64,000 bases of DNA from Streptomyces chrestomyceticus JCM 4735. Its GTDB lineage: Bacteria > Actinomycetota > Actinomycetes > Streptomycetales > Streptomycetaceae. A model generated the notes under the pieces. The model was not told where the DNA came from and did not search any database. It saw only the letters and a program-made list of their open reading frames with translations. The position numbers and the translations under genes are program-made. Shown piece by piece: positions 1 through 64,000 of the stretch; position 1 is the stretch's first letter; each line of letters starts with the position of its first letter. The stretch spans positions 6,200,001 to 6,264,000 of the forward strand of contig NZ_BHZC01000001.1 of the NCBI RefSeq assembly GCF_003865135.1, read 5' to 3'.

Positions 1-2
1 CC

Positions 3-305
3 GCGCGGCAGGACCCGTCCTCCGGCGGCGACCTGCTGACGGTCTGGCAGCGGTACGAGGCGCAGCAGCACGACGTGCCGGGCTACCGCAGGGTCCGGCT
101 GGAGCGCACCACGTTCCAGGGGTATCCGGCCGTCCAGTGGCAGTTCGCCTACACCCGCGACGGGAAACCGGCGCACGGGCGGCAGCTCGGCTTCCGGGCC
201 GGGAACCGGACGTACCAGCTCAACCTCTGGTACCTGGATACCGCCGAGGCCGCCGCCCTGCGCGCCTACGAACGGGTCAAGGAGTCCTTCCGGGTGTCGC
301 CCTGA
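3..305 (+). CDS. C-terminal fragment of an unidentified protein, possibly the outer domain of a Ser/Thr kinase
   Basis: The reading frame is open from the left edge of the window and ends at the TGA at 303-305, so the start lies outside. About 100 residues are visible. They read as a compact alpha/beta domain with several aromatic residues (a VWQRYEAQQ stretch, then GYPAVQWQFAY and a terminal helix AYERVKESF). This resembles the C-terminal extracytoplasmic domain found on some Streptomyces serine/threonine kinases and lipoproteins, but that assignment is from memory of the family and weak. Its last 40 bases overlap the end of the convergent permease gene. The internal ATG at 75 is not taken as the start because the same frame continues upstream. 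Confidence 0.6.
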   Translation, partial: ARQDPSSGGDLLTVWQRYEAQQHDVPGYRRVRLERTTFQGYPAVQWQFAYTRDGKPAHGRQLGFRAGNRTYQLNLWYLDTAEAAALRAYERVKESFRVSP

Positions 306-1765
306 CCTGCCGGGCCGCCGCCGTCCGCCGTACCGGTGCCGCCGTCGGCGCGCCGCCTGCGGTCCAGCACCAGGCCGACGGCCAGGACGACCACGGCCGC
401 GACCACCGAGAGCACCATCTGCTCGCGCCCGTCGGGGTTGTAGAACATGTAGCCGACGACGAAGAGGATCAGCGCGATCGTCGCGTACGTCAGATACGGG
501 TACAGCCACATCCGTACCGTCAGCCGCTCCGGCATCTCCCGCTCGATGACCTTGCGCATCCGGAGCTGCGAGAAGCAGATGACCAGCCAGACGAAGAGCG
601 CCACCGCGCCGGAGGAGTTCAGCAGGAACGCGAAGACGGTGTCCTTGGAGGTGTAGCTGAAGATCGTCGCGACGAAGCCGAAGGCCACCGACGCCCAGAT
701 GGCGGTCGCCGGGACGCCGCCCTTGTTCACCCGGGCGAAGGACTTCGGCGCGTCGCCGCGCTCGCCGAGCGAGAAGGCCATCCGGGAGGCGGTGTACAGA
801 CCGGAGTTCAGGCAGGACAGCACGGCGGTGAGCACCACGACGTCCATCACGGTGCCGGCCGCCGGGATGTCCAGCGACTTCAGCACGGCCACGTACGGGC
901 TCTTGTCGAGCGCCGGGTCGTCCCACGGCAGCAGCGTCACGATCACCGTGATCGACCCGATGTAGAACAGCGCGATCCGCCAGATGACGCTGTTGACGGC
1001 CTTGCGGACGGCCTGCACCGGGTTCGGCGACTCGCTGGCCGCCAGGGTGACGATCTCGCTGCCCATGAAGGAGAAGACCACCAGCAGCATGCCGGAGAGG
1101 ATCGCGCCGGGCCCGTTCGGCAGGAAGCCGCCGTGGCCGGTCAGGTTGGCCATGCCCACCGCGTGGTCGCCGGGCGGCAGCCCGAAGATCGCCAGCGCGC
1201 CGACCACGATGAACACCACGATCGCCACGACCTTGATGCCGGCGAACCAGAACTCGAACTCGCCGAACGAGCCGACGGAGATCAGGTTGGTGCCGGTCAG
1301 CACGATCATCACCAGCAGCGCCCACGCCCACTGCGGGACGGCGGGGACCCAGCCGGTGAGGATCGAGGCGGCGGCGGTCGCCTCGACGGCCAGCACGACC
1401 GACCAGAAGAACCAGTAGAGCCAGCCGATGGTGAAGCCCGCCCAGCGGCCCAGCGCCCGGTCCGCGTACGCGGAGAACGAGCCGGAGGTCGGAGAGGCGG
1501 CGGCCATCTCGCCCAGCATCCGCATCACCAGGACGACCAGCAGGCCGGTCAGCGCGTACGAGATCAGGATGCCGGGACCGGCCGCCGCGATGCCCGCGCC
1601 GGAGCCCACGAAGAGCCCGGCGCCGATCACGCCGCCGATGGCGATCATCGACAGATGGCGGTTCTTGAGACCTGCCTGAAGGCCGTCGGGAGACTGGCCT
1701 CCGCCGGGGCCGCCGGAGCCACCGGCCGCCTTGCCCGCGTTCATGGTCGGCGGATGCGCGCCCAT
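266..1765 (-). CDS. Amino-acid permease, APC superfamily (GABA/asparagine permease type)
   Basis: A 499-residue polytopic membrane protein that should import amino acids by proton symport. The N-terminal signature of the amino-acid transporter family is clear: a KNRHLSMIAIGGVIGAGLFVG stretch within the first 50 residues forms the substrate-binding unwound part of TM1, followed by about eleven further hydrophobic segments and a charged cytoplasmic tail (DRRRRADGG). The conserved GSEIVTLAASE motif of the family is present mid-protein. The start chosen, ATG at 1765, has AGAAGGA eight bases upstream; the frame is open further upstream (to 1867) but without a ribosome site. It is divergent from rpiB and ends 40 bases inside the preceding convergent gene. 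Substrate cannot be told from sequence; GabP/AnsP-like transporters are closest. Confidence 0.9.
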   Translation of the reverse strand: MGAHPPTMNAGKAAGGSGGPGGGQSPDGLQAGLKNRHLSMIAIGGVIGAGLFVGSGAGIAAAGPGILISYALTGLLVVLVMRMLGEMAAASPTSGSFSAYADRALGRWAGFTIGWLYWFFWSVVLAVEATAAASILTGWVPAVPQWAWALLVMIVLTGTNLISVGSFGEFEFWFAGIKVVAIVVFIVVGALAIFGLPPGDHAVGMANLTGHGGFLPNGPGAILSGMLLVVFSFMGSEIVTLAASESPNPVQAVRKAVNSVIWRIALFYIGSITVIVTLLPWDDPALDKSPYVAVLKSLDIPAAGTVMDVVVLTAVLSCLNSGLYTASRMAFSLGERGDAPKSFARVNKGGVPATAIWASVAFGFVATIFSYTSKDTVFAFLLNSSGAVALFVWLVICFSQLRMRKVIEREMPERLTVRMWLYPYLTYATIALILFVVGYMFYNPDGREQMVLSVVAAVVVLAVGLVLDRRRRADGGTGTADGGGPAGQGDTRKDSLTRS

Positions 1766-1969
1766 GTGCACCGTCCTTCTGTGGTTCTCGGTGTCGAGTC
1801 CCCGCATTAGAACTGCGTTAACGGCCGTTTTGGAAGATCTGAATCCGGATCGTTGCGTGGATCTCATTTCCGCACGTCACCGTGTGTACATCGCACGTAT
1901 GGCGGCCGGGGGGACCGGCGACACCTACCCCGGGCCCGGCGGGCGACACGTCCGTGCAACACTCAGCAC

Positions 1970-2458
1970 ATGCGCGTGTATCTCGGCTCCGACCATGCCG
2001 GTTTCGAACTGAAGAACCACCTCGTCGAGTGGCTCAAGGCCCACGGCCACGAGCCCGTCGACTGCGGCCCGCACATCTACGACGCCGTGGACGACTATCC
2101 GCCGTTCTGCCTGCGCGCCGCCGAGCGGACCGCGGCCGACCCGGAGAGCCTGGGCATCGTCATCGGCGGCTCCGGCAACGGTGAGCAGATCGCCGCCAAC
2201 AAGGTCAAGGGCGTACGGGCGGTGCTGGCCTGGAGCGAGGAGACCGCGAAGCTGGGGCGTGAGCACAACGACGCCAACGTGATCTCGGTCGGCGGCCGGA
2301 TGCACACCCGGGACGAGGCGACGAAGTTCGTCGAGGCGTTCCTGGCCACGCCGTACTCGAACGAGGAGCGGCACACCCGCCGCATCGAGATGCTCTCCCG
2401 CTACGAGACCACCGGCGAGCTCCCGGACATCCCGGCCCACCACCCGCAGCAGGGCTGA
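1970..2458 (+). CDS. rpiB: Ribose-5-phosphate isomerase B
   Basis: A 162-residue RpiB/LacAB-family enzyme interconverting ribose 5-phosphate and ribulose 5-phosphate in the pentose phosphate pathway. The N terminus MRVYLGSDHAGFELK is diagnostic: D8-H9 bind the substrate phosphate/sugar. The loop GGSGNGEQ has Glu72 where E. coli RpiB has its catalytic Cys; this Glu variant is the one known from Mycobacterium tuberculosis RpiB and is usual in actinobacteria. ATG 1970 is chosen because the conserved fold begins immediately there; the frame is open upstream to 1853 but encodes nothing family-like. The nei-like glycosylase gene follows after 74 bases in the same direction. Confidence 0.95.
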   Translation: MRVYLGSDHAGFELKNHLVEWLKAHGHEPVDCGPHIYDAVDDYPPFCLRAAERTAADPESLGIVIGGSGNGEQIAANKVKGVRAVLAWSEETAKLGREHNDANVISVGGRMHTRDEATKFVEAFLATPYSNEERHTRRIEMLSRYETTGELPDIPAHHPQQG

Positions 2459-2532
2459 GCCCACCCGCCGTCCCGCCCGCGCCCCCGCCGGCGCGGGCGG
2501 TCGCCGTACCCCCGCCGAGGAGGCGTCGACCC

Positions 2533-3342
2533 ATGCCCGAGGGGCACACGATCCACCGCCTCGCGCTGGACCACCGTGCGCTCTTCGAGGGCGCGCCGGT
2601 CCGGGCGAGCAGCCCCCAGGGCAAGTTCTCCGACAGCGCGGCGCTGATCGACGGCCAGGTCATGACCACCGCCGAGGCGCACGGCAAGCACCTCTTCCTC
2701 GGCTTCGGGCCCGCCGGATGGGTCCACATCCACCTCGGCCTCTTCGGCAAGCTGACCTTCGGCGACGCCCCGGCCCCGCCGCCCACCGACACCGTACGGC
2801 TGCGGCTGGCCAACGCCACCGCCTACGCGGACCTGCGCGGCCCCACCGCCTGCGCGCTGCTCACCGACGCCGAGAAGCAGGCGATACACGACCGCCTCGG
2901 CCCCGACCCGCTGCGCCCCGAGGACGACGGCGAGCGCGCCTGGGCGCGGATCTCCCGCAGCCGTACGTCGGTCGCCGCCCTGCTGATGGACCAGAAGGTG
3001 ATCGCGGGCGTCGGCAACGTCTACCGCGCCGAGGTCCTCTTCCGGCACGGCATCGACCCGTACCGCGCCGGACGTGACCTTCTGCGGTCCGAATGGGACG
3101 CCATCTGGGCGGACCTGGTCGACCTGATGCGCGAAGGGGTCCGGCACAACCGCATCGACACGGTCCGCGCCGAACACCTGCCCGAGGCCATGGGCCGCCC
3201 CCCGCGCGTCGACGACCACGGCGGCGAGGTCTACGTCTACCGCCGGGCCCGCCAGGAGTGCCACATCTGCCGCGCCGAGATCCGCACGGCGGCCCTGGCC
3301 AACCGCAATCTCTTCTGGTGTCCGGGGTGCCAGCCGAAGTGA
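2533..3342 (+). CDS. nei: Fpg/Nei-family DNA glycosylase (endonuclease VIII-like)
   Basis: A 269-residue base-excision repair enzyme that removes oxidised bases and cleaves the abasic site. The protein starts MPEGHT: Pro2 is the Schiff-base nucleophile and Glu3 the catalytic acid of the family, and the MPEGH form (not MPELP) marks the Nei branch. A helix-two-turn-helix region lies in the middle (VIAGVGNVYRAEVLF) and the C terminus carries a complete zinc finger, C243-x2-C246 and C263-x2-C266. The start ATG is fixed because Pro2 must follow the initiator Met; GAGGAGG stands about ten bases before it. Which of the two to three Streptomyces Nei paralogues it is cannot be decided here. Confidence 0.93.
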   Translation: MPEGHTIHRLALDHRALFEGAPVRASSPQGKFSDSAALIDGQVMTTAEAHGKHLFLGFGPAGWVHIHLGLFGKLTFGDAPAPPPTDTVRLRLANATAYADLRGPTACALLTDAEKQAIHDRLGPDPLRPEDDGERAWARISRSRTSVAALLMDQKVIAGVGNVYRAEVLFRHGIDPYRAGRDLLRSEWDAIWADLVDLMREGVRHNRIDTVRAEHLPEAMGRPPRVDDHGGEVYVYRRARQECHICRAEIRTAALANRNLFWCPGCQPK

Positions 3343-3361
3343 CCGCTGAGCCGTCCGGCGC

Positions 3362-3643
3362 CTAGTGGGAACGGACCGCCCCTCCGACGAAGTAGTCCAG
3401 CTCCGGCTCGAACTCCAGCCGGGGAACGGCGGCCAGCATGTGGGGCCGCAGGTCAGAGGTCACTTCGTAGTCCGCGAAGGCAAGCCATTCGTCCGTCCCC
3501 GCCGGGAGACGGCGGTCGAAGAGGTCACGGATACGCAGGATCTCTTCCCGGCTGAGCTCGGTGACATCGGCCAGGCGTTCGTCGGCGTCCCACCCCATCA
3601 GTGTCCAGACGAGCCGATCGTGGGTCGTGTCGGTTTCGTTCAC
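3362..3643 (-). CDS. Conserved small hypothetical protein
   Basis: A 93-residue, strongly acidic soluble protein (about 25 Asp/Glu) without membrane segments or signal peptide. I do not recognise a characterised family. It has the composition of a folded protein (WTLMGWDADERLADVTELSREEILRI helix-rich start, then FADYEV and LEFEPELDYFVGG). GC at third positions and length fit a real gene. It lies convergent to the nei-like gene, 19 bases from its stop. No function can be given. Confidence 0.7.
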   Translation of the reverse strand: MNETDTTHDRLVWTLMGWDADERLADVTELSREEILRIRDLFDRRLPAGTDEWLAFADYEVTSDLRPHMLAAVPRLEFEPELDYFVGGAVRSH

Positions 3644-3770
3644 ACCGAAACGATAGACGCGCAGGTGAGGGGCGTGTCAGCGGCCCGCCCCGGACGGCGG
3701 CCAGGCCCGGAACCCGCGCCGGGCCGGGGCCCGGACACCGGCCCTCAGGCCCCGGCTCAGGCCCCGGCCC

Positions 3771-4999
3771 TCAGAACCCGTGCGGCAGCCACGGCTTGCG
3801 GTACGCGCCGAACGCCACCGACGCCTCCCGCAGGGCGCCCGGGCGCAGTTCGCGTACCCGGCCCGCCGCGGCCAGCGCGTCCAGGGTGAAGCCGCCCAGG
3901 TAGGCGGCCCCCAGCTCCCGGACGGTCAGCGCCAGGTCGGCCGGGTCCGCGGTCCGCTCGCAGGAGGCGCCCTTCTCGTCGCCGGTGAGCCGCCACCGGC
4001 CCTCGTTCCAGGGGCAGAACGGGTCCGCCACGTCCAGGACCACGTCCAGCGGCGCCGCGTACGTCCGCGCCGCGAGCGCCTCGCCGGCCTCCACCAGCCG
4101 TACGAACAGCGACTCGCGCACCCCGATCCGGCAGCGCCGCATGTCGTCCACGAGGTGCAGCAGCGGATCGTCGGCCGGCCGGTTGCGCACCGTCAGCCGG
4201 GACGTCAGGTCGATGCCGAACAGGTAGCGCCACAGCGCCGCGTAGACCACCGGGTCCAGCGCCTCGACGTCCCGCAGGACCACCGTCCCGTCGGGCCCGC
4301 CGCCGTCCCAGCCCGCCTTGACCGCGTAGCGCGCGTACCCGCGCACCTCCCCGGCGACCTCGGCCAGCACGCACAGCAGCGGCCCGGCCCCGTCCCGGTC
4401 GGCCTCCGGGTCGAGCAGCGGCAGCCGCTCCCAGCCCGGCTGCCGGGCGAGCATCCCGGGCCGGCCCGGGACCAACTGTTCGTACACCTTCTCGCAGTCC
4501 GCCAGCCCGGCCTCCGGGTCGACCAGCCGCAGCCGTACGGCGTCGGCGCCCTCCGGCACCCGGACCGACTGGCGCAGCGTGTCGAGCGACAGGCTCACCG
4601 CCTCGGACGCCGCGCCGTACCCGAAGCGCCCGTAGATCGCCGGCTCGGAGGCGGTGAGCACGGCCAGCGCCTCGCCCCGGTCCCGGACGTCCGCGAGCTG
4701 GCGGCGCATCATCGCGCGCAGCAGACCGCGCCGCCGGTGCGTGGGCTGCACGCTGACCAGCGTGATCCCGGCCACCGGCAGGACGGCGCCGCCGGGCACC
4801 GTCAGCCGGAACGAGTACGCGCCCGCCGTGCCCACGGTCTCGCCGTCGTCCCGCAGGTCCAGGCAGCGCTCCGGCTCGCCGAGCCGCCGCCACAGGGCGC
4901 GCTCCTCGGGCGCTTCCGGGGTGCCCCGAACGCCCGCTCCAGCTTCCCGTACCAGTCGGCCCAGTCGTCCGGACGCAGTTGCCGTAACTCGGTCGTCAT
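3771..4999 (-). pseudogene. Eis-like GNAT N-acetyltransferase, out of frame by one base as sequenced
   Basis: Two frames together give a complete enhanced-intracellular-survival (Eis) type acetyltransferase of about 409 residues: N-terminal GNAT domain (acetyl-CoA loop around VQPTHRRRGLLRAMM), a second GNAT-like domain, and a sterol-carrier-protein-like C-terminal domain with the family's terminal Phe carboxylate (WLPHGF). The N-terminal 25 residues (MTTELRQLRPDDWADWYGK) are read from ATG 4999; the remainder is in another frame. The switch falls at the CCCC run 4924-4927, where one more base would restore the conserved ERAFGGTPEAPEER reading. Codon 5 is TTA (4985-4987), so translation may need the bldA leucyl-tRNA. 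Divergent from the phosphatase gene at 5127. Genuine inactivation and sequencing error are both possible. Confidence 0.8.
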
Positions 5000-5126
5000 G
5001 GGCCATGGGTAGCAGGACGTCTTCCGCCCGCGCGACCGTTTTTCGAACGCCGTTTCCCGGCGATTGCGCCAGGCGGCGTGCCGTGAATCGACGCGCCGCC
5101 GAACGGGTGGATAAGGTCCCAGAACA

Positions 5127-6269
5127 ATGGCGAGCAGCACGGGAGCGGAGTCCCCGACGGCCCGGTGGCGCAAGGCGGTGCACCGGGCCCGTATCAGCGT
5201 GCGCAAGGCCGGGGTCGACTACTTCCGCGGCGACGGCTCCGACCGGATCGCCCTGGTCGCCCTCCTGATCGCCATTCCCGCCATCGCCTGCGGCACCATC
5301 TGGCGCCCCGACTGGATCGCGCCCACCGCGCTGGTCCTGCCGGTCATCGCCGGCGGACTGCTGCTGCGCCCGGCCAATCTGCTCGCCCTGTACGGGACCT
5401 CCGCCGCCGCCCTGATCGTCGAGGCGTCGCTGCTCGGCCCGTACGACCAGGGCCGCGACCGGATCACCCCGGGCACGGTCCTGGTGGTCGCGGCGGTCGG
5501 CCTGTCCGGGCTGCTGATCGCGCAGTTCCGCAGCCGGGTCGGCGTGCCGTGGCGGCGCGGCGGCACCATGCTCTTCGACCTGCGTGAACGTATCCGCGTC
5601 CAGAGCAAGCTGCCCAAACTGCCGGCCGGCTGGCACCGCGAGATGGCGCTGCGCCCGGCCGGCGGGCAGTCCTTCTCCGGCGACTTCGTGGTGGCCTCCC
5701 GTACGCACGGGGGCAACATCCTCGAAGTCGTCCTGACCGACGTGTCCGGCAAGGGCATGGACGCGGCCTCCCGCGCGCTGCTGCTGTCCGGCGCCTTCGG
5801 CGGCCTGCTCGGCTCGCTGCCCCCGCACGGCTTCCTGCCCGCCGCCAATGGCTACCTGCTGCGCCAGGACTGGGACGAGGGCTTCGCCACCTCCATCCAC
5901 CTCGTGCTGGACCTGGAGTCCGGCGACTACGAGCTGCTGTCCGCCGGACACCTGCCCGCCCTCCAGCTCAGCGCGGGCACCGGCCGCTGGGAGGAGAAGG
6001 CGGCGGAGGGGCCGCTGCTCGGGGTGTACGACGGGGCGCAGTTCGACCCGGTCAAAGGGACGCTGCGCCCCGGCGACGTGCTGATGCTCTTCACGGACGG
6101 CCTGGTGGAGGCCGCCGACCGGGACATCGCGGAGGGCATCGACCGGCTGACCGGCGAGGCCGACCGCTATGTGGCGGGCGGCTTCGTGGGCGCCGCGTGG
6201 CATCTGATCGAAGCCGTGGCCAAGGATGTCAACGACGACCGCGCGCTGCTGCTGATCTGCCGCGACTGA
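5127..6269 (+). CDS. Membrane-anchored PP2C/SpoIIE-type serine phosphatase
   Basis: A 380-residue protein with three to four hydrophobic segments between residues about 40 and 130 and a C-terminal SpoIIE-like PPM phosphatase domain (about 165-375). The metal-binding motifs are present: GGQSFSGDF, VVLTDVSGKGMDAA, SAGHLPAL and GDVLMLFTDGLVEA. Enzymes of this class remove phosphate from anti-sigma-factor antagonists or other Ser/Thr-phosphorylated regulators; Streptomyces encodes dozens. There is no GAF or PAS sensor domain, so the membrane part may be the sensor. The partner is not encoded next to it. The start ATG at 5127 lies 9 nt after a TAAGGT hexamer that could be its -10. Confidence 0.9.
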   Translation: MASSTGAESPTARWRKAVHRARISVRKAGVDYFRGDGSDRIALVALLIAIPAIACGTIWRPDWIAPTALVLPVIAGGLLLRPANLLALYGTSAAALIVEASLLGPYDQGRDRITPGTVLVVAAVGLSGLLIAQFRSRVGVPWRRGGTMLFDLRERIRVQSKLPKLPAGWHREMALRPAGGQSFSGDFVVASRTHGGNILEVVLTDVSGKGMDAASRALLLSGAFGGLLGSLPPHGFLPAANGYLLRQDWDEGFATSIHLVLDLESGDYELLSAGHLPALQLSAGTGRWEEKAAEGPLLGVYDGAQFDPVKGTLRPGDVLMLFTDGLVEAADRDIAEGIDRLTGEADRYVAGGFVGAAWHLIEAVAKDVNDDRALLLICRD

Positions 6270-6315
6270 ACCGTACGGTGGGCCCGACCGGCCCGGACCC
6301 ACCCGCGGAGGACGC

Positions 6316-6777
6316 ATGGCAGCCACCCTCACCTTCGGCTACGTCACGTACATCGAGGCCACGCCGGAGAAGACCTGGCACGCCCTCATCGACCCCGAAC
6401 TGACCGCCGCCTACTGGGGGCACAGCAATGTCTCGGACTGGCAGCCGGGCTCGCGTTGGGAGCACCGGCGCACCGACGGTTCGGGCATCGCCGACGTCGA
6501 GGGCGCGGTCCTGGAGAGCAGTCCGCCCACGCGGCTGGTGACCACGTGGGCGGAGCCCGGCGCGGGGGCGGCCGAGGCCGGACCCGGCGTCTCCACGGTG
6601 ACCTTCGTCATCGAGCCGTACGGGGAGATCGTCCGGCTGACCCTGACGCACGAGGGCCTGGCCGACGCGGCCGAGCGGGACGCGGCGGCCCAGGGCTGGT
6701 ACGCGGTGCTGGCCAACCTCAAGACGCTGCTGGAGACCGGCCGCCCGCTGCCGCGCGAGCCGTGGGCGATGCCGTGA
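6316..6777 (+). CDS. SRPBCC-family (AHSA1/START-like) protein
   Basis: A 153-residue single-domain protein of the Bet v1-like SRPBCC fold, with the opening strand and helix typical of the AHSA1 branch (YIEATPEKTWHALIDPELTAAYWGHSN), then the central sheet (GSRWEHRRTDGSG) and a long C-terminal helix (GWYAVLANLKTLLETG). Such proteins bind hydrophobic ligands or act in stress responses; in actinobacteria they are commonly paired with an ArsR regulator, but none is adjacent here. It starts 46 bases after the phosphatase with GGAGGA upstream of the ATG, so the two may be cotranscribed. Specific function unknown. Confidence 0.85.
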   Translation: MAATLTFGYVTYIEATPEKTWHALIDPELTAAYWGHSNVSDWQPGSRWEHRRTDGSGIADVEGAVLESSPPTRLVTTWAEPGAGAAEAGPGVSTVTFVIEPYGEIVRLTLTHEGLADAAERDAAAQGWYAVLANLKTLLETGRPLPREPWAMP

Positions 6778-6918
6778 CCGGCGGGCCGGAGATGTGATCG
6801 CCGGGGCGGGACGGGGTCCGCCAGGTCAGGGCTGGATCCGCAAGGCCGTGGCCGCCGGGCCGTTCGTGCCGGTCGTGGCCCCCGGCCCGCCCGGCGGCGC
6901 TGCGCCGTACGGCCCGCG

Positions 6919-8118
6919 CTACCTGCCGGCGGCCGCGGGCTCGGGCCGACCGCCGCCCCCCGGCGCGTCCGGTTCCGGGTGCCCGCCGCCCGGCAGGACC
7001 CGCGCCAGCCAGGCCGACCGGCCGGCCGCCAGCGGCCCCAGGACGGCCAGGATCAGCACGTACCCGGCGATGAACGGTGCCAGCCGCTCGTCCAGCCCGG
7101 CGCCCGCCGCCATCGTCGCCAGGATCAGCGCGAACTCGCCGCGGGCGAGCAGCGCGGTGGCGATGTTCGCGGCCGGGCGCGGTCCGAAGCCGTAGATCCG
7201 GGCGGCCACCAGCCCCGCGACCACGTTCATCAGCAGGGTCAGCGCCACCGCGATCAGCACCGGCCACACCACCGACGGCAGGTCGCCGGGGTCGATGGAG
7301 AGTCCGAACGCGAAGAAGAAGATCGCGCCGAAGGCGTCCCGCAGCGGATGCACCAGCTCCATGATCTTCTTGCCGGAACTGGTGCTGCCGAGCATCAGAC
7401 CGACCATGAACGCGCCGATCGCGTCCGCGACGCCGAACCACTCCGAGACGCCCGCCACGAAGACGGCGCCGCCCAGGAAGGAGATGACCAGCAGCTCGTT
7501 GTCCTTGGTGGCGATCAGCTTGCCGATCACCGCCGTACCCCAGCGGGCGACCACCGCGAGCAGCAGCAGGAAGCCGAACGCCTTGCCCGCGTCGAGGACC
7601 GCCGAGGCCATCGAGTCGGCGCCGGAGATCACCGGCTGGAGCGCGGCCAGGTAGAGCGCGAGGAAGATGTCCTCGACCACGATGATGCCGAGGATCGGCT
7701 TGGTCTCGGGATTGCCGAGCCGGCCGGTGTCCATGAGGACTTTGGTGACGATCGCCGACGAGGAGATGCCGAGCACCCCGGCCAGGACCAGCGCCTCGGA
7801 GGTGCCCCAGCCGACCAGGAAGCCGAAGACCAGGCCGGCGCCGACGTTCAGCGCCAGATAGGCGGCCCCGGCGACGGCCATCTTCCGGCCGCCCTCCTTG
7901 AGGTCGTCCATGTGGAATTCGAGGCCGAGGTAGAAGAGCAGCAGCACCAGACCCAGCAGGGAGAGCATCTCCAGCTCGTGCGGGTCGTCGACCAGGGCGA
8001 CGCCGGGGGTGTGCGGGCCGAGCAGTATCCCGGCCAGGATGAACAGGGGGATCGTGGGGAGCCCGATGCGGCTGCCCAGACGGGCGAGGACGGCTGCGGC
8101 CAGGAAGGCCCCGCCCAT
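6919..8118 (-). CDS. Cation:proton antiporter, CPA2/KefB-type membrane domain
   Basis: A membrane protein of 399 residues from ATG 8118, with about twelve transmembrane segments of the Na+/H+ exchanger fold: IPLFILAGILLGPHTPG near the N terminus, GISSSAIVTKVLMDTG, then VADAIGAFMVGLMLG and ARGEFALILATMAAG. No C-terminal TrkA-N/RCK domain is present, only a Gly/Pro-rich tail, so it is the transport part alone. Upstream of ATG 8118 the same frame still encodes family-like residues (IGHAETLLA) and GGAGGA stands just before an ATC at 8145, while ATG 8118 has no ribosome site; the true start may be the ATC or lie upstream. Ion specificity unknown. Confidence 0.88.
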   Translation of the reverse strand: MGGAFLAAAVLARLGSRIGLPTIPLFILAGILLGPHTPGVALVDDPHELEMLSLLGLVLLLFYLGLEFHMDDLKEGGRKMAVAGAAYLALNVGAGLVFGFLVGWGTSEALVLAGVLGISSSAIVTKVLMDTGRLGNPETKPILGIIVVEDIFLALYLAALQPVISGADSMASAVLDAGKAFGFLLLLAVVARWGTAVIGKLIATKDNELLVISFLGGAVFVAGVSEWFGVADAIGAFMVGLMLGSTSSGKKIMELVHPLRDAFGAIFFFAFGLSIDPGDLPSVVWPVLIAVALTLLMNVVAGLVAARIYGFGPRPAANIATALLARGEFALILATMAAGAGLDERLAPFIAGYVLILAVLGPLAAGRSAWLARVLPGGGHPEPDAPGGGGRPEPAAAGR

Positions 8119-8142
8119 CGCGAGGAGGGTTTCTGCGTGTCC

Positions 8143-8154
8143 GATGGCTCCTCC
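8143..8154 (-). promoter_or_regulatory. Shine-Dalgarno-like GGAGGA before an ATC triplet (possible non-canonical start)
   Basis: On the minus strand GGAGGAGCC is followed directly by ATC (8145-8143), in frame with the antiporter. The nine codons between this ATC and ATG 8118 read as the expected first helix, while the ATG has no purine-rich stretch before it. ATC initiation is very rare, so this is only a possibility; the GGAGGA could also serve a start not recognised here. Confidence 0.25.
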
Positions 8155-8437
8155 AGAGGTTCGGCCGGACGGTGTTCGGTCAAGGGGGAGTCAAGAAAGC
8201 GTTAATGGTTAGTTTACCAAACGACTTTTCGGGTCCGGCGCCCCCGTGCGCACCGCATGCCGCGCCCGCTGCTCCTGCCCGCTCCTCCACCGACCCGCCT
8301 CCGGGACCTTCCGGGCCTCCCGACGAGAGCCCTGCCTCGGGTTTTCCCCACCCGGAAGCCACCGGCAGCCGCCATGGTCCAGGTTCACCCCCGCTCCGTA
8401 CGGTCACAGGGCGACCGGACGTACGGGACGAGGGGCG

Positions 8438-9901
8438 TCACGACGGGCCGGCGTGACGAAGACCGGGACGGACGGCGGCACGGTCCGCGTCGGCGGTACG
8501 GACATCACCCGGATGCGGCCGGACCGGCTCACCGCACCGCGCCGCGAGCGTCTCGGCTTCGTCTTCCAGGCGTTCAACCTGCTGCCGTCGCTGACGGCCG
8601 GGGAGAACGTCGCCCTGTCGCGACCGGCGGCGCACCGCCGAGGCGCTCGCTCGCGCCGTCCTCGGCCTGCTGCGATACGCGGCCGGCGGGCTCGGCACCA
8701 CGGTCGTCATGGTCACCCGCGACCCGGTGGCCGCTCCTTCCGGAACGCCCACGCCATCCTGGGCTCCACCACGCAGCGCAGGGCTGCGGACCGGCGGCGT
8801 GCACAGCGCCGTCACCGCGACCGCCGCCGTCAGGCTCACCGCCACCTCGCCGAGCGGCGAGTGCGGCCACGCGTACTCCTCGAACCAGCCGCGGGAGCGG
8901 GCGCCCTTGGTCAGGAAGCCGTGCAGCAGGTAGCCGTACAGGGTGCCGGCGCCCAGCGCCGTGAACCACGTACGGCGGGCCGGCACCCACGCGAGGAAGC
9001 AGCCGGTCAGGACCAGCGAGCAGCCGAACATCGCGAGCGTCATCACCGCGCCCGCCCACCAGGGCGCCCCCAACTCCTGCGCGCTCTCCCGGTGGTAGAA
9101 CCACGCCGAGGTCATCCGCGGTACCGCCCAGTAGGCCAGCGCCAGGGCGGCCGCGAAGACGGGCACCGCCGCGATCCGCGCCGCGCGCCGCCGTACGAGC
9201 GCGAAGTGCTCGGGCCGCAGGTGCAGCCCCAGGACGAAGAACGGCAGGAACTGGAGCAGCCGTTGCATGTCGAGGTCGTCACCGACCTCCGGGGACACGG
9301 ACGCCAGAACCGCCACGGCCAGGGCCAGAGGTACGGGCCAACGGATGATCCGCCACAGGGGAGTGGTGAGCCGCCACACGAACAGCGCGGCCAGGAACCA
9401 GGTCAGATACCAGGGGTCCAGGAGGCTGACCGGCATGTCCGGGTCGTCGTACGCCCAGCGCGCGAAAAGCGTGTAGGCGGTCTCGAAGACGAGGTACGGC
9501 ACCACGACACCGGTGATCAGCCGGCGCAGCCGGTCCGGGCGCAGATCGAAACCGCGGGAGAAATACCCGGAGATGATGATGAACGCCGGCATGTGGAAGG
9601 CGTACACCGTCATGTAGAGCGCCCCGGCCGTACGGCTCTGGCCGGTCAGCGGCTCCCAGGAATGCCCCATGGCGACCAGCACGATCGCCAGATACTTCGC
9701 ATTGTCGAAGAAAGCGTTCCGGCCGCTCCCGGCGGCGTCCCCACCGTCCCGGGCGGCGGGTCGCGCGGTCTCCGTCCCCGTCCGCCCGACGGCCCGCGGC
9801 CCCTCACCCCGGGCGTCCGCGGCGGGGGCCGCCGGGTCCGGGACGGAGGGCTCGGCGGCCGGGGGAAGCACACGTCGTGGGGTCGGCGCAGCGGAAAACA
9901 T
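8438..9901 (-). CDS. Acyltransferase 3-like integral membrane protein, 3' end apparently shifted
   Basis: A polytopic protein with the acyltransferase-3/fucose-4-O-acetylase fold: an Ala/Pro-rich cytoplasmic start, then FFDNAKYLAIVLVAMGHSWEPL containing the catalytic-type His, YAFHMPAFIIISGYFSRG, and about ten membrane segments. It would O-acylate a cell-envelope or secondary-metabolite sugar. ATG 9901 is chosen; TAGGGT seven bases before it suggests a leaderless transcript. After ALCTPPVR near 8790 the open frame continues with unlikely sequence to 8438. In a neighbouring frame the expected ending LRCVVEPRMAWAFRKER appears and stops at 8713-8715. A gain of one base or loss of two near 8784-8789 would explain this. 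Intact length would be about 395 residues. Confidence 0.8.
   Translation of the reverse strand: MFSAAPTPRRVLPPAAEPSVPDPAAPAADARGEGPRAVGRTGTETARPAARDGGDAAGSGRNAFFDNAKYLAIVLVAMGHSWEPLTGQSRTAGALYMTVYAFHMPAFIIISGYFSRGFDLRPDRLRRLITGVVVPYLVFETAYTLFARWAYDDPDMPVSLLDPWYLTWFLAALFVWRLTTPLWRIIRWPVPLALAVAVLASVSPEVGDDLDMQRLLQFLPFFVLGLHLRPEHFALVRRRAARIAAVPVFAAALALAYWAVPRMTSAWFYHRESAQELGAPWWAGAVMTLAMFGCSLVLTGCFLAWVPARRTWFTALGAGTLYGYLLHGFLTKGARSRGWFEEYAWPHSPLGEVAVSLTAAVAVTALCTPPVRSPALRGGAQDGVGVPEGAATGSRVTMTTVVPSPPAAYRSRPRTARASASAVRRRSRQGDVLPGRQRRQQVERLEDEAETLAARCGEPVRPHPGDVRTADADRAAVRPGLRHAGPS
8462..8735 (+). pseudogene. Remnant of an ABC-transporter ATP-binding protein (MacB/LolD type)
   Basis: Two conserved blocks of an ABC ATPase survive in different frames. 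From 8462 the translation reads GTVRVGGTDITRMRPDRL, then RRERLGFVFQAFNLLPSLTAGENVAL, which is the Q-loop region of LolD/MacB-like ATPases. From about 8636 a second block in another frame reads ALARAVLGLLRYAAGGLGT followed by TVVMVTRDPVAA, the region after Walker B including the H-loop (with Arg where His is expected). Walker A, the ABC signature and Walker B are all missing, and no permease gene is adjacent. It is a decayed fragment with an internal deletion of roughly 60-90 codons. It ends inside the 3' end of the convergent acyltransferase gene. Confidence 0.75.
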
Positions 9902-9908
9902 CTGACGC

Positions 9909-9914
9909 ACCCTA
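9909..9914 (-). promoter_or_regulatory. -10 element TAGGGT, 7 nt before the acyltransferase ATG (leaderless promoter)
   Basis: On the minus strand TAGGGT is followed by seven bases and then ATG 9901, so transcription would begin at the start codon. TAGGGT is a common vegetative (HrdB) -10 in Streptomyces. A clear -35 is not visible. Confidence 0.4.
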
Positions 9915-10476
9915 GTGGCGGCCGGGGAATGCGTAAAACCTTCTCCGCCGAATGCGCAATACCGGCGTGGCGCGGCGGGAATTCCCTTTGGGGGAGTGGT
10001 CGCAGGGCAGCCCGGGTGCACTTTCGCGCGTTTTCCGAAGGGGTGGTGAATATCTGTCCCGGGGTGCGTCATCCGCTTATGCGAGGGCATATGCCCCGTC
10101 GTGGGAGCGGGGGACGATGTCCGCTTCGCTACCGGTATGTCGGTGCGGTGGACGTCCGTCGAGCGTGCCCGCGTCTCAGGAATTCACGTGTGCACAAAAG
10201 GGAGCCGGTCCGTGCGGCGGCATCCGGCCAGGCGCCGCGTACGGTTCCGGCCGCGCGGCCGAATGTGTGCCGGGGCGTCAATTCCCGGGCCGCGGACCGG
10301 CGTCCGGCCGTGCCCGGCGGGGCGGCCGTCCGGTTCGCAGGCAAAGCCTTGGCCGATGATTCGCCACCCGCCTCCACTGGGCAGTGACTTGGTGGCACGA
10401 TGGTGCCGAGCGGGGGTGTGCGCGGCTGCATGCTTCCGGGGCCGGCCAGGCGTTCCGACCGAGGGTGTGATCAGTT
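9915..10476. other. Intergenic stretch without a supportable gene
   Basis: These 560 bases lie between the divergent acyltransferase and the small membrane-protein gene. Open frames across it are long only because stop codons are rare; they change codon character and have no ribosome sites. GC is lower than in genes around 9930-10100. The only ordered element seen is the 12-bp palindrome GGGCATATGCCC at 10085-10096, which could be an operator, and several GC-rich imperfect inverted repeats around 10240-10330. Confidence 0.5.
10085..10096. promoter_or_regulatory. 12-bp perfect palindrome GGGCATATGCCC
   Basis: A perfect dyad in a gene-free stretch. Its position between divergent transcription units would suit a dimeric repressor, but no regulator is encoded nearby and the sequence matches no operator I can name. 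Confidence 0.25.
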
Positions 10477-10671
10477 GTGGCTCTTTCGCTGTCCGTCGTG
10501 CTGTTGTTGGGCATCATCATGATCGTGTTGATACGCGGCAAGTCACTCAAGGCGGGACCGGCGCTGGTGGCCATCCTCTTCGGCTTCTTCCTCGCCTCCA
10601 CCGGCATCGCGCCGTCCATCAACCGGTTCCTGAACTCGGTGGCCGAGACGATCAACAACATCAGCTTCTAG
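10477..10671 (+). CDS. Small conserved membrane protein
   Basis: A 64-residue protein from GTG 10477, with GAGGG eleven bases upstream. It has two hydrophobic segments (residues about 3-19 and 27-44) linked by a positive loop (RGKSLKAGP), and a short polar tail (NRFLNSVAETINNISF). Similar small proteins occur across Streptomyces, frequently as near-identical copies; their function is not known to me. It stands alone, with an ArsC-like gene facing it. Confidence 0.75.
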   Translation: MALSLSVVLLLGIIMIVLIRGKSLKAGPALVAILFGFFLASTGIAPSINRFLNSVAETINNISF

Positions 10672-10717
10672 CGCGTCACGGGCCCGCACCCACCGTGCAC
10701 GGGCCCGGCCGGGACGA

Positions 10718-11095
10718 TCAGCGGTCGTCGCGTCCGCTCCGCGCGACCGCCTCCCGCACGGCCTCCTCGCTGCGCCCGACCAGCGCCGTGCCGTCGTCCG
10801 CCGTGATGATCGGCCGCTGGATCAGCCGGGGCCGCTCGGCCAGCGCCTCGATCCACCGTTCCCGCGTGGCGTCCGTACGCTCCCAGCCGCCGATGCCCAG
10901 CTCCGCCGCCTCGGGCTCCTGCGTGCGCGTGATGTCCCACGGCTCCAGCCCCAGCCGGCTCAGGACCTCCCGCAACTCGGCGGCCGTCGGGGGCTGTTCG
11001 AGATACCTGCGGACGGTGTACTCCGCGCCCGCCTCGTTCAGCAGGTCGACGGCGCTGCGGCACTTGGAACACGCGGGATTGAGCCAGATCTCCAT
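10718..11095 (-). CDS. ArsC/Spx-family thioredoxin-fold protein
   Basis: A 125-residue protein with the ArsC-like fold: MEIWLNPACSKCRSAVDLL carries Cys9 and Cys12 in a CxxC arrangement, then RRYLEQPPTAAELREVLSRLG and the RPIITADDGTALVGRSEE block typical of the family. It may reduce arsenate with glutaredoxin-type chemistry or act as a general thiol reductase; no arsenite exporter or ArsR gene is adjacent, so arsenic resistance is not implied by context. Convergent with the small membrane-protein gene. Confidence 0.88.
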   Translation of the reverse strand: MEIWLNPACSKCRSAVDLLNEAGAEYTVRRYLEQPPTAAELREVLSRLGLEPWDITRTQEPEAAELGIGGWERTDATRERWIEALAERPRLIQRPIITADDGTALVGRSEEAVREAVARSGRDDR

Positions 11096-11180
11096 GCCGT
11101 CACCTTAGTGAGAGCCCTGGGGGCGCGGCCGGACTTGGTCAGGCGATGACAAGAAACGACGGCGGGGGAGCGGCCGGCGG

Positions 11181-11369
11181 CTACCGCTTCAGGGCCCGGT
11201 ACCGCTTCATCAGTGCCGTGAGCTTCGCGGGGTCGGCTCCGCCGTTCAGCGCCTCGACGAGCTCGTCCGGGCACAGCTCGTAGAAGTCGCCCCACCAGCG
11301 CCGTCCCCGGTTGTCCCAGACCCGGTAGCCGCCGGGCACGCCTCGGGCGACGTACCGCCTCCTGGCCAT
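11181..11369 (-). CDS. Small basic hypothetical protein
   Basis: A 62-residue protein beginning MARRRYVARGVPGGYRVWDN. It is rich in Arg and Trp (RRRWWGDFYELCPDELVEALNGG) and ends with a basic helix (LTALMKRYRALKR). A conserved protein of this kind is found in streptomycetes; function unknown. ATG 11369 is preferred to the GTG at 11390 because GGGACGGGGG precedes it. It lies next to tRNA-Gly in the same direction. Confidence 0.6.
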   Translation of the reverse strand: MARRRYVARGVPGGYRVWDNRGRRWWGDFYELCPDELVEALNGGADPAKLTALMKRYRALKR

Positions 11370-11437
11370 GGCCCCCGTCCCGGAAAACACTCAGGGCCAG
11401 GACGAGAAAACCTCTGACCTGGCCCTGAACCACCTGG

Positions 11438-11508
11438 AGCGGGCGACGGGAATCGAACCCGCGTAGCCAGTTTGGAAGACTGGGGCTCTACCATTGAGCT
11501 ACGCCCGC
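11438..11508 (-). tRNA. tRNA-Gly (anticodon TCC)
   Basis: On the minus strand a 71-base cloverleaf: acceptor GCGGGCG pairs with CGCCCGC, discriminator T, D-arm with AGCTCAATGGTAGAGC, anticodon loop CTTCCAA giving TCC, and the T-arm GGGTTCGATTCCC. No encoded CCA. Confidence 0.95.
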
Positions 11509-11723
11509 ATGCGCCGCCGGTCGGGTGACCTCGGCACGCAGTGCATCGTAGCGGGTCACCCGGGCCCACCGCACACTCCGCCCCGATCCCGTCGGCGGCA
11601 GCGGCCGTCCGCGGCCCCGTGCGCCCCCGCCGGTGCACCGTGCGCCCCCTGGTCCGCGGCCCGTGCCCGTGGATATCCGGCAGCCGCGCCGTCCCCGGCC
11701 ATGTACCCTACGTGTCGCACCGA

Positions 11724-11800
11724 CGGGGTGTGGCGCAGCTTGGTAGCGCGTCCGCTTTGGGAGCGGAAGGTCGTCGGTTCGAATCCGGCCACCCCGACCA
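11724..11800 (+). tRNA. tRNA-Pro (anticodon TGG)
   Basis: Acceptor CGGGGTG pairs with CACCCCG; D-arm GGCGCAGCTTGGTAGCGC; anticodon stem TCCGC/GCGGA with loop TTTGGGA giving TGG; T-arm with GGTTCGAATCC; discriminator A followed by an encoded CCA at 11798-11800. tRNA-Pro genes are known integration sites of actinomycete elements such as pSAM2; nothing inserted is seen here. Confidence 0.95.
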
Positions 11801-12129
11801 GCAGGTTTTTTTCCACGTTCCGCCGTACGGGCCGTAAGGCGTTCGGTCGTACGGCGTCCCGGCCCGGTCTCCGGCCGGTCACCGGCGCTCCGGGCGCGGC
11901 GCGCCCGCCGCCCGCAGGGCCCCGCTCCGCGGCCCGGCCCGGCTCCGGGCGGACGGGCCCGTAAGCCGCCCGTCAAGATCACATTGCGGCTGCCAACCCG
12001 CTTGCGGTTACTATGCAAGCTGCGTGCCCGTGTGTCTTTCTCCCGGGCGCGGTCCGCAGGGCGCCTGGGCTCCAGGCGCCGGCAGATCTCAAGCAGAACC
12101 CCAGAAGTCAGCCCCAAGGAGACCGAACC

Positions 12130-13527
12130 GTGAAGAGCGCCGTGGAGACCCTGAACCCGACCCGGGTTCGGCTCACTGTCGAGGTGCCCTTCGAGGAGCT
12201 CAAGCCCAGCCTCGACGCGGCGTACAAGAAGATCAACCAGCAGGTCACGGTGAAGGGCTTCCGCCAGGGCAAGATCCCGGCCCGAGTCATCGACCAGCGG
12301 TTCGGTCGCGGCGCCGTGCTCGAGGAGGCCGTCAACGACGCGCTCCCGAAGTTCTACACCGAGGCGGTCAACGAGGGTGAGCTGAACGTCCTCGGCCAGC
12401 CCGAGGTCGACATCACCGAGCTGAAGGACGGCGAGCTGCTGACCTTCACCGCCGAGGTCGACATCCGCCCGGCCCTGGAGATCCCGGACTACTCCGGCAT
12501 CGAGGTCGAGGTCGACGCCGTCGAGGTGTCGGACGAGGACATCGACAAGTCGGTCGAGCAGCTCCGCGAGCGCTTCGCCTCGACCACCCCGGTCGAGCGC
12601 GCCGCCGAGGACGGCGACGTGCTCACCGTCGACCTGGAGGCCAAGGTCGACGGCGAGGTGCTGGAGGACGGCGTCGCCCAGGGCGTCAGCTACACCGTCG
12701 GCTCCGGCGAGCTGCTGGACGGCATCGACGAGGCCGTCAAGGGCCTGAAGGCCGGCGAGTCCGGCACCTTCACCTCCGAGCTGAAGGGCGGCTCCGCCGC
12801 CGGCAAGGAGGCCGAGGTCAAGGTCGACGTCACCGCCGTGGCCGCCCGTGAGCTGCCCGCGCTGGACGACGACTTCGCGCAACTGGCGAGCGAGTTCGAC
12901 ACGCTGGAGGAGCTGCGCGCCGACAGCGCCAAGCGCCTCGCCCAGATGAAGAAGTACGACCAGGCCACCCAGGCCCAGGAGAAGGTCCTCGACGAGCTGC
13001 TGAAGCTGGTCGAGGTCCCGATGCCGGAGAAGCTGCTCGCGGACGAGATCGAGACCCGCAAGCACAACCTGGTCAACCACCAGCTCGGCCAGATGGGCCT
13101 CGACCTCGCGAAGTACCTGGAGATCCAGGGCAAGACCGAGGAAGAGTTCGACGCCGAGACCAAGGAGCAGGCCGAGAAGGGCATCAAGACCCAGTTCATC
13201 CTCGACGAGCTGGTCAACAAGGAGAAGCTGAACGTCAGCCAGGAGGAGCTCACCGAGCACCTCATGCGCCGCGCGCAGTCCTCCGGCATGTCCCCCGACC
13301 AGTTCGCCCAGGCCGTCGTCGAGGGCGGCCAGGTGCCGATGCTCGTCGGTGAGGTCGCCCGCGGCAAGGCCCTCGCGGTCGTCGTCGAGGCCGCCACGGT
13401 CAAGGACACCAACGGCGAGGTCGTCGACCTGGACGACGAGGACGAGACGGCCGAGACCGTCGAGGCCGCCGAGGCCGAGGGCACCGACGCCGAGAAGGCG
13501 GAGAAGGCCGAGAAGACCGAGGGCTGA
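12130..13527 (+). CDS. tig: Trigger factor, ribosome-associated peptidyl-prolyl isomerase/chaperone
   Basis: A 465-residue protein that binds nascent chains at the ribosome exit tunnel. The ribosome-binding domain is first, with the signature loop around [17 protein letters not shown] (about residues 40-57); the FKBP-type PPIase domain spans about 150-245 ([15 protein letters not shown]); the helical chaperone domain follows. The C terminus is an extended acidic tail ([19 protein letters not shown]), as in other streptomycete Tig proteins. GTG 12130 is preceded by AAGGAG at 8 nt. It is transcribed with the clpP genes downstream in the same direction but separated by a strong terminator at 13581-13629. 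Confidence 0.97.
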
Positions 13528-13580
13528 GCCCCGGTCGCCCCGGTGGCACGGGCGGCCCCGGCCGCCCCGCGGCACCGGTA

Positions 13581-13629
13581 GACGTACGGGCCCGAACACG
13601 CCACGCCCGCGTGTTCGGGCCCGTACGTC
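13581..13629 (+). terminator. Very strong hairpin after tig
   Basis: A perfect 20-bp stem (13581-13600 with 13610-13629) around a 9-base loop. No T-run follows, as is usual for Streptomyces terminators. It isolates tig from clpP1. Confidence 0.8.
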
Positions 13630-13658
13630 GTCAGGGCCCGTGAACGCCGGTGAGCCTG

Positions 13659-13672
13659 CGCTCACAGCGAAC
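13659..13672 (+). promoter_or_regulatory. Candidate ClgR-binding site upstream of clpP1
   Basis: CGCTCACAGCGAAC matches the core of the actinobacterial ClgR consensus as I recall it (CGCYNANRGCGWWS) at every defined position, though the flanking WNNW is not matched. A perfect TTGACA (13675-13680) begins two bases further on. ClgR activates clpP1P2 in Streptomyces, and the site lies 168 bases before the clpP1 start, so activator function is plausible. Confidence 0.5.
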
Positions 13673-13839
13673 AGTTGACAATGCGGGATGGCGCCCGCCG
13701 ACCAGCGCGTTAGGGTCCGTAGATACGAGGGCAGGGGACCAGCCGTAACGGCGCCGGCGGAGCACGCCGCGCCCTCCCCGCGCCCCAGAAGACGACGCTG
13801 AGACGGCCCTGGGCCGTCCGACAACGAGCAGGTGGACAC

Positions 13840-14454
13840 GTGACGATCCCGATGCCTTCCGCCGCCGCTGAGCCGACCTTCGGTGGCCTCGGCGACCAGG
13901 TCTACAACCGGCTGCTCGGCGAGCGGATCATCTTCCTCGGCCAGCCGGTCGACGACGACATCGCCAACAAGATCACCGCGCAGCTGCTGCTCCTCGCCGC
14001 TGACCCGGACAAGGACATCTTCCTTTACATCAACAGCCCGGGCGGCTCGATCTCGGCCGGCATGGCGATCTACGACACCATGCAGTACATCAAGAACGAC
14101 GTGGTCACCATCGCCATGGGCCTCGCCGCCTCGATGGGCCAGTTCCTGCTGAGCGCCGGCACCCCGGGCAAGCGCTTCGCGCTGCCCAACGCCGAGATCC
14201 TCATCCACCAGCCCTCCGCGGGCCTGGCGGGCTCCGCGTCGGACATCAAGATCCACGCCGAGCGGCTGCTGCACACCAAGAAGCGCATGGCGGAGCTCAC
14301 CGCCCAGCACACGGGCCAGACCGTCGAGCAGATCACCCGCGACTCCGACCGCGACCGCTGGTTCGACCCGCAGGAGGCCAAGGAGTACGGCCTCATCGAC
14401 GACGTCATGACCACCGCCGCCGGCGTTCCGGGCGGGGGCGGCACCGGGGCCTGA
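13840..14454 (+). CDS. clpP1: ATP-dependent Clp protease proteolytic subunit 1
   Basis: A 204-residue ClpP peptidase. The catalytic triad is Ser98 (GLAASMGQF), His123 (ILIHQPSAG) and Asp172 (DSDRDRW); the oxyanion-hole loop [11 protein letters not shown] is present. It forms heteromeric barrels with ClpP2 and is fed by ClpX or ClpC ATPases; in Streptomyces it influences differentiation and degrades SsrA-tagged proteins. The short Ala/Gly N terminus ([18 protein letters not shown]) is a propeptide. GTG 13840 is used. clpP2 follows after 69 bases in the same direction. Confidence 0.97.
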
Positions 14455-14523
14455 GCCCCGGACGACTCGCCACGCAGCCGACTCCAGCCCCTTTGACCGC
14501 CACCAGGACGGTGAACCTCCAAG

Positions 14524-15207
14524 ATGAACAACTTCCCCGGCCGTAGCCTCTACGAGCGCCACGACGCCCCGCAGGCAGAGTTCCAGGGCCTGCCCGCCGA
14601 GTCCCGCTACATCGTCCCGCGCTTCGTCGAGCGCACCTCGCAGGGCGTGCGCGAGTACGACCCGTACGCGAAGCTCTTCGAAGAGCGCGTGATCTTCCTC
14701 GGCGTGCAGATCGACGACGCGTCGGCCAACGACGTCATGGCGCAGTTGCTGTGCCTGGAGTCGATGGACCCGGACCGGGACATCTCGATCTACATCAACT
14801 CGCCCGGCGGCTCCTTCACGGCGCTGACCGCGATCTACGACACGATGCAGTTCGTCAAGCCCGACGTCCAGACGGTCTGCATGGGCCAGGCGGCCTCCGC
14901 CGCGGCCGTGCTGCTCGCCGCCGGCACCCCCGGCAAGCGGATGGCGCTGCCCAACGCCCGCGTGCTGATCCACCAGCCGTACAGCGAGACCGGCCGCGGC
15001 CAGGTGTCCGACCTGGAGATCGCCGCCAACGAGATCCTCCGGATGCGTACGCAGCTCGAGGACATGCTGGCCAAGCACTCCACCACGCCGATCGAGAAGA
15101 TCCGCGACGACATCGAGCGCGACAAGATCCTGACCGCCGAGGAGTCCCTGGCGTACGGTCTGGTCGACCAGATCGTCTCGACCCGTAAGACGGCCGCCTC
15201 GGTCTGA
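14524..15207 (+). CDS. clpP2: ATP-dependent Clp protease proteolytic subunit 2
   Basis: A 227-residue partner of ClpP1. Ser125 lies in GQAASAAAV and the His in [14 protein letters not shown]; the conserved SPGGSFTAL loop is present. Its N-terminal extension ([17 protein letters not shown]...[11 protein letters not shown]) is longer than in ClpP1, as expected for actinobacterial ClpP2. ATG 14524 follows a GGACGGTGAACCTCC region. Together with clpP1 it forms an operon that ends in the hairpin at 15242-15279. Confidence 0.97.
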
Positions 15208-15241
15208 TCGCGACCCGTCGCGAAGTGAGCCGGACACAACG

Positions 15242-15279
15242 CCCCCTTGGACCGGGTTGACCGAGTCGGTCCAAGGGGG
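15242..15279 (+). terminator. Hairpin terminator after clpP2
   Basis: A perfect 13-bp stem (15242-15254 with 15267-15279) around a 12-base loop, 34 bases after the clpP2 stop and before clpX. Confidence 0.75.
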
Positions 15280-15370
15280 GCCCGTACGGGGGGCCCGGCA
15301 AGGTACCGTCGATAGGCAAGCACCCGGGTCCGCGGAGCAATGCGGATCCCAGGCGAAGGGGAAGCACCTC

Positions 15371-16660
15371 GTGGCACGCATCGGTGACGGCGGCGACCTG
15401 CTCAAGTGCTCGTTCTGCGGGAAGAGTCAGAAGCAGGTGAAGAAGCTCATCGCGGGGCCTGGTGTGTACATCTGCGACGAGTGCATCGACCTCTGCAACG
15501 AGATCATCGAGGAGGAGCTCGCCGAGACCTCCGAGGTCCGCTGGGAAGAACTGCCCAAGCCCCGGGAGATCTACGAGTTCCTGGAGAGCTACGTCGTAGG
15601 CCAGGAGCCCGCCAAGAAGGCGCTCTCGGTCGCCGTCTACAACCACTACAAGCGGGTCCAGGCGGGTGAGAACGGTGGCGCGCGCGGCGGCGACGACGGC
15701 ATCGAACTCGGCAAGTCCAACATCCTGCTGCTCGGCCCCACCGGCTCCGGCAAGACGCTGCTCGCGCAGACGCTCGCCCGGATGCTCAACGTCCCGTTCG
15801 CCTTCGCCGACGCGACGGCGCTGACGGAGGCCGGCTATGTCGGCGAGGACGTGGAGAACATCCTCCTCAAGCTGATCCAGGCCGCGGACTTCGACATCAA
15901 GAAGGCCGAGACCGGGATCATCTACATCGACGAGATCGACAAGGTCGCCCGCAAGAGCGAGAACCCGTCGATCACCCGTGACGTCTCCGGCGAGGGCGTC
16001 CAGCAGGCCCTGCTGAAGATCCTGGAGGGCACCACCGCCTCGGTGCCGCCGCAGGGCGGGCGCAAGCACCCGCACCAGGAGTTCATCCAGATCGACACGA
16101 CGAACGTGCTGTTCATCGTGGGCGGCGCGTTCGCGGGTCTGGAGAAGATCATCGAGGCCCGGTCCGGCGCCAAGGGCATCGGCTTCGGCGCCAACATCCG
16201 CTCCAAGCGCGAGATCGAGTCCAAGGACCAGCTCCAGGACGTCATGCCGGAGGACCTGGTGAAGTTCGGGATGATCCCGGAGTTCATCGGCCGGCTGCCC
16301 GTGCTGACCTCGGTGCACAACCTCGACCGCGAGGCGCTCCTGCAGATCCTGCTGGAGCCGCGCAACGCGCTCGTCAAGCAGTACCAGCGCCTGTTCGAAC
16401 TGGACGGCGTGGAGCTGGACTTCGACCGCCCGGCGCTGGAGGCCATCGCCGACCAGGCGATCCTGCGCGGCACCGGCGCGCGCGGCCTGCGCGCCATCAT
16501 GGAAGAGGTCCTGCAGTCGGTGATGTACGAGGTCCCGTCCCGCAAGGACGTGGCCCGCGTCGTGATCACCGAAGAGGTCGTGCACTCCAACGTGAACCCG
16601 ACGCTGGTACCGCGCAACCGCGGCGGTGAGTCGGGCGAACACCACGAGAAGAGCGCGTAG
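15371..16660 (+). CDS. clpX: ATP-dependent Clp protease ATP-binding subunit ClpX
   Basis: A 429-residue AAA+ unfoldase. The zinc-binding domain uses C13, C16, C35 and C38 (CSFC and CDEC); Walker A is GPTGSGKT at 122-129; Walker B is YIDEIDK; the pore loop GYVGEDVE and the IGF-type ClpP-docking loop region ([10 protein letters not shown]) are present. It delivers SsrA-tagged and regulatory substrates to ClpP1P2. GTG 15371 is chosen because the zinc finger must begin close behind it and GAAGGGGAAG precedes it. A terminator separates it from clpP2, so it may have its own promoter. Confidence 0.97.
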
Positions 16661-16689
16661 CGCCGTCCGTTCCCCCCGCACGGACGGCG

Positions 16690-16727
16690 AGGGCCGCCCG
16701 CGACCACCGGTCGCGAGGCGGCCCTTT
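16690..16727. terminator. Bidirectional hairpin between clpX and the convergent gene
   Basis: AGGGCCGCC-CGCGACC pairs with GGTCGCG-A-GGCGGCCCT, a 16-bp stem with one bulged A and a 3-base loop, followed by TTTC. It lies between two convergent genes. Confidence 0.8.
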
Positions 16728-16752
16728 CGCTCGGCCGCGTCCCGGGGCCCGG

Positions 16753-17745
16753 CTACCGCGGGGTGCGGGTCTCGCCGCGCACCACGGCGGTGGTGTCCGC
16801 GTACTGCGACAGGTTGACGTCCGAGGGGGAGCGCAGCTCGCCGTTCAGGTAGAGCAGCACGGCGGCGGTCGAGCCGTCGGCCCAGCCGCAGACCGGCGCG
16901 TGGCCGAACGTCGGGTTCCGTACGACCTCGCAGTCGATCTTGACGGTGCCGTCCGCCCCGCCGGGCCGGAACGTCTCGCGCTGCCGCACGACCGTGGTGC
17001 CCCCGGTGGCCACGCCGCGGAACATGTTGTCCACCACGCTGTCCGGGTCGCCGATGGTGCCGTAGCCGCCGGAGATCATCAGGGCGGTCGTCCCGCTGCC
17101 GCGGGTACCCCGGTAGCGGGCGATCTCCTGCGTCATACCGGGCGGCGGCGAGCCCAGCTTCAGGCCGTCGCGCTGCAGCGCCGCCTTGTCCTTCTCCAGC
17201 GTGTACGCGCCTTCGTCGACCGTCGCGGGCGTCGTCAGCCGCATCCGCTGCCCGCCGTCCTCCGCTGACGGCTTCTCCTCGGACGGGCCGGAGGCGCCGG
17301 AACCGGTCCCCGGGGCGGCGGACTCGCCGCCCCGGGCCCGCGGGGGACCGCTGCCGCCGTCACCCGAGACGAGCATCACGGCCCCGCCGATGATGGCGCC
17401 CACGAGTACGACACCGGCGGCCACCCCGGCGATGATCTTTCCGGTGTTCCCGCTGCCGCCCCCGGACGGGCCGGGCGGCCCCGGCGGCGGGAACTGAGGG
17501 AACTGCGGGGGCTGCATCGGCTGCTGCGCGCCCGGCGGCTGCTGAGGCGCCCCGTATCCGTACGGGCCGGGAGGCGGCCCCTGAGGAGGCCCTTGCGGCG
17601 CTCCCTGAGGCGATCCTTGCGGCGCCCCCTGAGGCGGCCCGAAGCCTCCGCCCTGCGGCTGCTGCTGCCCGCTGTCGCCGTACGGCCCCTGCGGCGGCTG
17701 CCCGCTGCTCCCGTAAGGCCCCGGCGGCGGCTGGTTGAAGCTCAT
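16753..17745 (-). CDS. Proline/glycine/glutamine-rich single-pass membrane protein (paralogue A)
   Basis: A 330-residue protein: a disordered cytoplasmic N terminus of about 105 residues built of PQG/PPQG/GPYG repeats and beginning MSFNQPPPGPYG, one transmembrane helix (IIAGVAAGVVLVGAIIGGAVML, about 110-131), a short Gly/Ser linker, and a folded extracytoplasmic domain of about 170 residues with two Cys (DCEVV and VCGWAD) likely to form a disulfide. No catalytic motif is recognised. It lies 33 bases downstream of a paralogue with the same layout and the same first twelve residues, so the pair probably arose by duplication and is cotranscribed. Confidence 0.85.
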   Translation of the reverse strand: MSFNQPPPGPYGSSGQPPQGPYGDSGQQQPQGGGFGPPQGAPQGSPQGAPQGPPQGPPPGPYGYGAPQQPPGAQQPMQPPQFPQFPPPGPPGPSGGGSGNTGKIIAGVAAGVVLVGAIIGGAVMLVSGDGGSGPPRARGGESAAPGTGSGASGPSEEKPSAEDGGQRMRLTTPATVDEGAYTLEKDKAALQRDGLKLGSPPPGMTQEIARYRGTRGSGTTALMISGGYGTIGDPDSVVDNMFRGVATGGTTVVRQRETFRPGGADGTVKIDCEVVRNPTFGHAPVCGWADGSTAAVLLYLNGELRSPSDVNLSQYADTTAVVRGETRTPR

Positions 17746-17778
17746 GACGTGTCCTCCCCCTGCGTACGGCCGCGGCCG

Positions 17779-18708
17779 TCACTTCTCGTGGCGTACCGCG
17801 TCGCGGATCTCGCGGGTCTTCTCGGAGAACTGCTCGGCCGAGAAGGCGGGGCCGGTGGACCTGGTGGGCGCCTCGACCCCGTTGTTGATGACGACGCCCA
17901 CCGCGCTGGAGTCGCCCCAGATGCACCAGGTCACCGTGGACGTCGCGGTGAGGCCGGCCCGCGACGCGGTGCCCTTGACCGCCTTGCACTTCATGACCGA
18001 GCCGTCGAAGCCGTCGGGCGAGAACTCCGTCACCGGGGTGACGACGTCCACCTTCGCGCCCTGGGTGTCGGTCCGCTCCGACTTCTTCTCCATCTGGGCG
18101 ACCATCTTGTTCACCGTGCTCTTGGGGTCGGCGACCTTGCCGTAGACACCGGTGACGAGCAGCGGCTGCCCCTTCTCGTTCGCGTAGCTGCCCTGGACAC
18201 TGGTGCCCTCGGTGATGCCGAGGGCCTTGGTCTCGGCGTCGTTGGACTCGTCCTTCGTCTCGTCCTTGCCCGCCGCCTTCTTGTACGTACCGAGCAGGTT
18301 CGCCGGCATGGAGATCGTGTACGGCGCCACGTCCCCGCCGGGACCGAACGCGTAGTAGGCGCCCACGCCGATGCCCGCCACGGCCGCCGCCGCGACGATG
18401 CTGAGGGTGACCTTCATCCCCTTGCCCTTGCCGCCGCTCTGCGGCTGCTGCTGACCGTAGCCGCCGGGCTGCTGCCCGTAAGGCGCGGGCTGCGGCGGCT
18501 GTCCGTACGGCGTCTGGGGCTGCTGCGGGTAACCGGGCTGGGAAGCCTGCTGCGGGTAGCCGTAAGGCTGCTGCGGAGGGACCTGGCCGCCCTGCTGGGG
18601 ATAGCCGTACTGGGGTTGCCCGACCGGCTGCGGCGCGGGCTGACCGTACGGTCCCGGCTGCTGCGGCGGCTGGCCGTACGGGCCGGGAGGCGGCTGGTTG
18701 AAGCTCAT
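17779..18708 (-). CDS. Proline/glutamine-rich single-pass membrane protein (paralogue B)
   Basis: A 309-residue protein with the same start (MSFNQPPPGPYG) as its downstream neighbour. The N terminus of about 95 residues is rich in PYGQP and GYPQQ repeats; one transmembrane helix follows (VTLSIVAAAAVAGIGVGAYYAF). The outer domain contains MKCKAVKG and WCIWGDSSAVGVV, two Cys placed as in paralogue A. ATG 18708 is fixed by homology to the paralogue and a GGGAACCCGCTCC leader. The frame remains open for more than 1300 codons upstream on this strand, but that is antisense of valS. Function unknown; tyrosine/proline-rich tails are often substrates of Ser/Thr kinases or scaffolds. Confidence 0.85.
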   Translation of the reverse strand: MSFNQPPPGPYGQPPQQPGPYGQPAPQPVGQPQYGYPQQGGQVPPQQPYGYPQQASQPGYPQQPQTPYGQPPQPAPYGQQPGGYGQQQPQSGGKGKGMKVTLSIVAAAAVAGIGVGAYYAFGPGGDVAPYTISMPANLLGTYKKAAGKDETKDESNDAETKALGITEGTSVQGSYANEKGQPLLVTGVYGKVADPKSTVNKMVAQMEKKSERTDTQGAKVDVVTPVTEFSPDGFDGSVMKCKAVKGTASRAGLTATSTVTWCIWGDSSAVGVVINNGVEAPTRSTGPAFSAEQFSEKTREIRDAVRHEK

Positions 18709-18854
18709 GGAGCGGGTTCCCCTCGTAGTGACTGACGGCGTCCGATGACACCCGTCACAGTTGATGTCCGTGCGTCGCCAACATCCTGTACGACGCCACT
18801 GCCGACCGGTGCTCCAGGGGCCAAACCGATTCGAGACTGCGACATCCGCGCCCG

Positions 18855-18860
18855 TACACT
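18855..18860 (+). promoter_or_regulatory. -10 element TACACT, 7 nt before valS GTG (leaderless promoter)
   Basis: TACACT fits TANNNT and is followed by GAGCGTC and then GTG 18868, so the first transcribed base would be the start codon. There is no ribosome-binding sequence before the GTG, which agrees. Confidence 0.5.
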
Positions 18861-18867
18861 GAGCGTC

Positions 18868-21513
18868 GTGACCGAGAACACTCAGCAGAGCCCCCGAGAC
18901 GGCGGGCCGAACAGCAGCCCCACTGAACTGCCGACCCAGTACGCGCCGGCCGAGGTAGAGGGGCCGCTGTACGAGCGCTGGGTGGAGCGGGGGTACTTCG
19001 AGGCGGCGGCGGACAGCGAGAAGCCGCCGTTCACCATCGTCATCCCCCCGCCGAACGTCACCGGCAGCCTGCACCTCGGCCACGCCTTCCAGCACACGCT
19101 GATGGACGCCCTCACCCGCCGTAAGCGCATGCAGGGCTACGAGGCGCTGTGGCTGCCCGGCATGGACCACGCGGGCATCGCCACCCAGAACAAGGTCGAG
19201 CAGCAGCTCGCCGAGGAGGGCAAGTCCCGCCACGACCTGGGGCGCGAGGAGTTCGTCGAGCGCGTCTGGAAGTGGAAGCAGGAGTACGGCGGCAAGATCC
19301 TCGGCCAGATGCGCCGCCTCGGCGACGGCGTCGACTGGTCGCGTGAGCGCTTCACGATGGACGAGGGCCTGTCCAAGTCCGTCCAGACGATCTTCAAGCG
19401 GCTCTACGACGACGAGCTGATCTACCGCGCCGAGCGCATCATCAACTGGTGCCCGCGCTGTCTGACCGCGATCTCCGACATCGAGGTCGAGTACCAGGAC
19501 GACGACGGCGAGCTGGTCTCGATCACGTACGGCGAGGGCGAGGACACCCTGGTCGTCGCCACCACCCGCGCGGAGACGATGCTGGGTGACACCGCGGTGG
19601 CCGTCCACCCGGACGACGAGCGGTACGCGCACCTGATCGGCAAGCGGATCAAGCTGCCGCTGACCGACCGCACCGTCCCGGTCGTCGCCGACACCCACGT
19701 CGACCCGGAGTTCGGCACCGGCGCCGTCAAGGTGACCCCGGCCCACGACCCCAACGACTTCGCCATCGGCCAGCGGCACGACCTGGAGTCGATGACCGTC
19801 ATGGACGAGCGCGGTGTGATCACCGTGCACGGGCCGTTCGAGGGCCTGGACCGCTTCGAGGCGCGCTCGGCGATCGTGGCGGCGCTGCGCGAGCAGGGCC
19901 GGATCGTCGCCGAGAAGCGCCCGTACACCCACTCCGTGGGCCACTGCTCGCGCTGCAAGACCACCGTCGAGCCGCGGCTGTCCATGCAGTGGTGGGTCAA
20001 GGTCGGCCCGCTCGCGCAGGCCGCCGGTGACGCGGTCCGCGACGGCCGGGTCAAGATCCACCCCGAGGACATGTCGAAGCGCTACTTCGACTGGGTCGAC
20101 AACATGCACGACTGGTGCATCTCGCGCCAGCTCTGGTGGGGTCACCGCATCCCGGTCTGGTACGGCCCCGAGGGCGAGATCGTCTGCGTCGGTCCGGACG
20201 AGGAGCCGCCGGGCACCGAGGCCGAGGGCTGGACCCAGGAGTCCGACGTCCTGGACACCTGGTTCTCCTCCGGCCTGTGGCCCTTCTCCACGCTGGGCTG
20301 GCCGGAGAAGACCCCGGACCTGGCGAAGTTCTACCCGACCGACGTGCTGCTCACCGGCCACGACATCATCTTCTTCTGGGTCGCCCGGATGATGATGTTC
20401 GGTCTGTACGCGATGGACGGCCAGGTGCCGTTCCACACCATCGCGCTGACCGGTCTGGTCCGTGACGAGCACGGCAAGAAGATGTCCAAGTCCAACCCCA
20501 ACTCGGTGGACCCGCTGGACTGGATGGACGCCTACGGCGCGGACGCCGTCCGCTTCACGCTGGCCCGCGGCGCCAACCCGGGCGCGGACGTGCCGATCGG
20601 CGAGGACTGGGTCCAGGCGTCCCGCAACTTCGCCAACAAGATCTGGAACGCCACCCGCTTCGCGCTGATGAACGGCGCGACGCTGGAGGGCGAACTGCCG
20701 CCGGCCGAGCAGCTCTCGGCGACCGACCGCTGGATCCTGTCCCGCCTGAACACGGTCGTGGCGCAGGTCGACGCGTACTACGAGGACTACCAGTTCGCGA
20801 AGCTGTCGGACGCGCTGTACCACTTCGCCTGGGACGAGGTCTTCGACTGGTACGTCGAGCTGTCCAAGACCACCTTCATGGCGGGCGGCCCGGCCGCCGA
20901 CGCCTCGCGCCGCGTCCTCGGCGAGGTCCTGGACGTCACGCTGCGGCTGCTGCACCCGGTCGTGCCGTTCGTCACGGAGACCCTGTGGACGACGCTGACC
21001 GGCCGTGAGTCGCTGGTGATCGCCGAGTGGCCGGCCGACAGCGGCTTCCGCGACGCGGCCGCCGAGCGGGAGATCGAGACCGTCCAGCAGGTCGTCACCG
21101 AGGTCCGCCGCTTCCGGTCCGACCAGGGCCTGCAGCCGGGCCAGAAGGTTCCGGCCCGGCTGGAGCTGGCGGGTACGCAGCTCGCCGCGCACGAGGCCGC
21201 GATGCGCTCGCTGCTGCGCCTGCAGCCCGCGGGCGAGGACTTCACCGCCACCGCGTCCCTCCCGGTCGCGGGCGCCACCGTCGCGCTGGACCTGTCGGGC
21301 GCCATCGACGTGGCGGCCGAGCGCAAGCGGCTGTCGAAGGACCTGGCGGTGGCCGAGAAGGAGAAGGCCCAGGCCAACGCGAAGCTGGGCAACGAGGCGT
21401 TCCTGGGCAAGGCCCCGGAACACGTCGTCGCCAAGATCCGTACCCGGCTGGAGACGGCCGAGGCCGACATCGTGCGCATCAGCGCGCAGCTTGAGGCCCT
21501 GCCCAAGGCGTGA
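18868..21513 (+). CDS. valS: Valyl-tRNA synthetase
   Basis: An 881-residue class Ia synthetase charging tRNA-Val. The HIGH motif is HLGH at about 69-72 within [14 protein letters not shown], and KMSKS lies at about 538-542. The editing (CP1) domain is between them ([13 protein letters not shown]). The C terminus has the anticodon-binding domain and the final coiled-coil arm ([20 protein letters not shown]). GTG 18868 is chosen because the conserved protein begins just after it and a -10 element sits 7 nt upstream. It diverges from the proline-rich protein genes and is convergent with the glycosyltransferase-like gene. Confidence 0.97.
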
Positions 21514-22689
21514 CGCCCGGCGCGTACGGCTCCGCAGGCCCCTCGTCCTTACGGGCGGGGGCCTGCGCCGTCCCGAGCCGCGCCGGTCGCCGCGTTCCCG
21601 TACCGGCCACAGCAGGACGTACGCCGTGGACACGGCCACGAACGCCAGCCGGATCAGGCCGCGCACCGAGTCGTCGGGCACCACGAAGACGCTGCCGTAC
21701 AGGATCAGCAGCGCCAGCCAGCTCCACCAGGGCACCAGGCGCCGCTGCCCGATGACGTCCCACAGCAGCGTGCCGAGCAGTACGGACGCGGTGTAGTACG
21801 TGTAGACGCTGGGGTCCAGGACGATACGGGCGTTGGCGCCCAGCAGGACGACGGCGGCCCAGCGCCCCCGCCACACCGCCAGGCAGCCCAGCAGCAGGCC
21901 CAGCGCGAACTGCGCGGGCCGGTCCCAGCCGGGCGTCTCCGGGTCGGCCACGCCCAGCCAGCGCAGCGCGGACGCCGGGTGGTTGGGGATGGTGAACTTG
22001 GCCGCCGAGAACGAGTTCATGTCACCGATGAAGAACGGCAGCCAGGCCACCGCGACCAGGCCCGCCATCCACAGCCCCGCGCGCAGCCACTTCTCCTTCG
22101 GGAGGGCCAGCAGCAGTGGGACGAAGGCCAGCGCCGTCGGTTTGGAGTCCATCGCGAGGGCCAGGAAGACGCCGGTCAGCGCAGCGTTGCCGCGGGTCAC
22201 CGACCGTACGGCCAGCGCCGTGAAGAACAGGGCGAGCACGTCGTCCAGGTGCCCGAAGCGGACCGAGACCTCGATCCACATGGGGATGAACGCCAGCCCG
22301 GCTATCAGGACGCGCTGCCGCAGCCGCTGGTGGTTGGTGCCGGTGCCCAGGAAGTGCCAGGCGGCGCTGCGGCCCGCCAGCACCACGATCACCAGGCCGA
22401 GCAGCGACATCAGGGCCGCGGCCAGGAACTGTCCGGTGTGCTCGGGGAACGGGTTGAACAGGCCGGCGATCAGGAAGCTGACCGGGCCCATCTGCAGCTC
22501 GGGGTGGTGGGCGTAGAGGTTGAGGCCGCCGGTGCCGTCGCCGGAGGAGCCCTGGTAGATCAGCTCGCCGCCGGTGCGCAGGTAGTGCCAGGAGAACCCC
22601 CCGTTCGGCTCGACCACGACGAACCACAGCACGGTCCACGCGGTGAGCAGCACCAAGTGCATCCGCTGACTGATGGCCGGCACGCGCAC
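21479..22689 (-). CDS. Polytopic membrane protein, GT87/mannosyltransferase-like; 3' end uncertain
   Basis: From GTG 22689 (AGGAG nine bases upstream) runs a hydrophobic protein with about ten membrane segments: [21 protein letters not shown], then [13 protein letters not shown], a [13 protein letters not shown] stretch, [17 protein letters not shown] and [18 protein letters not shown]. The acidic loop after TM1 and the overall plan resemble the GT-C fold of polyprenyl-phosphate-dependent mannosyltransferases (GT87). In frame, no stop occurs after the last helix ([10 protein letters not shown]); the frame runs on antisense to valS. Stops are met in the other two frames at 21549-21551, in the loop of the terminator hairpin, and at 21479-21481. 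A single indel near 21595-21610 is the likely cause. The end given here is the outer of the two. Confidence 0.65.
21533..21567. terminator. Hairpin between valS and the convergent gene
   Basis: CGCAGGCCCC (21533-21542) pairs with GGGGCCTGCG (21558-21567), a perfect 10-bp stem, 20 bases after the valS stop. Confidence 0.65.
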
Positions 22690-23013
22690 GCTCTTCAGCT
22701 CCTGTTTCGCCCGGGGAGCCCGGCGGCCGTACGTCCGCCGCCCTCCGGGGCCCGTTCTCGTCCGGTCTTCTCCGGATCTTCGTGTCGGTCAAGGCTCACA
22801 GAGCCCGCCGGGGAAGATGCGGGCAGGGGGTGGTGCGTTGCCCGTGGACGGCGATCGGAGGCGTACGTCACGGCGGGGCGGCGGCCGCCGCCTTCTCATC
22901 CGCCTCTCATCGAGACGGGGGAGCATGGGGCCCGCAAACGGGACTTTCCGGCGAAACGTACGGCGTACGTAGTCGGCCGCACCACCGTCCAGCGACGAGG
23001 AGCCGCGCCACCC
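22690..23013. other. Divergent intergenic region between the GT-like gene and the PBP gene
   Basis: These 324 bases contain no supportable gene. GAGGAG about ten bases before ATG 23014 is the PBP ribosome site. The segment 22780-22960 is GC-rich with several CGTACG boxes; no clear promoter hexamers are seen. Confidence 0.4.
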
Positions 23014-24462
23014 ATGAACAAACCCCTGCGCCGCGTCTCGGTCTTCTGCGTCCTGCTGATCCTCGCGCTGCTGGCGTGGGTCACCTGGCTGCAGGGGGCC
23101 AAGGCGTCCACGTTCACGGACGATCCGCACAATCCCCGCGTCTCCATAGCCAAGTACGCGAACCCACTGGGCAACATCCTCGTGGACGGGCAGCCGGTGA
23201 CCGGCTCCACCGCCACCGACGGCACCCTGAAGAACAAGCGGACGTACAAGGACGGCCCGCTCTACGCCCCCGTCACCGGCTTCACCTCGCAGATCTTCGG
23301 CAGCAACCAGTTGGAGAGCCTGTACGGCGACCTCCTCGACGGCTCCGACAGCCGCCTGCAGAACCCGGGCGACGCGCTGACCCGCCAGCGCCCCAAGGGC
23401 GGCGACGTGGCCACCACCATCGACTCCAAGGTGCAGAAGGCCGGTTACGAGGCGCTCGGGAACAAGACCGGGGCCGCGGTCGCCCTCGACCCGGCCACCG
23501 GCAGGATCCTCGGGATGGTCAGCACGCCCTCGTACGACCCGGGCAAGTTCGCCGGTTCCGGCAGCGGCGACCAGAAGGCGTGGAAGGACCTGTCGGCGGA
23601 CAAGAAGCACCCCGAGATCAACCGCGCGCTGCGGCAGCCGCTGCCGCCCGGCTCCACCTTCAAGCTCGTCGTCGCGGCGGCCGCGCTGGAGGACGGCCTG
23701 TACTCCTCCGTGGACGAGGCCACCGACAGCCCCGACCCGTACGTCCTCCCCGGCACCCGCACCACCCTGAAGAACGAGAGCGCCTCGGCGCCCTGCGAGA
23801 ACGCGACCATCCGCACCGCGCTCCAGTACTCCTGCAACACCGTCTTCGCGAAGATGGCCGCCGACCTGGGCCAGGACAAGGTGCGCGCGCAGGCCGAGAA
23901 GTTCGGCTTCAACAACGGCAAGCTGGACACCCCGGTGCGGGCCGGCAAGAGCCTGTACCCGCAGGGCATGGACAAGGCGCAGACCGCGCTGTCCGGCATC
24001 GGCCAGTTCGACGACACCGCGACGCCGCTCCAGATGGCCATGGTCTCGTCCGCCATCGCCAACGGCGGTGATCTCCAGACGCCGCAGATGGTCGACAAGC
24101 TCACCGACAGCGGCGGCAACACCCTCCAGCAGTACGCGCCGAAGAAGTATGGCAAGGCGGTCTCGCAGCGCACCGCCGAGCAGCTCCAGTCCTCCATGGA
24201 GACCGTCGTGAACGAGGGCACCGGCTCCAAGGCCAAGATCGACGGACTGACGGTCGGCGGCAAGACGGGCACCGCCCAGCACGGCGTGGACAACGAGGGC
24301 ACCCCGTACGCCTGGTTCGTCTCCTACGCCAAGGACGGCAACGGCCACCAGGTGGCCGTCGCGGTCATGGTCGAGGACAGCGACGCGGCCCGCAGCGAGA
24401 TCTCGGGCGGCGGCCTGGCGGGTCCGGTGGCCAAGGCGATGATGAAGGCGGCGCTGTCGTAG
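23014..24462 (+). CDS. Class B penicillin-binding protein (transpeptidase)
   Basis: A 482-residue bitopic protein cross-linking peptidoglycan in the periplasmic space. One N-terminal membrane helix (VSVFCVLLILALLAWVTWLQGA) anchors it; the transpeptidase domain carries all three active-site motifs: S214-TFK217, the SCN of ALQYSCNTVFAK, and KTG at 417-419 in GGKTGTAQ. It is shorter than a typical PBP2/PBP3 because the dimerisation module is small, like the PbpA group often found near the ftsW/rodA genes; here it stands alone, although the MreB/RodA operon is 3 kb away. ATG 23014 is supported by GAGGAG. A third, larger class B PBP is encoded at 30319. Confidence 0.93.
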   Translation: MNKPLRRVSVFCVLLILALLAWVTWLQGAKASTFTDDPHNPRVSIAKYANPLGNILVDGQPVTGSTATDGTLKNKRTYKDGPLYAPVTGFTSQIFGSNQLESLYGDLLDGSDSRLQNPGDALTRQRPKGGDVATTIDSKVQKAGYEALGNKTGAAVALDPATGRILGMVSTPSYDPGKFAGSGSGDQKAWKDLSADKKHPEINRALRQPLPPGSTFKLVVAAAALEDGLYSSVDEATDSPDPYVLPGTRTTLKNESASAPCENATIRTALQYSCNTVFAKMAADLGQDKVRAQAEKFGFNNGKLDTPVRAGKSLYPQGMDKAQTALSGIGQFDDTATPLQMAMVSSAIANGGDLQTPQMVDKLTDSGGNTLQQYAPKKYGKAVSQRTAEQLQSSMETVVNEGTGSKAKIDGLTVGGKTGTAQHGVDNEGTPYAWFVSYAKDGNGHQVAVAVMVEDSDAARSEISGGGLAGPVAKAMMKAALS

Positions 24463-24553
24463 CACCGGGGCCCGCCGGGGGCGCTCCGGCCGGGGCCGCG
24501 GGCCGTCGCGCCCCGGCCGCAGGCCGCCACCCGCCGCTGTCGGTGGTGGCTCG

Positions 24554-24559
24554 TAGACT
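24554..24559 (+). promoter_or_regulatory. -10 element TAGACT, 6 nt before the folC GTG (leaderless promoter)
   Basis: TAGACT (TANNNT) is followed by GGAGCC and GTG 24566. This supports GTG 24566 as the real folC start despite the frame change downstream. Confidence 0.5.
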
Positions 24560-24565
24560 GGAGCC

Positions 24566-24768
24566 GTGAGCGACGAGCGCCCCCGAAACGACGACCCCGA
24601 CCCGATTCCCGGCCCGGACGGCCAGGCCGACCCCTTCGAGGAGATGGTGGACGCGGAGACCACCCGCGACCCCGACCTCGCGGTGATCGAGGCCGGCAGC
24701 CGTACGCTGCGCGCCCAGGCCGGCCCGCCCCAGGGGGACGGGGTTCCCGCCCGTCCGAGGACCCCGAG
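24566..24768 (+). other. folC: 5' part of folC, out of frame with the rest by one base
   Basis: From GTG 24566 the translation MSDERPRNDDPDPIPGPDG, then DPDLAVIEAGSRTLRAQAGPPQGD, matches the N-terminal extension typical of Streptomyces FolC. At CC 24755-24756 the frame must gain one base to continue as ARPEDPEVDRALREVEAEL into the main folC frame. With that base the whole gene is 512 codons. As written, this frame runs on to a stop at 24862. Confidence 0.75.
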
Positions 24769-26103
24769 GTGGACCGCGCGCTGCGCGAGGTGGAGGCCGA
24801 GCTGGCCGGCCGCTGGGGCGAGACCAAGCTGGACCCGTCGGTGCGGCGCATCGAGGCGCTGATGGACGTCCTGGGCTCGCCGCAGCGCGCCTACCCGTCC
24901 ATCCACATCACCGGCACCAACGGCAAGACCAGCACCGCCCGCATGATCGAGGCTCTGCTGTCCGCCTTCGAGCTGCGTACCGGCCGGTACACCAGCCCGC
25001 ACGTCCAGTCCGTGACCGAGCGGATCAGCCTGGACGGCGCCCCGATCTCGGCCGAGCGCTTCATCGAGACGTACCGCGACATCGCGCCGTACGTCGAGAT
25101 GGTCGACGCGCAGCAGGAGTACCGCCTCTCCTTCTTCGAGGTGCTCACCGCCATGGCGTACGCGGCCTTCGCGGACGCCCCGGTGGACGTCGCGGTCGTC
25201 GAGGTCGGCATGGGCGGCACCTGGGACGCGACCAACGTGATCGACGGTGACGTCGCCGTCGTCACGCCCATCTCGCTGGACCACACCGACCGCCTCGGCG
25301 ACACCCCCGAGCAGATCGCCGGCGAGAAGTCCGGGATCATCAAGAAGGACGCCACCGTCGTCCTGGCGCAGCAGCCGGTGGACGCGGCGGCCGTGATGCT
25401 CAAGCACGCGGTCGAGGTGGACGCCACCGTGGCCCGCGAGGGCATGGAGTTCGGTGTGCTCAGCCGCGAGGTGGCGGTCGGCGGCCAGCTTCTGACGCTG
25501 CGCGGCCTGGGCGGCGAGTACGAGGGCATCTTCCTGCCGCTGTACGGCGCCCACCAGGCGCACAACGCCGCGGTGGCGCTCGCCGCCGTGGAGGCGTTCT
25601 TCGGCATCGGCTCCGAGCACGCCCGCACCCTGGACATCGACACCGTCCGCTCCGCGTTCGCCGCGGTGGCCTCGCCGGGCCGCCTGGAGGTCGTGCGCAG
25701 CAGCCCGACCGTGATCCTGGACGCGGCGCACAACCCGGCGGGTGCGCGGGCCGCGGCCGAAGCGGTCAGTGAGGCGTTCGGTTTCAGCCGACTCGTCGGG
25801 GTGGTCGGCGCCAGCGAGGGCAAGGACGTCCGCGGCGTCCTGGAAGCCTTCGAGCCGATCTTCGCGGAGATCGTGGTGACCCGTAACTCCAGCCAGCGCG
25901 CCATGGACGCGGACGAGCTGGCGGGCGTCGCGGTGGAGATCTTCGGCTCCGAGCGGGTGCAGGTCGAGCCCCGGCTCGACGACGCGCTGGAGGCGGCGAT
26001 CACCCTCGCGGAGGAGGAGGGCGAGTACTCCGGGGCCGGCGTGCTGGTCACCGGCTCCGTGATCACGGTCGGCGAGGCCCGGCTGCTCCTGGGAAGGAAC
26101 TGA
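24769..26103 (+). CDS. folC: Folylpolyglutamate synthase / dihydrofolate synthase
   Basis: The frame from GTG 24769 encodes 444 residues of a Mur-ligase-fold enzyme that adds glutamates to folates (and possibly glutamate to dihydropteroate). The P-loop is ITGTNGKTST; further motifs are SPHVQSVTERI, the central GMGGTWDATNV, SLDHTDRLGDT with the metal/substrate-binding residues, and VILDAAHNPAGARAAAEA in the C-terminal domain. The real start is most likely GTG 24566 in another frame (see the 5' part), giving about 512 residues; GTG 24769 lacks a ribosome site. It overlaps nothing downstream: the DUF4233 gene begins 2 bases after the stop, so the two are translationally linked. Confidence 0.92.
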   Translation: MDRALREVEAELAGRWGETKLDPSVRRIEALMDVLGSPQRAYPSIHITGTNGKTSTARMIEALLSAFELRTGRYTSPHVQSVTERISLDGAPISAERFIETYRDIAPYVEMVDAQQEYRLSFFEVLTAMAYAAFADAPVDVAVVEVGMGGTWDATNVIDGDVAVVTPISLDHTDRLGDTPEQIAGEKSGIIKKDATVVLAQQPVDAAAVMLKHAVEVDATVAREGMEFGVLSREVAVGGQLLTLRGLGGEYEGIFLPLYGAHQAHNAAVALAAVEAFFGIGSEHARTLDIDTVRSAFAAVASPGRLEVVRSSPTVILDAAHNPAGARAAAEAVSEAFGFSRLVGVVGASEGKDVRGVLEAFEPIFAEIVVTRNSSQRAMDADELAGVAVEIFGSERVQVEPRLDDALEAAITLAEEEGEYSGAGVLVTGSVITVGEARLLLGRN

Positions 26104-26105
26104 CC

Positions 26106-26465
26106 ATGCGCACGCTGTGTGCGAGCACGCTGATCGGCGAGTTCTTCGTGATCGGGTTCGCCGGTCTGGTCGCCATGCAGACCTCCGGCCACTCCGCGGC
26201 CACGGTCTGGACGGTCAGCGGCGTCGCGATGCTGCTGTGCGTCCTGCTGTGCGGCGTGCTCACCCGCCCCGGCGGCGTGCAGCTCGGCTGGGCCCTCCAG
26301 GCGGCCCTGATCGCCAGCGGCTTCGTGGTGGGCACGATGTTCTTCCTCGGCGCGGTCTTCGCCGCGCTGTGGTGGGCGTCGGTGCACTTCGGCCGCAAGA
26401 TCGACGAGGCGAAGGCCCGGTGGGCGGCCCAGGCGGGGGAGGGCCCGCAGCCGGGGGCGGCGTAG
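26106..26465 (+). CDS. DUF4233 family membrane protein
   Basis: A 119-residue protein with three to four membrane segments (LIGEFFVIGFAGLVAMQ, TVSGVAMLLCVLLCGVL, LQAALIASGFVVGTMFFLGAVFAALWW) and a short basic cytoplasmic tail. Proteins of this family regularly sit between folC and ndk in actinobacteria, as here; no function is established. ATG 26106 lies 2 bases after the folC stop with GGAAGG just upstream inside folC. Confidence 0.9.
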   Translation: MRTLCASTLIGEFFVIGFAGLVAMQTSGHSAATVWTVSGVAMLLCVLLCGVLTRPGGVQLGWALQAALIASGFVVGTMFFLGAVFAALWWASVHFGRKIDEAKARWAAQAGEGPQPGAA

Positions 26466-26764
26466 GCGCGGATCCACGGCTTCCGGTCCGGTCCCGGGCG
26501 CGGCCGTACGGACGTACCGATGTACGGACGGACGACGCGCGCCCGGGGCCGGACTTCGTGGTTCCGGGCGCGGCGGTACGGCACCCCGCCCCGGAGACCC
26601 CGCCCGGCCGCCACCTGCACCCCATCGCTCACACGTGCGAAACCCGCTCCCGCATCACCCGTTCGGCCCTCCGGCCGCCCCCGGTACCGCGTACAGCCCA
26701 ACGCCGTCACCCATGTAGCCTCAGGGCACCTGCCGTCTGTCGCGTAACACAAGGAGCCCCTCCC
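26466..26764 (+). other. Intergenic region DUF4233-ndk
   Basis: These 299 bases hold no gene. The first part has a long imperfect hairpin (26487-26553). TAGCCT at 26716-26721 could be an ndk -10 with a leader of about 40 nt. AAGGAG before GTG 26765 is the ndk ribosome site. Confidence 0.4.
26487..26553 (+). terminator. Long hairpin after the DUF4233 gene
   Basis: A 16-base arm at 26487-26502 is complementary to 26538-26553 with a single G-T pair; the loop itself contains repeated GTACGGACG units that can pair internally. Confidence 0.55.
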
Positions 26765-27178
26765 GTGAGCCAGCGCACGCTCGTCCTCCTCAAGCCCGAC
26801 GCGGTCCGCCGCGGCCTGGTCGGTGAGATTCTCGGCCGTATCGAGCGCAAGGCGGGCTGGACGATCAGCGCGCTGGAGCTGCGCACCCTGGACCGCGAAA
26901 TCCTGGAGCAGCACTACGCCGAGCACGTCGGCCGGGACTTCTACGAGCCGTTGGTGCAGTTCATGTCGTCGGGCCCGGTGGTCAGCCTGGTCGTCGAGGG
27001 CGAGCGGGTCATCGAGGGCGTACGGGCGCTGGCCGGTCCGACCGACCCGATCAAGGCGCCCGGCGGCTCGATCCGCGGCGACTTCGGGACCATCACCCGG
27101 GAGAACCTCGTCCACGCCTCGGACTCGCCGGAGTCGGCGGAGCGTGAAATCAAGATTTTCTTCCCGGGCCGTTCCTGA
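26765..27178 (+). CDS. ndk: Nucleoside diphosphate kinase
   Basis: A 137-residue enzyme transferring the gamma-phosphate between nucleoside tri- and diphosphates by a phosphohistidine intermediate. The active-site His117 lies in ENLVHASDSPESAEREI; the N terminus RTLVLLKPDAVRRGLVGEI and the GPTDPIKAPGGSIRGDFG block are diagnostic. Length equals that of other actinobacterial Ndk proteins. GTG 26765 has AAGGAG 9 bases upstream. It is followed by a hairpin and then mreB. Confidence 0.97.
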   Translation: MSQRTLVLLKPDAVRRGLVGEILGRIERKAGWTISALELRTLDREILEQHYAEHVGRDFYEPLVQFMSSGPVVSLVVEGERVIEGVRALAGPTDPIKAPGGSIRGDFGTITRENLVHASDSPESAEREIKIFFPGRS

Positions 27179-27181
27179 CAT

Positions 27182-27218
27182 CCGGTCACCCCGACCCCCG
27201 GTGACCTGGGGTGACCGG
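27182..27218 (+). terminator. Hairpin terminator after ndk
   Basis: CCGGTCACCCC (27182-27192) pairs with GGGGTGACCGG (27208-27218). A second CGGTCACCCC follows at about 27226-27235 and could pair with the same middle segment, giving two mutually exclusive hairpins. Confidence 0.65.
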
Positions 27219-27455
27219 CGGCCCGTCGGTCACCCCGCGGTATCCGCGCTCCGAACGGGGGAACGCTTCGGCGCGACACGACGTCCCCATTGTGGGGGGC
27301 GGGTCCGTGTTCCGCCGACAATGGCGAAGGAACCCCGCACCGCGTTCGAGCGGTGGGGACTTCGTGACTACGATGGAGCTTCCGCGCCCCGGCGCACCAC
27401 ACCTGCCGACCTCAAGTAAGCATTCGCTCCAGTTGGGAAGGCCAGACGTATCCTC

Positions 27456-28487
27456 ATGGGGAACAACATGTCGTTCATCGGCCGTGACATGGCTGTCGAC
27501 CTCGGGACCGCCAACACGCTGGTGTACGTCAGGGGTCGCGGGATCGTCCTCAACGAGCCGTCGGTCGTGGCCATCAACACCAACACCGGCGGCATCCTGG
27601 CCGTCGGGGCCGAGGCGAAGAAGATGATCGGCCGCACCCCCGGCAACATCGTCGCGGTGCGTCCTCTGAAGGACGGCGTGATCGCCGACTTCGAGATCAC
27701 CGAGCGGATGCTCCGCTACTTCATCCTCAAGATCCACAAGCGCCGTTACCTGGCCCGCCCGCGCGTCGTCGTCTGTGTCCCCTCCGGCATCACCGGAGTC
27801 GAGCGCCGCGCGGTCATCGAGGCGTCCACCCAGGCCGGCGCGCGCCAGGTGCACATCATCGAGGAGCCGATGGCCGCCGCGATCGGCTCCGGCCTGCCGG
27901 TCCACGAGGCCACCGGCAACATGGTGGTGGACATCGGCGGCGGCACGACCGAGGTCGCCGTGATCTCGCTCGGCGGCATCGTCACGGCCCAGTCGATCCG
28001 GGTGGCCGGCGACGAGCTGGACAACGCGATCATCCAGCACATCAAGAAGGAGTACAGCCTCCTGCTGGGCGAGCGCACCGCCGAGAGCATCAAGATCACC
28101 ATCGGTTCGGCGTACGACCTGGAACAGGACGAGCACACCGAGATCCGCGGCCGCGACCTGGTCTCCGGCCTGCCCAAGACCGTCGTCATCTCGGCGGCCG
28201 AGGTCCGCAAGGCGATCGAGGAGCCGGTCAACTCCATCGTCGACGCGGTCAAGACCACGCTCGACAAGTGCCCGCCGGAGCTGTCCGGCGACGTGATGGA
28301 CCGCGGCATCGTGCTCACCGGCGGCGGCGCCCTGCTCCGCGGCCTCGACGAGCGCCTGCGCCGCGAGACCGGCATGCCGATCCACATCGCCGAGGACCCG
28401 CTCGACTCCGTCGCGCTCGGCAGCGGCAAGTGCGTCGAGGAGTTCGAGGCCCTCCAGCAGGTACTGGACTCCCAGCCGCGCCGCTGA
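27456..28487 (+). CDS. mreB: Rod-shape/sporulation actin MreB
   Basis: A 343-residue actin-like ATPase. Phosphate-binding and adenosine motifs are present: [10 protein letters not shown] near the start, [18 protein letters not shown] in the middle and [12 protein letters not shown] near the end. In Streptomyces MreB polymers act mainly in spore-wall assembly rather than in vegetative tip growth. ATG 27456 ([17 protein letters not shown]) is the family's start; a second in-frame ATG is at 27468. First gene of the mre operon; a hairpin (28501-28534) follows it, so mreCD and the PBP/RodA genes may be expressed at a different level. Confidence 0.97.
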
Positions 28488-28500
28488 GGAACCCGACATT

Positions 28501-28534
28501 CCGCCGTACGGGCGGCTGATCGTCCGTACGGCGG
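28501..28534 (+). terminator. Hairpin between mreB and mreC (attenuator-like)
   Basis: CCGCCGTACGG (28501-28511) pairs with CCGTACGGCGG (28524-28534). It is 14 bases after mreB and 130 bases before mreC in an otherwise continuous operon, so it may partly terminate or protect the mreB message. Confidence 0.55.
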
Positions 28535-28663
28535 ATCGTTGATATACAAGCACCACGCCCCGACGGGCGCGCACTGCGTACACAGGCACAACCGCACTCC
28601 CCAGCGCGACCGGCGCGGGCCCGCAGCCGGCCGGTCCTACGAGGAAGGACACGGCCGCCGCAC

Positions 28664-29596
28664 GTGAGGGACACACGAGAGAGCCGGCTGCTACTGGTGC
28701 TGCTGGTCGCGATCGCGTTCGCGCTGATCACGGTGGACATCCGCGGCGGCGAACGGTCCCCGCTCGCCCCCGCCCGGCAGGCCGCCGCGGCGGCCTTCGG
28801 CCCGGTCGAGAGCGGTATCGCCACGGTCGTCGACCCGGTGGGCAACGCGGTCGGCGCGGTGCGCGACTCCGGCGAGCGGCACAACCGGATCAGCGTCCTG
28901 GAACGCGAGAACGCCGCCCTGAAGGCGAAGCTCGGCTCCACCGACCGCAACCGCAACCGGGCCGCCGAGCTGGACAAGATGCTCAAGACCGCCGGTACCG
29001 GCCAGTACGGCATCAAGGGCGCCCAGGTCATCGCCATCGGCGCGGCGCAGGGCTTCTCCTGGACCGTCACCATCGACGCCGGCTCCCAGGACGGCATCGC
29101 CCGCGACATGACCGTCCTCAACGGCGACGGCCTGGTCGGCCGGGTCACCACCGTCGGCCGCAGCACCGCCACCGTCCTGCTCGCCAACGACCCGGACTTC
29201 ACCGTCGGCACCCGGATGGAGAAGACCAACGAGATCGGCTTCGCCACCGGCCAGGGCGGCGACTCGCTGCGCGTCCAGCTCCTCAACGGCAAGGCCGAGG
29301 TGAAGAAGGGCGACCGGCTGGTCACCTTCGGCTCCAGCGCCGACAAGCCGTTCGTGCCCGGCGTCCCGGTCGGACGGGTCGTCAAGGTCGACCCGTCCAA
29401 CGGCGACCTGACCCGCTCCCTCCAGGTCCGCCCGTTCGTCGGCTTCTCGCAACTGGACATCGTCGGCGTGGTCGTCCAGCCGCCCCGCGAGGACCCGCGC
29501 GACACGGTGCTGCCGCAGAAACCCGCCAAACCCAAGCCGACGCCGACGGTCACCGTCACGGCCACCCCCACCGCGAGCGCCTCCCCCAGGAGCTGA
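28664..29596 (+). CDS. mreC: Rod shape-determining protein MreC
   Basis: A 310-residue bitopic protein with a short cytoplasmic start, one membrane helix (LLLVLLVAIAFALITVDI), a coiled coil (HNRISVLERENAALKAKLG) and the double beta-barrel periplasmic domain (TIDAGSQDGIARDMTVLNGDGLVGRV). It links the MreB/RodA/PBP2 machine on the outer side of the membrane. The C terminus is a disordered Pro/Thr-rich tail. GTG 28664 is preceded by GAGGAAGGA. mreD starts 3 bases after its stop. Confidence 0.95.
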   Translation: MRDTRESRLLLVLLVAIAFALITVDIRGGERSPLAPARQAAAAAFGPVESGIATVVDPVGNAVGAVRDSGERHNRISVLERENAALKAKLGSTDRNRNRAAELDKMLKTAGTGQYGIKGAQVIAIGAAQGFSWTVTIDAGSQDGIARDMTVLNGDGLVGRVTTVGRSTATVLLANDPDFTVGTRMEKTNEIGFATGQGGDSLRVQLLNGKAEVKKGDRLVTFGSSADKPFVPGVPVGRVVKVDPSNGDLTRSLQVRPFVGFSQLDIVGVVVQPPREDPRDTVLPQKPAKPKPTPTVTVTATPTASASPRS

Positions 29597-29599
29597 CCG

Positions 29600-30322
29600 A
29601 TGCGCATCAAGAGGATCCTGCTCTCCGCCGCGCTGGTGGTCGTGGCCCTGCTGGTCCAGGTCGGCGTGCTGGCGCGGCTCCAGCTCCCGGGCGCCACACC
29701 GGACCTGCTGCTCCTGGTCGTCCTCGGCCTCGCCCTGGTGTACGGGCACGTCAGCGGCGCCCTGGTCGGCTTCGGCGCCGGGCTGCTCGCCGACCTCGCG
29801 CCGCCCTCCGACCACGCCATCGGCCGGTACGCGCTGGTGCTGTGCGTCATCGGGTACGTGGCCGGGCTGACCAAGCCGGACACCGGGCAGCACCGCTCGG
29901 CGACCATGCCGCTGGCCGTCGTGGTCGCCGCCGCCCTCGGCTCGACCCTGCTGTACGCGGGCGTCGGCTCGCTCGTCGGCGACTCCGCCGCCCGCCACGT
30001 GGGCCTGGGCTGGTTGCTGTTCACCGCCACGCTCTACGACCTGCTGCTGGCCCCGTTCGCCGTACCCCTGGTGATGGCGCTGGCCCGCCGGACGGAACAC
30101 GACCCGCTGGCGGCGGACGCCGCCGGCGGGCAGGGCGGCTCCGCCAAGGGCCGCAAGAGCGTGCACGGCTGGATCGGCTCCGGCACCGGCCTGAAGGCGA
30201 GCCGCTCGATGCGCACCAGCTTCCCGTCCAAGCCGGCCCGGATCGCCGGCCAGCGCGGCGGACTGCTCGGCAGATCGGCCCGTAACAAGGCAGGACGCAT
30301 CAAGGGGGTCAAGCGACTGTGA
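29600..30322 (+). CDS. mreD: Rod shape-determining protein MreD
   Basis: A 240-residue integral membrane protein with five to six helices in the first 170 residues (ILLSAALVVVALLVQVGVLARL through LYDLLLAPFAVPLVMAL). The C-terminal 70 residues are a basic cytoplasmic tail (SKPARIAGQRGGLLGRSARNKAGRIKG) longer than in most bacteria. The last four bases are shared with the GTG of the PBP2 gene (GTGA), so translation is coupled. Confidence 0.93.
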   Translation: MRIKRILLSAALVVVALLVQVGVLARLQLPGATPDLLLLVVLGLALVYGHVSGALVGFGAGLLADLAPPSDHAIGRYALVLCVIGYVAGLTKPDTGQHRSATMPLAVVVAAALGSTLLYAGVGSLVGDSAARHVGLGWLLFTATLYDLLLAPFAVPLVMALARRTEHDPLAADAAGGQGGSAKGRKSVHGWIGSGTGLKASRSMRTSFPSKPARIAGQRGGLLGRSARNKAGRIKGVKRL

Positions 30323-32460
30323 CCAACATCCCGGAGACCGGCCGTACCTCGCGCGTCACGATCCGGCTGATCGCCATCCAGATCCTCGTCTTCTCCCTGC
30401 TGCTGACCCTCGGCGGCCGGCTCTGGTACCTCCAGATCCGCAACGGCCGGGAGTACGCCGACGAGGCCCGCAACAACCACGTCCAGCAGGTCGTCGAACC
30501 GGCCACCCGGGGCTCCATCCTCGACGCCCGCGGCATCCCGCTCGCCGACAACCAGACCCGCCTGGTCGTCTCCGCCAGCCGCACCGACCTGCTGAAGATG
30601 AAGGACGACGGCAAGGCCGTGCTCGGCCGGCTCGCCAAGGTCCTGGGCATGTCGGAGACGGAGATCCGCAACAAGGTCCGGCTGTGCGACGCCAAGACCC
30701 CGCAGCCCTGCTGGAACGGCTCGCCCTTCCAGCCCATCCCGATCACGGACGAGGCCACCACCCAGCAGGCCCTCCAGATCCGCGAACGCTCCGAGGACTT
30801 CCCCGGCATCTCCGCCGAGCCCACCGCCGTACGCCGCTACGCCGCGCCCGGCAAGGCCGAGACCGCGCAGGTCCTCGGCTACCTCTCGCCGGTCACCGAC
30901 GAGGAGATCCAGAAGGCCAAGAACACCCGCTCGCCGCTGCTGCGATCCGACCAGATCGGCCGGTCCGGGCTGGAGCGCACCTACGACAGCGCGCTGCGCG
31001 GCAAGGCCGGCGTGACCCGCTACGAGGTCGACAACCTCGGCCGGGTCATCGGCAAGGCCAAGAGCGACAAGGCGGTGCCCGGCTCCAACGTCGTCACGAG
31101 CATAGACGCCCGGGTCCAGGCCATAGCGGAGAAGGAACTGGCGCAGGCGATGAAGGACGCCCGCGGCACCCACGACAAGAACACCGGCACCAACTACAAG
31201 GCCGACGCGGGCGCCGTGATCGTCATGGAGAACAGGACCGGCCGCATCGTCTCCATGGCCTCCAACCCGTCCTACGACCCCAACGCCTGGGTCGGCGGCA
31301 TCTCCGGCAAGGACTACGCGAAGCTGACCGGAAAGGACTCCAACTACCCGCTGCTCAACCGGGCGATCCAGGGCCAGGCCGCGCCCGGCTCGATCTTCAA
31401 GGTCGTCTCCACCTCGGCCGCGGTCGCCGCCGGGTACGACTTCAACGGCACCTACCCCTGCACCGCCTCCTTCAACATCGGCGGCCAGGTCTTCAAGAAC
31501 TTCGAGTCCAAGGGCTACGGCCCGATCAACCTCGGCCGGGCGCTGGAGGTCTCCTGCGACACCGTCTTCTACAGCCTCGCCTACCAGCAGTGGCAGAAGG
31601 ACGGCGGCAACAAGCCGAAGAACCCGGCCGACTGGTTCTACAAGACGGCGCACCAGTTCGGCCTCGGCAAGGAGACGGGCATCGACCTGCCCAACGAGGT
31701 CACCGGCCGCGTCCCGGACCGCCAGTGGAAGAAGCGGTACTGGGAGGCCAACAAGGACAGTTGGTGCAAGCAGGGCCGGACCGGCGACGACTACGTCTCC
31801 AAGATCGCCAAGGAGAACTGCGAGTCCGGCATGAAGATGCGCGCCGGTGACTCCGTCAACTACTCCATCGGCCAGGGCGACACCCAGGTCACCCCGATAC
31901 AGATGGCGACGATCTACGCGGCGATCGCCAACGGCGGCACGCTGTACAACCCGACCGTCGGCAAGGCCATCGTCAGCCCGGACGGCAAGCGCATCCAGAA
32001 CATCGAGCCCAAGGCGCACGGGAAGCTGCCGGTGACGGCCAAGACGCTGTCCCAGATCGACGGCGCGCTGGCCGGTGTCGCCACCCGAGGCACCGCCGCC
32101 TGGCGCTTCCAGGGCTGGCCGCAGGACAAGATCCCGATGCACGCCAAGACGGGTACCGCCGAGGTCTACGGCAAGCAGACGACGGGCTGGTTCGCCACGT
32201 ACACCAAGGACTACACGATCGTCATGACCATCTCCCAGGGCGGTACGGGATCGGGCTCGGCGGGTCCCGCCGTACGCAAGATCTACAACGCGCTGTACGG
32301 GGTGGACGACAAGGGCAAGATCGACGAGAAGGCGGCGCTGCTGCCCAGGCCGCAGACCGGCCTGCCCAAGATCCTGGGCGACGGCACGATCCAGGCGCAG
32401 CCCATCAAGCCGGTGGCCGCCACCCCGCCGTCCGCCGCGCCCGGAAGGCGGGAACAGTGA
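30319..32460 (+). CDS. mrdA: Penicillin-binding protein 2 (class B transpeptidase of the RodA/Mre system)
   Basis: A 713-residue bitopic transpeptidase. One N-terminal helix (VTIRLIAIQILVFSLLLTLGG), the PBP dimerisation domain with the RGSILDARGIPLADN motif, and a transpeptidase domain with S358-IFK361, SCD (ALEVSCDTVFY, the SxN position being SCD) and KTG at 610-612. It polymerises side-wall or spore-wall peptidoglycan together with RodA. It overlaps mreD and rodA by 4 bases each (GTGA), so the three are one translational unit. The tail is Pro/Ala-rich. Confidence 0.95.
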   Translation: MTNIPETGRTSRVTIRLIAIQILVFSLLLTLGGRLWYLQIRNGREYADEARNNHVQQVVEPATRGSILDARGIPLADNQTRLVVSASRTDLLKMKDDGKAVLGRLAKVLGMSETEIRNKVRLCDAKTPQPCWNGSPFQPIPITDEATTQQALQIRERSEDFPGISAEPTAVRRYAAPGKAETAQVLGYLSPVTDEEIQKAKNTRSPLLRSDQIGRSGLERTYDSALRGKAGVTRYEVDNLGRVIGKAKSDKAVPGSNVVTSIDARVQAIAEKELAQAMKDARGTHDKNTGTNYKADAGAVIVMENRTGRIVSMASNPSYDPNAWVGGISGKDYAKLTGKDSNYPLLNRAIQGQAAPGSIFKVVSTSAAVAAGYDFNGTYPCTASFNIGGQVFKNFESKGYGPINLGRALEVSCDTVFYSLAYQQWQKDGGNKPKNPADWFYKTAHQFGLGKETGIDLPNEVTGRVPDRQWKKRYWEANKDSWCKQGRTGDDYVSKIAKENCESGMKMRAGDSVNYSIGQGDTQVTPIQMATIYAAIANGGTLYNPTVGKAIVSPDGKRIQNIEPKAHGKLPVTAKTLSQIDGALAGVATRGTAAWRFQGWPQDKIPMHAKTGTAEVYGKQTTGWFATYTKDYTIVMTISQGGTGSGSAGPAVRKIYNALYGVDDKGKIDEKAALLPRPQTGLPKILGDGTIQAQPIKPVAATPPSAAPGRREQ

Positions 32461-33665
32461 CCAGCTCGCACACGGCGAACGGCTTCACCGTCCGCCGCTA
32501 CAGCCCCGACCGCGGCGCCTGGGGCAAGCTGACGGCGCGCGACTCGGTCGTCCGCCGCCTCGACTGGGTCATGCTGCTGTGCTGCCTGGCCCTGTCCCTG
32601 ATCGGCGCGGTGCTGGTCTTCTCCGCGACCCGCAACCGCACCGAACTCAACCACGGCGACGAGTTCGGCTTCCTCCTCCGCCACCTGCTGAACACCGGCA
32701 TCGGGCTGACCCTGGCGGCCGGCGCGATCTGGCTCGGCCACCGCACGCTGCGCGGGGCCGTGCCGATCCTGTACACCGTCTCGCTGCTGCTGTCGCTGCT
32801 CGTCCTGACGCCGCTGGGCGCCACGATCAACGGCTCCCGCTCGTGGCTCGCCATCCCCGGCGGGCTCTCCCTCCAGCCCGCCGAATTCGCCAAGATCACG
32901 ATCACGCTGGGGATGGCGGTCATCCTCGCGGGCCGGGTCGACGCGGGCGACCGCCCGCACCCCGACCACCGCACCGTCGTGCAGGCCCTCGGCCTGGCCG
33001 CCGTCCCGGTCGGCATCATCATGCTGATGCCGGACCTCGGCTCGGTGATGGTCCTCGGCGCCATCATCCTCGGCGTCCTGCTCGCCTCCGGCGCCTCCAA
33101 CCGGTGGATCCTCGGGCTGGTGGGCGCCGGTGTCGCCGGCTGCGTCGCCATCTGGCAACTGGGCCTGCTGGACGCCTACCAGATCGCCCGCTTCGCCGCC
33201 TTCGCCAACCCGAGCCTGGACCCGGCGGGCGTCGGCTACAACACCAACCAGGCGCGCATCGCGATCGGCGGCGGCGGGCTGACCGGCTCCGGCCTCTTCC
33301 AGGGCAGCCAGACCACCGGCCAGTTCGTTCCGGAGCAGCAGACCGACTTCATCTTCACCGTCGCCGGTGAGGAGCTGGGCTTCCTCGGCGCGGGCCTGAT
33401 CATCGTCCTGCTGGGCGTCGTCCTGTGGCGCGCCTGCCGCATCGCCCGGGAGGCCAGCGAGCTCTACAGCACCATCGTCGCGGCGGGCTGCATCTCCTGG
33501 TTCTCGTTCCAGGCGTTCGAGAACATCGGGATGACGCTCGGCATCATGCCGGTCACCGGGCTCCCGCTGCCGTTCGTCTCGTACGGCGGCACGTCCATGT
33601 TCGCGGTCTGGATCGCCATAGGGCTGCTCCAGTCCATCCATGTGCAGCGGCCGGTGTCGGCCTGA
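32457..33665 (+). CDS. rodA: SEDS-family peptidoglycan polymerase RodA
   Basis: A 402-residue membrane protein with about ten helices and the SEDS signatures: NGSRSWLAIPGGLSLQPAEFAK, the large loop with PEQQTDFIFTVAGEELGF (containing the catalytic Asp of RodA), and a C-terminal MPVTGLPLPFVSYGGTSM block. It is the glycan polymerase that works with the PBP2 encoded just upstream; the genes overlap by GTGA. The start GTG 32457 gives a 36-residue basic cytoplasmic N terminus. In Streptomyces the corresponding gene (sfr/rodA) is needed for spore-wall formation. A terminator at 33673-33701 closes the operon. Confidence 0.95.
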   Translation: MTSSHTANGFTVRRYSPDRGAWGKLTARDSVVRRLDWVMLLCCLALSLIGAVLVFSATRNRTELNHGDEFGFLLRHLLNTGIGLTLAAGAIWLGHRTLRGAVPILYTVSLLLSLLVLTPLGATINGSRSWLAIPGGLSLQPAEFAKITITLGMAVILAGRVDAGDRPHPDHRTVVQALGLAAVPVGIIMLMPDLGSVMVLGAIILGVLLASGASNRWILGLVGAGVAGCVAIWQLGLLDAYQIARFAAFANPSLDPAGVGYNTNQARIAIGGGGLTGSGLFQGSQTTGQFVPEQQTDFIFTVAGEELGFLGAGLIIVLLGVVLWRACRIAREASELYSTIVAAGCISWFSFQAFENIGMTLGIMPVTGLPLPFVSYGGTSMFAVWIAIGLLQSIHVQRPVSA

Positions 33666-33672
33666 TCCCGCG

Positions 33673-33701
33673 CCTGCCGTACGCCGGGTACGTACGGCAG
33701 G
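33673..33701. terminator. Terminator after rodA, shared with the convergent gene
   Basis: CCTGCCGTACG (33673-33683) pairs perfectly with CGTACGGCAGG (33691-33701), 7-base loop. Confidence 0.75.
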
Positions 33702-33709
33702 TCCGTACG

Positions 33710-34156
33710 TCAGCGGGCGGCGCGGTAGGAGCTGTAGGCGACGAGGGCGGCGAGCACCGCGGCGCTCGCCGCCGTGGCGAGGAGTACCCAGAGGGCGATC
33801 CGCGCCCCGCTCGCCCGCTGCCGGGGCCGGCTTGCCCGGGGCTCCCAAGGTGCCTCCGGAGCGCCGCTGAGGGCCGTGTCGGCCAGCAGCCGACGGCAGG
33901 CGGCGGCGAGTTCGCCCGTACCGCTGTCCAGCCGCATCACCGTCTCCGCCCGCGCGGGCGCACTCGTACCGCCGTCCAGGATGCGGCCCGCCCGTAAGAG
34001 CACCTCACCCCGCGTCCCGGTGACGGACAGGCTTATCCACCGCTGGACGTGCTCGCCCCGTATGACCACCCCGCCCGTCCGGTCCCGGTAGACCGTGTGC
34101 TGCTGCCAGAGAACAGCGGCCAACTGGCGTGCGGTGTCCGTCAGATGCGCGAGCAT
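33710..34156 (-). CDS. Hypothetical tail-anchored membrane protein; contains a TTA codon
   Basis: A 148-residue protein whose first 110 residues look like a small soluble domain (LAAVLWQQHTVYRDRTGGVVIRGEHVQRWISLSVTG reads as beta strands) and whose C terminus is a single membrane helix (IALWVLLATAASAAVLAALVAY) with a short basic end, so it is probably tail-anchored with the domain in the cytoplasm. I do not recognise the family. ATG 34156 is preceded by AGGGGGA. Codon 54 is TTA (33995-33997), which makes it a candidate bldA-dependent gene. Confidence 0.75.
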   Translation of the reverse strand: MLAHLTDTARQLAAVLWQQHTVYRDRTGGVVIRGEHVQRWISLSVTGTRGEVLLRAGRILDGGTSAPARAETVMRLDSGTGELAAACRRLLADTALSGAPEAPWEPRASRPRQRASGARIALWVLLATAASAAVLAALVAYSSYRAAR

Positions 34157-34341
34157 CGTTCCCCCTGCTCTGATGTGCGCCGGTCAAGGATCGCACTGTA
34201 CCGGCAGGTGCGGACGGGGACGGACCGGGGTCCGGGCAGTGTCAGGGGCGGGGCGGCGGAGCGCCGTCGGGCCGGAACGTGGACGCCGAAGGCGGTGTCC
34301 GCCCCGGGTGGCAGCTCGGGACGGACACCGGCAGACAGGCG

Positions 34342-36194
34342 TCAGGACTGCTGGATGCGCAGCAAGGAGGCCGCCAGTTGGTCCACCTCCTCAGGGGTGT
34401 TGTAGAGGGCCAGGGAGGCGCGTACGGCGCTGTCCAGGCCGTAGTGGGCCAGGGCCGGCTGCGCGCAGTGGTGGCCCGAGCGGACGGCGATGCCCTCCAG
34501 GTCGAGGGCCTGCGCCACCGCCGTCGGGTCGTGCCCGGCGAGCGTGAAGGCCAGCACCCCGATGCGGTCGGGGCCTCACCCAATACCCGTAGGCCGGGTA
34601 CGGCCGCCAGCACCTGCTGCGCGTAGGCCAGCAACTGGGTCTCGTACGCGGCGATGGCCTCGTGGTCGAAGGACGACAGCCAGTCGAGGGCCGCGAGCAG
34701 CCCCACCACACCGGAGATGTGGCCCGTACCGGCCTCGAAGAGGTGCGGTGCGGGCGCGAACGTCGTGCGGTCGAAGGAAACGGACTCGATCATGTTCCCG
34801 CCGCCCTGCCACGGCGCCATCGACGCCAGCAGCTCGGGCTTGGCGTACAGCGCGCCGATCCCCGTGGGCGCGAACAGCTTGTGACCGGAGAAGGCGTAGA
34901 AGTCGGCGTCCAGAGCCTGCACGTCGACCGGGAAGTGGGCCACCGCCTGCGCGCCGTCCACCAGCACCTTGGCGCCGTAACGGTGGGCCAGCGCCGTCAT
35001 CTCCGCCACCGGCGGGACGGTGCCCAGCACGTTGGAGGCATGGCTGACGGCCACCAGGCGGGTACGGGAGGACAGCAGGTCGGCGTAGGCGAACTGGTCG
35101 ATCTGCCCGTCCGGCAGCAGCGGGACCGGCACCACCCGGGCGTGTGTCTCGGCGGCGAGCTGCTGCCACGGCACGATGTCGGAGTGGTGCTCCAGTACGG
35201 GGACGAGGATGTCGTCGCCCGGACCGACGTTGGCCCGCCCCCAGGTCTGGGCGACCAGGTTGATCGCCTCGGTGGTGCCCCGGACGAAGACGATCTCCTC
35301 GGGGGACGGGGCGCCCAGGAAGTCCGCGACGGCGGCCCGGCCCGCTTCGTACAGGGCGGTGGCGTCGCGGGCCATGGAGTGGGCGCCGCGGTGGATGTTG
35401 GAGTTGGCCGAGCCGTAGAACGCGGCCACGGCCTCGATCACCTGGCGCGGCTTCTGCGTGGTGGCGCCGTTGTCGAGCCACACGAGCGGCCGGCCGTTGA
35501 CCAGCCGGTGCAGGATCGGGACGTCGCGGCGCGCCATCTCCGGGGAGAAGGCGCCGCGTTGGGCTCCGGGGAATTGCTGGGGAACGGAACCGACGGTGGG
35601 GTCGGTCGCGGGAACGGCCGGGGTGGTGGGGACGGTGGTGGCCGTATCGGGGGCCGGGACGGCACTCGCGGCGGGGGCCGCGCCCGTGGTCGGTATCGCG
35701 GCCACGCCGGGGACGGCGCCCATGGCCGGTATCGCGTCCATGCGGGGGACAGCGCCCGTGGCCGGAACGGAGTTCGGGTCCGGGACCGTCGGCGTAGCCG
35801 GAACCGCGCTCGTTCCGGGGATCGCGCTCATGCCCGGGACGGCGCCGAAGCCGAGGTACTGCTCCGCTCCAGGTACCGCCGACGCCGTACTGGGAACGGC
35901 ACTTGACGTCGCGCCGCCCGTGCCGGAGCCCGCGCTCGGGACCGGTGGCATCCCCGGCAGACCGGCCATGGCGGCGGCCGGTACGACGGTCGCCCCCGCG
36001 CCCGGCGCCGCGCCCATGTTCGGTGCTGTGGCCGGTGTGGTGGCCGCTGCCGTCGCGGGTGCCGTGTCCGCCGGTACGGCCGGGGCCGTCGCGGCGGCGG
36101 ACGGCGCCGCCGGGCCCGCGGTGCCGGCCCTCGTCCCCTTGCCCAGGAGCGCGCTCAGCGGTGCCGTGAGCCCCGTGACCTCAGGAGTAGTCAT
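34342..36194 (-). pseudogene. Encapsulin cargo: SufS-type cysteine desulfurase with a long disordered leader; frame broken near the end as sequenced
   Basis: A PLP enzyme releasing sulfur from cysteine as a persulfide. From ATG 36194 the first ~215 residues are Ala/Pro/Thr-rich, low complexity, with hydrophobic P-x-M/V motifs repeated (AVPGMSAIPGTSAVP, VPRMDAIPAMGAVPG); such leaders load cysteine desulfurase into family 2 encapsulins. The catalytic domain follows: ARRDVPILHRLVNGRPLVWLDNGATTQKP, HHSDIVPW, PLP Lys439 in FSGHKLFAPTG. At GGGG 34570-34573 one base is missing; the last 76 residues, including RSGHHCAQP with the catalytic Cys (codon 34465-34467), lie in another frame ending at 34342. 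With one base added the gene is 617 codons. Its start overlaps the shell gene by 14 bases, so the two are coupled. Confidence 0.85.
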
Positions 36195-37560
36195 GGTACT
36201 TGGACACCTCGACGTTCTGGAGGACGGCCAGGGCGTCCTCGACCAGGACGGCGGTGTTGAAGTAGGCCGTGACCAGGTACGAGGTGATGGCCTTCTGGTC
36301 CACGCCCATGTTGCGGATGGACAGGCCGGGTTCCGCCTCGTCGGGCACCGAGCTGGGACGCAGACCCACCACGCCCTGCTCGGCCTCGCCCACCCGCATC
36401 AGCAGGATCTCCGTCGTACCCGCGCCGTTGATGCCCACCTTGTCGGACGGCAGCAGCGGCACGCCGCGCCAGGTCAGCAGCGGACTGCCGAACCGGGTGT
36501 CGGTCACCGGGGGCACACCCCGGCGGGTACATTCACGCCCGAACGCGGCGATCGCCCGAGGGTGCGCCACGAAGTACGCGGGCTGCTTCCACACCTTGGC
36601 CAGCAGCTCGTCCAGGTCGTCCGGCGTCGGCGAGCCGGTGCGCGGCTGCACCCGCATCCCCGGCGCGACCTGGTTGAACAGGCCGAACTCCGGGTGGTTG
36701 AGCATCATCGACTCCTGCCGCTCACGCAGCGCGTGCACGGTCAGGTTGCTCTGCGCCCGGGTCTGGTCGATGGGCTGGTTGTACAGGTCGGCGACGCGGG
36801 TGTGCACGCGCAGCACGGTCTGGGCGAGGCTCATGTGGTACTCGCGCGGCGTGTCCTCGTACTCCACGTACGTGCCCGGCAGCACCGGTTCGCCGACGTG
36901 CCCGGCGGCCAGGTCGACCGGCGCCTCGGCGCCCGGCGTGGGCCCTTCGCCGGAGCAGTAGGACTCCATCGAGGTGCGCAACGACTCGTCGCGGTCGGCC
37001 AGTTCGGCCAGCTTGGAGCGGTGGATGCACAGCGCGACACCGGGGGTGAGGGTACGGACCCGGTACGGCAGCGTCTCGCCCTTGGCCCAGGCCTCCAGGT
37101 CGAAGAACTGGCCGTCGCCGACGATCTCCAGCAGCGCGTCCTCGCCGTAGCGGCCGGTCACCCGCTTCTCCGCGCGGCCCCGTACGAGCACCCAGAGCCG
37201 GTCGGCGGTGTCGCTCTCCGTGCACAGTAACTGCCCGGCCTCGAAGGTCACCTCGTCGCACGTCTCGGCCAGTTCGCGAAGCTGTCCCTCGTCCGCCTGC
37301 CGCAGGAACGGCAGTTCCCGCAGGTCCTCGGGCACGATGCGGTGGCTGTCGCCCTCGGAGAAGGTGCTGATCCGGTCGTCGCCGAGGATGAACGTACGGC
37401 GGCGGTTGACGCGGTAGACACCGGCGTCGACATCCACCCACGGCAGGGCGCGCAGCAGATAGCGCGGGGTGATGCCGCGCATCTGCGGCGTGGTCTTGGT
37501 GGCGGTGGCGAGTTGCCGTGCCGCATCGGGACTGAGGCTCTGGCGGCCGTTGGTGGTCAT
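36181..37560 (-). CDS. Family 2B-type encapsulin shell protein with cyclic-nucleotide-binding domain
   Basis: A 459-residue HK97-fold shell protein. The N-terminal arm and first strands (PQMRGITPRYLLRALPWVDVDAGVYRVNRR) and the C-terminal half (EDTPREYHMSLAQTVLRVHTRVADLYNQP... GVPLLPSDKV... ILLMRVGEAEQGVVGL... SIRNMGVDQKAITSYLVTAYF) match family 2 encapsulins. Residues about 85-205 are a cyclic-nucleotide-binding domain (FEAGQLLCTESDTADRLWVLVRG, then EIVGDGQFFDLEAW), the insertion that defines family 2B. It should assemble into a protein compartment around the cargo encoded next to it. ATG 37560 has GAGGAGGAACG upstream. Codon 111 is TTA (37228-37230), suggesting bldA-dependent, developmentally timed synthesis. 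Known family 2B cargo is mostly terpene-related; cysteine desulfurase is best known from family 2A. Confidence 0.88.
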   Translation of the reverse strand: MTTNGRQSLSPDAARQLATATKTTPQMRGITPRYLLRALPWVDVDAGVYRVNRRRTFILGDDRISTFSEGDSHRIVPEDLRELPFLRQADEGQLRELAETCDEVTFEAGQLLCTESDTADRLWVLVRGRAEKRVTGRYGEDALLEIVGDGQFFDLEAWAKGETLPYRVRTLTPGVALCIHRSKLAELADRDESLRTSMESYCSGEGPTPGAEAPVDLAAGHVGEPVLPGTYVEYEDTPREYHMSLAQTVLRVHTRVADLYNQPIDQTRAQSNLTVHALRERQESMMLNHPEFGLFNQVAPGMRVQPRTGSPTPDDLDELLAKVWKQPAYFVAHPRAIAAFGRECTRRGVPPVTDTRFGSPLLTWRGVPLLPSDKVGINGAGTTEILLMRVGEAEQGVVGLRPSSVPDEAEPGLSIRNMGVDQKAITSYLVTAYFNTAVLVEDALAVLQNVEVSKYHDYS

Positions 37561-37845
37561 CGTTCCTCCTCGTGAAAGGGCGCGCGGACGCACCGCGGCC
37601 CTCGCGGCCGCCGCGGTCCGCACGCGGGATGAGGGCACCGATCGTCCGAGCGGCAACTGCCGACGGCAAGACGGCGTATTTCCGCAACCGGCCGGAAAGG
37701 AGCTATCGGGCATTCGCAGGTGTTCGTACAGAGATGAACTGATTGTGGGCCGGACGCCACGTGGCCAGCCCGGAACTCTTCCGGCGGACGGCGCGCCACC
37801 GCCGGAACGTCCGGTCGGGGACTGCCTCGGCGCCGCACACGCGGC

Positions 37846-37851
37846 TAGATT
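37846..37851 (+). promoter_or_regulatory. -10 element TAGATT, 6 nt before the CYTH-CHAD ATG (leaderless promoter)
   Basis: TAGATT is followed by CGATCC and ATG 37858 with no ribosome-binding sequence. Confidence 0.5.
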
Positions 37852-37857
37852 CGATCC

Positions 37858-39612
37858 ATGGCGGACACCGTGCGGGAGATCGAGCGAAAGTACGAGGCCG
37901 ATGACAGCACCGAACTGCCCGACCTGACCGGCGTCGCCGGGGTCGCGGCCGTCGCGGACCAGGGCACCGTAGTCCTGCTCGCCACCTACTACGACACGCC
38001 GGACCAGCGGCTCGCCGCCGACGGCGTCACGCTGCGGCGGCGCACCGGAGGCGGCGACGCGGGCTGGCACCTGAAACTGCCGGTCGCCCCCGGCGTACGG
38101 GACGAGGTCCGGATGCCGCTCGCCGACCGGGTACCGCCGAAGCTCGCGGCGCTGGTGCGCTCGCGGGTGCGCGGCGCGCGCCTGGCGCCGGTGGCGCAAC
38201 TGCGGACCCGGCGCACGCTGCGGGTGCTGGAGAGCGAACAGGGCGAGCCGGTCGCGGAGGTGGCGGTCGACGAGGTGGTGGCGCACCGGGTGGACGGTGC
38301 GGGGCCGGTGGACGGTGCGGACCGGGGGGAGGGGCACGGCCAGGACCAGGACCGTGACCCGAGCCAGGATCAGGACCAGGAGTCGTCAGGAAGCCGGGTG
38401 ACGGTCGGCGTCCGCTGGCGCGAGATCGAGGTGGAGCTGGTGGGGGACGGGACTCCCGCTCTCCTGGACGCCGTGGAGGAGGTCCTGGCGGCCGCGGGGG
38501 TACGGCCCGCGAGTTCGGCGTCCAAGCTGGCCCGCGCGCTGGAGGAGACGGCGGAGACTGCCGGGACAGTCGAGCCGACGGAACAGCAGTCGCAGGGAGA
38601 GCCGAAGCGCGGGAAGTCCTCCCTGACCGATAAGCCCGCCAAGGCAAGCCGGCCCGCCAAGCCGGGCAAGCCCGGAAAGCCCGGCAAGGCCGGAGCAGCC
38701 GCCACATCCCCTCAGCCCGCCGACCTCCGTACCGCCGGTGACGCCGTCCTCGCGTACGTCCGTGAGCAGATCCGCACCCTCGTCGAGCTGGACCCGGCCG
38801 TCCGCCGGGACGTACCCGACTCGGTGCACCAGATGCGTGTCGCCACCCGTCGGCTGCGCAGTGCCTTCCGCTCGTACGGCGCCGTGCTGGACCGGTCGGT
38901 GACCGATCCGATCGGCGACGAACTGAAGTGGCTGGCGGGGGAGCTGGGCGTCGACCGGGACCGCGAGGTGCTGGCGGAGCGGCTGCGGGAAGGGCTGGGG
39001 GAGCTGCCGCGCGAGCTGCGGATGGGCCCGGTGGCCGCGCGCCTGCGCCTGTGGTCGCAGCGCCGCCGCCTCGGCTCCCGGCAGTCGCTGCTCACGGTTC
39101 TGGACGGGGCACGGCACCTGACGCTGCTGGAGAGCCTGCACGCGCTCCTGGCGGACCCGCCGCTGCGCCCGGCCGCGGACCGCCCGCCGGGGCGCGCGAT
39201 GGCGAAGGCCGTGCTCAAGGACTACCGGCGGCTGGACGGGCGGATCGCGACCGCGCTGGCGGCGCCGCCCGGGCCGGAGCGCGACGAGGCGCTGCACGCC
39301 GCCCGCAAGGCGGCCAAGCGGGTGCGGTACGCGGCGGAGGCGGCGACGCCGGTGCTGGGCCGCCCGGCGAAGAAGTTCGCCACCCGTATGAAGCGGGTGC
39401 AGCAACTGCTCGGCGATCACCAGGACAGCGTGCTGGCCCGCGCGGCGCTGCGGGACCTCGCCGTACAGGCGCACGGCGCGGGCGAGGGCGGTTTCAGTTT
39501 CGGACTGCTGTACGGGCGGGAGGAGGCGGCCGCGGCGGCCCGGGAGCGGGAGCTGCCCGGGGTGTGGCGGAAGGCGTCGAAGCCGGCGCACCGCAGGAAG
39601 CTGCGCGGGTGA
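37858..39612 (+). CDS. CYTH and CHAD domain protein
   Basis: A 584-residue soluble protein. The N-terminal CYTH domain (about 1-215) starts with the ExExK-like signature (VREIERKYEAD) and forms a triphosphate tunnel; a long Lys/Pro/Ala linker (residues about 235-285) leads to a CHAD domain (about 290-580) of helices with conserved His (SVHQMRVATRRLRSAFRSYG and ALHAARKAAKRVRYAAEA). Such proteins bind or hydrolyse inorganic polyphosphate/triphosphate. The gene is divergent from the encapsulin gene with 297 bases between them, so shared control is possible but not shown. Confidence 0.92.
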   Translation: MADTVREIERKYEADDSTELPDLTGVAGVAAVADQGTVVLLATYYDTPDQRLAADGVTLRRRTGGGDAGWHLKLPVAPGVRDEVRMPLADRVPPKLAALVRSRVRGARLAPVAQLRTRRTLRVLESEQGEPVAEVAVDEVVAHRVDGAGPVDGADRGEGHGQDQDRDPSQDQDQESSGSRVTVGVRWREIEVELVGDGTPALLDAVEEVLAAAGVRPASSASKLARALEETAETAGTVEPTEQQSQGEPKRGKSSLTDKPAKASRPAKPGKPGKPGKAGAAATSPQPADLRTAGDAVLAYVREQIRTLVELDPAVRRDVPDSVHQMRVATRRLRSAFRSYGAVLDRSVTDPIGDELKWLAGELGVDRDREVLAERLREGLGELPRELRMGPVAARLRLWSQRRRLGSRQSLLTVLDGARHLTLLESLHALLADPPLRPAADRPPGRAMAKAVLKDYRRLDGRIATALAAPPGPERDEALHAARKAAKRVRYAAEAATPVLGRPAKKFATRMKRVQQLLGDHQDSVLARAALRDLAVQAHGAGEGGFSFGLLYGREEAAAAARERELPGVWRKASKPAHRRKLRG

Positions 39613-39842
39613 CGTACCGCGTGCGATGAGTCGGGGACGTCCACCGGGCAGCGGTGCCGCGCCGCGCCCGGCGGGCCGCCGCCCGCCCGGAGCCCCCGAC
39701 CCGCCCGGTGCCCCCCGTCCGCCCGGTGACCCACCGTCCGCACGCCGTCACCCCTTGCCCACCAGGGCGGTCCCCGTCAACAGGGCCGCTTTCCCGGGGT
39801 ACGCTGGATGGTCACCCCTGCCAGCTCATGAAAGACGCCGCG
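39613..39842 (+). other. Intergenic region before the radical SAM gene
   Basis: No gene is supported here. TACGCT at 39800-39805 fits TANNNT; transcription from it would start about 15 bases before ATG 39828 and 30 before ATG 39843. A -35-like TCAACA lies 18 bases upstream of it. Confidence 0.35.
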
Positions 39843-41771
39843 ATGCCTGTCGAGACGGTCTTCCCGCGCCTGGAAGCGCTTCTCCCGCATGTCCAGAAGC
39901 CCATCCAGTACGTCGGTGGAGAGCTCAACTCCACCGTCAAAGACTGGGATGCCTGCGATGTGCGCTGGTCGCTCATGTACCCGGACGCCTACGAGGTCGG
40001 GCTGCCCAACCAGGGCGTCATGATCCTGTACGAGGTCCTCAACGAGCGCGAGGGGGTGCTGGCCGAGCGCACGTACAGCGTCTGGCCGGACCTCGAAGCG
40101 CTGATGCGCGAGCACAACGTGCCGCAGTTCACCGTCGACGCGCACCGCCCGGTCAGCGCCTTCGACGTCCTCGGCGTCTCCTTCTCCACCGAGCTGGGCT
40201 ACACCAACCTGCTCACCGCCCTGGACCTGTCGGGCATCCCGATCGAGGCCAAGGACCGTACGGAGGACCACCCGCTGATCCTCGCGGGCGGCCACGCGGC
40301 GTTCAACCCGGAGCCGATCGCCGACTTCCTGGACTGTGCGGTGGTCGGCGACGGCGAGCAGGCCGTGCTGGAGATCACCGACATCATCCGCGCCTGGAAG
40401 GCCGAGGGCCGTCCCGGCGGGCGCGACGAGCTGCTGTTCCGCCTCGCGAAGACCGGCAGCGTGTACGTCCCCAAGTTCTACGACGTGGAGTACCTGGCCG
40501 ACGGGCGCATCTCGCGCGTCGTGCCGAACCGCTCCGGCGTCCCGTGGCGGGTGTCCAAGCACACCGTCATGGACCTGGACGAGTGGCCCTACCCCAAGCA
40601 GCCGCTCGTCCCGCTGGCCGAGACCGTCCATGAACGGATGTCGGTCGAAATCTTCCGTGGCTGCACCCGCGGCTGCCGTTTCTGCCAGGCAGGCATGATC
40701 ACGCGCCCCGTGCGGGAGCGAAGCATCACCGGCATCGGCGAGATGGTGGACAAGGGCCTGAAGGCCACGGGATTCGAGGAGGTCGGCCTGCTGTCGCTGT
40801 CCTCCGCGGACCACACCGAGATCGGCGACATCGCCAAGGGCCTCGCCGACCGGTACGAGGAAGACAAGATCGGTCTGTCGCTGCCGTCGACCCGTGTCGA
40901 CGCCTTCAACGTCGATCTTGCCAACGAGCTGACGCGCAACGGCCGACGCTCGGGACTGACCTTCGCGCCCGAGGGCGGCAGCGAGCGGATGCGCAAGGTC
41001 ATCAACAAGATGGTCTCGGAAGAGGACCTGATCCGTACGGTCGCCACGGCCTACGGCAACGGCTGGCGGCAGGTGAAGCTGTACTTCATGTGCGGCCTGC
41101 CCACCGAGACCGACGAGGACGTCCTGCAGATCGGCGACATGGCGGTCAACGTGATCGCCAAGGGCCGCCAGGTCGCCAACTCCAACGACATCCGCTGCAC
41201 CGTCTCCATCGGCGGCTTCGTCCCCAAGCCGCACACCCCCTTCCAGTGGGCGCCGCAGCTCAGCGCCGAGGAGACCGACGCCCGCCTGGAGAAGCTGCGC
41301 GACAAGATCCGCGGCGACAAGAAGTACGGCCGCTCCATCGGCTTCCGCTACCACGACGGCAAGCCCGGCATCGTCGAGGGCCTGCTCTCCCGCGGCGACC
41401 GCCGCGTCGGCGCCGTCATCCGCGCCGTCTACGAGGGCGGCGGCCGCTTCGACGGCTGGCGCGAGCACTTCTCGTACGACCGCTGGATGAAGGCCGCCGA
41501 GGAGACCCTCCCCGCGTACGGCGTCGACGTCGCCTGGTACACCACCCGCGAGCGCACGTACGAGGAGGTCCTGCCCTGGGACCACCTGGACTCCGGCCTG
41601 GACAAGGACTGGCTCTGGGAGGACTGGCAGGACGCCCTCGACGAGACCGAGGTCGAGGACTGCCGCTGGACTCCTTGCTTCGACTGTGGGGTGTGCCCGC
41701 AGCTCGACCTCGACATCCAGATCGGCCCGACGGGCAAGAAGCTGCTGCCGCTGAGTGTCGTCAACAAGTAG
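39843..41771 (+). CDS. B12-binding-type radical SAM protein (TIGR03960 family)
   Basis: A 642-residue protein with an N-terminal cobalamin-binding-like region (CDVRWSLMYPDAYEVGLPNQG...) and a radical SAM core whose cluster motif is CTRGCRFCQAG (CxxxCxxC). The C terminus has a Cys cluster (CRWTPCFDCGVCPQ) and ends QIGPTGKKLLPLSVVNK. The reaction is unknown; in actinobacteria this gene is normally next to a DUF2344 (TIGR03936) gene, and the two are fused in some bacteria, which points to a shared role in RNA or ribosome modification. Start MPVETVFPRLE at 39843 or the ATG five codons upstream. A serine recombinase gene faces it from 41819. Confidence 0.93.
   Translation: MPVETVFPRLEALLPHVQKPIQYVGGELNSTVKDWDACDVRWSLMYPDAYEVGLPNQGVMILYEVLNEREGVLAERTYSVWPDLEALMREHNVPQFTVDAHRPVSAFDVLGVSFSTELGYTNLLTALDLSGIPIEAKDRTEDHPLILAGGHAAFNPEPIADFLDCAVVGDGEQAVLEITDIIRAWKAEGRPGGRDELLFRLAKTGSVYVPKFYDVEYLADGRISRVVPNRSGVPWRVSKHTVMDLDEWPYPKQPLVPLAETVHERMSVEIFRGCTRGCRFCQAGMITRPVRERSITGIGEMVDKGLKATGFEEVGLLSLSSADHTEIGDIAKGLADRYEEDKIGLSLPSTRVDAFNVDLANELTRNGRRSGLTFAPEGGSERMRKVINKMVSEEDLIRTVATAYGNGWRQVKLYFMCGLPTETDEDVLQIGDMAVNVIAKGRQVANSNDIRCTVSIGGFVPKPHTPFQWAPQLSAEETDARLEKLRDKIRGDKKYGRSIGFRYHDGKPGIVEGLLSRGDRRVGAVIRAVYEGGGRFDGWREHFSYDRWMKAAEETLPAYGVDVAWYTTRERTYEEVLPWDHLDSGLDKDWLWEDWQDALDETEVEDCRWTPCFDCGVCPQLDLDIQIGPTGKKLLPLSVVNK
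41717..41771 (+). other. Left junction repeat: 3' end of the radical SAM gene
   Basis: This 55-base stretch coding QIGPTGKKLLPLSVVNK-stop recurs in degenerate form at 43363-43415 on the far side of the serine recombinase gene. The identical core is CCAGATCGGCCCGACG, and GTCGTCAA also matches near the end. It is a candidate attL. Confidence 0.6.
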
Positions 41772-41780
41772 TACCTGTCG

Positions 41781-41816
41781 ACGGGTCTCCCCTGCCCCGG
41801 GGCAGGGGAGACCCGT
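41781..41816. terminator. Perfect 36-base inverted repeat between two convergent genes
   Basis: An 18-base arm (41781-41798) is followed immediately by its exact reverse complement (41799-41816). It lies 10 bases after the radical SAM stop and 3 bases before the recombinase stop, and should terminate both. Confidence 0.85.
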
Positions 41817-41818
41817 TC

Positions 41819-43291
41819 CTATCGGCCCGCGAACGCGTCGTTCTTGATGACGAGGCGTTCCCCGATGTCATCCGGGATGACCAGTTCCAGCCGGACCTCG
41901 GGCGCTCTGACCCCGGGGACCTTGCTCCGGTGCACTGCGCAGGTGACGCCTGCCCGTCGCAGGTCCTCGGCCACCGTCTCCCGGCCGTGACGTTTCCAAC
42001 GGTCACGGAAGGTGTCGCCGGTGTCGACCACGACCCAACGGCCCCGTTCCGCGGTGCCGCCTTCGAGGGACCACTGCGGATCGCGGTCCACGGCGGGCGG
42101 ATACTCCCGCACCCTGACCGGTTCCGCGCCGAACGCCCCGGTGGCAGCGTCCACCAGACGGGCGTAGACAGCCTCGGGGTCCGGAGCGCCCAGACCGCCG
42201 CTCCGGCAACTGCGACAGCGCAGGTAGGCGTAAGCGCGTCGCTTTGTCTGCGTTCGGTGCACGGTCATGTTCGTGCCGCAGTCGGCGCACAACAGGGTGC
42301 CCAGAAACTCGGTCGCGCCGCCCGTCCTCCGAGGCGGCTGGGATTTCGTACGCGCGTCGAGGGCCGCCTGGAGGGACTGCCACTCCGCTTCCGTGAAGAC
42401 GGAGTCCGCCACCTTGACCGGATTGCCGTCCCTGCCAAGGACGATCTTCGATCGGCGGATACCGCCGCTCTTGTCCTCCTGGACCCGGAGTCCCCTGAGC
42501 GCCGGATTTCTCAGCCTGCGCAACAACGTGGAGGTGGTCCAGCTTCCACCGCCCCCGGTGGGGATCCGGGCCCGCGTGAGCACGGCGGTCATGCGGCGCG
42601 CCGACACGCCACGACGCGCGGCGCCCAGACACCATCGGAGCACGCGGTACGCCTTCGGGTCGATGACCAGCGTGCCGCGGTCATCGATGGCGTAGCCGTA
42701 CGGCGGCTTGCCGACCAACCAGTCCGGCTGCGCCCTGGTGTAACCCCACAGGCTCGTCACGCGACGGCTGTTCCCCGCCGTCTCCAGTTCGGCGATGCCC
42801 GCGATGAGCCCGGCCATGGTTCTGCCGGCCGGACTCAACAGGTCGATCGTGTCGTGCAGGGACACCAGATTCTTGCCGTGTCCGAGACACCAGTCCGTCA
42901 TCGTGCTCAGATCGGTCAGCCGACGGATGAAGCGGTCGAGCCTCCAGATGAGCAGGACGTCGAAATCCGGCGCCCTGTCGTTGAGCCAGTGCCCCAACTG
43001 CGTGCGTTTCCACGGCGGGACCTTGGTCGCGGAGACATTCAGGTCGCGGGCGACGCCGACGACCCGGTAGCCCCTTTCCAGTGCGAGGACGCGCAGGTCG
43101 AGTTCCTGCCGGACGGGCGAAGTGGTCTCGGCCGTGAGGACGGACAGTCGCACGGACAGGAGGGCCCGTGGCGCGTCCGGTGGAAGCCGTCTCTCCTCCT
43201 CTTCTAACTCTCCCAGCAACTGCAGGTCAGTCATTCTCCAAACCACGTCCGCGACGCGGGTCCGCGGCTCGTGTGTCCCCTGCTTCGTCAT
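41819..43291 (-). CDS. Large serine recombinase (site-specific integrase)
   Basis: A 490-residue recombinase. The catalytic resolvase domain (about 45-190) has Ser50 in VRLSVLTAETTSPVRQ, then VSATKVPPWKRTQLGHWL and DVLLIWRLDRFIRR; a recombinase domain follows (KPPYGYAIDD, then RGVSARRMTAVLTRARIP), a zinc ribbon (CADCGTNM with CRSCRSGG) and a C-terminal part without a long coiled coil. It is shorter than phage phiC31-type integrases. Start ATG 43291 is chosen; ATG 43234 is an alternative. Codon 29 is TTA (43205-43207) and several AGG/AGA codons occur, unlike the neighbours, consistent with transferred DNA. It lies at the 3' end of the radical SAM gene and the copy of that end is at 43363. S. 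coelicolor has a recombinase-like gene (SCO2603, as I recall) at the matching place. Confidence 0.88.
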   Translation of the reverse strand: MTKQGTHEPRTRVADVVWRMTDLQLLGELEEEERRLPPDAPRALLSVRLSVLTAETTSPVRQELDLRVLALERGYRVVGVARDLNVSATKVPPWKRTQLGHWLNDRAPDFDVLLIWRLDRFIRRLTDLSTMTDWCLGHGKNLVSLHDTIDLLSPAGRTMAGLIAGIAELETAGNSRRVTSLWGYTRAQPDWLVGKPPYGYAIDDRGTLVIDPKAYRVLRWCLGAARRGVSARRMTAVLTRARIPTGGGGSWTTSTLLRRLRNPALRGLRVQEDKSGGIRRSKIVLGRDGNPVKVADSVFTEAEWQSLQAALDARTKSQPPRRTGGATEFLGTLLCADCGTNMTVHRTQTKRRAYAYLRCRSCRSGGLGAPDPEAVYARLVDAATGAFGAEPVRVREYPPAVDRDPQWSLEGGTAERGRWVVVDTGDTFRDRWKRHGRETVAEDLRRAGVTCAVHRSKVPGVRAPEVRLELVIPDDIGERLVIKNDAFAGR

Positions 43292-43335
43292 AAGCTCACC
43301 AACGAGGAAAGGGTGGCCTTGGATGTGACGTGTGT

Positions 43336-43415
43336 CCATCCGTCGCAGATGGACACGCGCTTCCAGATCGGCCCGACGAGCGAGAAGTCGCTGCGGATGA
43401 ACGTCGTCAAGTAAG
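43336..43415 (+). pseudogene. Right junction repeat: degenerate copy of the radical SAM 3' end
   Basis: The frame ending at TAA 43412-43414 reads PSQMDTRFQIGPTSEKSLRMNVVK, clearly the same tail as the radical SAM protein (QIGPTGKKLLPLSVVNK), and the preceding QMDT matches what the family usually has before it. It is the 3' stub left when an element entered the gene: the element supplied a new end to the main copy (left) and this stub marks the other junction (attR). Confidence 0.6.
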
Positions 43416-43481
43416 CAAGCGTTCCGGGCCGCGGCATGTGCGCGGCAGTGCCCATATCGGGTGCGAGGGGGAGAAAACCGT

Positions 43482-44678
43482 ATGGAGTCCACGGGTGGGG
43501 CGTCGCTGTCCAAGGAGCGTGAACAGCGTCAGGTGCCTGAGCCTTACGCGCCGGGTGAGGGGTGTCTGACGCGGGTGGTCCGGTTGCCGGTGCGCATGGT
43601 CGTGCTGGTGGTTGTGGTGCCGGTGCGCATGGTGTGGGACGTGCTCGCGGCCTGTGGGCGGGCTCTGCACCGTGGGGTGCTGCGTCCTGTGGGGCGCGGG
43701 CTGTCCTGGCTGGGGCATCTCCTCGTCGTCGCGCCGCTGGCCTGGGTGTATCGCTGGGTCCTCACGCCGGTCGGGCACGGCATCGCGTGGGCCGTGCGGG
43801 CTTTCGGTACGGCGCTGGCCTGGCTGGGCAAGGCGGTTTTCTACTGGCCTTGGGTTGCTCTGGGGCGGTATGTGCTGGTGCCGGTCGGGGTGGCCGTCGC
43901 CTGGCTGGTCCAGCAGCTGGTCGTGGTGCCGGCGCTCTGGGTCTACCGCTGGGTGCTCACGCCGGTCGGGCACGCCTTCAGGTGGCTCGGCGGTGGTTTC
44001 GCCCGGCTGGTGCGCGGGCTGGGTGCGGGGCTGGCCTGGCTCGGCCGGCATCTGGTCGTGCTCCCCGCCCAATGGTGCTACCGGTACGTGTTGGCTCCCA
44101 TCGGGCACGGCATCGCCTGGACGGCCCGCGGCATCGTGGCCGCCGTCGCCGCCCTCGTACGGTGGACGGTCGTCGTACCGGCCGTCGCGGTGTGGCAGTA
44201 CGTGCTCGCCCCGGTGGGCCGGGCGGTCGGCGCCGCCGTGACCGTCGTCGTACGCGAGACCGGTGCCGCGTTCGGGCACTGCTGGCGGGTGGCCGGGTAC
44301 GTGTCGCGGGCCGTCGGCCGGGCCCTCGGCGCACTCCTGCGGTGGATCTTCGTCGAGCCGTTCCGCTGGATGTACCGCACCGTCCTCACCCCGGTGGGCC
44401 ATGCCGTACGGGACGGCCTGTGGCGCCCGGTGCGGCGCGCGGCGGGCGCGGCCGGCCGGTCCGTGCGGGAGGCGCTGGCGGCCGCCCGGCAGTCCGTACG
44501 GCAGACCCGTGCCGACCTCCGCCGGGCCCTGTTCGGAGCACCGCGACAACCGGAGCGCGCCGCGGTGCCGCAGCCCCGGCGGGAACCCGCGGTACCGCCG
44601 GCACGTACTCTAGGTAAGACGTCCGGGCGCGACGTGTCCTCGCCTGGGCGGGGGCCCGGACCGGGCGACGCCGGGTAG
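43482..44678 (+). CDS. Repetitive amphipathic/membrane protein with six YxWVLTPVGH-type repeats
   Basis: A 398-residue protein built of about six imperfect repeats of 40-60 residues, each with a core like WVYRWVLTPVGHGIAW (also RYVLVPVGVAVAW, WCYRYVLAPIGHGIAW, VWQYVLAPVGRAVG, WMYRTVLTPVGHAVRD) separated by hydrophobic, Arg-containing segments. The repeats are rich in Trp, Val and Arg and poor in acidic residues, giving a strongly basic membrane-associated protein. The last 80 residues are basic and disordered. The family is found in streptomycetes; I know no function. ATG 43482 is preceded by GAGGGGGAG. It lies between the recombinase and the DUF2344 gene. Confidence 0.8.
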   Translation: MESTGGASLSKEREQRQVPEPYAPGEGCLTRVVRLPVRMVVLVVVVPVRMVWDVLAACGRALHRGVLRPVGRGLSWLGHLLVVAPLAWVYRWVLTPVGHGIAWAVRAFGTALAWLGKAVFYWPWVALGRYVLVPVGVAVAWLVQQLVVVPALWVYRWVLTPVGHAFRWLGGGFARLVRGLGAGLAWLGRHLVVLPAQWCYRYVLAPIGHGIAWTARGIVAAVAALVRWTVVVPAVAVWQYVLAPVGRAVGAAVTVVVRETGAAFGHCWRVAGYVSRAVGRALGALLRWIFVEPFRWMYRTVLTPVGHAVRDGLWRPVRRAAGAAGRSVREALAAARQSVRQTRADLRRALFGAPRQPERAAVPQPRREPAVPPARTLGKTSGRDVSSPGRGPGPGDAG

Positions 44679-44754
44679 GCGTCATCCGGACGGACCGTCC
44701 CCGCCCCGCGCGGGGTGACGTCCGGCAGCGCCCTCACACCAAGGAGAAGTAACA

Positions 44755-45540
44755 CTGGGCAAGCGACAGCCCGAAGGCCCGCCGCCCGCACCGGCGGTGC
44801 AGCGCATCCGACTGCGCTACACCAAGCGCGGCCGCCTCCGGTTCACCAGCCACCGCGACTTCCAGCGCGCTTTCGAGCGGGCGCTGCGCCGCGCCGAGGT
44901 CCCCATGGCGTATTCGGCGGGCTTCACCCCGCACCCCAAGGTCTCGTACGCCAACGCCGCGCCGACCGGTACGGGCAGCGAGGCCGAGTACCTGGAGATC
45001 CAGCTCGCCGAGCGCCGCGATCCGGCCATGCTCCGGGAGCTGCTGAACGAGTCGCTGCCGACGGGTCTGGACATCACCGACGCGGTGGAGGCCCGTACCT
45101 CCGGCCTCGCCGACCGGCTGCAGGCGTCGGTGTGGGAGCTGCGGCTCGACGGCGTCGAGCCCGCCGAGGCGGCCCGGGCCGCCGAGATGTTCCTCGCCGC
45201 CGAAGAAGTACAGGTCGAACGCCGTACGAAGAACGGCATGCGGACCTTCGACGCGCGCGGCGCGGTCACCCGCCTGGAAGCCGTCGCCCCGGAGGGCGAT
45301 AGGCCGGACGGCAAAGCCTGTGCGATACTGCGGCTGGTTGTTCGGCATTTGACACCTGCCGTACGACCCGACGACGTCCTGTCCGGCCTCCGAGCTACGG
45401 CCGACCTGGCGCCGCCGGTCCCCGCAGCGGTGACCAGGCTGGCGCAGGGGCTGCTCGATGAGGAGACCGGCGCGGTGACCGACCCGCTCGCGCCCGACCG
45501 CGACGCTGCCGAGGCCGGCACAACAACGGCCACCGGCTGA
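44755..45540 (+). CDS. DUF2344 (TIGR03936) radical SAM-linked protein; apparent CTG start
   Basis: A protein of about 261 residues starting (as Met) GKRQPEGPPPAPAVQRIRLRYTKRGRLRFTSHRDFQRAFERALRR. The conserved block RLRFTSHRD...RALRRAEVPMAYSAGFTPHPKVSYA is diagnostic for TIGR03936 and resembles tRNA-modification proteins. It is the usual partner of the TIGR03960 radical SAM protein, here 3 kb upstream because of the inserted recombinase. AAGGAGAAG stands eight bases before CTG 44755; the next in-frame start, GTG 44797, has no ribosome site and would cut the conserved GKRQPEGPPP leader. I therefore infer a CTG start. Confidence 0.88.
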   Translation: MGKRQPEGPPPAPAVQRIRLRYTKRGRLRFTSHRDFQRAFERALRRAEVPMAYSAGFTPHPKVSYANAAPTGTGSEAEYLEIQLAERRDPAMLRELLNESLPTGLDITDAVEARTSGLADRLQASVWELRLDGVEPAEAARAAEMFLAAEEVQVERRTKNGMRTFDARGAVTRLEAVAPEGDRPDGKACAILRLVVRHLTPAVRPDDVLSGLRATADLAPPVPAAVTRLAQGLLDEETGAVTDPLAPDRDAAEAGTTTATG

Positions 45541-45791
45541 GTGCCGCGAGGCGCCGGACGGTCCTGTCACAGGACCGCCGTCGTCGCGTCGCCGATCAGC
45601 CAGGGAGCCACCCCGGCCCGGCAGACGCACTGACCAGCAGACTTTCGCCGGTCCCCGACCTACGGGCCCGGCGAGCGAGACGACAGCTCCCGTGCGGCGC
45701 CCGCGCCCCGGAGGGCGGCACCGTGCAGCACCGGCGGGCCGCGTCCGGAATCAGGCGCGGCGCCCGGGAGCGTGACGGGAGAACCGCCCGC
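45541..45791 (+). other. Leader region of the RNase E/G gene
   Basis: Mostly structured, GC-rich sequence without a gene. A perfect 8-bp hairpin with a 3-base loop lies at 45559-45577. Autoregulated leaders are known for RNase E mRNAs in other bacteria; whether this one is regulatory is not visible. Confidence 0.4.
45559..45577 (+). terminator. Short perfect hairpin after the DUF2344 gene
   Basis: CGGTCCTG (45559-45566), loop TCA, CAGGACCG (45570-45577). It is 18 bases after the stop and could be a terminator or part of the RNase E leader. Confidence 0.5.
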
Positions 45792-48700
45792 ATGCTCGAA
45801 CCCATTGAGCCCAACGAACCCAGCGGCCCTTCGGAGCAGTCCTCCGAGGGCGGCACCCCCAGCGACACGCTGCCGCCGCGCCGCCGGCGCCGCGCCGCCT
45901 CCCGGCCGGCCGGCCCGCCCTCCGGGGCGGCGAGCGCCGCCGCCGGGAGCCCGGTGACCGCGGACAGCGGCACCGGAACCACCGGCAGCGCGGCCGCGAG
46001 CGCCGCGCCGGACGACCAGGGCGCCGCCTCCACGGTCGTCTCCGGTGACGACGCCAAGCCGGCGCGCACCCGCCGCCGTGCCACCCGTAAGGCCACCGCC
46101 CCCGCGGGCTCCCCGCAGGCGGCCGAGGCCGCGCCGGCCGCCGCCGAGGCGCCCGCCGCCGCGCCGGCCCCGCAGGAGACGCAGCCGGCCGCCGAGGACG
46201 AGGCGCCGAGCGCCCGCCCCCGCCGCCGCGCCACCCGCCGTGCCTCCGCCCCCGCAGGCTCGCCGGCCGCCGAAGCGCCCGCCGGGACGCCTGCCCCCGA
46301 GCCGCAGGCCGCGTCCGGTGAGCAGGCCGCCGTGCCCGCCGCCGAGGCGCCCGCCGCGTCCGACGACGCCAAGCCCGCCCGTACGCGCCGCCGTGCGACC
46401 CGTAAGGCCACCGCGCCCGCCGGTTCGCCGCAGTCCGCCGCCGAGCAGCCGCAGGCGGCCGCCCCGGCCCAGGCGGACGCCGAGGCCGAGGACGAGGAGA
46501 CCGAGGAGACCGCCGCGGCGCAGGCCCCGGCAGCGGCTCCGGCCGCCCCCGCCGAGGACACCAAGCCCGCCCGTACGCGCCGCCGCGCCACCCGTAAGGC
46601 CACCGCCCCCACGGGCTCCCCGCAGGCGGGCGACGCCGCGGAGAACGCCGCGCCCGCCGCTTCCGGGGACGAGACCGCCGAGGCGCCCGCCTCCGGTGAC
46701 GCCCCGCGCCGCCGCTCGCGCCGTCGTACCGACCGTGCGGCCGAGGCCCCGCAGCAGGAGCAGCCCGCCGCCGAGCAGCGCGCCGAGGCGGAGACCGCGC
46801 CGGAGGAGCCCACCCGCGGCTCCCGCCGCCGTGACCGCCGTCCGCCGACGGCCGTGTTCCAGGCGCCGGTCTTCACCGAGCCGATGTTCCAGACCCCGGA
46901 GACCGCCGCCGCGGCTGCGGCCGCCGCGGCCGAGCAGGCCGCCGAGGAGCCCGCCGCCGAGCAGGACGAACAGCCCGCGTCCGGCCGCCGCCGTCGCCGC
47001 CGGGGCGCCGCCGCCGAGCCCGAGCAGCAGCCCGCGGCCGAGCAGGCGCCCGCCCCGAAGGCGGAGCAGGCCAAGCCCGTCCAGGAGGCGCAGGACGCCG
47101 ACGAGGACGAGAACGACGACGCCGACGACGAGCGCGACAGCGCGCAGGGCGACGACGAGTCGGGCGACCGCCCCTCCCGCCGCCGCCGTCGCGGAGGCCG
47201 CCGCCGCCGTCGTGGCGAGGCCGCCGACGGCAGCGACGAGCAGCCCGAGGACCGGCCGTCCGACGCCGGTCAGCCGGCCGCCGAGGAGGAGCAGGCCGAG
47301 CAGGCCGCGCCCGCCTCGGACGACGACGACCAGCAGGGCGGCGGCTCCAGCAGCAGCCGCCGGCGCCGGCGCCGCCGCCGTCGCAGCGGTGACCTCGGCG
47401 ACGGGGACGCCGCCCAGGGTGGCGACGACCCGGAGCGCACGGTCGTCAAGGTCCGCGAGCCCCGCAAGAAGGACGAGCCGTCCGACGAGGTCCAGTCCAT
47501 CAAGGGCTCGACGCGTCTGGAGGCCAAGAAGCAGCGCCGCCGCGAGGGCCGCGAGCAGGGCCGCCGCCGGGTGCCGATCATCACCGAGGCGGAGTTCCTG
47601 GCGCGCCGCGAGGCCGTCGAGCGTGTGATGGTCGTCCGCCAGAGCGGCGAGCGCACCCAGATCGGCGTCCTGGAGGACGACGTGCTCGTCGAGCACTACG
47701 TCAACAAGGAGCAGGCGACCTCGTACGTCGGCAACGTCTACCTCGGCAAGGTGCAGAACGTCCTGCCGTCGATGGAGGCCGCCTTCGTCGACATCGGCAA
47801 GGGCCGCAACGCCGTGCTGTACGCGGGCGAGGTCAACTTCGAGGCGCTCGGCATGGCCAACGGGCCGCGCCGCATCGAGACCGCGCTGAAGTCCGGCCAG
47901 TCCGTGCTGGTGCAGGTCACCAAGGACCCGATCGGCCACAAGGGCGCCCGGCTGACCAGCCAGGTCTCGCTGCCCGGCCGCTACCTGGTCTACGTGCCCG
48001 AGGGCTCGATGACCGGCATCAGCCGCAAGCTGCCGGACACCGAGCGGGCGCGGCTGAAGCAGATCCTGAAGAAGATCGTCCCCGAGGACGCGGGCGTCAT
48101 CGTCCGTACCGCCGCGGAGGGCGCCAGCGAGGACGAGCTGCGCCGCGACGTGGAGCGCCTCCAGGCGCAGTGGGAGGACATCCAGAAGAAGGCCAAGGCG
48201 GGCTCCACCAGCTCGCCGAGCCTGCTGTACGGCGAGCCCGACATGACCGTCCGGGTCGTCCGCGACATCTTCAACGAGGACTTCTCCAAGGTCATCGTCA
48301 GCGGTGACGAGGCGTGGCAGACCATCCACGGCTATGTCTCGCACGTGGCGCCGGACCTGGTCGACCGCCTCCAGAAGTGGACCTCGGACGTCGACGTCTT
48401 CGCGACGTACCGCATCGACGAGCAGTTGATGAAGGCGCTGGACCGCAAGGTCTGGCTGCCGTCCGGCGGTTCGCTGGTGATCGACAAGACCGAGGCCATG
48501 GTCGTCATCGACGTCAACACCGGGAAGTTCACCGGTCAGGGCGGCAACCTCGAAGAGACCGTGACCAGGAACAACCTGGAGGCGGCCGAGGAGATCGTGC
48601 GCCAGCTCCGGCTGCGCGACCTGGGCGGCATCGTCGTCATCGACTTCATCGACATGGTGCTGGAGTCCAACCGGGACCTGGTGCTGCGGCGGATGCTGGA

Positions 48701-49787
48701 GTGCCTGGGCCGCGACCGTACGAAGCACCAGGTCGCCGAGGTCACCTCGCTGGGCCTAGTCCAGATGACCCGTAAGCGGGTCGGCCAGGGCCTGCTGGAG
48801 TCCTTCTCCGAGCCGTGCGTGCACTGCAACGGCCGCGGCGTCATCGTCCACATGGACCAGCCGTCCTCGGCCGGCGGTGGCGGCGGCAAGCGTAAGAAGA
48901 AGGGCAAGGGCGGCGGCTCCGGCCAGGACCAGCAGCAGCACGACCACCAGCACCACGACGAGCACCAGGACGCGGAGAGCGCGCGGGCCGGTGAGCACCC
49001 GGAGCTGGAGCCCGTCGCGGTGACCGAGGCGGAGCTGCAGCCGACGGTGGACGGCAGCGACGAGTGGTTCGGCAGCCCGGCGGAGGCCGAGGCGGCAGCA
49101 GGCGGCGTACGCGGCCGAGGCCGCCGTCGCGCCAGCCGCAAGGTGTCCGCCCCGGCGGGCGCGCCCAAGGCGTCCGAGGCCGCCGCGATCGTGGTGGAGG
49201 CCGCGGAGCCCGCGCCGGCCGCCGAGCCGGAGCCCGTCGTGGAGCCGGAACCGGCCGCGGAGCCCGCGCCGGCCCGTCCGCGCCGCCGTGCGACCCGTAA
49301 GGCGACCGCTCCCGCGGGTTCGCCCAAGGTCGCGGAGGAGGCCCCGGCGGCGGAAGCCGCACCGGAGCCGGCCGCCGAGCCCGCGCCCGAGCCGGCCGCC
49401 GAAGCGGTCTCCGAGGCCGTCGAACCGGCCGTGGAGGCTCCCGCCGAGGCTGCCGCGAGCAGCGACGCCGTCGTGAGCACGGACGCCGCCGAGGCCGTCG
49501 AGGAGGCCGCCGAGGAGGCGCCCGCCAAGAAGACCGCGGCGAAGAAGGCGGCCAAGAAGGCGCCCGCGAAGAAGACGGCGGCCAAGAAGACCACCACGGC
49601 CAAGAAGGCGGCGGCGAAGAAGACCACCACCGCCAAGAAGGCCGCGGCGGAGAAGGCCCCGGCCAAGAAGGCCGCGACCAAGAAGACCACCGCGAAGAAG
49701 GCCACGACGAAGAAGGCGGCGGCCAAGAAGACCGCCGCCGCCGAGCAGGCCCCGGCCGCGTCGGTGTCGGCTTCGACGGAGGACTGA
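45792..49787 (+). CDS. rne: Ribonuclease E/G
   Basis: A 1331-residue endoribonuclease central to mRNA turnover and rRNA processing. The catalytic core is in the second half (about residues 590-1020): S1 domain (GNVYLGKVQNVLPSMEAAFVDIG), the DNase I-like active site (VVIDVNTGKFTG and GGIVVIDFIDM with the two metal-binding Asp), and the Zn-link CVHCNGRG. It is flanked on both sides by long disordered Ala/Pro/Glu arms containing six copies of an 18-residue basic repeat (RTRRRATRKATAPAGSPQ type; four before and two after the core). The extreme C terminus is a Lys/Ala histone-like tail (AAKKTAAKKAAKKAPAKK). In Streptomyces the degradosome-scaffold arms flank the core, as here. ATG 45792 is chosen; the frame is open to 45723. 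Confidence 0.95.
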   Translation: MLEPIEPNEPSGPSEQSSEGGTPSDTLPPRRRRRAASRPAGPPSGAASAAAGSPVTADSGTGTTGSAAASAAPDDQGAASTVVSGDDAKPARTRRRATRKATAPAGSPQAAEAAPAAAEAPAAAPAPQETQPAAEDEAPSARPRRRATRRASAPAGSPAAEAPAGTPAPEPQAASGEQAAVPAAEAPAASDDAKPARTRRRATRKATAPAGSPQSAAEQPQAAAPAQADAEAEDEETEETAAAQAPAAAPAAPAEDTKPARTRRRATRKATAPTGSPQAGDAAENAAPAASGDETAEAPASGDAPRRRSRRRTDRAAEAPQQEQPAAEQRAEAETAPEEPTRGSRRRDRRPPTAVFQAPVFTEPMFQTPETAAAAAAAAAEQAAEEPAAEQDEQPASGRRRRRRGAAAEPEQQPAAEQAPAPKAEQAKPVQEAQDADEDENDDADDERDSAQGDDESGDRPSRRRRRGGRRRRRGEAADGSDEQPEDRPSDAGQPAAEEEQAEQAAPASDDDDQQGGGSSSSRRRRRRRRRSGDLGDGDAAQGGDDPERTVVKVREPRKKDEPSDEVQSIKGSTRLEAKKQRRREGREQGRRRVPIITEAEFLARREAVERVMVVRQSGERTQIGVLEDDVLVEHYVNKEQATSYVGNVYLGKVQNVLPSMEAAFVDIGKGRNAVLYAGEVNFEALGMANGPRRIETALKSGQSVLVQVTKDPIGHKGARLTSQVSLPGRYLVYVPEGSMTGISRKLPDTERARLKQILKKIVPEDAGVIVRTAAEGASEDELRRDVERLQAQWEDIQKKAKAGSTSSPSLLYGEPDMTVRVVRDIFNEDFSKVIVSGDEAWQTIHGYVSHVAPDLVDRLQKWTSDVDVFATYRIDEQLMKALDRKVWLPSGGSLVIDKTEAMVVIDVNTGKFTGQGGNLEETVTRNNLEAAEEIVRQLRLRDLGGIVVIDFIDMVLESNRDLVLRRMLECLGRDRTKHQVAEVTSLGLVQMTRKRVGQGLLESFSEPCVHCNGRGVIVHMDQPSSAGGGGGKRKKKGKGGGSGQDQQQHDHQHHDEHQDAESARAGEHPELEPVAVTEAELQPTVDGSDEWFGSPAEAEAAAGGVRGRGRRRASRKVSAPAGAPKASEAAAIVVEAAEPAPAAEPEPVVEPEPAAEPAPARPRRRATRKATAPAGSPKVAEEAPAAEAAPEPAAEPAPEPAAEAVSEAVEPAVEAPAEAAASSDAVVSTDAAEAVEEAAEEAPAKKTAAKKAAKKAPAKKTAAKKTTTAKKAAAKKTTTAKKAAAEKAPAKKAATKKTTAKKATTKKAAAKKTAAAEQAPAASVSASTED

Positions 49788-49801
49788 GCGGGGCGGACCG
49801 T

Positions 49802-49826
49802 GCCCCGGGCCGTACGTGCCCGGGGC
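49802..49826 (+). terminator. Hairpin after RNase E
   Basis: GCCCCGGGC (49802-49810) pairs with GCCCGGGGC (49818-49826), 7-base loop, 15 bases after the stop. Confidence 0.7.
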
Positions 49827-49830
49827 CGGT

Positions 49831-49859
49831 TTGACCCCCAGGTCAAGGCCCCGTAACCT
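49831..49859 (+). promoter_or_regulatory. Vegetative promoter for rplU-rpmA-obg
   Basis: TTGACC (49831-49836), 17-base spacer, TAACCT (49854-49859). Both boxes fit the HrdB consensus with ideal spacing. Transcription would start near 49866, giving a leader of about 150 nt before rplU with room for two hairpins (49902-49923; CACGGG...CCCGTG around 49947-49969). Confidence 0.6.
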
Positions 49860-50016
49860 TGACCGTCGGCGTCTGTAGTACGCCAAACCCCTGAGCAAAC
49901 ACCTCCCGGTCCGCCGGGGGAGGCCGCTCGTCCATTCGGATTTCACGGGATCGTCTCGAACCCGTGTGGGCGGCTGGCATCAGTGGTCCCGTATCTAGCG
50001 AGAGAGTGAGATCCGC

Positions 50017-50337
50017 GTGTACGCAATCGTGCGTAGCGGTGGCCGTCAGCACAAGGTTGCTGTCGGTGACATCGTCGAGGTTGACAAGATTTCTGCCGGC
50101 AAGGTGGGCGACGCGGTCGAGCTCTCGACGCTGCTCGTCGTCGACGGCGAGTCGGTTACCAGCGACCCGTGGGTGCTGGCCGGGGTGAAGGTCCAGGCGG
50201 AGATTGTGGACCACCACAAGGGCGCCAAGATCGACATCCTGAAGTACAAGAACAAGACCGGCTACCGCAAGCGGATCGGTCACCGCCAGCAGTACACGGC
50301 GATCAAGATCACCGGCATCGACTCGCCGGCGAAGTAA
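50017..50337 (+). CDS. rplU: 50S ribosomal protein L21
   Basis: A 106-residue ribosomal protein. [24 protein letters not shown] is the L21 start, and [18 protein letters not shown] the C-terminal rRNA-binding part. GTG 50017 follows GAGAGAGTGAG. It is 14 bases from rpmA, with which it is always paired. Confidence 0.98.
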
Positions 50338-50351
50338 GGGACTGAGGAGAC

Positions 50352-50609
50352 ATGGCACACAAGAAGGGCGCATCGTCCACTCGGAACGGTCGCGATTCCA
50401 ATGCTCAGCGGCTCGGCGTGAAGCGCTTCGGCGGTCAGGCCGTCCTCGCCGGTGAGATCCTGGTCCGCCAGCGCGGCACCCACTTCCACCCGGGCACGGG
50501 CGTCGGCCGCGGCGGCGACGACACCCTGTTCGCCCTGGCCGAGGGTGCGGTGCAGTTCGGCACCCACCGCGGCCGCAAGGTCGTGAACATCGTCCCGATC
50601 GCCGAGTGA
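50352..50609 (+). CDS. rpmA: 50S ribosomal protein L27
   Basis: An 85-residue ribosomal protein whose N terminus ([29 protein letters not shown]) reaches the peptidyl-transferase centre. There is no extra N-terminal peptide needing cleavage, unlike in Firmicutes. GAGGAG stands 7 bases before the ATG. A long hairpin follows (50655-50700), then obg. Confidence 0.98.
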
Positions 50610-50654
50610 CCCACCACTTCGGCATCGAGCGATAGCTCAGCAGCACCACTCCGA

Positions 50655-50700
50655 GGGCGGACCGCCTCTCCCCGCAGTACGCGGGAAGGCCGGTCCGCCC
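50655..50700 (+). terminator. Hairpin between rpmA and obg
   Basis: GGGCGGACC (50655-50663) pairs with GGTCCGCCC (50692-50700); inside it CCCGC/GCGGG can form a second stem. Confidence 0.65.
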
Positions 50701-50751
50701 TTGGCGTGTTAGTACAGAGACAATTCCGTCGTATCTGGAGGCATCCCCACC

Positions 50752-52188
50752 ATGACCACCTTCGTGGACCGCGTCGAGCTGCATGTCGCCGCGGGTAACG
50801 GAGGCCACGGCGTGGCCTCCGTGATGCGCGAGAAGTTCAAGCCGCTCGGCGGCCCCGACGGCGGCAACGGCGGCCGCGGCGGCGACGTGATCCTGGTCGT
50901 CGACCAGGACGTCACCACGCTGCTGGAGTACCACCACCACCCCCACCGCAAGGCCACCAACGGCCAGCCCGGCGCCGGTGACCACCGCGCCGGCAAGAAC
51001 GGCCAGGACCTCGTCCTGCCCGTCCCGGACGGCACCGTCGTCCTGGACAAGCAGGGCAATGTGCTCGCCGACATGGTCGGCCAGGGCACCACCTTCGTCG
51101 CCGGGCAGGGCGGCCGCGGCGGCCTCGGCAACGCCGCGCTGGCCTCCGCCCGCCGCAAGGCCCCCGGCTTCGCGCTGCTCGGCGAGCCCGGCGAGGCCCG
51201 CGACATCGTGCTGGAGCTCAAGACCGTCGCGGACGTCGCGCTGGTCGGCTACCCGAGCGCCGGCAAGTCCTCGCTGATCTCGGTGCTCTCGGCCGCCAAG
51301 CCGAAGATCGCCGACTATCCGTTCACCACCCTGGTGCCCAACCTCGGCGTGGTCACGGCCGGTTCGACCGTCTACACCATCGCGGACGTCCCCGGTCTGA
51401 TCCCCGGCGCCAGCCAGGGCAAGGGCCTGGGTCTGGAGTTCCTGCGGCACGTGGAGCGCTGCGAGGTGCTGGTGCACGTGCTGGACACCGCGACCCTGGA
51501 GTCCGACCGCGACCCGGTCTCCGACCTCGACATCATCGAGGCGGAGCTGGCCCAGTACGGCGGCCTGGACGACCGGCCGCGGGTGGTCGTCCTCAACAAG
51601 ATCGACATTCCGGACGGGCAGGACCTCGCCGACATGATCCGTCCCGACCTGGAGGAGCGCGGCTACCGCGTCTTCGAGGTCTCGGCCGTCGCGCGCACCG
51701 GCCTCAAGGAGCTGTCGTACGCGCTGGCCGGCATCGTCGCCGAGGCCCGCGCCGCCAAGCCCGTCCAGGAAGCCACCCGGATCGTCATCCGCCCGAAGGC
51801 GGTGGACGACGCGGGCTTCACGGTCACCCCGGAGGGCGAGAACTTCTTCCGCGTCCGCGGCGAGAAGCCGGAGCGCTGGGTGCGCCAGACCGACTTCAAC
51901 AACGACGAGGCCGTCGGCTACCTCGCCGACCGCCTCAACCGCCTCGGCGTCGAGGACCAGCTCCGCAAGGTCGGCGCGCAGGCCGGCGACGGCATCGCGA
52001 TCGGCCCCGAGGACAACGCGGTCGTCTTCGACTGGGAGCCGATGATGGCGGCGGGCGCCGAGATGCTCGGCCGGCGCGGTGAGGACCACCGCATGGAGGC
52101 GCCGCGCCCGGCCGCGCAGCGCCGCCGCGACCGCGAGGCGGCGCGGGACGAGGCGGAGGACGAGTACCAGGACTTCCGTCCGTTCTGA
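50752..52188 (+). CDS. obg: GTPase Obg/CgtA
   Basis: A 478-residue GTPase involved in 50S assembly; in Streptomyces its level affects aerial mycelium formation. Three parts: the glycine-rich Obg fold (1-158: [31 protein letters not shown]), the G domain (P-loop GYPSAGKSS, switch [13 protein letters not shown]), and the C-terminal OCT domain (about 345-425) with the [20 protein letters not shown] block. The last 50 residues are charged and typical of actinobacterial Obg. ATG 50752 follows GGAGGCATCCCC. Confidence 0.97.
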
Positions 52189-52221
52189 CCGTCCGGTCCC
52201 GTGGACGTACGTGGGTGAGAG

Positions 52222-52245
52222 AGGCCCCCGGTGCTCCCGGGGCCT
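52222..52245 (+). terminator. Rho-independent-like terminator after obg
   Basis: AGGCCCC (52222-52228) pairs with GGGGCCT (52239-52245), followed by TT and C. Confidence 0.7.
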
Positions 52246-52425
52246 TTCCCGTGCCGTACGCCGTGCTGTGCCGTCAGCGGCCGATGAGGCGGGCCGTGGG
52301 AATCCGGCAGGCGCCCGCCGGTCGCCCTGCCGTAGATTGCGGTGGTACGGAAACACCCGTACGGCACCTCCCGGACCCGGGACCGGCCGTACGCGGCGGC
52401 GCACAGGCGAGCACAGGGGTAGGCA

Positions 52426-53544
52426 GTGGCAGGCGCAAGGCAGGACGTGACGGACGCCCGCAGGATCGTGGTCAAGGTCGGTTCGTCCTCGCTGACCACG
52501 GCGAGCGGCGGCCTGGACGCGGACCGGGTGGACGCGCTGGTGGACGTGCTGGCCAAGCACCAGGACAAGGAGATCGTGCTGGTCTCCTCCGGCGCCATCG
52601 CGGCCGGCCTGGCGCCCCTGGGCCTGGACAGGCGGCCTCGGGACCTCGCCCGGCAGCAGGCCGCCGCCAGCGTCGGCCAGGGCCTGCTGGTCGCCCGCTA
52701 CACCGCCTCCTTCGCGCGTTACGGCCGCCGCGTCGGCCAGGTCCTGCTCACCTCGGACGACACCAGCCGCCGCGCCCACTACCGCAACGCCTTCCGGACC
52801 CTGGACCAACTGCTGGCCATGGGCGCCGTGCCGATCGTCAACGAGAACGACACCGTCGCCACCGACGAGATCCGCTTCGGCGACAACGACCGGCTGGCCG
52901 CCCTGGTCGCCCACCTCGTACGGGCCGACCTCCTGGTGCTGCTCTCGGACGTGGACGGGCTCTACGACGGCGACCCGAGCCTGCCCGGCACCTCCCGGAT
53001 CGCGCAGGTGAGCGGTCCGGCCGACCTGGAGGGCGTCTCGATCGGCAGCGCCGGCCGGGCCGGCGTCGGCACCGGCGGCATGGTCACCAAGGTCGAGGCG
53101 GCCCGGATCGCCGCCGCGGCCGGCATCCCGGTCGTGCTGACCTCCGCCGTGCACGCCGCCGACGCCCTGGCCGGCGGCCCCACCGGCACCCACTTCCTGC
53201 GCACCGGCCGCCGCTCCGCCGACCGGCTGCTGTGGCTGGCGCACGCCTCCACCCCGCGTGGCGCGCTGGTGCTGGACGACGGCGCCGTCGAGGCCGTCGT
53301 CGAACGGCACTCCTCGTTGCTGCCCGCCGGTATCGCCTCCGTGGACGGGGAGTTCAGCGCCGGCGACCCGGTCGAACTCCGGGACACCGCGGGCCGCGCC
53401 GTCGCCCGCGGCCTGGTCAACTTCGACGCGCGGGAGATCCCGCGGCTGATCGGCCGTTCCACCCGTGACCTCGCCCGCGAGCTGGGTCCCGCGTACGAAC
53501 GCGAGGTCGTGCACCGGGACGATCTGGTCGTACTGCACCACTGA
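52426..53544 (+). CDS. proB: Glutamate 5-kinase
   Basis: A 372-residue enzyme for the first step of proline synthesis. The amino-acid kinase domain begins [14 protein letters not shown], with [31 protein letters not shown] and [12 protein letters not shown]; a PUA domain lies at the C terminus (about 285-365). GTG 52426 has AGGGG upstream; GTG 52447 ([12 protein letters not shown]) is the alternative used by some homologues. proA lies 950 bases downstream, separated by one hypothetical gene, instead of being adjacent. Confidence 0.95.
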
Positions 53545-53715
53545 CGGCCGTCACAACAGGGAAACAAGTGGCAGGAAAGATCCAAAGACCAGCCTTTCCA
53601 CGGAGACCTTCTCGAAAATGCCCCCGCGACGGCCCGCGGGCTGGTCAACTTTGTTGCGGGGACGGCGTCCGGGGAGCGCCGTCCGTCGCGCGCGAGTGCG
53701 CGCCGAGGGACAGCA

Positions 53716-54399
53716 GTGCCGGACCACTGCCGAGGAACCGCCCGCGACCGGGCCCCGGAGCAGCGCGATCCGCGGGGACCCGGGCGGTCCGTACGCGGCG
53801 GCGCGTCCGGCGGCGGGCCGGTGCCGGTGACGGACGACAGCACCGATCGGCTCCGCCCCCGTGGGTACGGGCGGAGCGCTACGCACAACGGGAGGCCGCC
53901 GGTGAGACGAGGGCGCTCAGGGGCGCTGCCCCGAGGGACGGCGGAGCGCACACTGACCAGCGTCGGACCCGCCGGACCGGCCGGCGGTTCCGCGTCCGGG
54001 GACCGTGCCGGGCCGGGCCGGGCGACGTCCGAGCGGCCGTCGCCCGGGCGCCGCGAGGCGTCCCGGCTGTGGCACGTGACCCTCAGCGTCTCGGGGGCCG
54101 AGGCCCCCGTCCAGGAGGTCCGGCGGGCGCTGGAGCAGCTCGCCCACGACCACCCCTTCCTGCTGACCAGCCGCTACGCCAACGACCACGCCGAGATCCG
54201 CTACTGGGAAGAGGCCCGCGACCTGCACGACGCCGCCGCGGTCGCCCTGCGGCTGTGGGGCGAGCACCGCTCCTCGGCCGGGCTGCCGCCGTGGGAGATC
54301 GTGGGCCTGGAGGTCATCGACCGGGAGACGTACCACCAGCGCGTCGCGGAGGGGTACGGGCCGCCGCCCGCGTCCCGGGTGGGGGTGCATCCGTACTGA
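53716..54399 (+). CDS. Conserved hypothetical protein between proB and proA
   Basis: The conserved part is the last ~115 residues: [69 protein letters not shown], a compact alpha/beta domain of unknown role found in this position in streptomycetes. The N-terminal 110 residues from GTG 53716 are Arg/Gly/Pro-rich and may be only partly translated; GAGGGA six bases before GTG 53716 supports that start, while GTG 53827 is an alternative. The conserved domain has no catalytic motif I recognise. Confidence 0.7.
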
Positions 54400-54484
54400 G
54401 CGGTGGGGGCGCCCGTACGGGCGGGTGGCGGACCGCCGCGTCCCGCCAGGTGGAACGTGGCCGGGCCGCGCCCCGCCGCCCGGT

Positions 54485-54490
54485 TACGCT
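54485..54490 (+). promoter_or_regulatory. -10 element TACGCT, 7 nt before the proA ATG (leaderless promoter)
   Basis: TACGCT fits TANNNT; TTCCGCC separates it from ATG 54498. No ribosome-binding sequence precedes the ATG. Confidence 0.5.
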
Positions 54491-54497
54491 TTCCGCC

Positions 54498-55766
54498 ATG
54501 ACCAGCGAATCAGCGCACTCCTCACCCGTCATCGAGACCGCCCGGCGCGCCAAGGAGGCGGCGGCCGTCCTGGCGCCGCAGCCGCGCACCGCGCGCGACG
54601 GCGCGCTGCTCGCCATCGCCGACGCCCTGGTGGCCCGTACCGAAGAGATCGTCGCCGCCAACGCCGGGGACGTCGCCAAGGCCCGGGCCGCGGGCACCGG
54701 CGAGTCCCTGGTGGACCGGCTCACCCTGACCCCCGAGCGGGTCACCGCGATGGCCGCCGACGTCCGCGACGTGGTGGCGCTGCCCGACCCGGTGGGCGAG
54801 GTGCTGCGCGGCTCCACCCTGCCCAACGGGCTCGACCTGCGGCAGGTCCGCGTCCCGCTGGGCGTCGTCGGGATCATCTACGAGGCCCGGCCGAACGTGA
54901 CCGTGGACGCCGCCGCGCTGTGCCTGAAGGCGGGCAACGCGGTGCTGCTGCGCGGTTCGTCCTCCGCCTACGCCACGAACAGCGTCCTCGTCGAGGTGCT
55001 GCGGGAGGCGGTCGCGAGTGTCGGGCTGCCCGCCGACGTCGTCCAGTTGGTGCCGGGGGAGAGCCGCGACTCGGTGCGCGAGCTGATGCGGGCGCGCGGC
55101 CTGGTGGACGTGCTGATCCCGCGCGGCGGCGCCTCGCTGATCCGTACGGTCGTCGAGGAGTCCACGGTCCCGGTGATCGAGACCGGCACCGGCAACTGCC
55201 ACGTGTACGTGGACGAGCACGCCGACATCGACATGGCGCTGGACATCCTGATCAACTCCAAGGCGCAGCGGCCCAGCGTCTGCAACGCCGCCGAGACGGT
55301 GCTGGTGCACGCGGGCATCGCGGAGACGTTCCTGCCGCGGGCGCTGGAGGCGCTGACCCAGGCCGGGGTGATCGTGCACGGCGACACGGCCTGGCAGCAG
55401 GCCGGTCCCGGCCTGGTCGCGCCGGCCACGGACGAGGACTGGGCGGCCGAGTACCTCTCGTACGACATCGCCGCGGCCGTCGTGCAGGACCTGGACGCCG
55501 CGGTGGCGCACATCCGCCGCTGGTCCTCCGGGCACACCGAAGCGATCGTCACCACCTCGCAGGCGGCGGCCCGCCGGTTCACCCAGCTCGTGGACTCCAC
55601 GACGGTCGCGGTCAACGCGTCCACCCGCTTCACCGACGGCAGCCAGTTCGGGTTCGGCGCCGAGATCGGCATCTCGACGCAGAAGCTGCACGCCCGCGGT
55701 CCGATGGGGCTGCCGGAGCTGACCTCGACGAAGTACATCGTGACCGGGGACGGTCACACGCGCTGA
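54498..55766 (+). CDS. proA: Gamma-glutamyl phosphate reductase
   Basis: A 422-residue NADPH-dependent enzyme of the aldehyde dehydrogenase fold, second step of proline synthesis. Motifs: [30 protein letters not shown], the active-site Cys in [14 protein letters not shown], and the terminal [19 protein letters not shown] block. ATG 54498 is supported by the -10 element 7 nt upstream, suggesting its own leaderless transcript rather than coupling to proB. Confidence 0.97.
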
Positions 55767-55903
55767 CGGTACGGGGCGGGGGCTCCGGGCGGGCCGGGGG
55801 CTCGCGCGGGCCGGGCCGGGTCTCGCGTGGGCCGGGGCCGGTGCCGCGCTCCGGTCCGCGGCCGAATTCCCGTGCTACCCGCCCATGACCGACCGGGCCG
55901 GGC

Positions 55904-55909
55904 TAGTCT
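55904..55909 (+). promoter_or_regulatory. -10 element TAGTCT, 6 nt before GTG 55916 (leaderless promoter)
   Basis: TAGTCT is followed by GGACGG and GTG 55916. Confidence 0.45.
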
Positions 55910-55915
55910 GGACGG

Positions 55916-56548
55916 GTGCCGGACGACGTGGGGGGCAAGCCGTTCCCGGACGGCGAGGAGCCCGACGAGCACAGTCAGCCGAGCCACGGGGCAGCGGACG
56001 AGGACTTCGCCTCCGTGGTCCTCGACGAGGACTTCGTGCGGTCCGCGCGCTTCCACGAACCCACCGCGGTGGAACGGATGCTGGCCGCCGCCCAGGCACG
56101 AGCGGAGGCCGACGCCGCCCGCGCCCGCCCGGGGTACGGCACCGATCCGGACGCCGACGACCCGGCCGGCCGGTCCCGTGCCACGGGCCGGCGCTACGGC
56201 CGCGGCACCGGCGCCGCCCGCGAGCGGGACGCCGACCCGGACGCGTACGGCCCCCACGGACCGTACGGCCCGTACGGCGGCGCCCTGCGCCCGTACCGCG
56301 GCAGCGTCCGCTGGCACCGCCCGGTGGCCTGGGTGCTCGCCGTCCTCATGGGCATCGGTCTGGTCGCGCTCGCGTTTTCCGCGGTCTACCGCGGCGCGTC
56401 CGGCGGGCGCACGCAGACTCCGGCGCCGCCGCCCGCGACCAGCGGGGTGGACGGTGTACCGCCCGTCCGCTCCAGCCTGGTGCCGTCGGCGTCCGCCTCG
56501 GCCGAGTCGACGCCGCCGCCCGCTTCCGCCGCTCCGCGCGCCGGCTGA
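55916..56548 (+). CDS. Single-pass membrane protein, member 1 of a related pair
   Basis: A 210-residue protein. An acidic N terminus carries the motif FASVVLDEDFVRSARFHEPTAVERML (about 28-53), which recurs in the next gene; a disordered Arg/Tyr/Gly region (DAYGPHGPYGPYGG) follows, then one membrane helix (VAWVLAVLMGIGLVALAFSAVY, about 133-154) and a short Ser/Pro-rich outer tail. No enzyme motif. Conserved in streptomycetes at this place, function unknown. Confidence 0.82.
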   Translation: MPDDVGGKPFPDGEEPDEHSQPSHGAADEDFASVVLDEDFVRSARFHEPTAVERMLAAAQARAEADAARARPGYGTDPDADDPAGRSRATGRRYGRGTGAARERDADPDAYGPHGPYGPYGGALRPYRGSVRWHRPVAWVLAVLMGIGLVALAFSAVYRGASGGRTQTPAPPPATSGVDGVPPVRSSLVPSASASAESTPPPASAAPRAG

Positions 56549-56762
56549 GACGCGGGAGCCGTGCGACGGCTGAGCGGTGGGGGCCGCGTGCCGGCTGAGG
56601 TCCGGGAGCCGCGCGGCAGTTGACGTCCGGGGCCCGTACGCCCTCCGGGGGCGCCGGGCGGCTCCCGTGAGCGGGACCGGCCGCCGCAAGCGGGGGCACA
56701 GCTCCGGCAGAATCCGCCGAACTTGTCCCGTACCAGGGCGTTTACCGGCGCCTCCACAGACC

Positions 56763-56768
56763 TACTCT
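56763..56768 (+). promoter_or_regulatory. -10 element TACTCT, 6 nt before ATG 56775 (leaderless promoter)
   Basis: TACTCT is followed by TGTGGT and ATG 56775. Confidence 0.5.
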
Positions 56769-56774
56769 TGTGGT

Positions 56775-57893
56775 ATGGCCGGTGCTGGTGACCCTCCCGA
56801 AGGGACCCCCGAGGGCGCCGCGGGAGGCGGAGAGGACGAATACCGATCCGTCGTCTTCGACGAATCGTTCGTACGAGCTGCACGCCTTCAGGAGTACTCG
56901 GCGAGGGAGCGCATGGAGGACCACGCACGGGCCGTACGCACCCGGCACGCCTGGGCACGGCTCGGCGGCGCCCGGCAGGCCGTGCTTCTCGCGCTGCTGA
57001 TCCTCATCGCCTTCGGCACCGCGATCTACATGGGGGTCCGCCACCCCTACCGGCCCCCCGAGCCGATGGCGGCGGAGCCGCTGCGGTCCACGGTCGTGCC
57101 GCTGGCGCCGGAGGGCACCGTGCCGGGCGGCAAGCCGGCCGACCTCTTCGCGCGCAGCCCCGCGGCGCAGTACCGCATCGGCGCGGCGGGCGTGAACCTG
57201 CCCGCGGTCTCGCGGACCGAGCACTTCTCGGACGGCCAGGTCGTCTCCGCCCTGACCCTCGCCAAGAACTACCTCGTGCGGTCCTCGATCGACCCGGCCA
57301 CCCTGACGGGCGGCTCCGTACGGCCGGTGGGGCTGCTGCTCGATCCCGGCCAACTCGACCAGTTCGACCGGAGTCTGGCGCACCCGGCCGACGACGGGCG
57401 GCACGCGGCCACCGGCTGGCTGACCCGCTTCGACCCGGACGAGGTGGAACTGGCCGACACCGATGTGCGGGTGACCGGCACCCTGTCGGCCACCGAGGTC
57501 GGCGCGGACGCGCTGGAGGTGAGCGCCGACTTCACCTTCGCGTACGCCGTACGCCCCGCGGGCGCCGGGACCCGTGCCGGTGCCAAGGCCACGGCAGGTC
57601 AACAGGCCGCCGCCGCCTCGCTGTTCACCGTCCGCCGTGAACTGCGCTTCCGGATCAGCCGCGACGACCTGGACGACCACCGCCTGGAGGTGCTGCAGAG
57701 CAGCCTCCAGGCAGGGCCGATGTCCTGCTCCGCCGACGCGTCGGGCACCTTGCGGCCGCTGCTCGCGGGGCAGCGGGCCGGGGACGCCGGGCCGGCGGCC
57801 ACCGACCCGTACGCCCGCGGCCGTTCGAACACGGGGCTGTGCGGGAAGCTGGCGGCTACTTCCCAGCCGAGCCCGGCTCGTCCGGACCGTTAG
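56775..57893 (+). CDS. Single-pass membrane protein, member 2 of a related pair
   Basis: A 372-residue protein with the N-terminal motif YRSVVFDESFVRAARLQEYSARERM shared with the preceding gene, one membrane helix (QAVLLALLILIAFGTAIYMGV, about 72-92) and a large extracytoplasmic domain (about 110-370) containing two Cys near the end (SCSADAS and LCGKL). The outer domain has repeated beta-type segments (VRVTGTLSATEVGADALEVSADFTFAY). ATG 56775 is fixed by the -10 six bases before it. The last 38 bases overlap the convergent M48 peptidase gene. Function unknown. Confidence 0.85.
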   Translation: MAGAGDPPEGTPEGAAGGGEDEYRSVVFDESFVRAARLQEYSARERMEDHARAVRTRHAWARLGGARQAVLLALLILIAFGTAIYMGVRHPYRPPEPMAAEPLRSTVVPLAPEGTVPGGKPADLFARSPAAQYRIGAAGVNLPAVSRTEHFSDGQVVSALTLAKNYLVRSSIDPATLTGGSVRPVGLLLDPGQLDQFDRSLAHPADDGRHAATGWLTRFDPDEVELADTDVRVTGTLSATEVGADALEVSADFTFAYAVRPAGAGTRAGAKATAGQQAAAASLFTVRRELRFRISRDDLDDHRLEVLQSSLQAGPMSCSADASGTLRPLLAGQRAGDAGPAATDPYARGRSNTGLCGKLAATSQPSPARPDR

Positions 57894-58983
57894 CGCCGTC
57901 CGACCCGTTCGCGCCGCCGGAGCCGCCCGTGCCCCCGGAGCCGCCGGGCCGGGAGCCGCCGCGGAAGACCGTGTCCCGCAGCTTGCCGCCGAGATCCCCG
58001 GCCCCGCCGGCTATGTCGCGCACCAGGCCCATCAGCGGGTCCTTGCTGGTACGCACCGACTCGGCGTAGTGCGCGGCGGACTCACGGAAGGATTCGGACA
58101 CCGAGGTGTCCTTGTCCTCGTCCTTGCGCGGGTAGTGGCCGTCCATGATGCGCTGGTAGTCCCGGCTGGCCGCCCACTTCTTCAGCTCGGCCGCCCGCAC
58201 GGTGGTGAACGGGTGGCTGCGCGGCAGCATGTTCAGCACCTTCAGCACGGAGTCGCGCAGGTCACCGCCCGCCTCGTACTCCTCGGCCTGCTTCAGGAAC
58301 GCGTCCACGTTCATCTCGTGCAGGTGGTTGCCGCCGGCCAGCTTCATCAGTCCGCGCATGGACGCCTGCAGGTCCTGCCCGACCAGCAGTCCGGCCCGGT
58401 CGGCGGACAGCTCCGACTTGCGGAACCACTCGCGCAGCGCCGTCACTATCGCCATGATCGCGACGTTGCCCAGCGGGATCCAGGCGACCTTCAGCGCCAG
58501 GTTCGTCAGGAACAGCAGGATCGTGCGGTACACCGCGTGACCGGACAGCGCGTGGCCGACCTCGTGGCCGATGACCGCACGCATCTCCTCCTCGTCGAGC
58601 AGCTCGACCAGGCCGGTGGTCAGGACGATGATCGGCTCGTCCAGCCCGATGCACATGGCGTTCGGCACCGGGTCCTGGTTCACGTACATCGGCGGGACCT
58701 TCTCCAGGTCCAGGATGTAACAGGCGTCCCGCAGCATGTCGTTGAGGTGCGTGAACTGCTGGTCGCTGACGCGCACCGAGTCCGACAGGAACAGCAGCCG
58801 CAGGCTGCGCTCCGGCAACAGGCCGCTGAGCGTCTTGAAGACGGTGTCGAACCCGCTGAGCTTGCGCAGGGCCACGAGCGCGGAACGGTCCGCCGGGTGC
58901 TCGTAGGCGCGGGACGAGATCCCCGGGAACCGCCTGCGGTCCCGGCTCGGTACGCGCTCGCTGCCGCCTGGGCTCTCCGTCAT
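57856..58983 (-). CDS. M48-family zinc metallopeptidase
   Basis: A 375-residue membrane-associated protease related to HtpX/Ste24. The zinc motif HEVGH is at 140-144 (VIGHEVGHALSGH), and the third ligand is the Glu in SELSADRAG. Membrane segments lie around TILLFLTNLALKVAWIPLGNVAIMAIV. The tail is Gly/Ser-rich (GGTGGSGGANGSDGANG). Such enzymes degrade misfolded membrane proteins. ATG 58983 has GGGGGAGG upstream; a TAGTCT hexamer on this strand near 59022 may be its -10. Confidence 0.92.
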   Translation of the reverse strand: MTESPGGSERVPSRDRRRFPGISSRAYEHPADRSALVALRKLSGFDTVFKTLSGLLPERSLRLLFLSDSVRVSDQQFTHLNDMLRDACYILDLEKVPPMYVNQDPVPNAMCIGLDEPIIVLTTGLVELLDEEEMRAVIGHEVGHALSGHAVYRTILLFLTNLALKVAWIPLGNVAIMAIVTALREWFRKSELSADRAGLLVGQDLQASMRGLMKLAGGNHLHEMNVDAFLKQAEEYEAGGDLRDSVLKVLNMLPRSHPFTTVRAAELKKWAASRDYQRIMDGHYPRKDEDKDTSVSESFRESAAHYAESVRTSKDPLMGLVRDIAGGAGDLGGKLRDTVFRGGSRPGGSGGTGGSGGANGSDGANGPDEPGSAGK

Positions 58984-59123
58984 TGGGGCCTCCCCCTGTT
59001 CGACTGCGTGTGATTCAGACTAGAGGACGCCACTGACAGCCATTTGGATGCCCAGGCGTACGCTGGCGAGCGCACCGGGGCCCGCAGATGCCCACATGCC
59101 CGTACAAAGGGAGCGCTTCAGCC

Positions 59124-59291
59124 ATGCCGAACCCGAGCGTGCTGCTCGCCGCCGCGGCGGAGACCTCGAAGAACGACGGCCCGGGGTGGATCCTGCGCAC
59201 CGTCCTGATCGTCGGCATCCTCGGCGCCGTGTTCCTCGCATGGGTCCTGCTGCGCAATTACGGGAAGGACGACCACGACGACCGGGACTGA
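59124..59291 (+). CDS. Tiny single-pass membrane protein
   Basis: A 55-residue protein (MPNPSVLLAAAAETSKNDGP) with one membrane helix (LRTVLIVGILGAVFLAWVLL) and a polar, Asp-rich end (YGKDDHDDRD). ATG 59124 is chosen: AAAGGGAG lies about ten bases upstream. Found in streptomycetes upstream of nadD; function unknown. Confidence 0.7.
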   Translation: MPNPSVLLAAAAETSKNDGPGWILRTVLIVGILGAVFLAWVLLRNYGKDDHDDRD

Positions 59292-59457
59292 CCCCGCCCC
59301 TTCCCGGACGGCCCACCCGCCCGCGGGCCCGGAACGGCCCCGCGGACGGGCGTACGAACGCCCTCCCGGCGGAGTCGGCGTGAGACACGGGTGAGCTCGC
59401 GCATACGATGTGGCGGAAGTCTCTGTCCGACCCCATCCCGGATTGGTTCTGCCGACG

Positions 59458-59619
59458 ATGAGCCTGCACACCACCGCACAGCACCTGGTCACCCTCGCCG
59501 AAGGCGGTCAGGAGGGCGGCGCGCACGAGAGCCTGAACCCGTTCGTCACGGGTGGCGGCGCCCTGATCGCCCTGCTCCTGCTGCTCTGGATCACCACCCG
59601 CTTCAACCGGGACCGCTGA
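59458..59619 (+). CDS. Tiny single-pass membrane protein
   Basis: A 53-residue protein from ATG 59458: [20 protein letters not shown], then a helix ([18 protein letters not shown]) and a short basic end (NRDR). The same size class and place as the previous gene; together they precede nadD. A TACGAT hexamer at 59404-59409 may be its -10. Function unknown. Confidence 0.68.
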
Positions 59620-59657
59620 GGGCGGGCACCGGGACCCCGGCACCGCGCAGCGCCCAG

Positions 59658-59663
59658 TAGGGT
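59658..59663 (+). promoter_or_regulatory. -10 element TAGGGT, 8 nt before the nadD ATG
   Basis: TAGGGT is followed by CTGCACGC and ATG 59672; the transcript would be leaderless or have a one-base leader. No ribosome-binding sequence precedes the ATG. Confidence 0.5.
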
Positions 59664-59671
59664 CTGCACGC

Positions 59672-60301
59672 ATGGGAGAGCAGACAGGGCCCGTGAAGCG
59701 GCGGCTCGGAGTGATGGGCGGGACGTTCGACCCGATCCATCACGGACACCTGGTCGCCGCCAGCGAGGTGGCCAGCCAGTTCCACCTCGACGAGGTCATA
59801 TTCGTCCCGACCGGGCAGCCGTGGCAGAAGAGCCACAAGACGGTGTCGCCGGCCGAGGACCGCTATCTGATGACGGTCATCGCGACCGCGTCCAACCCGC
59901 AGTTCTCCGTCAGCCGGATCGACATCGACCGCGGCGGCAAGACGTACACCATCGACACGCTGCGGGAGCTGCACGAACAGCACCGTGACGCGGACCTCTT
60001 CTTCATCACCGGCGCCGACGCGCTCGGCCAGATCCTGACCTGGCACGACGCGCCGGAGCTGTTCTCGCTCGCCCACTTCATCGGGGTGACCAGGCCCGGG
60101 CACATACTCGCCGACCCCGGGCTTCCCGAAGGGGCGGTGTCCCTGGTCGAGGTGCCGGCGCTGGCCATCTCCTCGACCGACTGCCGGGCGCGCGTCGCCC
60201 AGGGGGACCCGGTCTGGTACCTGGTGCCGGACGGCGTCGTGCGCTACATCGACAAGCGCGACCTGTACCGCGAGGACCTGACCGGCCACGACGGCCGTTG
60301 A
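59672..60301 (+). CDS. nadD: Nicotinate-nucleotide adenylyltransferase
   Basis: A 209-residue nucleotidyltransferase making deamido-NAD from NaMN and ATP. The signature [12 protein letters not shown] holds the ATP-binding His residues (H23, H26), and the C-terminal [11 protein letters not shown] corresponds to the family's ISSTxxR motif. ATG 59672 gives the usual ten-residue lead before the first strand. It starts a run with the LCP gene and rsfS, an order conserved in actinobacteria. Confidence 0.96.
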
Positions 60302-60361
60302 CATCTGTTGCCGACGGCCGCCGACGACGGCCGCCGACGGGGCTCACGGAAAGGGGCACCG

Positions 60362-62244
60362 GTGAACGACCGACACGACCCGTACGTGCCGCGGGACCCG
60401 TATGCCCAGGACCAGCAGGGGCAGCCGGGGTACACCTACGACGCCTACGGGCAGCCGGTGTACCCGGAAGCGCCGCAGCAGGCCGCGTACGACCAGTACG
60501 GGCAGCCGGTGGGCTACGACCCGTACGGCGCTCCGGGCCAGTACGACCCGTACGGCCGGCAAGGCGGGCAGCCGGGCACCGGGCAGCAGATCCCGGGGCA
60601 GCAGGTTCCGGGCCGGCAGGTCCCTGAGCAGCCGGGGGCGGGCCAGGGGTACGGCTACGACCCGTACGGCCAGCAGCAGGTGCCGCAGCAGACGCCTCAG
60701 TACCCCCAGCAGTACGACCCGTACGGGCAGCCCCAGCAGTTCCACCAGCCCCAGCAGCACGGTGTGCCGCAGCAGGCTCAGCAGCAACAGCAGCAGGGCT
60801 GGATCCCGCAGCAGTCGGCGCAGCCCTCGTACGAGCAGGTCTCCTGCCAGGAGCCGGAGCACCAGCCATACGGGCAGCCCGCCCAGGACACCGCCCCGCA
60901 GGCCCCGCGCGACGGGGCGCCGGGGGCCGCGGGAGCCCCGGGCCGTGCGTCGGCTCAGAGTGCCGCCCAGGGCCCCGGGAGCGCTGCGGACGACACGGAC
61001 TACCGCACCGAGCAGTTCTCGTTCATCGAGGAGCCGACCGAGGACTCCGAGGACGTCATCGACTGGCTCAAGTTCACCGAGAGCCGTACCGAGCGGCGTG
61101 AGGAGGCCAAGCGGCGCGGCCGCAGCCGCAAGGTCATGCTGATCGTGCTGCTGGTCCTGCTGCTCCTCGGCGGCGTCGGCTATCTCTGGTGGGCGGGCAA
61201 GCTGCCCGGCCTCTCGGGGCCGGGGCGGGCACGGAGGCCGGGGGCGCCGGACAGAAGCGCGATGTGCTCGTCGTGCACCTGAAGGACCCCAAGGGCAACA
61301 GCTCCACCGCGCTCCTCGTGGACAACGAGAGCACCCACAAGGGCACCACCGTCCTGCTCCCGAACAGCCTGGCGGTCTCCACCGAGGACGGCGGGTCCAC
61401 GACGCTGGCCAAGTCGGTCAAGGACCAGGGCATCGACCCCACCAGGGAGGCCCTGAACACCCTCTTCGGCGCCGACATCAAGGCAAGCTGGCGGCTGGAC
61501 ACCCCGTACCTGGAGAACCTGGTCGAGACGACCGGCGGCATCACGCTGGACACCGACACCACCGTCCCCGGCGCCAAGAAGGGCGACGGCCCCCTCGTCA
61601 AGCAGGGCAAGAGCCAGGAGCTGAACGGCCAGGCGGCCGTGGCGTACGCCACGTTCCAGGGGCCCGGCGAACCGCAGACCAAGCAGTTGGAGCGGTTCGG
61701 CCAGGTGATGCAGGCCACCATGAAGAAGGTCTCCAGCGACGCGGACGGCGCCACGGCCACCGTGAAGTCGCTGCTCCAGGTGCTGGACCCGCCGCTCACC
61801 GAGGCGGAACTGGGCAGCTCGCTCGCGCAGCGCGCAGAGCTGGCGAAGTCCGGCGCCTACGGGACCACCCTGCTGCCGGTGCAGCAGGACGGCACGCTGA
61901 GCCGGCAGGCGGCGGACGGTGTGGTCAAGGAGGTGCTCGGCGGCACGGTCAAGAAGACCGACCCCAGCTCGACCCCGAGGGTCAGCGTCCAGAACGCCAC
62001 CGGCAAGAAGGAAGCGACCGACAAGGCGCGGATCGCCCTGGTCAACGGCGGGTACTCCTTCGTCGAAGGCGGCACCGCGGCGGCCAGGCCGGCCTCCGAG
62101 GTCACGTACGCGGACGCCGCCCAGAAGGCGAAGGCCGAGGAGGCCGCCAAGACGCTGGGCCTGCCGGCCGGCGCGGTCAAGCAGGGCAAGGCCGCCTCGA
62201 ACGCCGACGTGACGGTGGTGCTGGGGCAGGACTACAAGGGCTGA
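60362..62244 (+). pseudogene. LytR-CpsA-Psr family protein with LytR_C domain, out of frame by one base as sequenced
   Basis: From GTG 60362 (AAAGGGG upstream) a Gln/Tyr/Pro-rich cytoplasmic region of about 200 residues with YGQPV/YDPYGQ repeats, an acidic stretch (SFIEEPTEDSEDVIDWLKF), a basic patch and one membrane helix (VMLIVLLVLLLLGGVGYLWWAG). At GGGG 61216-61219 one base must be added to enter the frame that encodes the outer part: an LCP domain (VLVVHLKDPKGNSSTALLV, then YLENLVETTGGITLDTD and QAAVAYATFQG) and the C-terminal LytR_C domain (RVSVQNATG...VTVVLGQDYKG). The restored gene is 627 codons. LCP enzymes attach glycopolymers to peptidoglycan; the usual catalytic Arg and Asp residues are poorly preserved in the short LCP part, so a non-catalytic role is possible. 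Confidence 0.8.
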
Positions 62245-62245
62245 G

Positions 62246-62272
62246 GGGCACCGGACCGGAAGGCCGGTGCCC
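62246..62272 (+). terminator. Hairpin after the LCP gene
   Basis: GGGCACCGG (62246-62254) pairs with CCGGTGCCC (62264-62272), 9-base loop. A second GC-rich inverted repeat follows at about 62280-62318. Confidence 0.7.
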
Positions 62273-62421
62273 GGTGGTCCGGGGGCGGTACGGGGCACGG
62301 AGCCCGTGCCGCCCCCGGCCGCATCCGGGGCTGTGGCGCCCGTGCACAAAGCCCGAGGGGAGTGTCGGCGGTCCGTGAGACCCTTGGTGGGTACCTGACC
62401 ATCCATTCCGAAAGCTGGACT

Positions 62422-62856
62422 GTGACCGCCACCGACCGCTCCATCGAGCTGATCAAGGCCGCCTCGCTGGCGGCCGCCGACAAGCTCGCGCACGACATCA
62501 TCGCGTACGACGTCAGCGACGTGCTCTCGATCACCGACGCGTTCCTGCTGGCCTCGGCCCCCAACGACCGCCAGGTCAAGTCGATCGTCGACGAGATCGA
62601 GGAGCGGCTGAACAAGGACCTGGGCGCCAAGCCGGTGCGCCGCGAGGGCGACCGCGAGGCCCGCTGGGTGCTGCTCGACTACGTCGACATCGTCGTCCAC
62701 GTCCAGCACAGCGAAGAGCGCGTCTTCTACGCCCTCGAACGCCTCTGGAAGGACTGCCCCGAGCTGGACCTCCCCGAGGAGGCCAAGGCCACCCGCGGCA
62801 AGGCCGCCGCGCACGCCGAGGCCACGTCGGCCGAGCAGGACGGAGACCTGAGCTGA
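62422..62856 (+). CDS. rsfS: Ribosome silencing factor RsfS
   Basis: A 144-residue protein that binds L14 and blocks joining of ribosomal subunits under nutrient limitation. RsfS (Iojap) motifs: DVSDVLSITDAFLLASAPNDRQVKSIVDEIEE and REGDREARWVLLDYVDIVVHVQHSEERVFYALERLW. GTG 62422 is chosen because the family begins right after it; the frame is open to 62362. The actinobacterial Ala-rich tail is present. Its stop shares bases with the start of the histidine phosphatase gene. Confidence 0.95.
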   Translation: MTATDRSIELIKAASLAAADKLAHDIIAYDVSDVLSITDAFLLASAPNDRQVKSIVDEIEERLNKDLGAKPVRREGDREARWVLLDYVDIVVHVQHSEERVFYALERLWKDCPELDLPEEAKATRGKAAAHAEATSAEQDGDLS

Positions 62857-63506
62857 ACGGGACCAGCAGCGGCCGTGGCCGCCGGATAGTCCTGTGGCGC
62901 CACGGCCAGACGGCGTGGAACCTGGAGCGCCGTTTCCAGGGCTCCACGGACATCGAGCTGACCGAGGAGGGCGTGGCGCAGGCGCGGCGCGCCGCCCGGC
63001 TGCTCGCGGCCCTCAAGCCGGACGCGATCATCGCCTCCGACCTGCGCCGGGCCGCCGCCACGGCCCGTGAGCTGGCGGCCGTCACCGGCCTGGAGATCAC
63101 GCACGACCAGGGGCTGCGCGAGACGTACGCGGGCGCCTGGCAGGGCCTGACCCACGAGGAGATCGTGGCGCGGTACGGGGAGCAGTACGCGGCGTGGAAG
63201 CGCGGCGAGCCCGTACGGCGCGGCGGCGGCGAACTGGAGACCGAGGTCGCCGACCGCGCGGCCCCCGTCGTGGAGCGCAGCGCCGACAAGCTGCCGGACG
63301 GCGGCACCCTGGTCGTCGTCAGCCACGGCGGCACGATCCGTACGACCATCGGGCGGCTGCTGGGCCTGGAGTCCCACCACTGGGAGGGGCTGGGCGGGCT
63401 GTCGAACTGCTGCTGGTCCGTGCTGGGCGAGGGTGCCCGCGGCTGGCGCCTGATGGAGCACAACGCCGGCACGCTGCCGGAGCCGGTGCTCGGCGACGAC
63501 GACTGA
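62853..63506 (+). CDS. Histidine phosphatase (phosphoglycerate mutase-like); apparent CTG start
   Basis: A 217-residue acid phosphatase/mutase-fold enzyme. RHG at 16-18 (VLWRHGQTAWNLERRFQG) holds the phospho-accepting His17; further family residues are ASDLRRAAATA, the Glu in RETYAGAWQG and VVSHGGTIRT with the second His. Substrate unknown. The frame has no ATG/GTG/TTG before the RHG motif except distant or out-of-frame ones; CTG 62853 overlaps the rsfS stop as CTGA, in the way GTGA/ATGA overlaps are used elsewhere in the window, and GGAG lies seven bases before it. I infer a CTG start and translational coupling. Confidence 0.88.
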   Translation: MNGTSSGRGRRIVLWRHGQTAWNLERRFQGSTDIELTEEGVAQARRAARLLAALKPDAIIASDLRRAAATARELAAVTGLEITHDQGLRETYAGAWQGLTHEEIVARYGEQYAAWKRGEPVRRGGGELETEVADRAAPVVERSADKLPDGGTLVVVSHGGTIRTTIGRLLGLESHHWEGLGGLSNCCWSVLGEGARGWRLMEHNAGTLPEPVLGDDD

Positions 63507-63654
63507 GCGGTCCCGCGGCCGGTGCCCGGGGCCCGGTGGACCGCCGCTCCGGGGCCCGGAGCGACCGGATTTCACATTTGGGCTGGTCGCAGGCTAGAGT
63601 TCTTCTTGTTCGCGGCGCCGCCGGGGAAAACCCCGGAGGAGCGGAACAAGACCC

Positions 63655-63727
63655 GGGGCTATAGCTCAGTTGGTAGAGCGCCTGCATGGCATGCAGGAGG
63701 TCAGGAGTTCAATTCTCCTTAGCTCCA
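63655..63727 (+). tRNA. tRNA-Ala (anticodon GGC)
   Basis: Acceptor GGGGCTA pairs with TAGCTCC, discriminator A; D-arm AGCTCAGTTGGTAGAGC; anticodon stem CCTGC/GCAGG with loop ATGGCAT giving GGC; T-arm AGGAGTTCAATTCTCCT. No encoded CCA. Confidence 0.95.
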
Positions 63728-63735
63728 CACCTCGG

Positions 63736-63770
63736 ATGATCCCGTCTCCCACTCTGGGAGGCGGGATCAT
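63736..63770 (+). terminator. Terminator after tRNA-Ala
   Basis: ATGATCCCGTCTCCCA (63736-63751) pairs with TGGGAGGCGGGATCAT (63755-63770) with one G-T pair and a 3-base loop, followed by TT. Confidence 0.85.
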
Positions 63771-63984
63771 TTCGTGCACGGACGGGCGCACGAACCGGTG
63801 CGTAACGGGGTAGACCTCGCCAGGGGCCCGCGATACGGGACCACGCGGCCCGCCCGCGTTCCACGCCGGTCCCTCCGGCCGCCGTACGGCGGTGTGCTGG
63901 TACAACGGGTACGGCGGCGGGACTGACCCGGTCGGCGGTCCGTGGCAGAATTCGGACGGCGCCGGCAGGGGAGGAGAGAACGCG

Positions 63985-64000
63985 ATGCCCACGAGCATCA
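63985..64000 (+). CDS. Start of a gene cut by the window edge
   Basis: ATG 63985 (reading M-P-T-S-I) is preceded by GGGGAGGAG at about nine bases, a strong ribosome site. Only five codons are inside the window, so nothing can be said about the product. Confidence 0.45.

Follow-up and report, generated by a model that had tools for sequence, protein, structure and literature searches.

A predicted family 2B-type encapsulin of Streptomyces paired with an overlapping cysteine desulfurase that lacks the usual leader motifs

How would an encapsulin shell take up an enzyme that lacks the motifs of the known loading domain, and is such an enzyme taken up at all? The question is raised by two overlapping genes in a 64,000-nucleotide stretch of the genome of Streptomyces chrestomyceticus JCM 4735 (hereafter the window), encoding a virus-derived shell protein and a sulfur-releasing enzyme, a SufS-type cysteine desulfurase (CD). 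The explanation put forward here, held at about even confidence, is that the predicted 2B-type shell encloses the CD by loading that is independent of the usual leader motifs.

The shell gene and its relevant parts are located as follows.

36181..37560, minus strand: encapsulin shell gene, family 2, with an inserted cyclic-nucleotide-binding domain (CBD); 459 aa; NCBIfam, Pfam and PDB sequence matches
36976..37338, minus strand: CBD segment of the shell, in the E-loop, residues ~75-195; PF00027, columns missing in 2A shells, predicted beta-roll
37045..37125, minus strand: CBD pocket stretch, residues 146-172; column counts per group
36310..36312, minus strand: shell residue N417, equivalent of SrpI F262 (proposed cargo contact); alignment to 6x8m, group counts

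The shell protein scored 643 bits against NCBIfam encap_f2b (NF041163; cut-off 400). Pfam placed a SrpI-like domain (PF19307, 369 bits) at residues 211-453 and cNMP_binding (PF00027) at residues 104-191, between the N-arm and the core. The PDB sequence matches were 9bje, 9bhu, 9bix and 6x8m, and the best Foldseek matches were 9bhu and 6x8m. The features of family 2B, an HK97-type SrpI-like core and a CBD in the E-loop, are both present, and the protein departs from family 2A in having a CBD. By these matches it is a family 2 encapsulin, with assembly into an icosahedral particle as a prediction. The preliminary description of a family 2B-type shell with an internal CBD is borne out; the insert, placed there at residues 85-205, is present but somewhat larger, as the alignment columns absent from 2A shells span about residues 55-210. 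The CBD segment is predicted as a beta-roll (block pLDDT about 70-91). The AlphaFold model of the shell had a mean pLDDT of 61.9 and a pTM of 0.38, with residues 394-435 below 50, and owing to this low confidence it was not used for placing residue 417.

The shell core also exceeded the NCBIfam encap_f2a cut-off (405.6 bits vs. 380), a score strong enough to prompt the idea of a 2A core with a borrowed CBD. Such a 2A/2B chimera was rejected, because all seven shells scored (six 2B shells, namely CD-linked ones and L210, for which no CD was found nearby, and one 2A shell) passed the 2A cut-off, and the 2A rows were nested among CD-linked 2B shells. The unrooted shell core tree tracks cargo type rather than the CBD, as judged from these sequences. 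All 54 rows of the Streptomyces lineage that includes the window shell formed one group (support 1.0), which falls with the CD-type shells (0.929/0.863). Six of the seven 2A shells found are in this tree (L241 gave no row); L168, L169, L170, L176 and L192, with no CD on the contig examined, were counted as other 2B shells, and the terpene-side shell L143_0 was excluded from the CD-linked counts (pocket, tree comparison and F262 site).

The combination of a 2B shell with a CD, regarded as unusual in the preliminary description, is real but less surprising than supposed: 199 family 2B operons with CDs, in nine phyla, have already been counted (PMC8346489). What is new is a Streptomyces lineage without leader motifs. 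It shares with the known 2B-CD encapsulins the HK97 shell, the CBD in the E-loop and the adjacent SufS-type CD (PMC8346489), whereas members in other phyla mostly have longer CD leaders with an amphipathic helix motif and differ from the lineage at the F262 site and in the CBD pocket. The family 2A system SrpI/CyD of Synechococcus elongatus (6x8m, 6x8t; PMC8049743) resembles the module in the shell sequence (55% identical over the 218 columns that the fold search aligned), in a C-terminal YHxY and in a SufS-type CD encoded with the shell. It differs in the absence of a CBD and in a CD that requires a 225-residue N-terminal domain (NTD) containing the motifs LARLANEFFS and AASPYYFLDG (PMC8049743). 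The Streptomyces 2B shells 9bhu (S. griseus) and 9bje and 9bix (S. lydicus two-shell, xylulose kinase type) have the same domain plan, with CBDs outside, over the twofold pores (PMC12407261), but different cargo; terpene and other 2B shells lie mostly elsewhere on the shell tree.

The CD gene overlaps the shell gene and consists of the following parts.

36181..36194, minus strand: overlap of shell stop and CD start, 14 bases, encoding MTTP; sequence and lineage rows
35577..36194, minus strand: CD leader, 206 residues, Pro/Ala/Thr/Gly-rich, no loading motif found
35672..35845, minus strand: 36- and 18-base tandem repeats in the CD leader; TRF rows 35672-35765 and 35798-35845
34575..35576, minus strand: CD catalytic core upstream of a frame break, with the PLP lysine motif SGHK; NF041166, sufS, Aminotran_5
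34342..34584, minus strand: C-terminal part of the CD with HHCAQP, in another frame; translation, three-relative alignment, GC3 phase

The CD start at 36194 lies 14 bases inside the shell gene, as had been noted earlier, and each of the lineage's 52 CD rows has its ATG at −14. The core matched NF041166 (523.5 bits over residues 206-542), sufS (415.8 bits) and Pfam Aminotran_5, which upholds the assignment of an adjacent, overlapping SufS-type CD to the family 2B-type shell. SGHK is present in 52/52 lineage rows.

The CD frame from 36194 runs on to 34242 rather than to 34342, and the natural C-terminus with HHCAQP is in a different frame, which does end at 34342. Alignment to three relatives located the frame break near 34575, ahead of the catalytic cysteine; the GC3 phase switches near this position in the window and not in relative G361. 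Hence, the module proposed at 34342..37560 does hold both genes, but these coordinates cross the break, which went unnoticed there, and the CD frame is not intact. The window CD as read is broken, and the break is probably a sequence error, because two similar breaks, near 4913 and near 61247, occur elsewhere in these 64 kb (at both, the window shows a GC3 phase switch, while the phase is constant in G361) and the 51 other lineage rows keep the catalytic motif HHCAQP in frame, the window being the one exception among 52. One of the two other breaks sits within a GNAT domain. A true pseudogene in a dying copy of the module would also place a break ahead of the catalytic cysteine relative to the three relatives; the two like breaks speak against it, as does the CD core, in which no other damage was seen, and this alternative is improbable. 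A programmed shift giving a short and a long CD is hardly credible. Its sole point is that the break falls in a short run of one base, whereas the nearest relative has no shift and 51/51 other rows carry the catalytic motif in the core frame.

The module lies beside a cell-shape operon and is flanked by mrdA and rodA on one side and by a CYTH-CHAD gene and a TIGR03960 radical SAM gene on the other. Of 20 other Streptomyces genomes, 19 have the order rodA - CYTH/CHAD - radical SAM and one has rodA - radical SAM, so that the direct succession given earlier for S. coelicolor is not the usual arrangement. The shell-CD pair is absent from the rodA site in all 20, which supports the lineage-specific insertion proposed there. 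The shell is present in 50 of 392 Streptomyces genomes, including the window's own (E ≤ 1e-150). The CD lies directly downstream of the shell in 47 of the 49 regions examined, and the other two end at contig ends. Of 50 loci, the shell cluster was shared by 49, the CD cluster by 48 and the next cluster by 11; in the lineage the module consists of these two genes alone and occurs at many sites in the genome. A third operon partner (rhodanese, serine acetyltransferase) was considered and rejected, no gene beyond the pair being widely shared when clusters were counted without profile naming.

The CD tree separates encapsulin-linked CDs from 29 housekeeping rows (support 0.999), and the lineage CDs group 52/52 (0.983). 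By its position in the tree the window CD belongs to the encapsulin-linked clade and not to housekeeping SufS. The housekeeping SufS of the same genome (G000:C1:7203229-7204446), although of the same enzyme family (sufS 615.9 bits), falls in a separate clade; no shell match was found in the 12 kb around it, and its neighbours read as a suf-operon setting. Some rows are duplicates: L080 and L229 denote one gene, which reduces the 52 CD rows to 51 genes and the 54 shell rows to 53; L007 equals L147; L115, a second copy of the L143 CD, was wrongly grouped with the housekeeping SufS (of those 30 rows, 29 are true) and is the 108th row of the CD clade.

CD leaders in the lineage range from 0 to 206 residues. 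The preliminary description of a long leader (~215 residues) fits the window, with 206, but several lineage members have almost none; the absence of the leader in close relatives, which was to speak against the proposal, is found in part, as the window strain and its three nearest relatives have 144 to 206 residues. Leaders of ≤20 residues occur in 14/52 rows, and short and long leaders alternate on the tree with at least nine changes. The helix motif (LARLANEFF-like) was found in none of the 42 lineage leaders of ≥16 residues (ten further leaders are shorter), compared with 50 of 55 other encapsulin CDs, four of them 2A. A regular expression applied to these same 55 leaders provided the seed of the motif matrix, which was evaluated by a leave-one-out test with 200 shuffles each. 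The YYF-like motif was found in 0/52 lineage CDs vs. 24/55 others. The conserved N-terminal MTTPD/E was rejected as a loading tag; it is no independent evidence, because the overlap with the shell's YHDYS-stop dictates it. Four intact lineage CDs scored 606-644 bits against NF041166, below its cut-off of 800, compared with 843 for a 2A CD, 812 for a Methylobacterium CD and only 696.5 for the YYF-bearing L143 CD. As a cargo finder this model was discarded: it also picks housekeeping SufS (99/296 genomes, one over the cut-off). No leaderless or motif-less encapsulin CD was found in a literature search, most subscription papers being outside its reach.

Lacking the motifs of the loading domain, such a CD probably enters the shell by a different route, if it enters at all. 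For SrpI, no measurable encapsulation of CD without the NTD was reported (PMC8049743), so that a CD with no leader might just remain outside the shell. Nor are the motifs established as loading signals: a fragment with the YYF motif alone failed to load SrpI, while the first 100 or all 225 residues loaded (PMC8049743). It is rather unlikely, yet to be taken seriously, that the CD is no longer cargo but a co-expressed partner outside the shell or on its outer face, the shell holding something else or nothing. The loss of both published leader motifs and the minimal leaders of 14/52 rows favour this, but pairing and overlap persist wherever the contig is not truncated, and none of the other neighbours is shared widely enough to be the cargo. 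Shell and CD distances also correlate (Mantel r 0.85, n 51, 0/500 permutations as high); this evolution in step counts against an outside partner, though vertical descent alone would give the same.

It is also doubtful that the module is an ordinary 2B-CD encapsulin whose low-complexity leader loads by bulk composition, the short-leader members being decayed or using the residues left. Disordered domains reportedly evolve rapidly yet retain their bulk chemistry (PMC8049743), the window strain and its nearest relatives do have long leaders, and many 2B-CD operons are known. The composition of lineage leaders is, however, unlike that of other encapsulin CDs (P+A+T 0.55 vs. 0.30; F+Y about 0 vs. 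0.06), and leader lengths alternate while the catalytic motif stays intact in 51/52 rows.

A proposed cargo contact of the shell has changed as well. F262 was named as a proposed cargo contact in SrpI (PMC8049743). Its equivalent is F in 6/6 2A shells and F, L or Y in 51/53 other CD-linked 2B shells (57/59 together); in the lineage, it is N in 52, D in one and A in one of the 54 shells. The loss of this hydrophobic residue would also suit a CD kept outside. The second named contact, Y273, is unchanged (Y428 in 54/54). Clade-specific switches were not significantly clustered at the threefold site by a fixed rule (2/23 positions vs. 10/272 elsewhere in the core), nor with residue 417 added by hand and two borderline positions (3/23 vs. 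12/272, one-sided p = 0.10). L147, a relative outside Streptomyces, has a CD without the motif and a shell with His at the F262 site, but is not clearly independent, because its CD is sister to the lineage; no more such relatives were found among 296 class-level genomes with the cut-off at E ≤ 1e-148, which is strict enough to miss weaker ones. L155 combines a motif-bearing CD with Pro at this site, and L171, L178 and L191, whose CDs missed the motif test, have Leu. Because leader loss and the change at F262 may each have happened just once, in the ancestor of the lineage, their joint occurrence is to be taken as a single observation.

The roles of the Gly-Glu pair and the Arg in a cyclic-nucleotide pocket are those known from CRP. 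The lineage pocket has D154-L155 where most other 2B shells, including most terpene/other ones, keep G, followed mostly by E or D; W158 is invariant across the lineage. On residue counts, the pocket is without the cyclic-nucleotide signature, yet has invariant residues of its own. Cyclic-nucleotide binding, which only the name of the CBD implies, is reported absent for family 2B CBDs (PMC12407261, citing its ref. 35). The nucleotide-gated compartment suggested earlier was therefore set aside, as the pocket residues misfit and relatives are reported as non-binding.

Under leader-independent loading, the overlap would couple translation, so that shell and CD are made side by side. The CD core would dock near the threefold axis, where the luminal face is altered, or else become trapped while the shell assembles. 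Cysteine would enter via the pores, and the CD would leave its sulfur inside as persulfide or stored sulfur. The CBD may bind a ligand other than cAMP or cGMP and tune access at the twofold pores. A fuller version is possible but tentative: the leader code was dropped and the luminal site rewired, the enzyme core together with coupled translation became the packing signal, and the CBD acts as a sensor for another ligand controlling a sulfur compartment.

The lineage offers a natural experiment: its leaders dwindle to zero length, yet shell and enzyme stay paired. Pairs with no leader, a short one or a long one, set side by side, would directly reveal whether the leader is required, whether cargo binds at the threefold luminal site and to which signal the CBD responds.

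Two overlapping minus-strand genes of the window make up the module:

36181-37560, minus strand: encapsulin shell gene, 459 residues (NCBIfam and Pfam)
36194, minus strand: start of the SufS-type cysteine desulfurase (CD) gene, 14 bases within the shell gene; 206 residues lie ahead of the conserved core

The shell is assigned to encapsulin family 2B by NCBIfam with 643 bits (cut-off 400) and also passes the 2A model (405.6 bits, cut-off 380). Pfam places a cNMP-binding domain at residues 104-191 and an SrpI-like core at 211-453. In sequence, the solved structures nearest to it are 9bje, 9bhu and 9bix, all Streptomyces 2B shells, followed by SrpI (the 2A encapsulin of Synechococcus elongatus) and other 2A shells; a fold search agreed, with a predicted model that is confident in part only (cyclic-nucleotide-binding-like domain, CBD, and much of the A-domain). 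The encapsulin and CD module proposed in the preliminary description is real, but the combination is already known and not a novelty. The same genome contains four more 2B shells at three places (L110, L111 and L112; C1 about 745845, 1154827-1157694 and 8726673): two single ones adjoin terpene synthases and one two-shell pair lies near a xylose-isomerase-like TIM-barrel gene.

The shell was found at E <= 1e-150 in 50/392 Streptomyces genomes. The CD follows it directly in 47 of the 49 regions fetched, and the remaining two stop at a contig end. Within the stretches fetched, the module lies beside mrdA/rodA only in the window and three relatives (L058-L060). The rodA-radical SAM site is without it in 20/20 other Streptomyces genomes, 11 of which carry it elsewhere; a CYTH/CHAD gene occupies the site in 19 of them (one match partial) and rodA adjoins the radical SAM gene in one. 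Since the sites vary and no third gene is common to more than 11/50 loci, the two genes behave as a bare unit that either moves or undergoes gain and loss. In genome G031 (locus L256), rodA and CYTH/CHAD lie about 5.7 kb apart with other DNA in between, and this site seems open to other insertions too. A 148-residue protein encoded beside rodA (33710-34156, minus strand) is common to the four mre-linked genomes and has no match in Pfam or NCBIfam at E <= 0.001.

The CD reading frame, previously taken as intact, is broken in the window. The frame from 36194 continues to 34242, whereas RSGHHCAQP and the natural C-terminus to which it belongs are encoded in a different frame; HHCAQP is present in 51/51 other CD rows of this Streptomyces group, and the frame is uninterrupted in three close relatives. 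Comparison with G361, a relative whose shell is 97% identical, covered 50 G361 ORFs (48 with a homologue) and showed the window to be broken in frame at six points. In the reverse comparison (46 ORFs) there were four breaks; we read three of them as the CD's own wrong-frame tail, a 5′ overrun of the shell ORF and an antisense ORF (one each), and the fourth is a gene boundary with a phase change in either genome. Three of the six breaks, near 4913 (within a GNAT domain), 34570 and 61247, coincide with a switch of GC3 phase in the window, while the phase in G361 stays constant; this result covers these three only, the others being near 8440, 26530 and 28597. The breaks near 4913 and 61247 resemble that in the CD and suggest indel errors in the assembly. 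Because of the window-only phase switches and the intact frames of the relatives, sequence error is likelier than CD decay.

In the shell tree (192 rows, 294 HK97 columns), the shells of this group form one branch (54/54, support 1.0), hereafter the lineage, which falls to the same side as the CD-type shells (2A and CD-linked 2B of other phyla). Most other 2B shells are set apart from it by a split of 74 rows with 72/78 of them (support 0.929), and 2A groups with CD-linked 2B shells in a split of 64 rows with 58/60 of those wanted (0.985). Encapsulin-adjacent CDs group in a single clade, with 29 housekeeping rows outside it (0.999). The lineage CDs are one branch (52/52, 0.983), sister to the CD of L147 (0.998), whose genome, G049, belongs to a different family within the order. 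Shell and CD distances are correlated (r 0.85, n 51), as would be expected from vertical descent alone as well.

The CBD pocket of the lineage reads G-D-G-Q-F-F-D-L-x-A-W, with D154 at 0.94, L155 at 0.93 and W158 at 1.00 (n = 54), whereas other 2B shells mostly have G, then E or D, at the D154-L155 position. The role of the pocket G-E and the later Arg is assumed here from CRP. A loose G-E...R pattern matched 8/54, 4/53 and 16/78 rows and is uninformative. Mean identity within the lineage is 67% for the CBD, 73% for the pocket stretch and 85% for the HK97 core. From residue pattern and identity, the pocket looks constrained, yet unlike the usual cyclic-nucleotide site; the nucleotide role first ascribed to this domain was an over-reading. 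The CBD may exert ligand control.

According to PMC8049743, the N-terminal domain of the SrpI-associated CD bears LARLANEFFS and AASPYYFLDG, and a fragment with AASPYYFLDG only failed to load. For the first, helix motif, a position matrix was trained on the encapsulin CDs outside the lineage and applied leave-one-out, with 200 shuffles each. The motif was present in 50/55 of these CDs (misses at L147, L157, L171, L178 and L191, with L157 and L171 near) and in 0/42 testable lineage leaders, ten further leaders being shorter than 16 residues. A YYF-like motif was found in 0/52 lineage CDs versus 24/55 others. Leaders span 0 to 206 residues in the lineage, with 14/52 at 20 or fewer, and 49 to 413 in other encapsulin CDs. 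Along the shell tree there are at least nine changes of length class (after shuffling, 12.6 on average and no fewer than 9), and the window leader contains tandem repeats of 36 and 18 bases. The NCBI cargo model gave 606-644 for four intact lineage CDs (cut-off 800), which passed only the general SufS model; this score is not a clean test, since the YYF-bearing CD of L143 also falls below the cut-off (696.5). At locus L143 (G596, same phylum) two cargo types lie side by side: this CD and a terpene synthase gene identified by Pfam share one stretch with two distinct 2B shells.

The main rival to enclosure of the CD by the shell holds that the enzyme has ceased to be cargo. The gene overlap is conserved: an ATG at -14 occurs in 52/52 lineage CD rows, two of which have an additional earlier ATG. 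The MTTP at the CD start is dictated by this overlap. Under the proposed main reading, the CD would be enclosed by the shell, either docking independently of a leader or becoming trapped.

In SrpI, PMC8049743 names two residues close to cargo density on the threefold axis, F262 and Y273. In the alignment to 6x8m they correspond to N417 and Y428 of the window shell. Position 417 is N in 52, D in one and A in one of the 54 lineage shells, F in 6/6 2A shells, and L38, Y9, F4, H1 and P1 in other CD-linked 2B shells (n = 53). Y428 is kept in 54/54 lineage shells; the A271 equivalent is T and the S280 equivalent N, each in 53/54. Clustering of changes at the threefold site was not significant (by rule 2/23 versus 10/272 elsewhere; with 417 added by hand 3/23 versus 12/272, p 0.10), and the change at the proposed cargo-contact site may be a single event. 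In several two-shell loci (L207, L212, L213, L215 and L224), the lower-scoring second shell has Arg at the F262 position and its partner Phe or Tyr.

The new point is a CD without the motifs, often leaderless, in one lineage, together with a shell change at the proposed cargo contact. With the CD enclosed, the module would store sulfur or supply persulfide.
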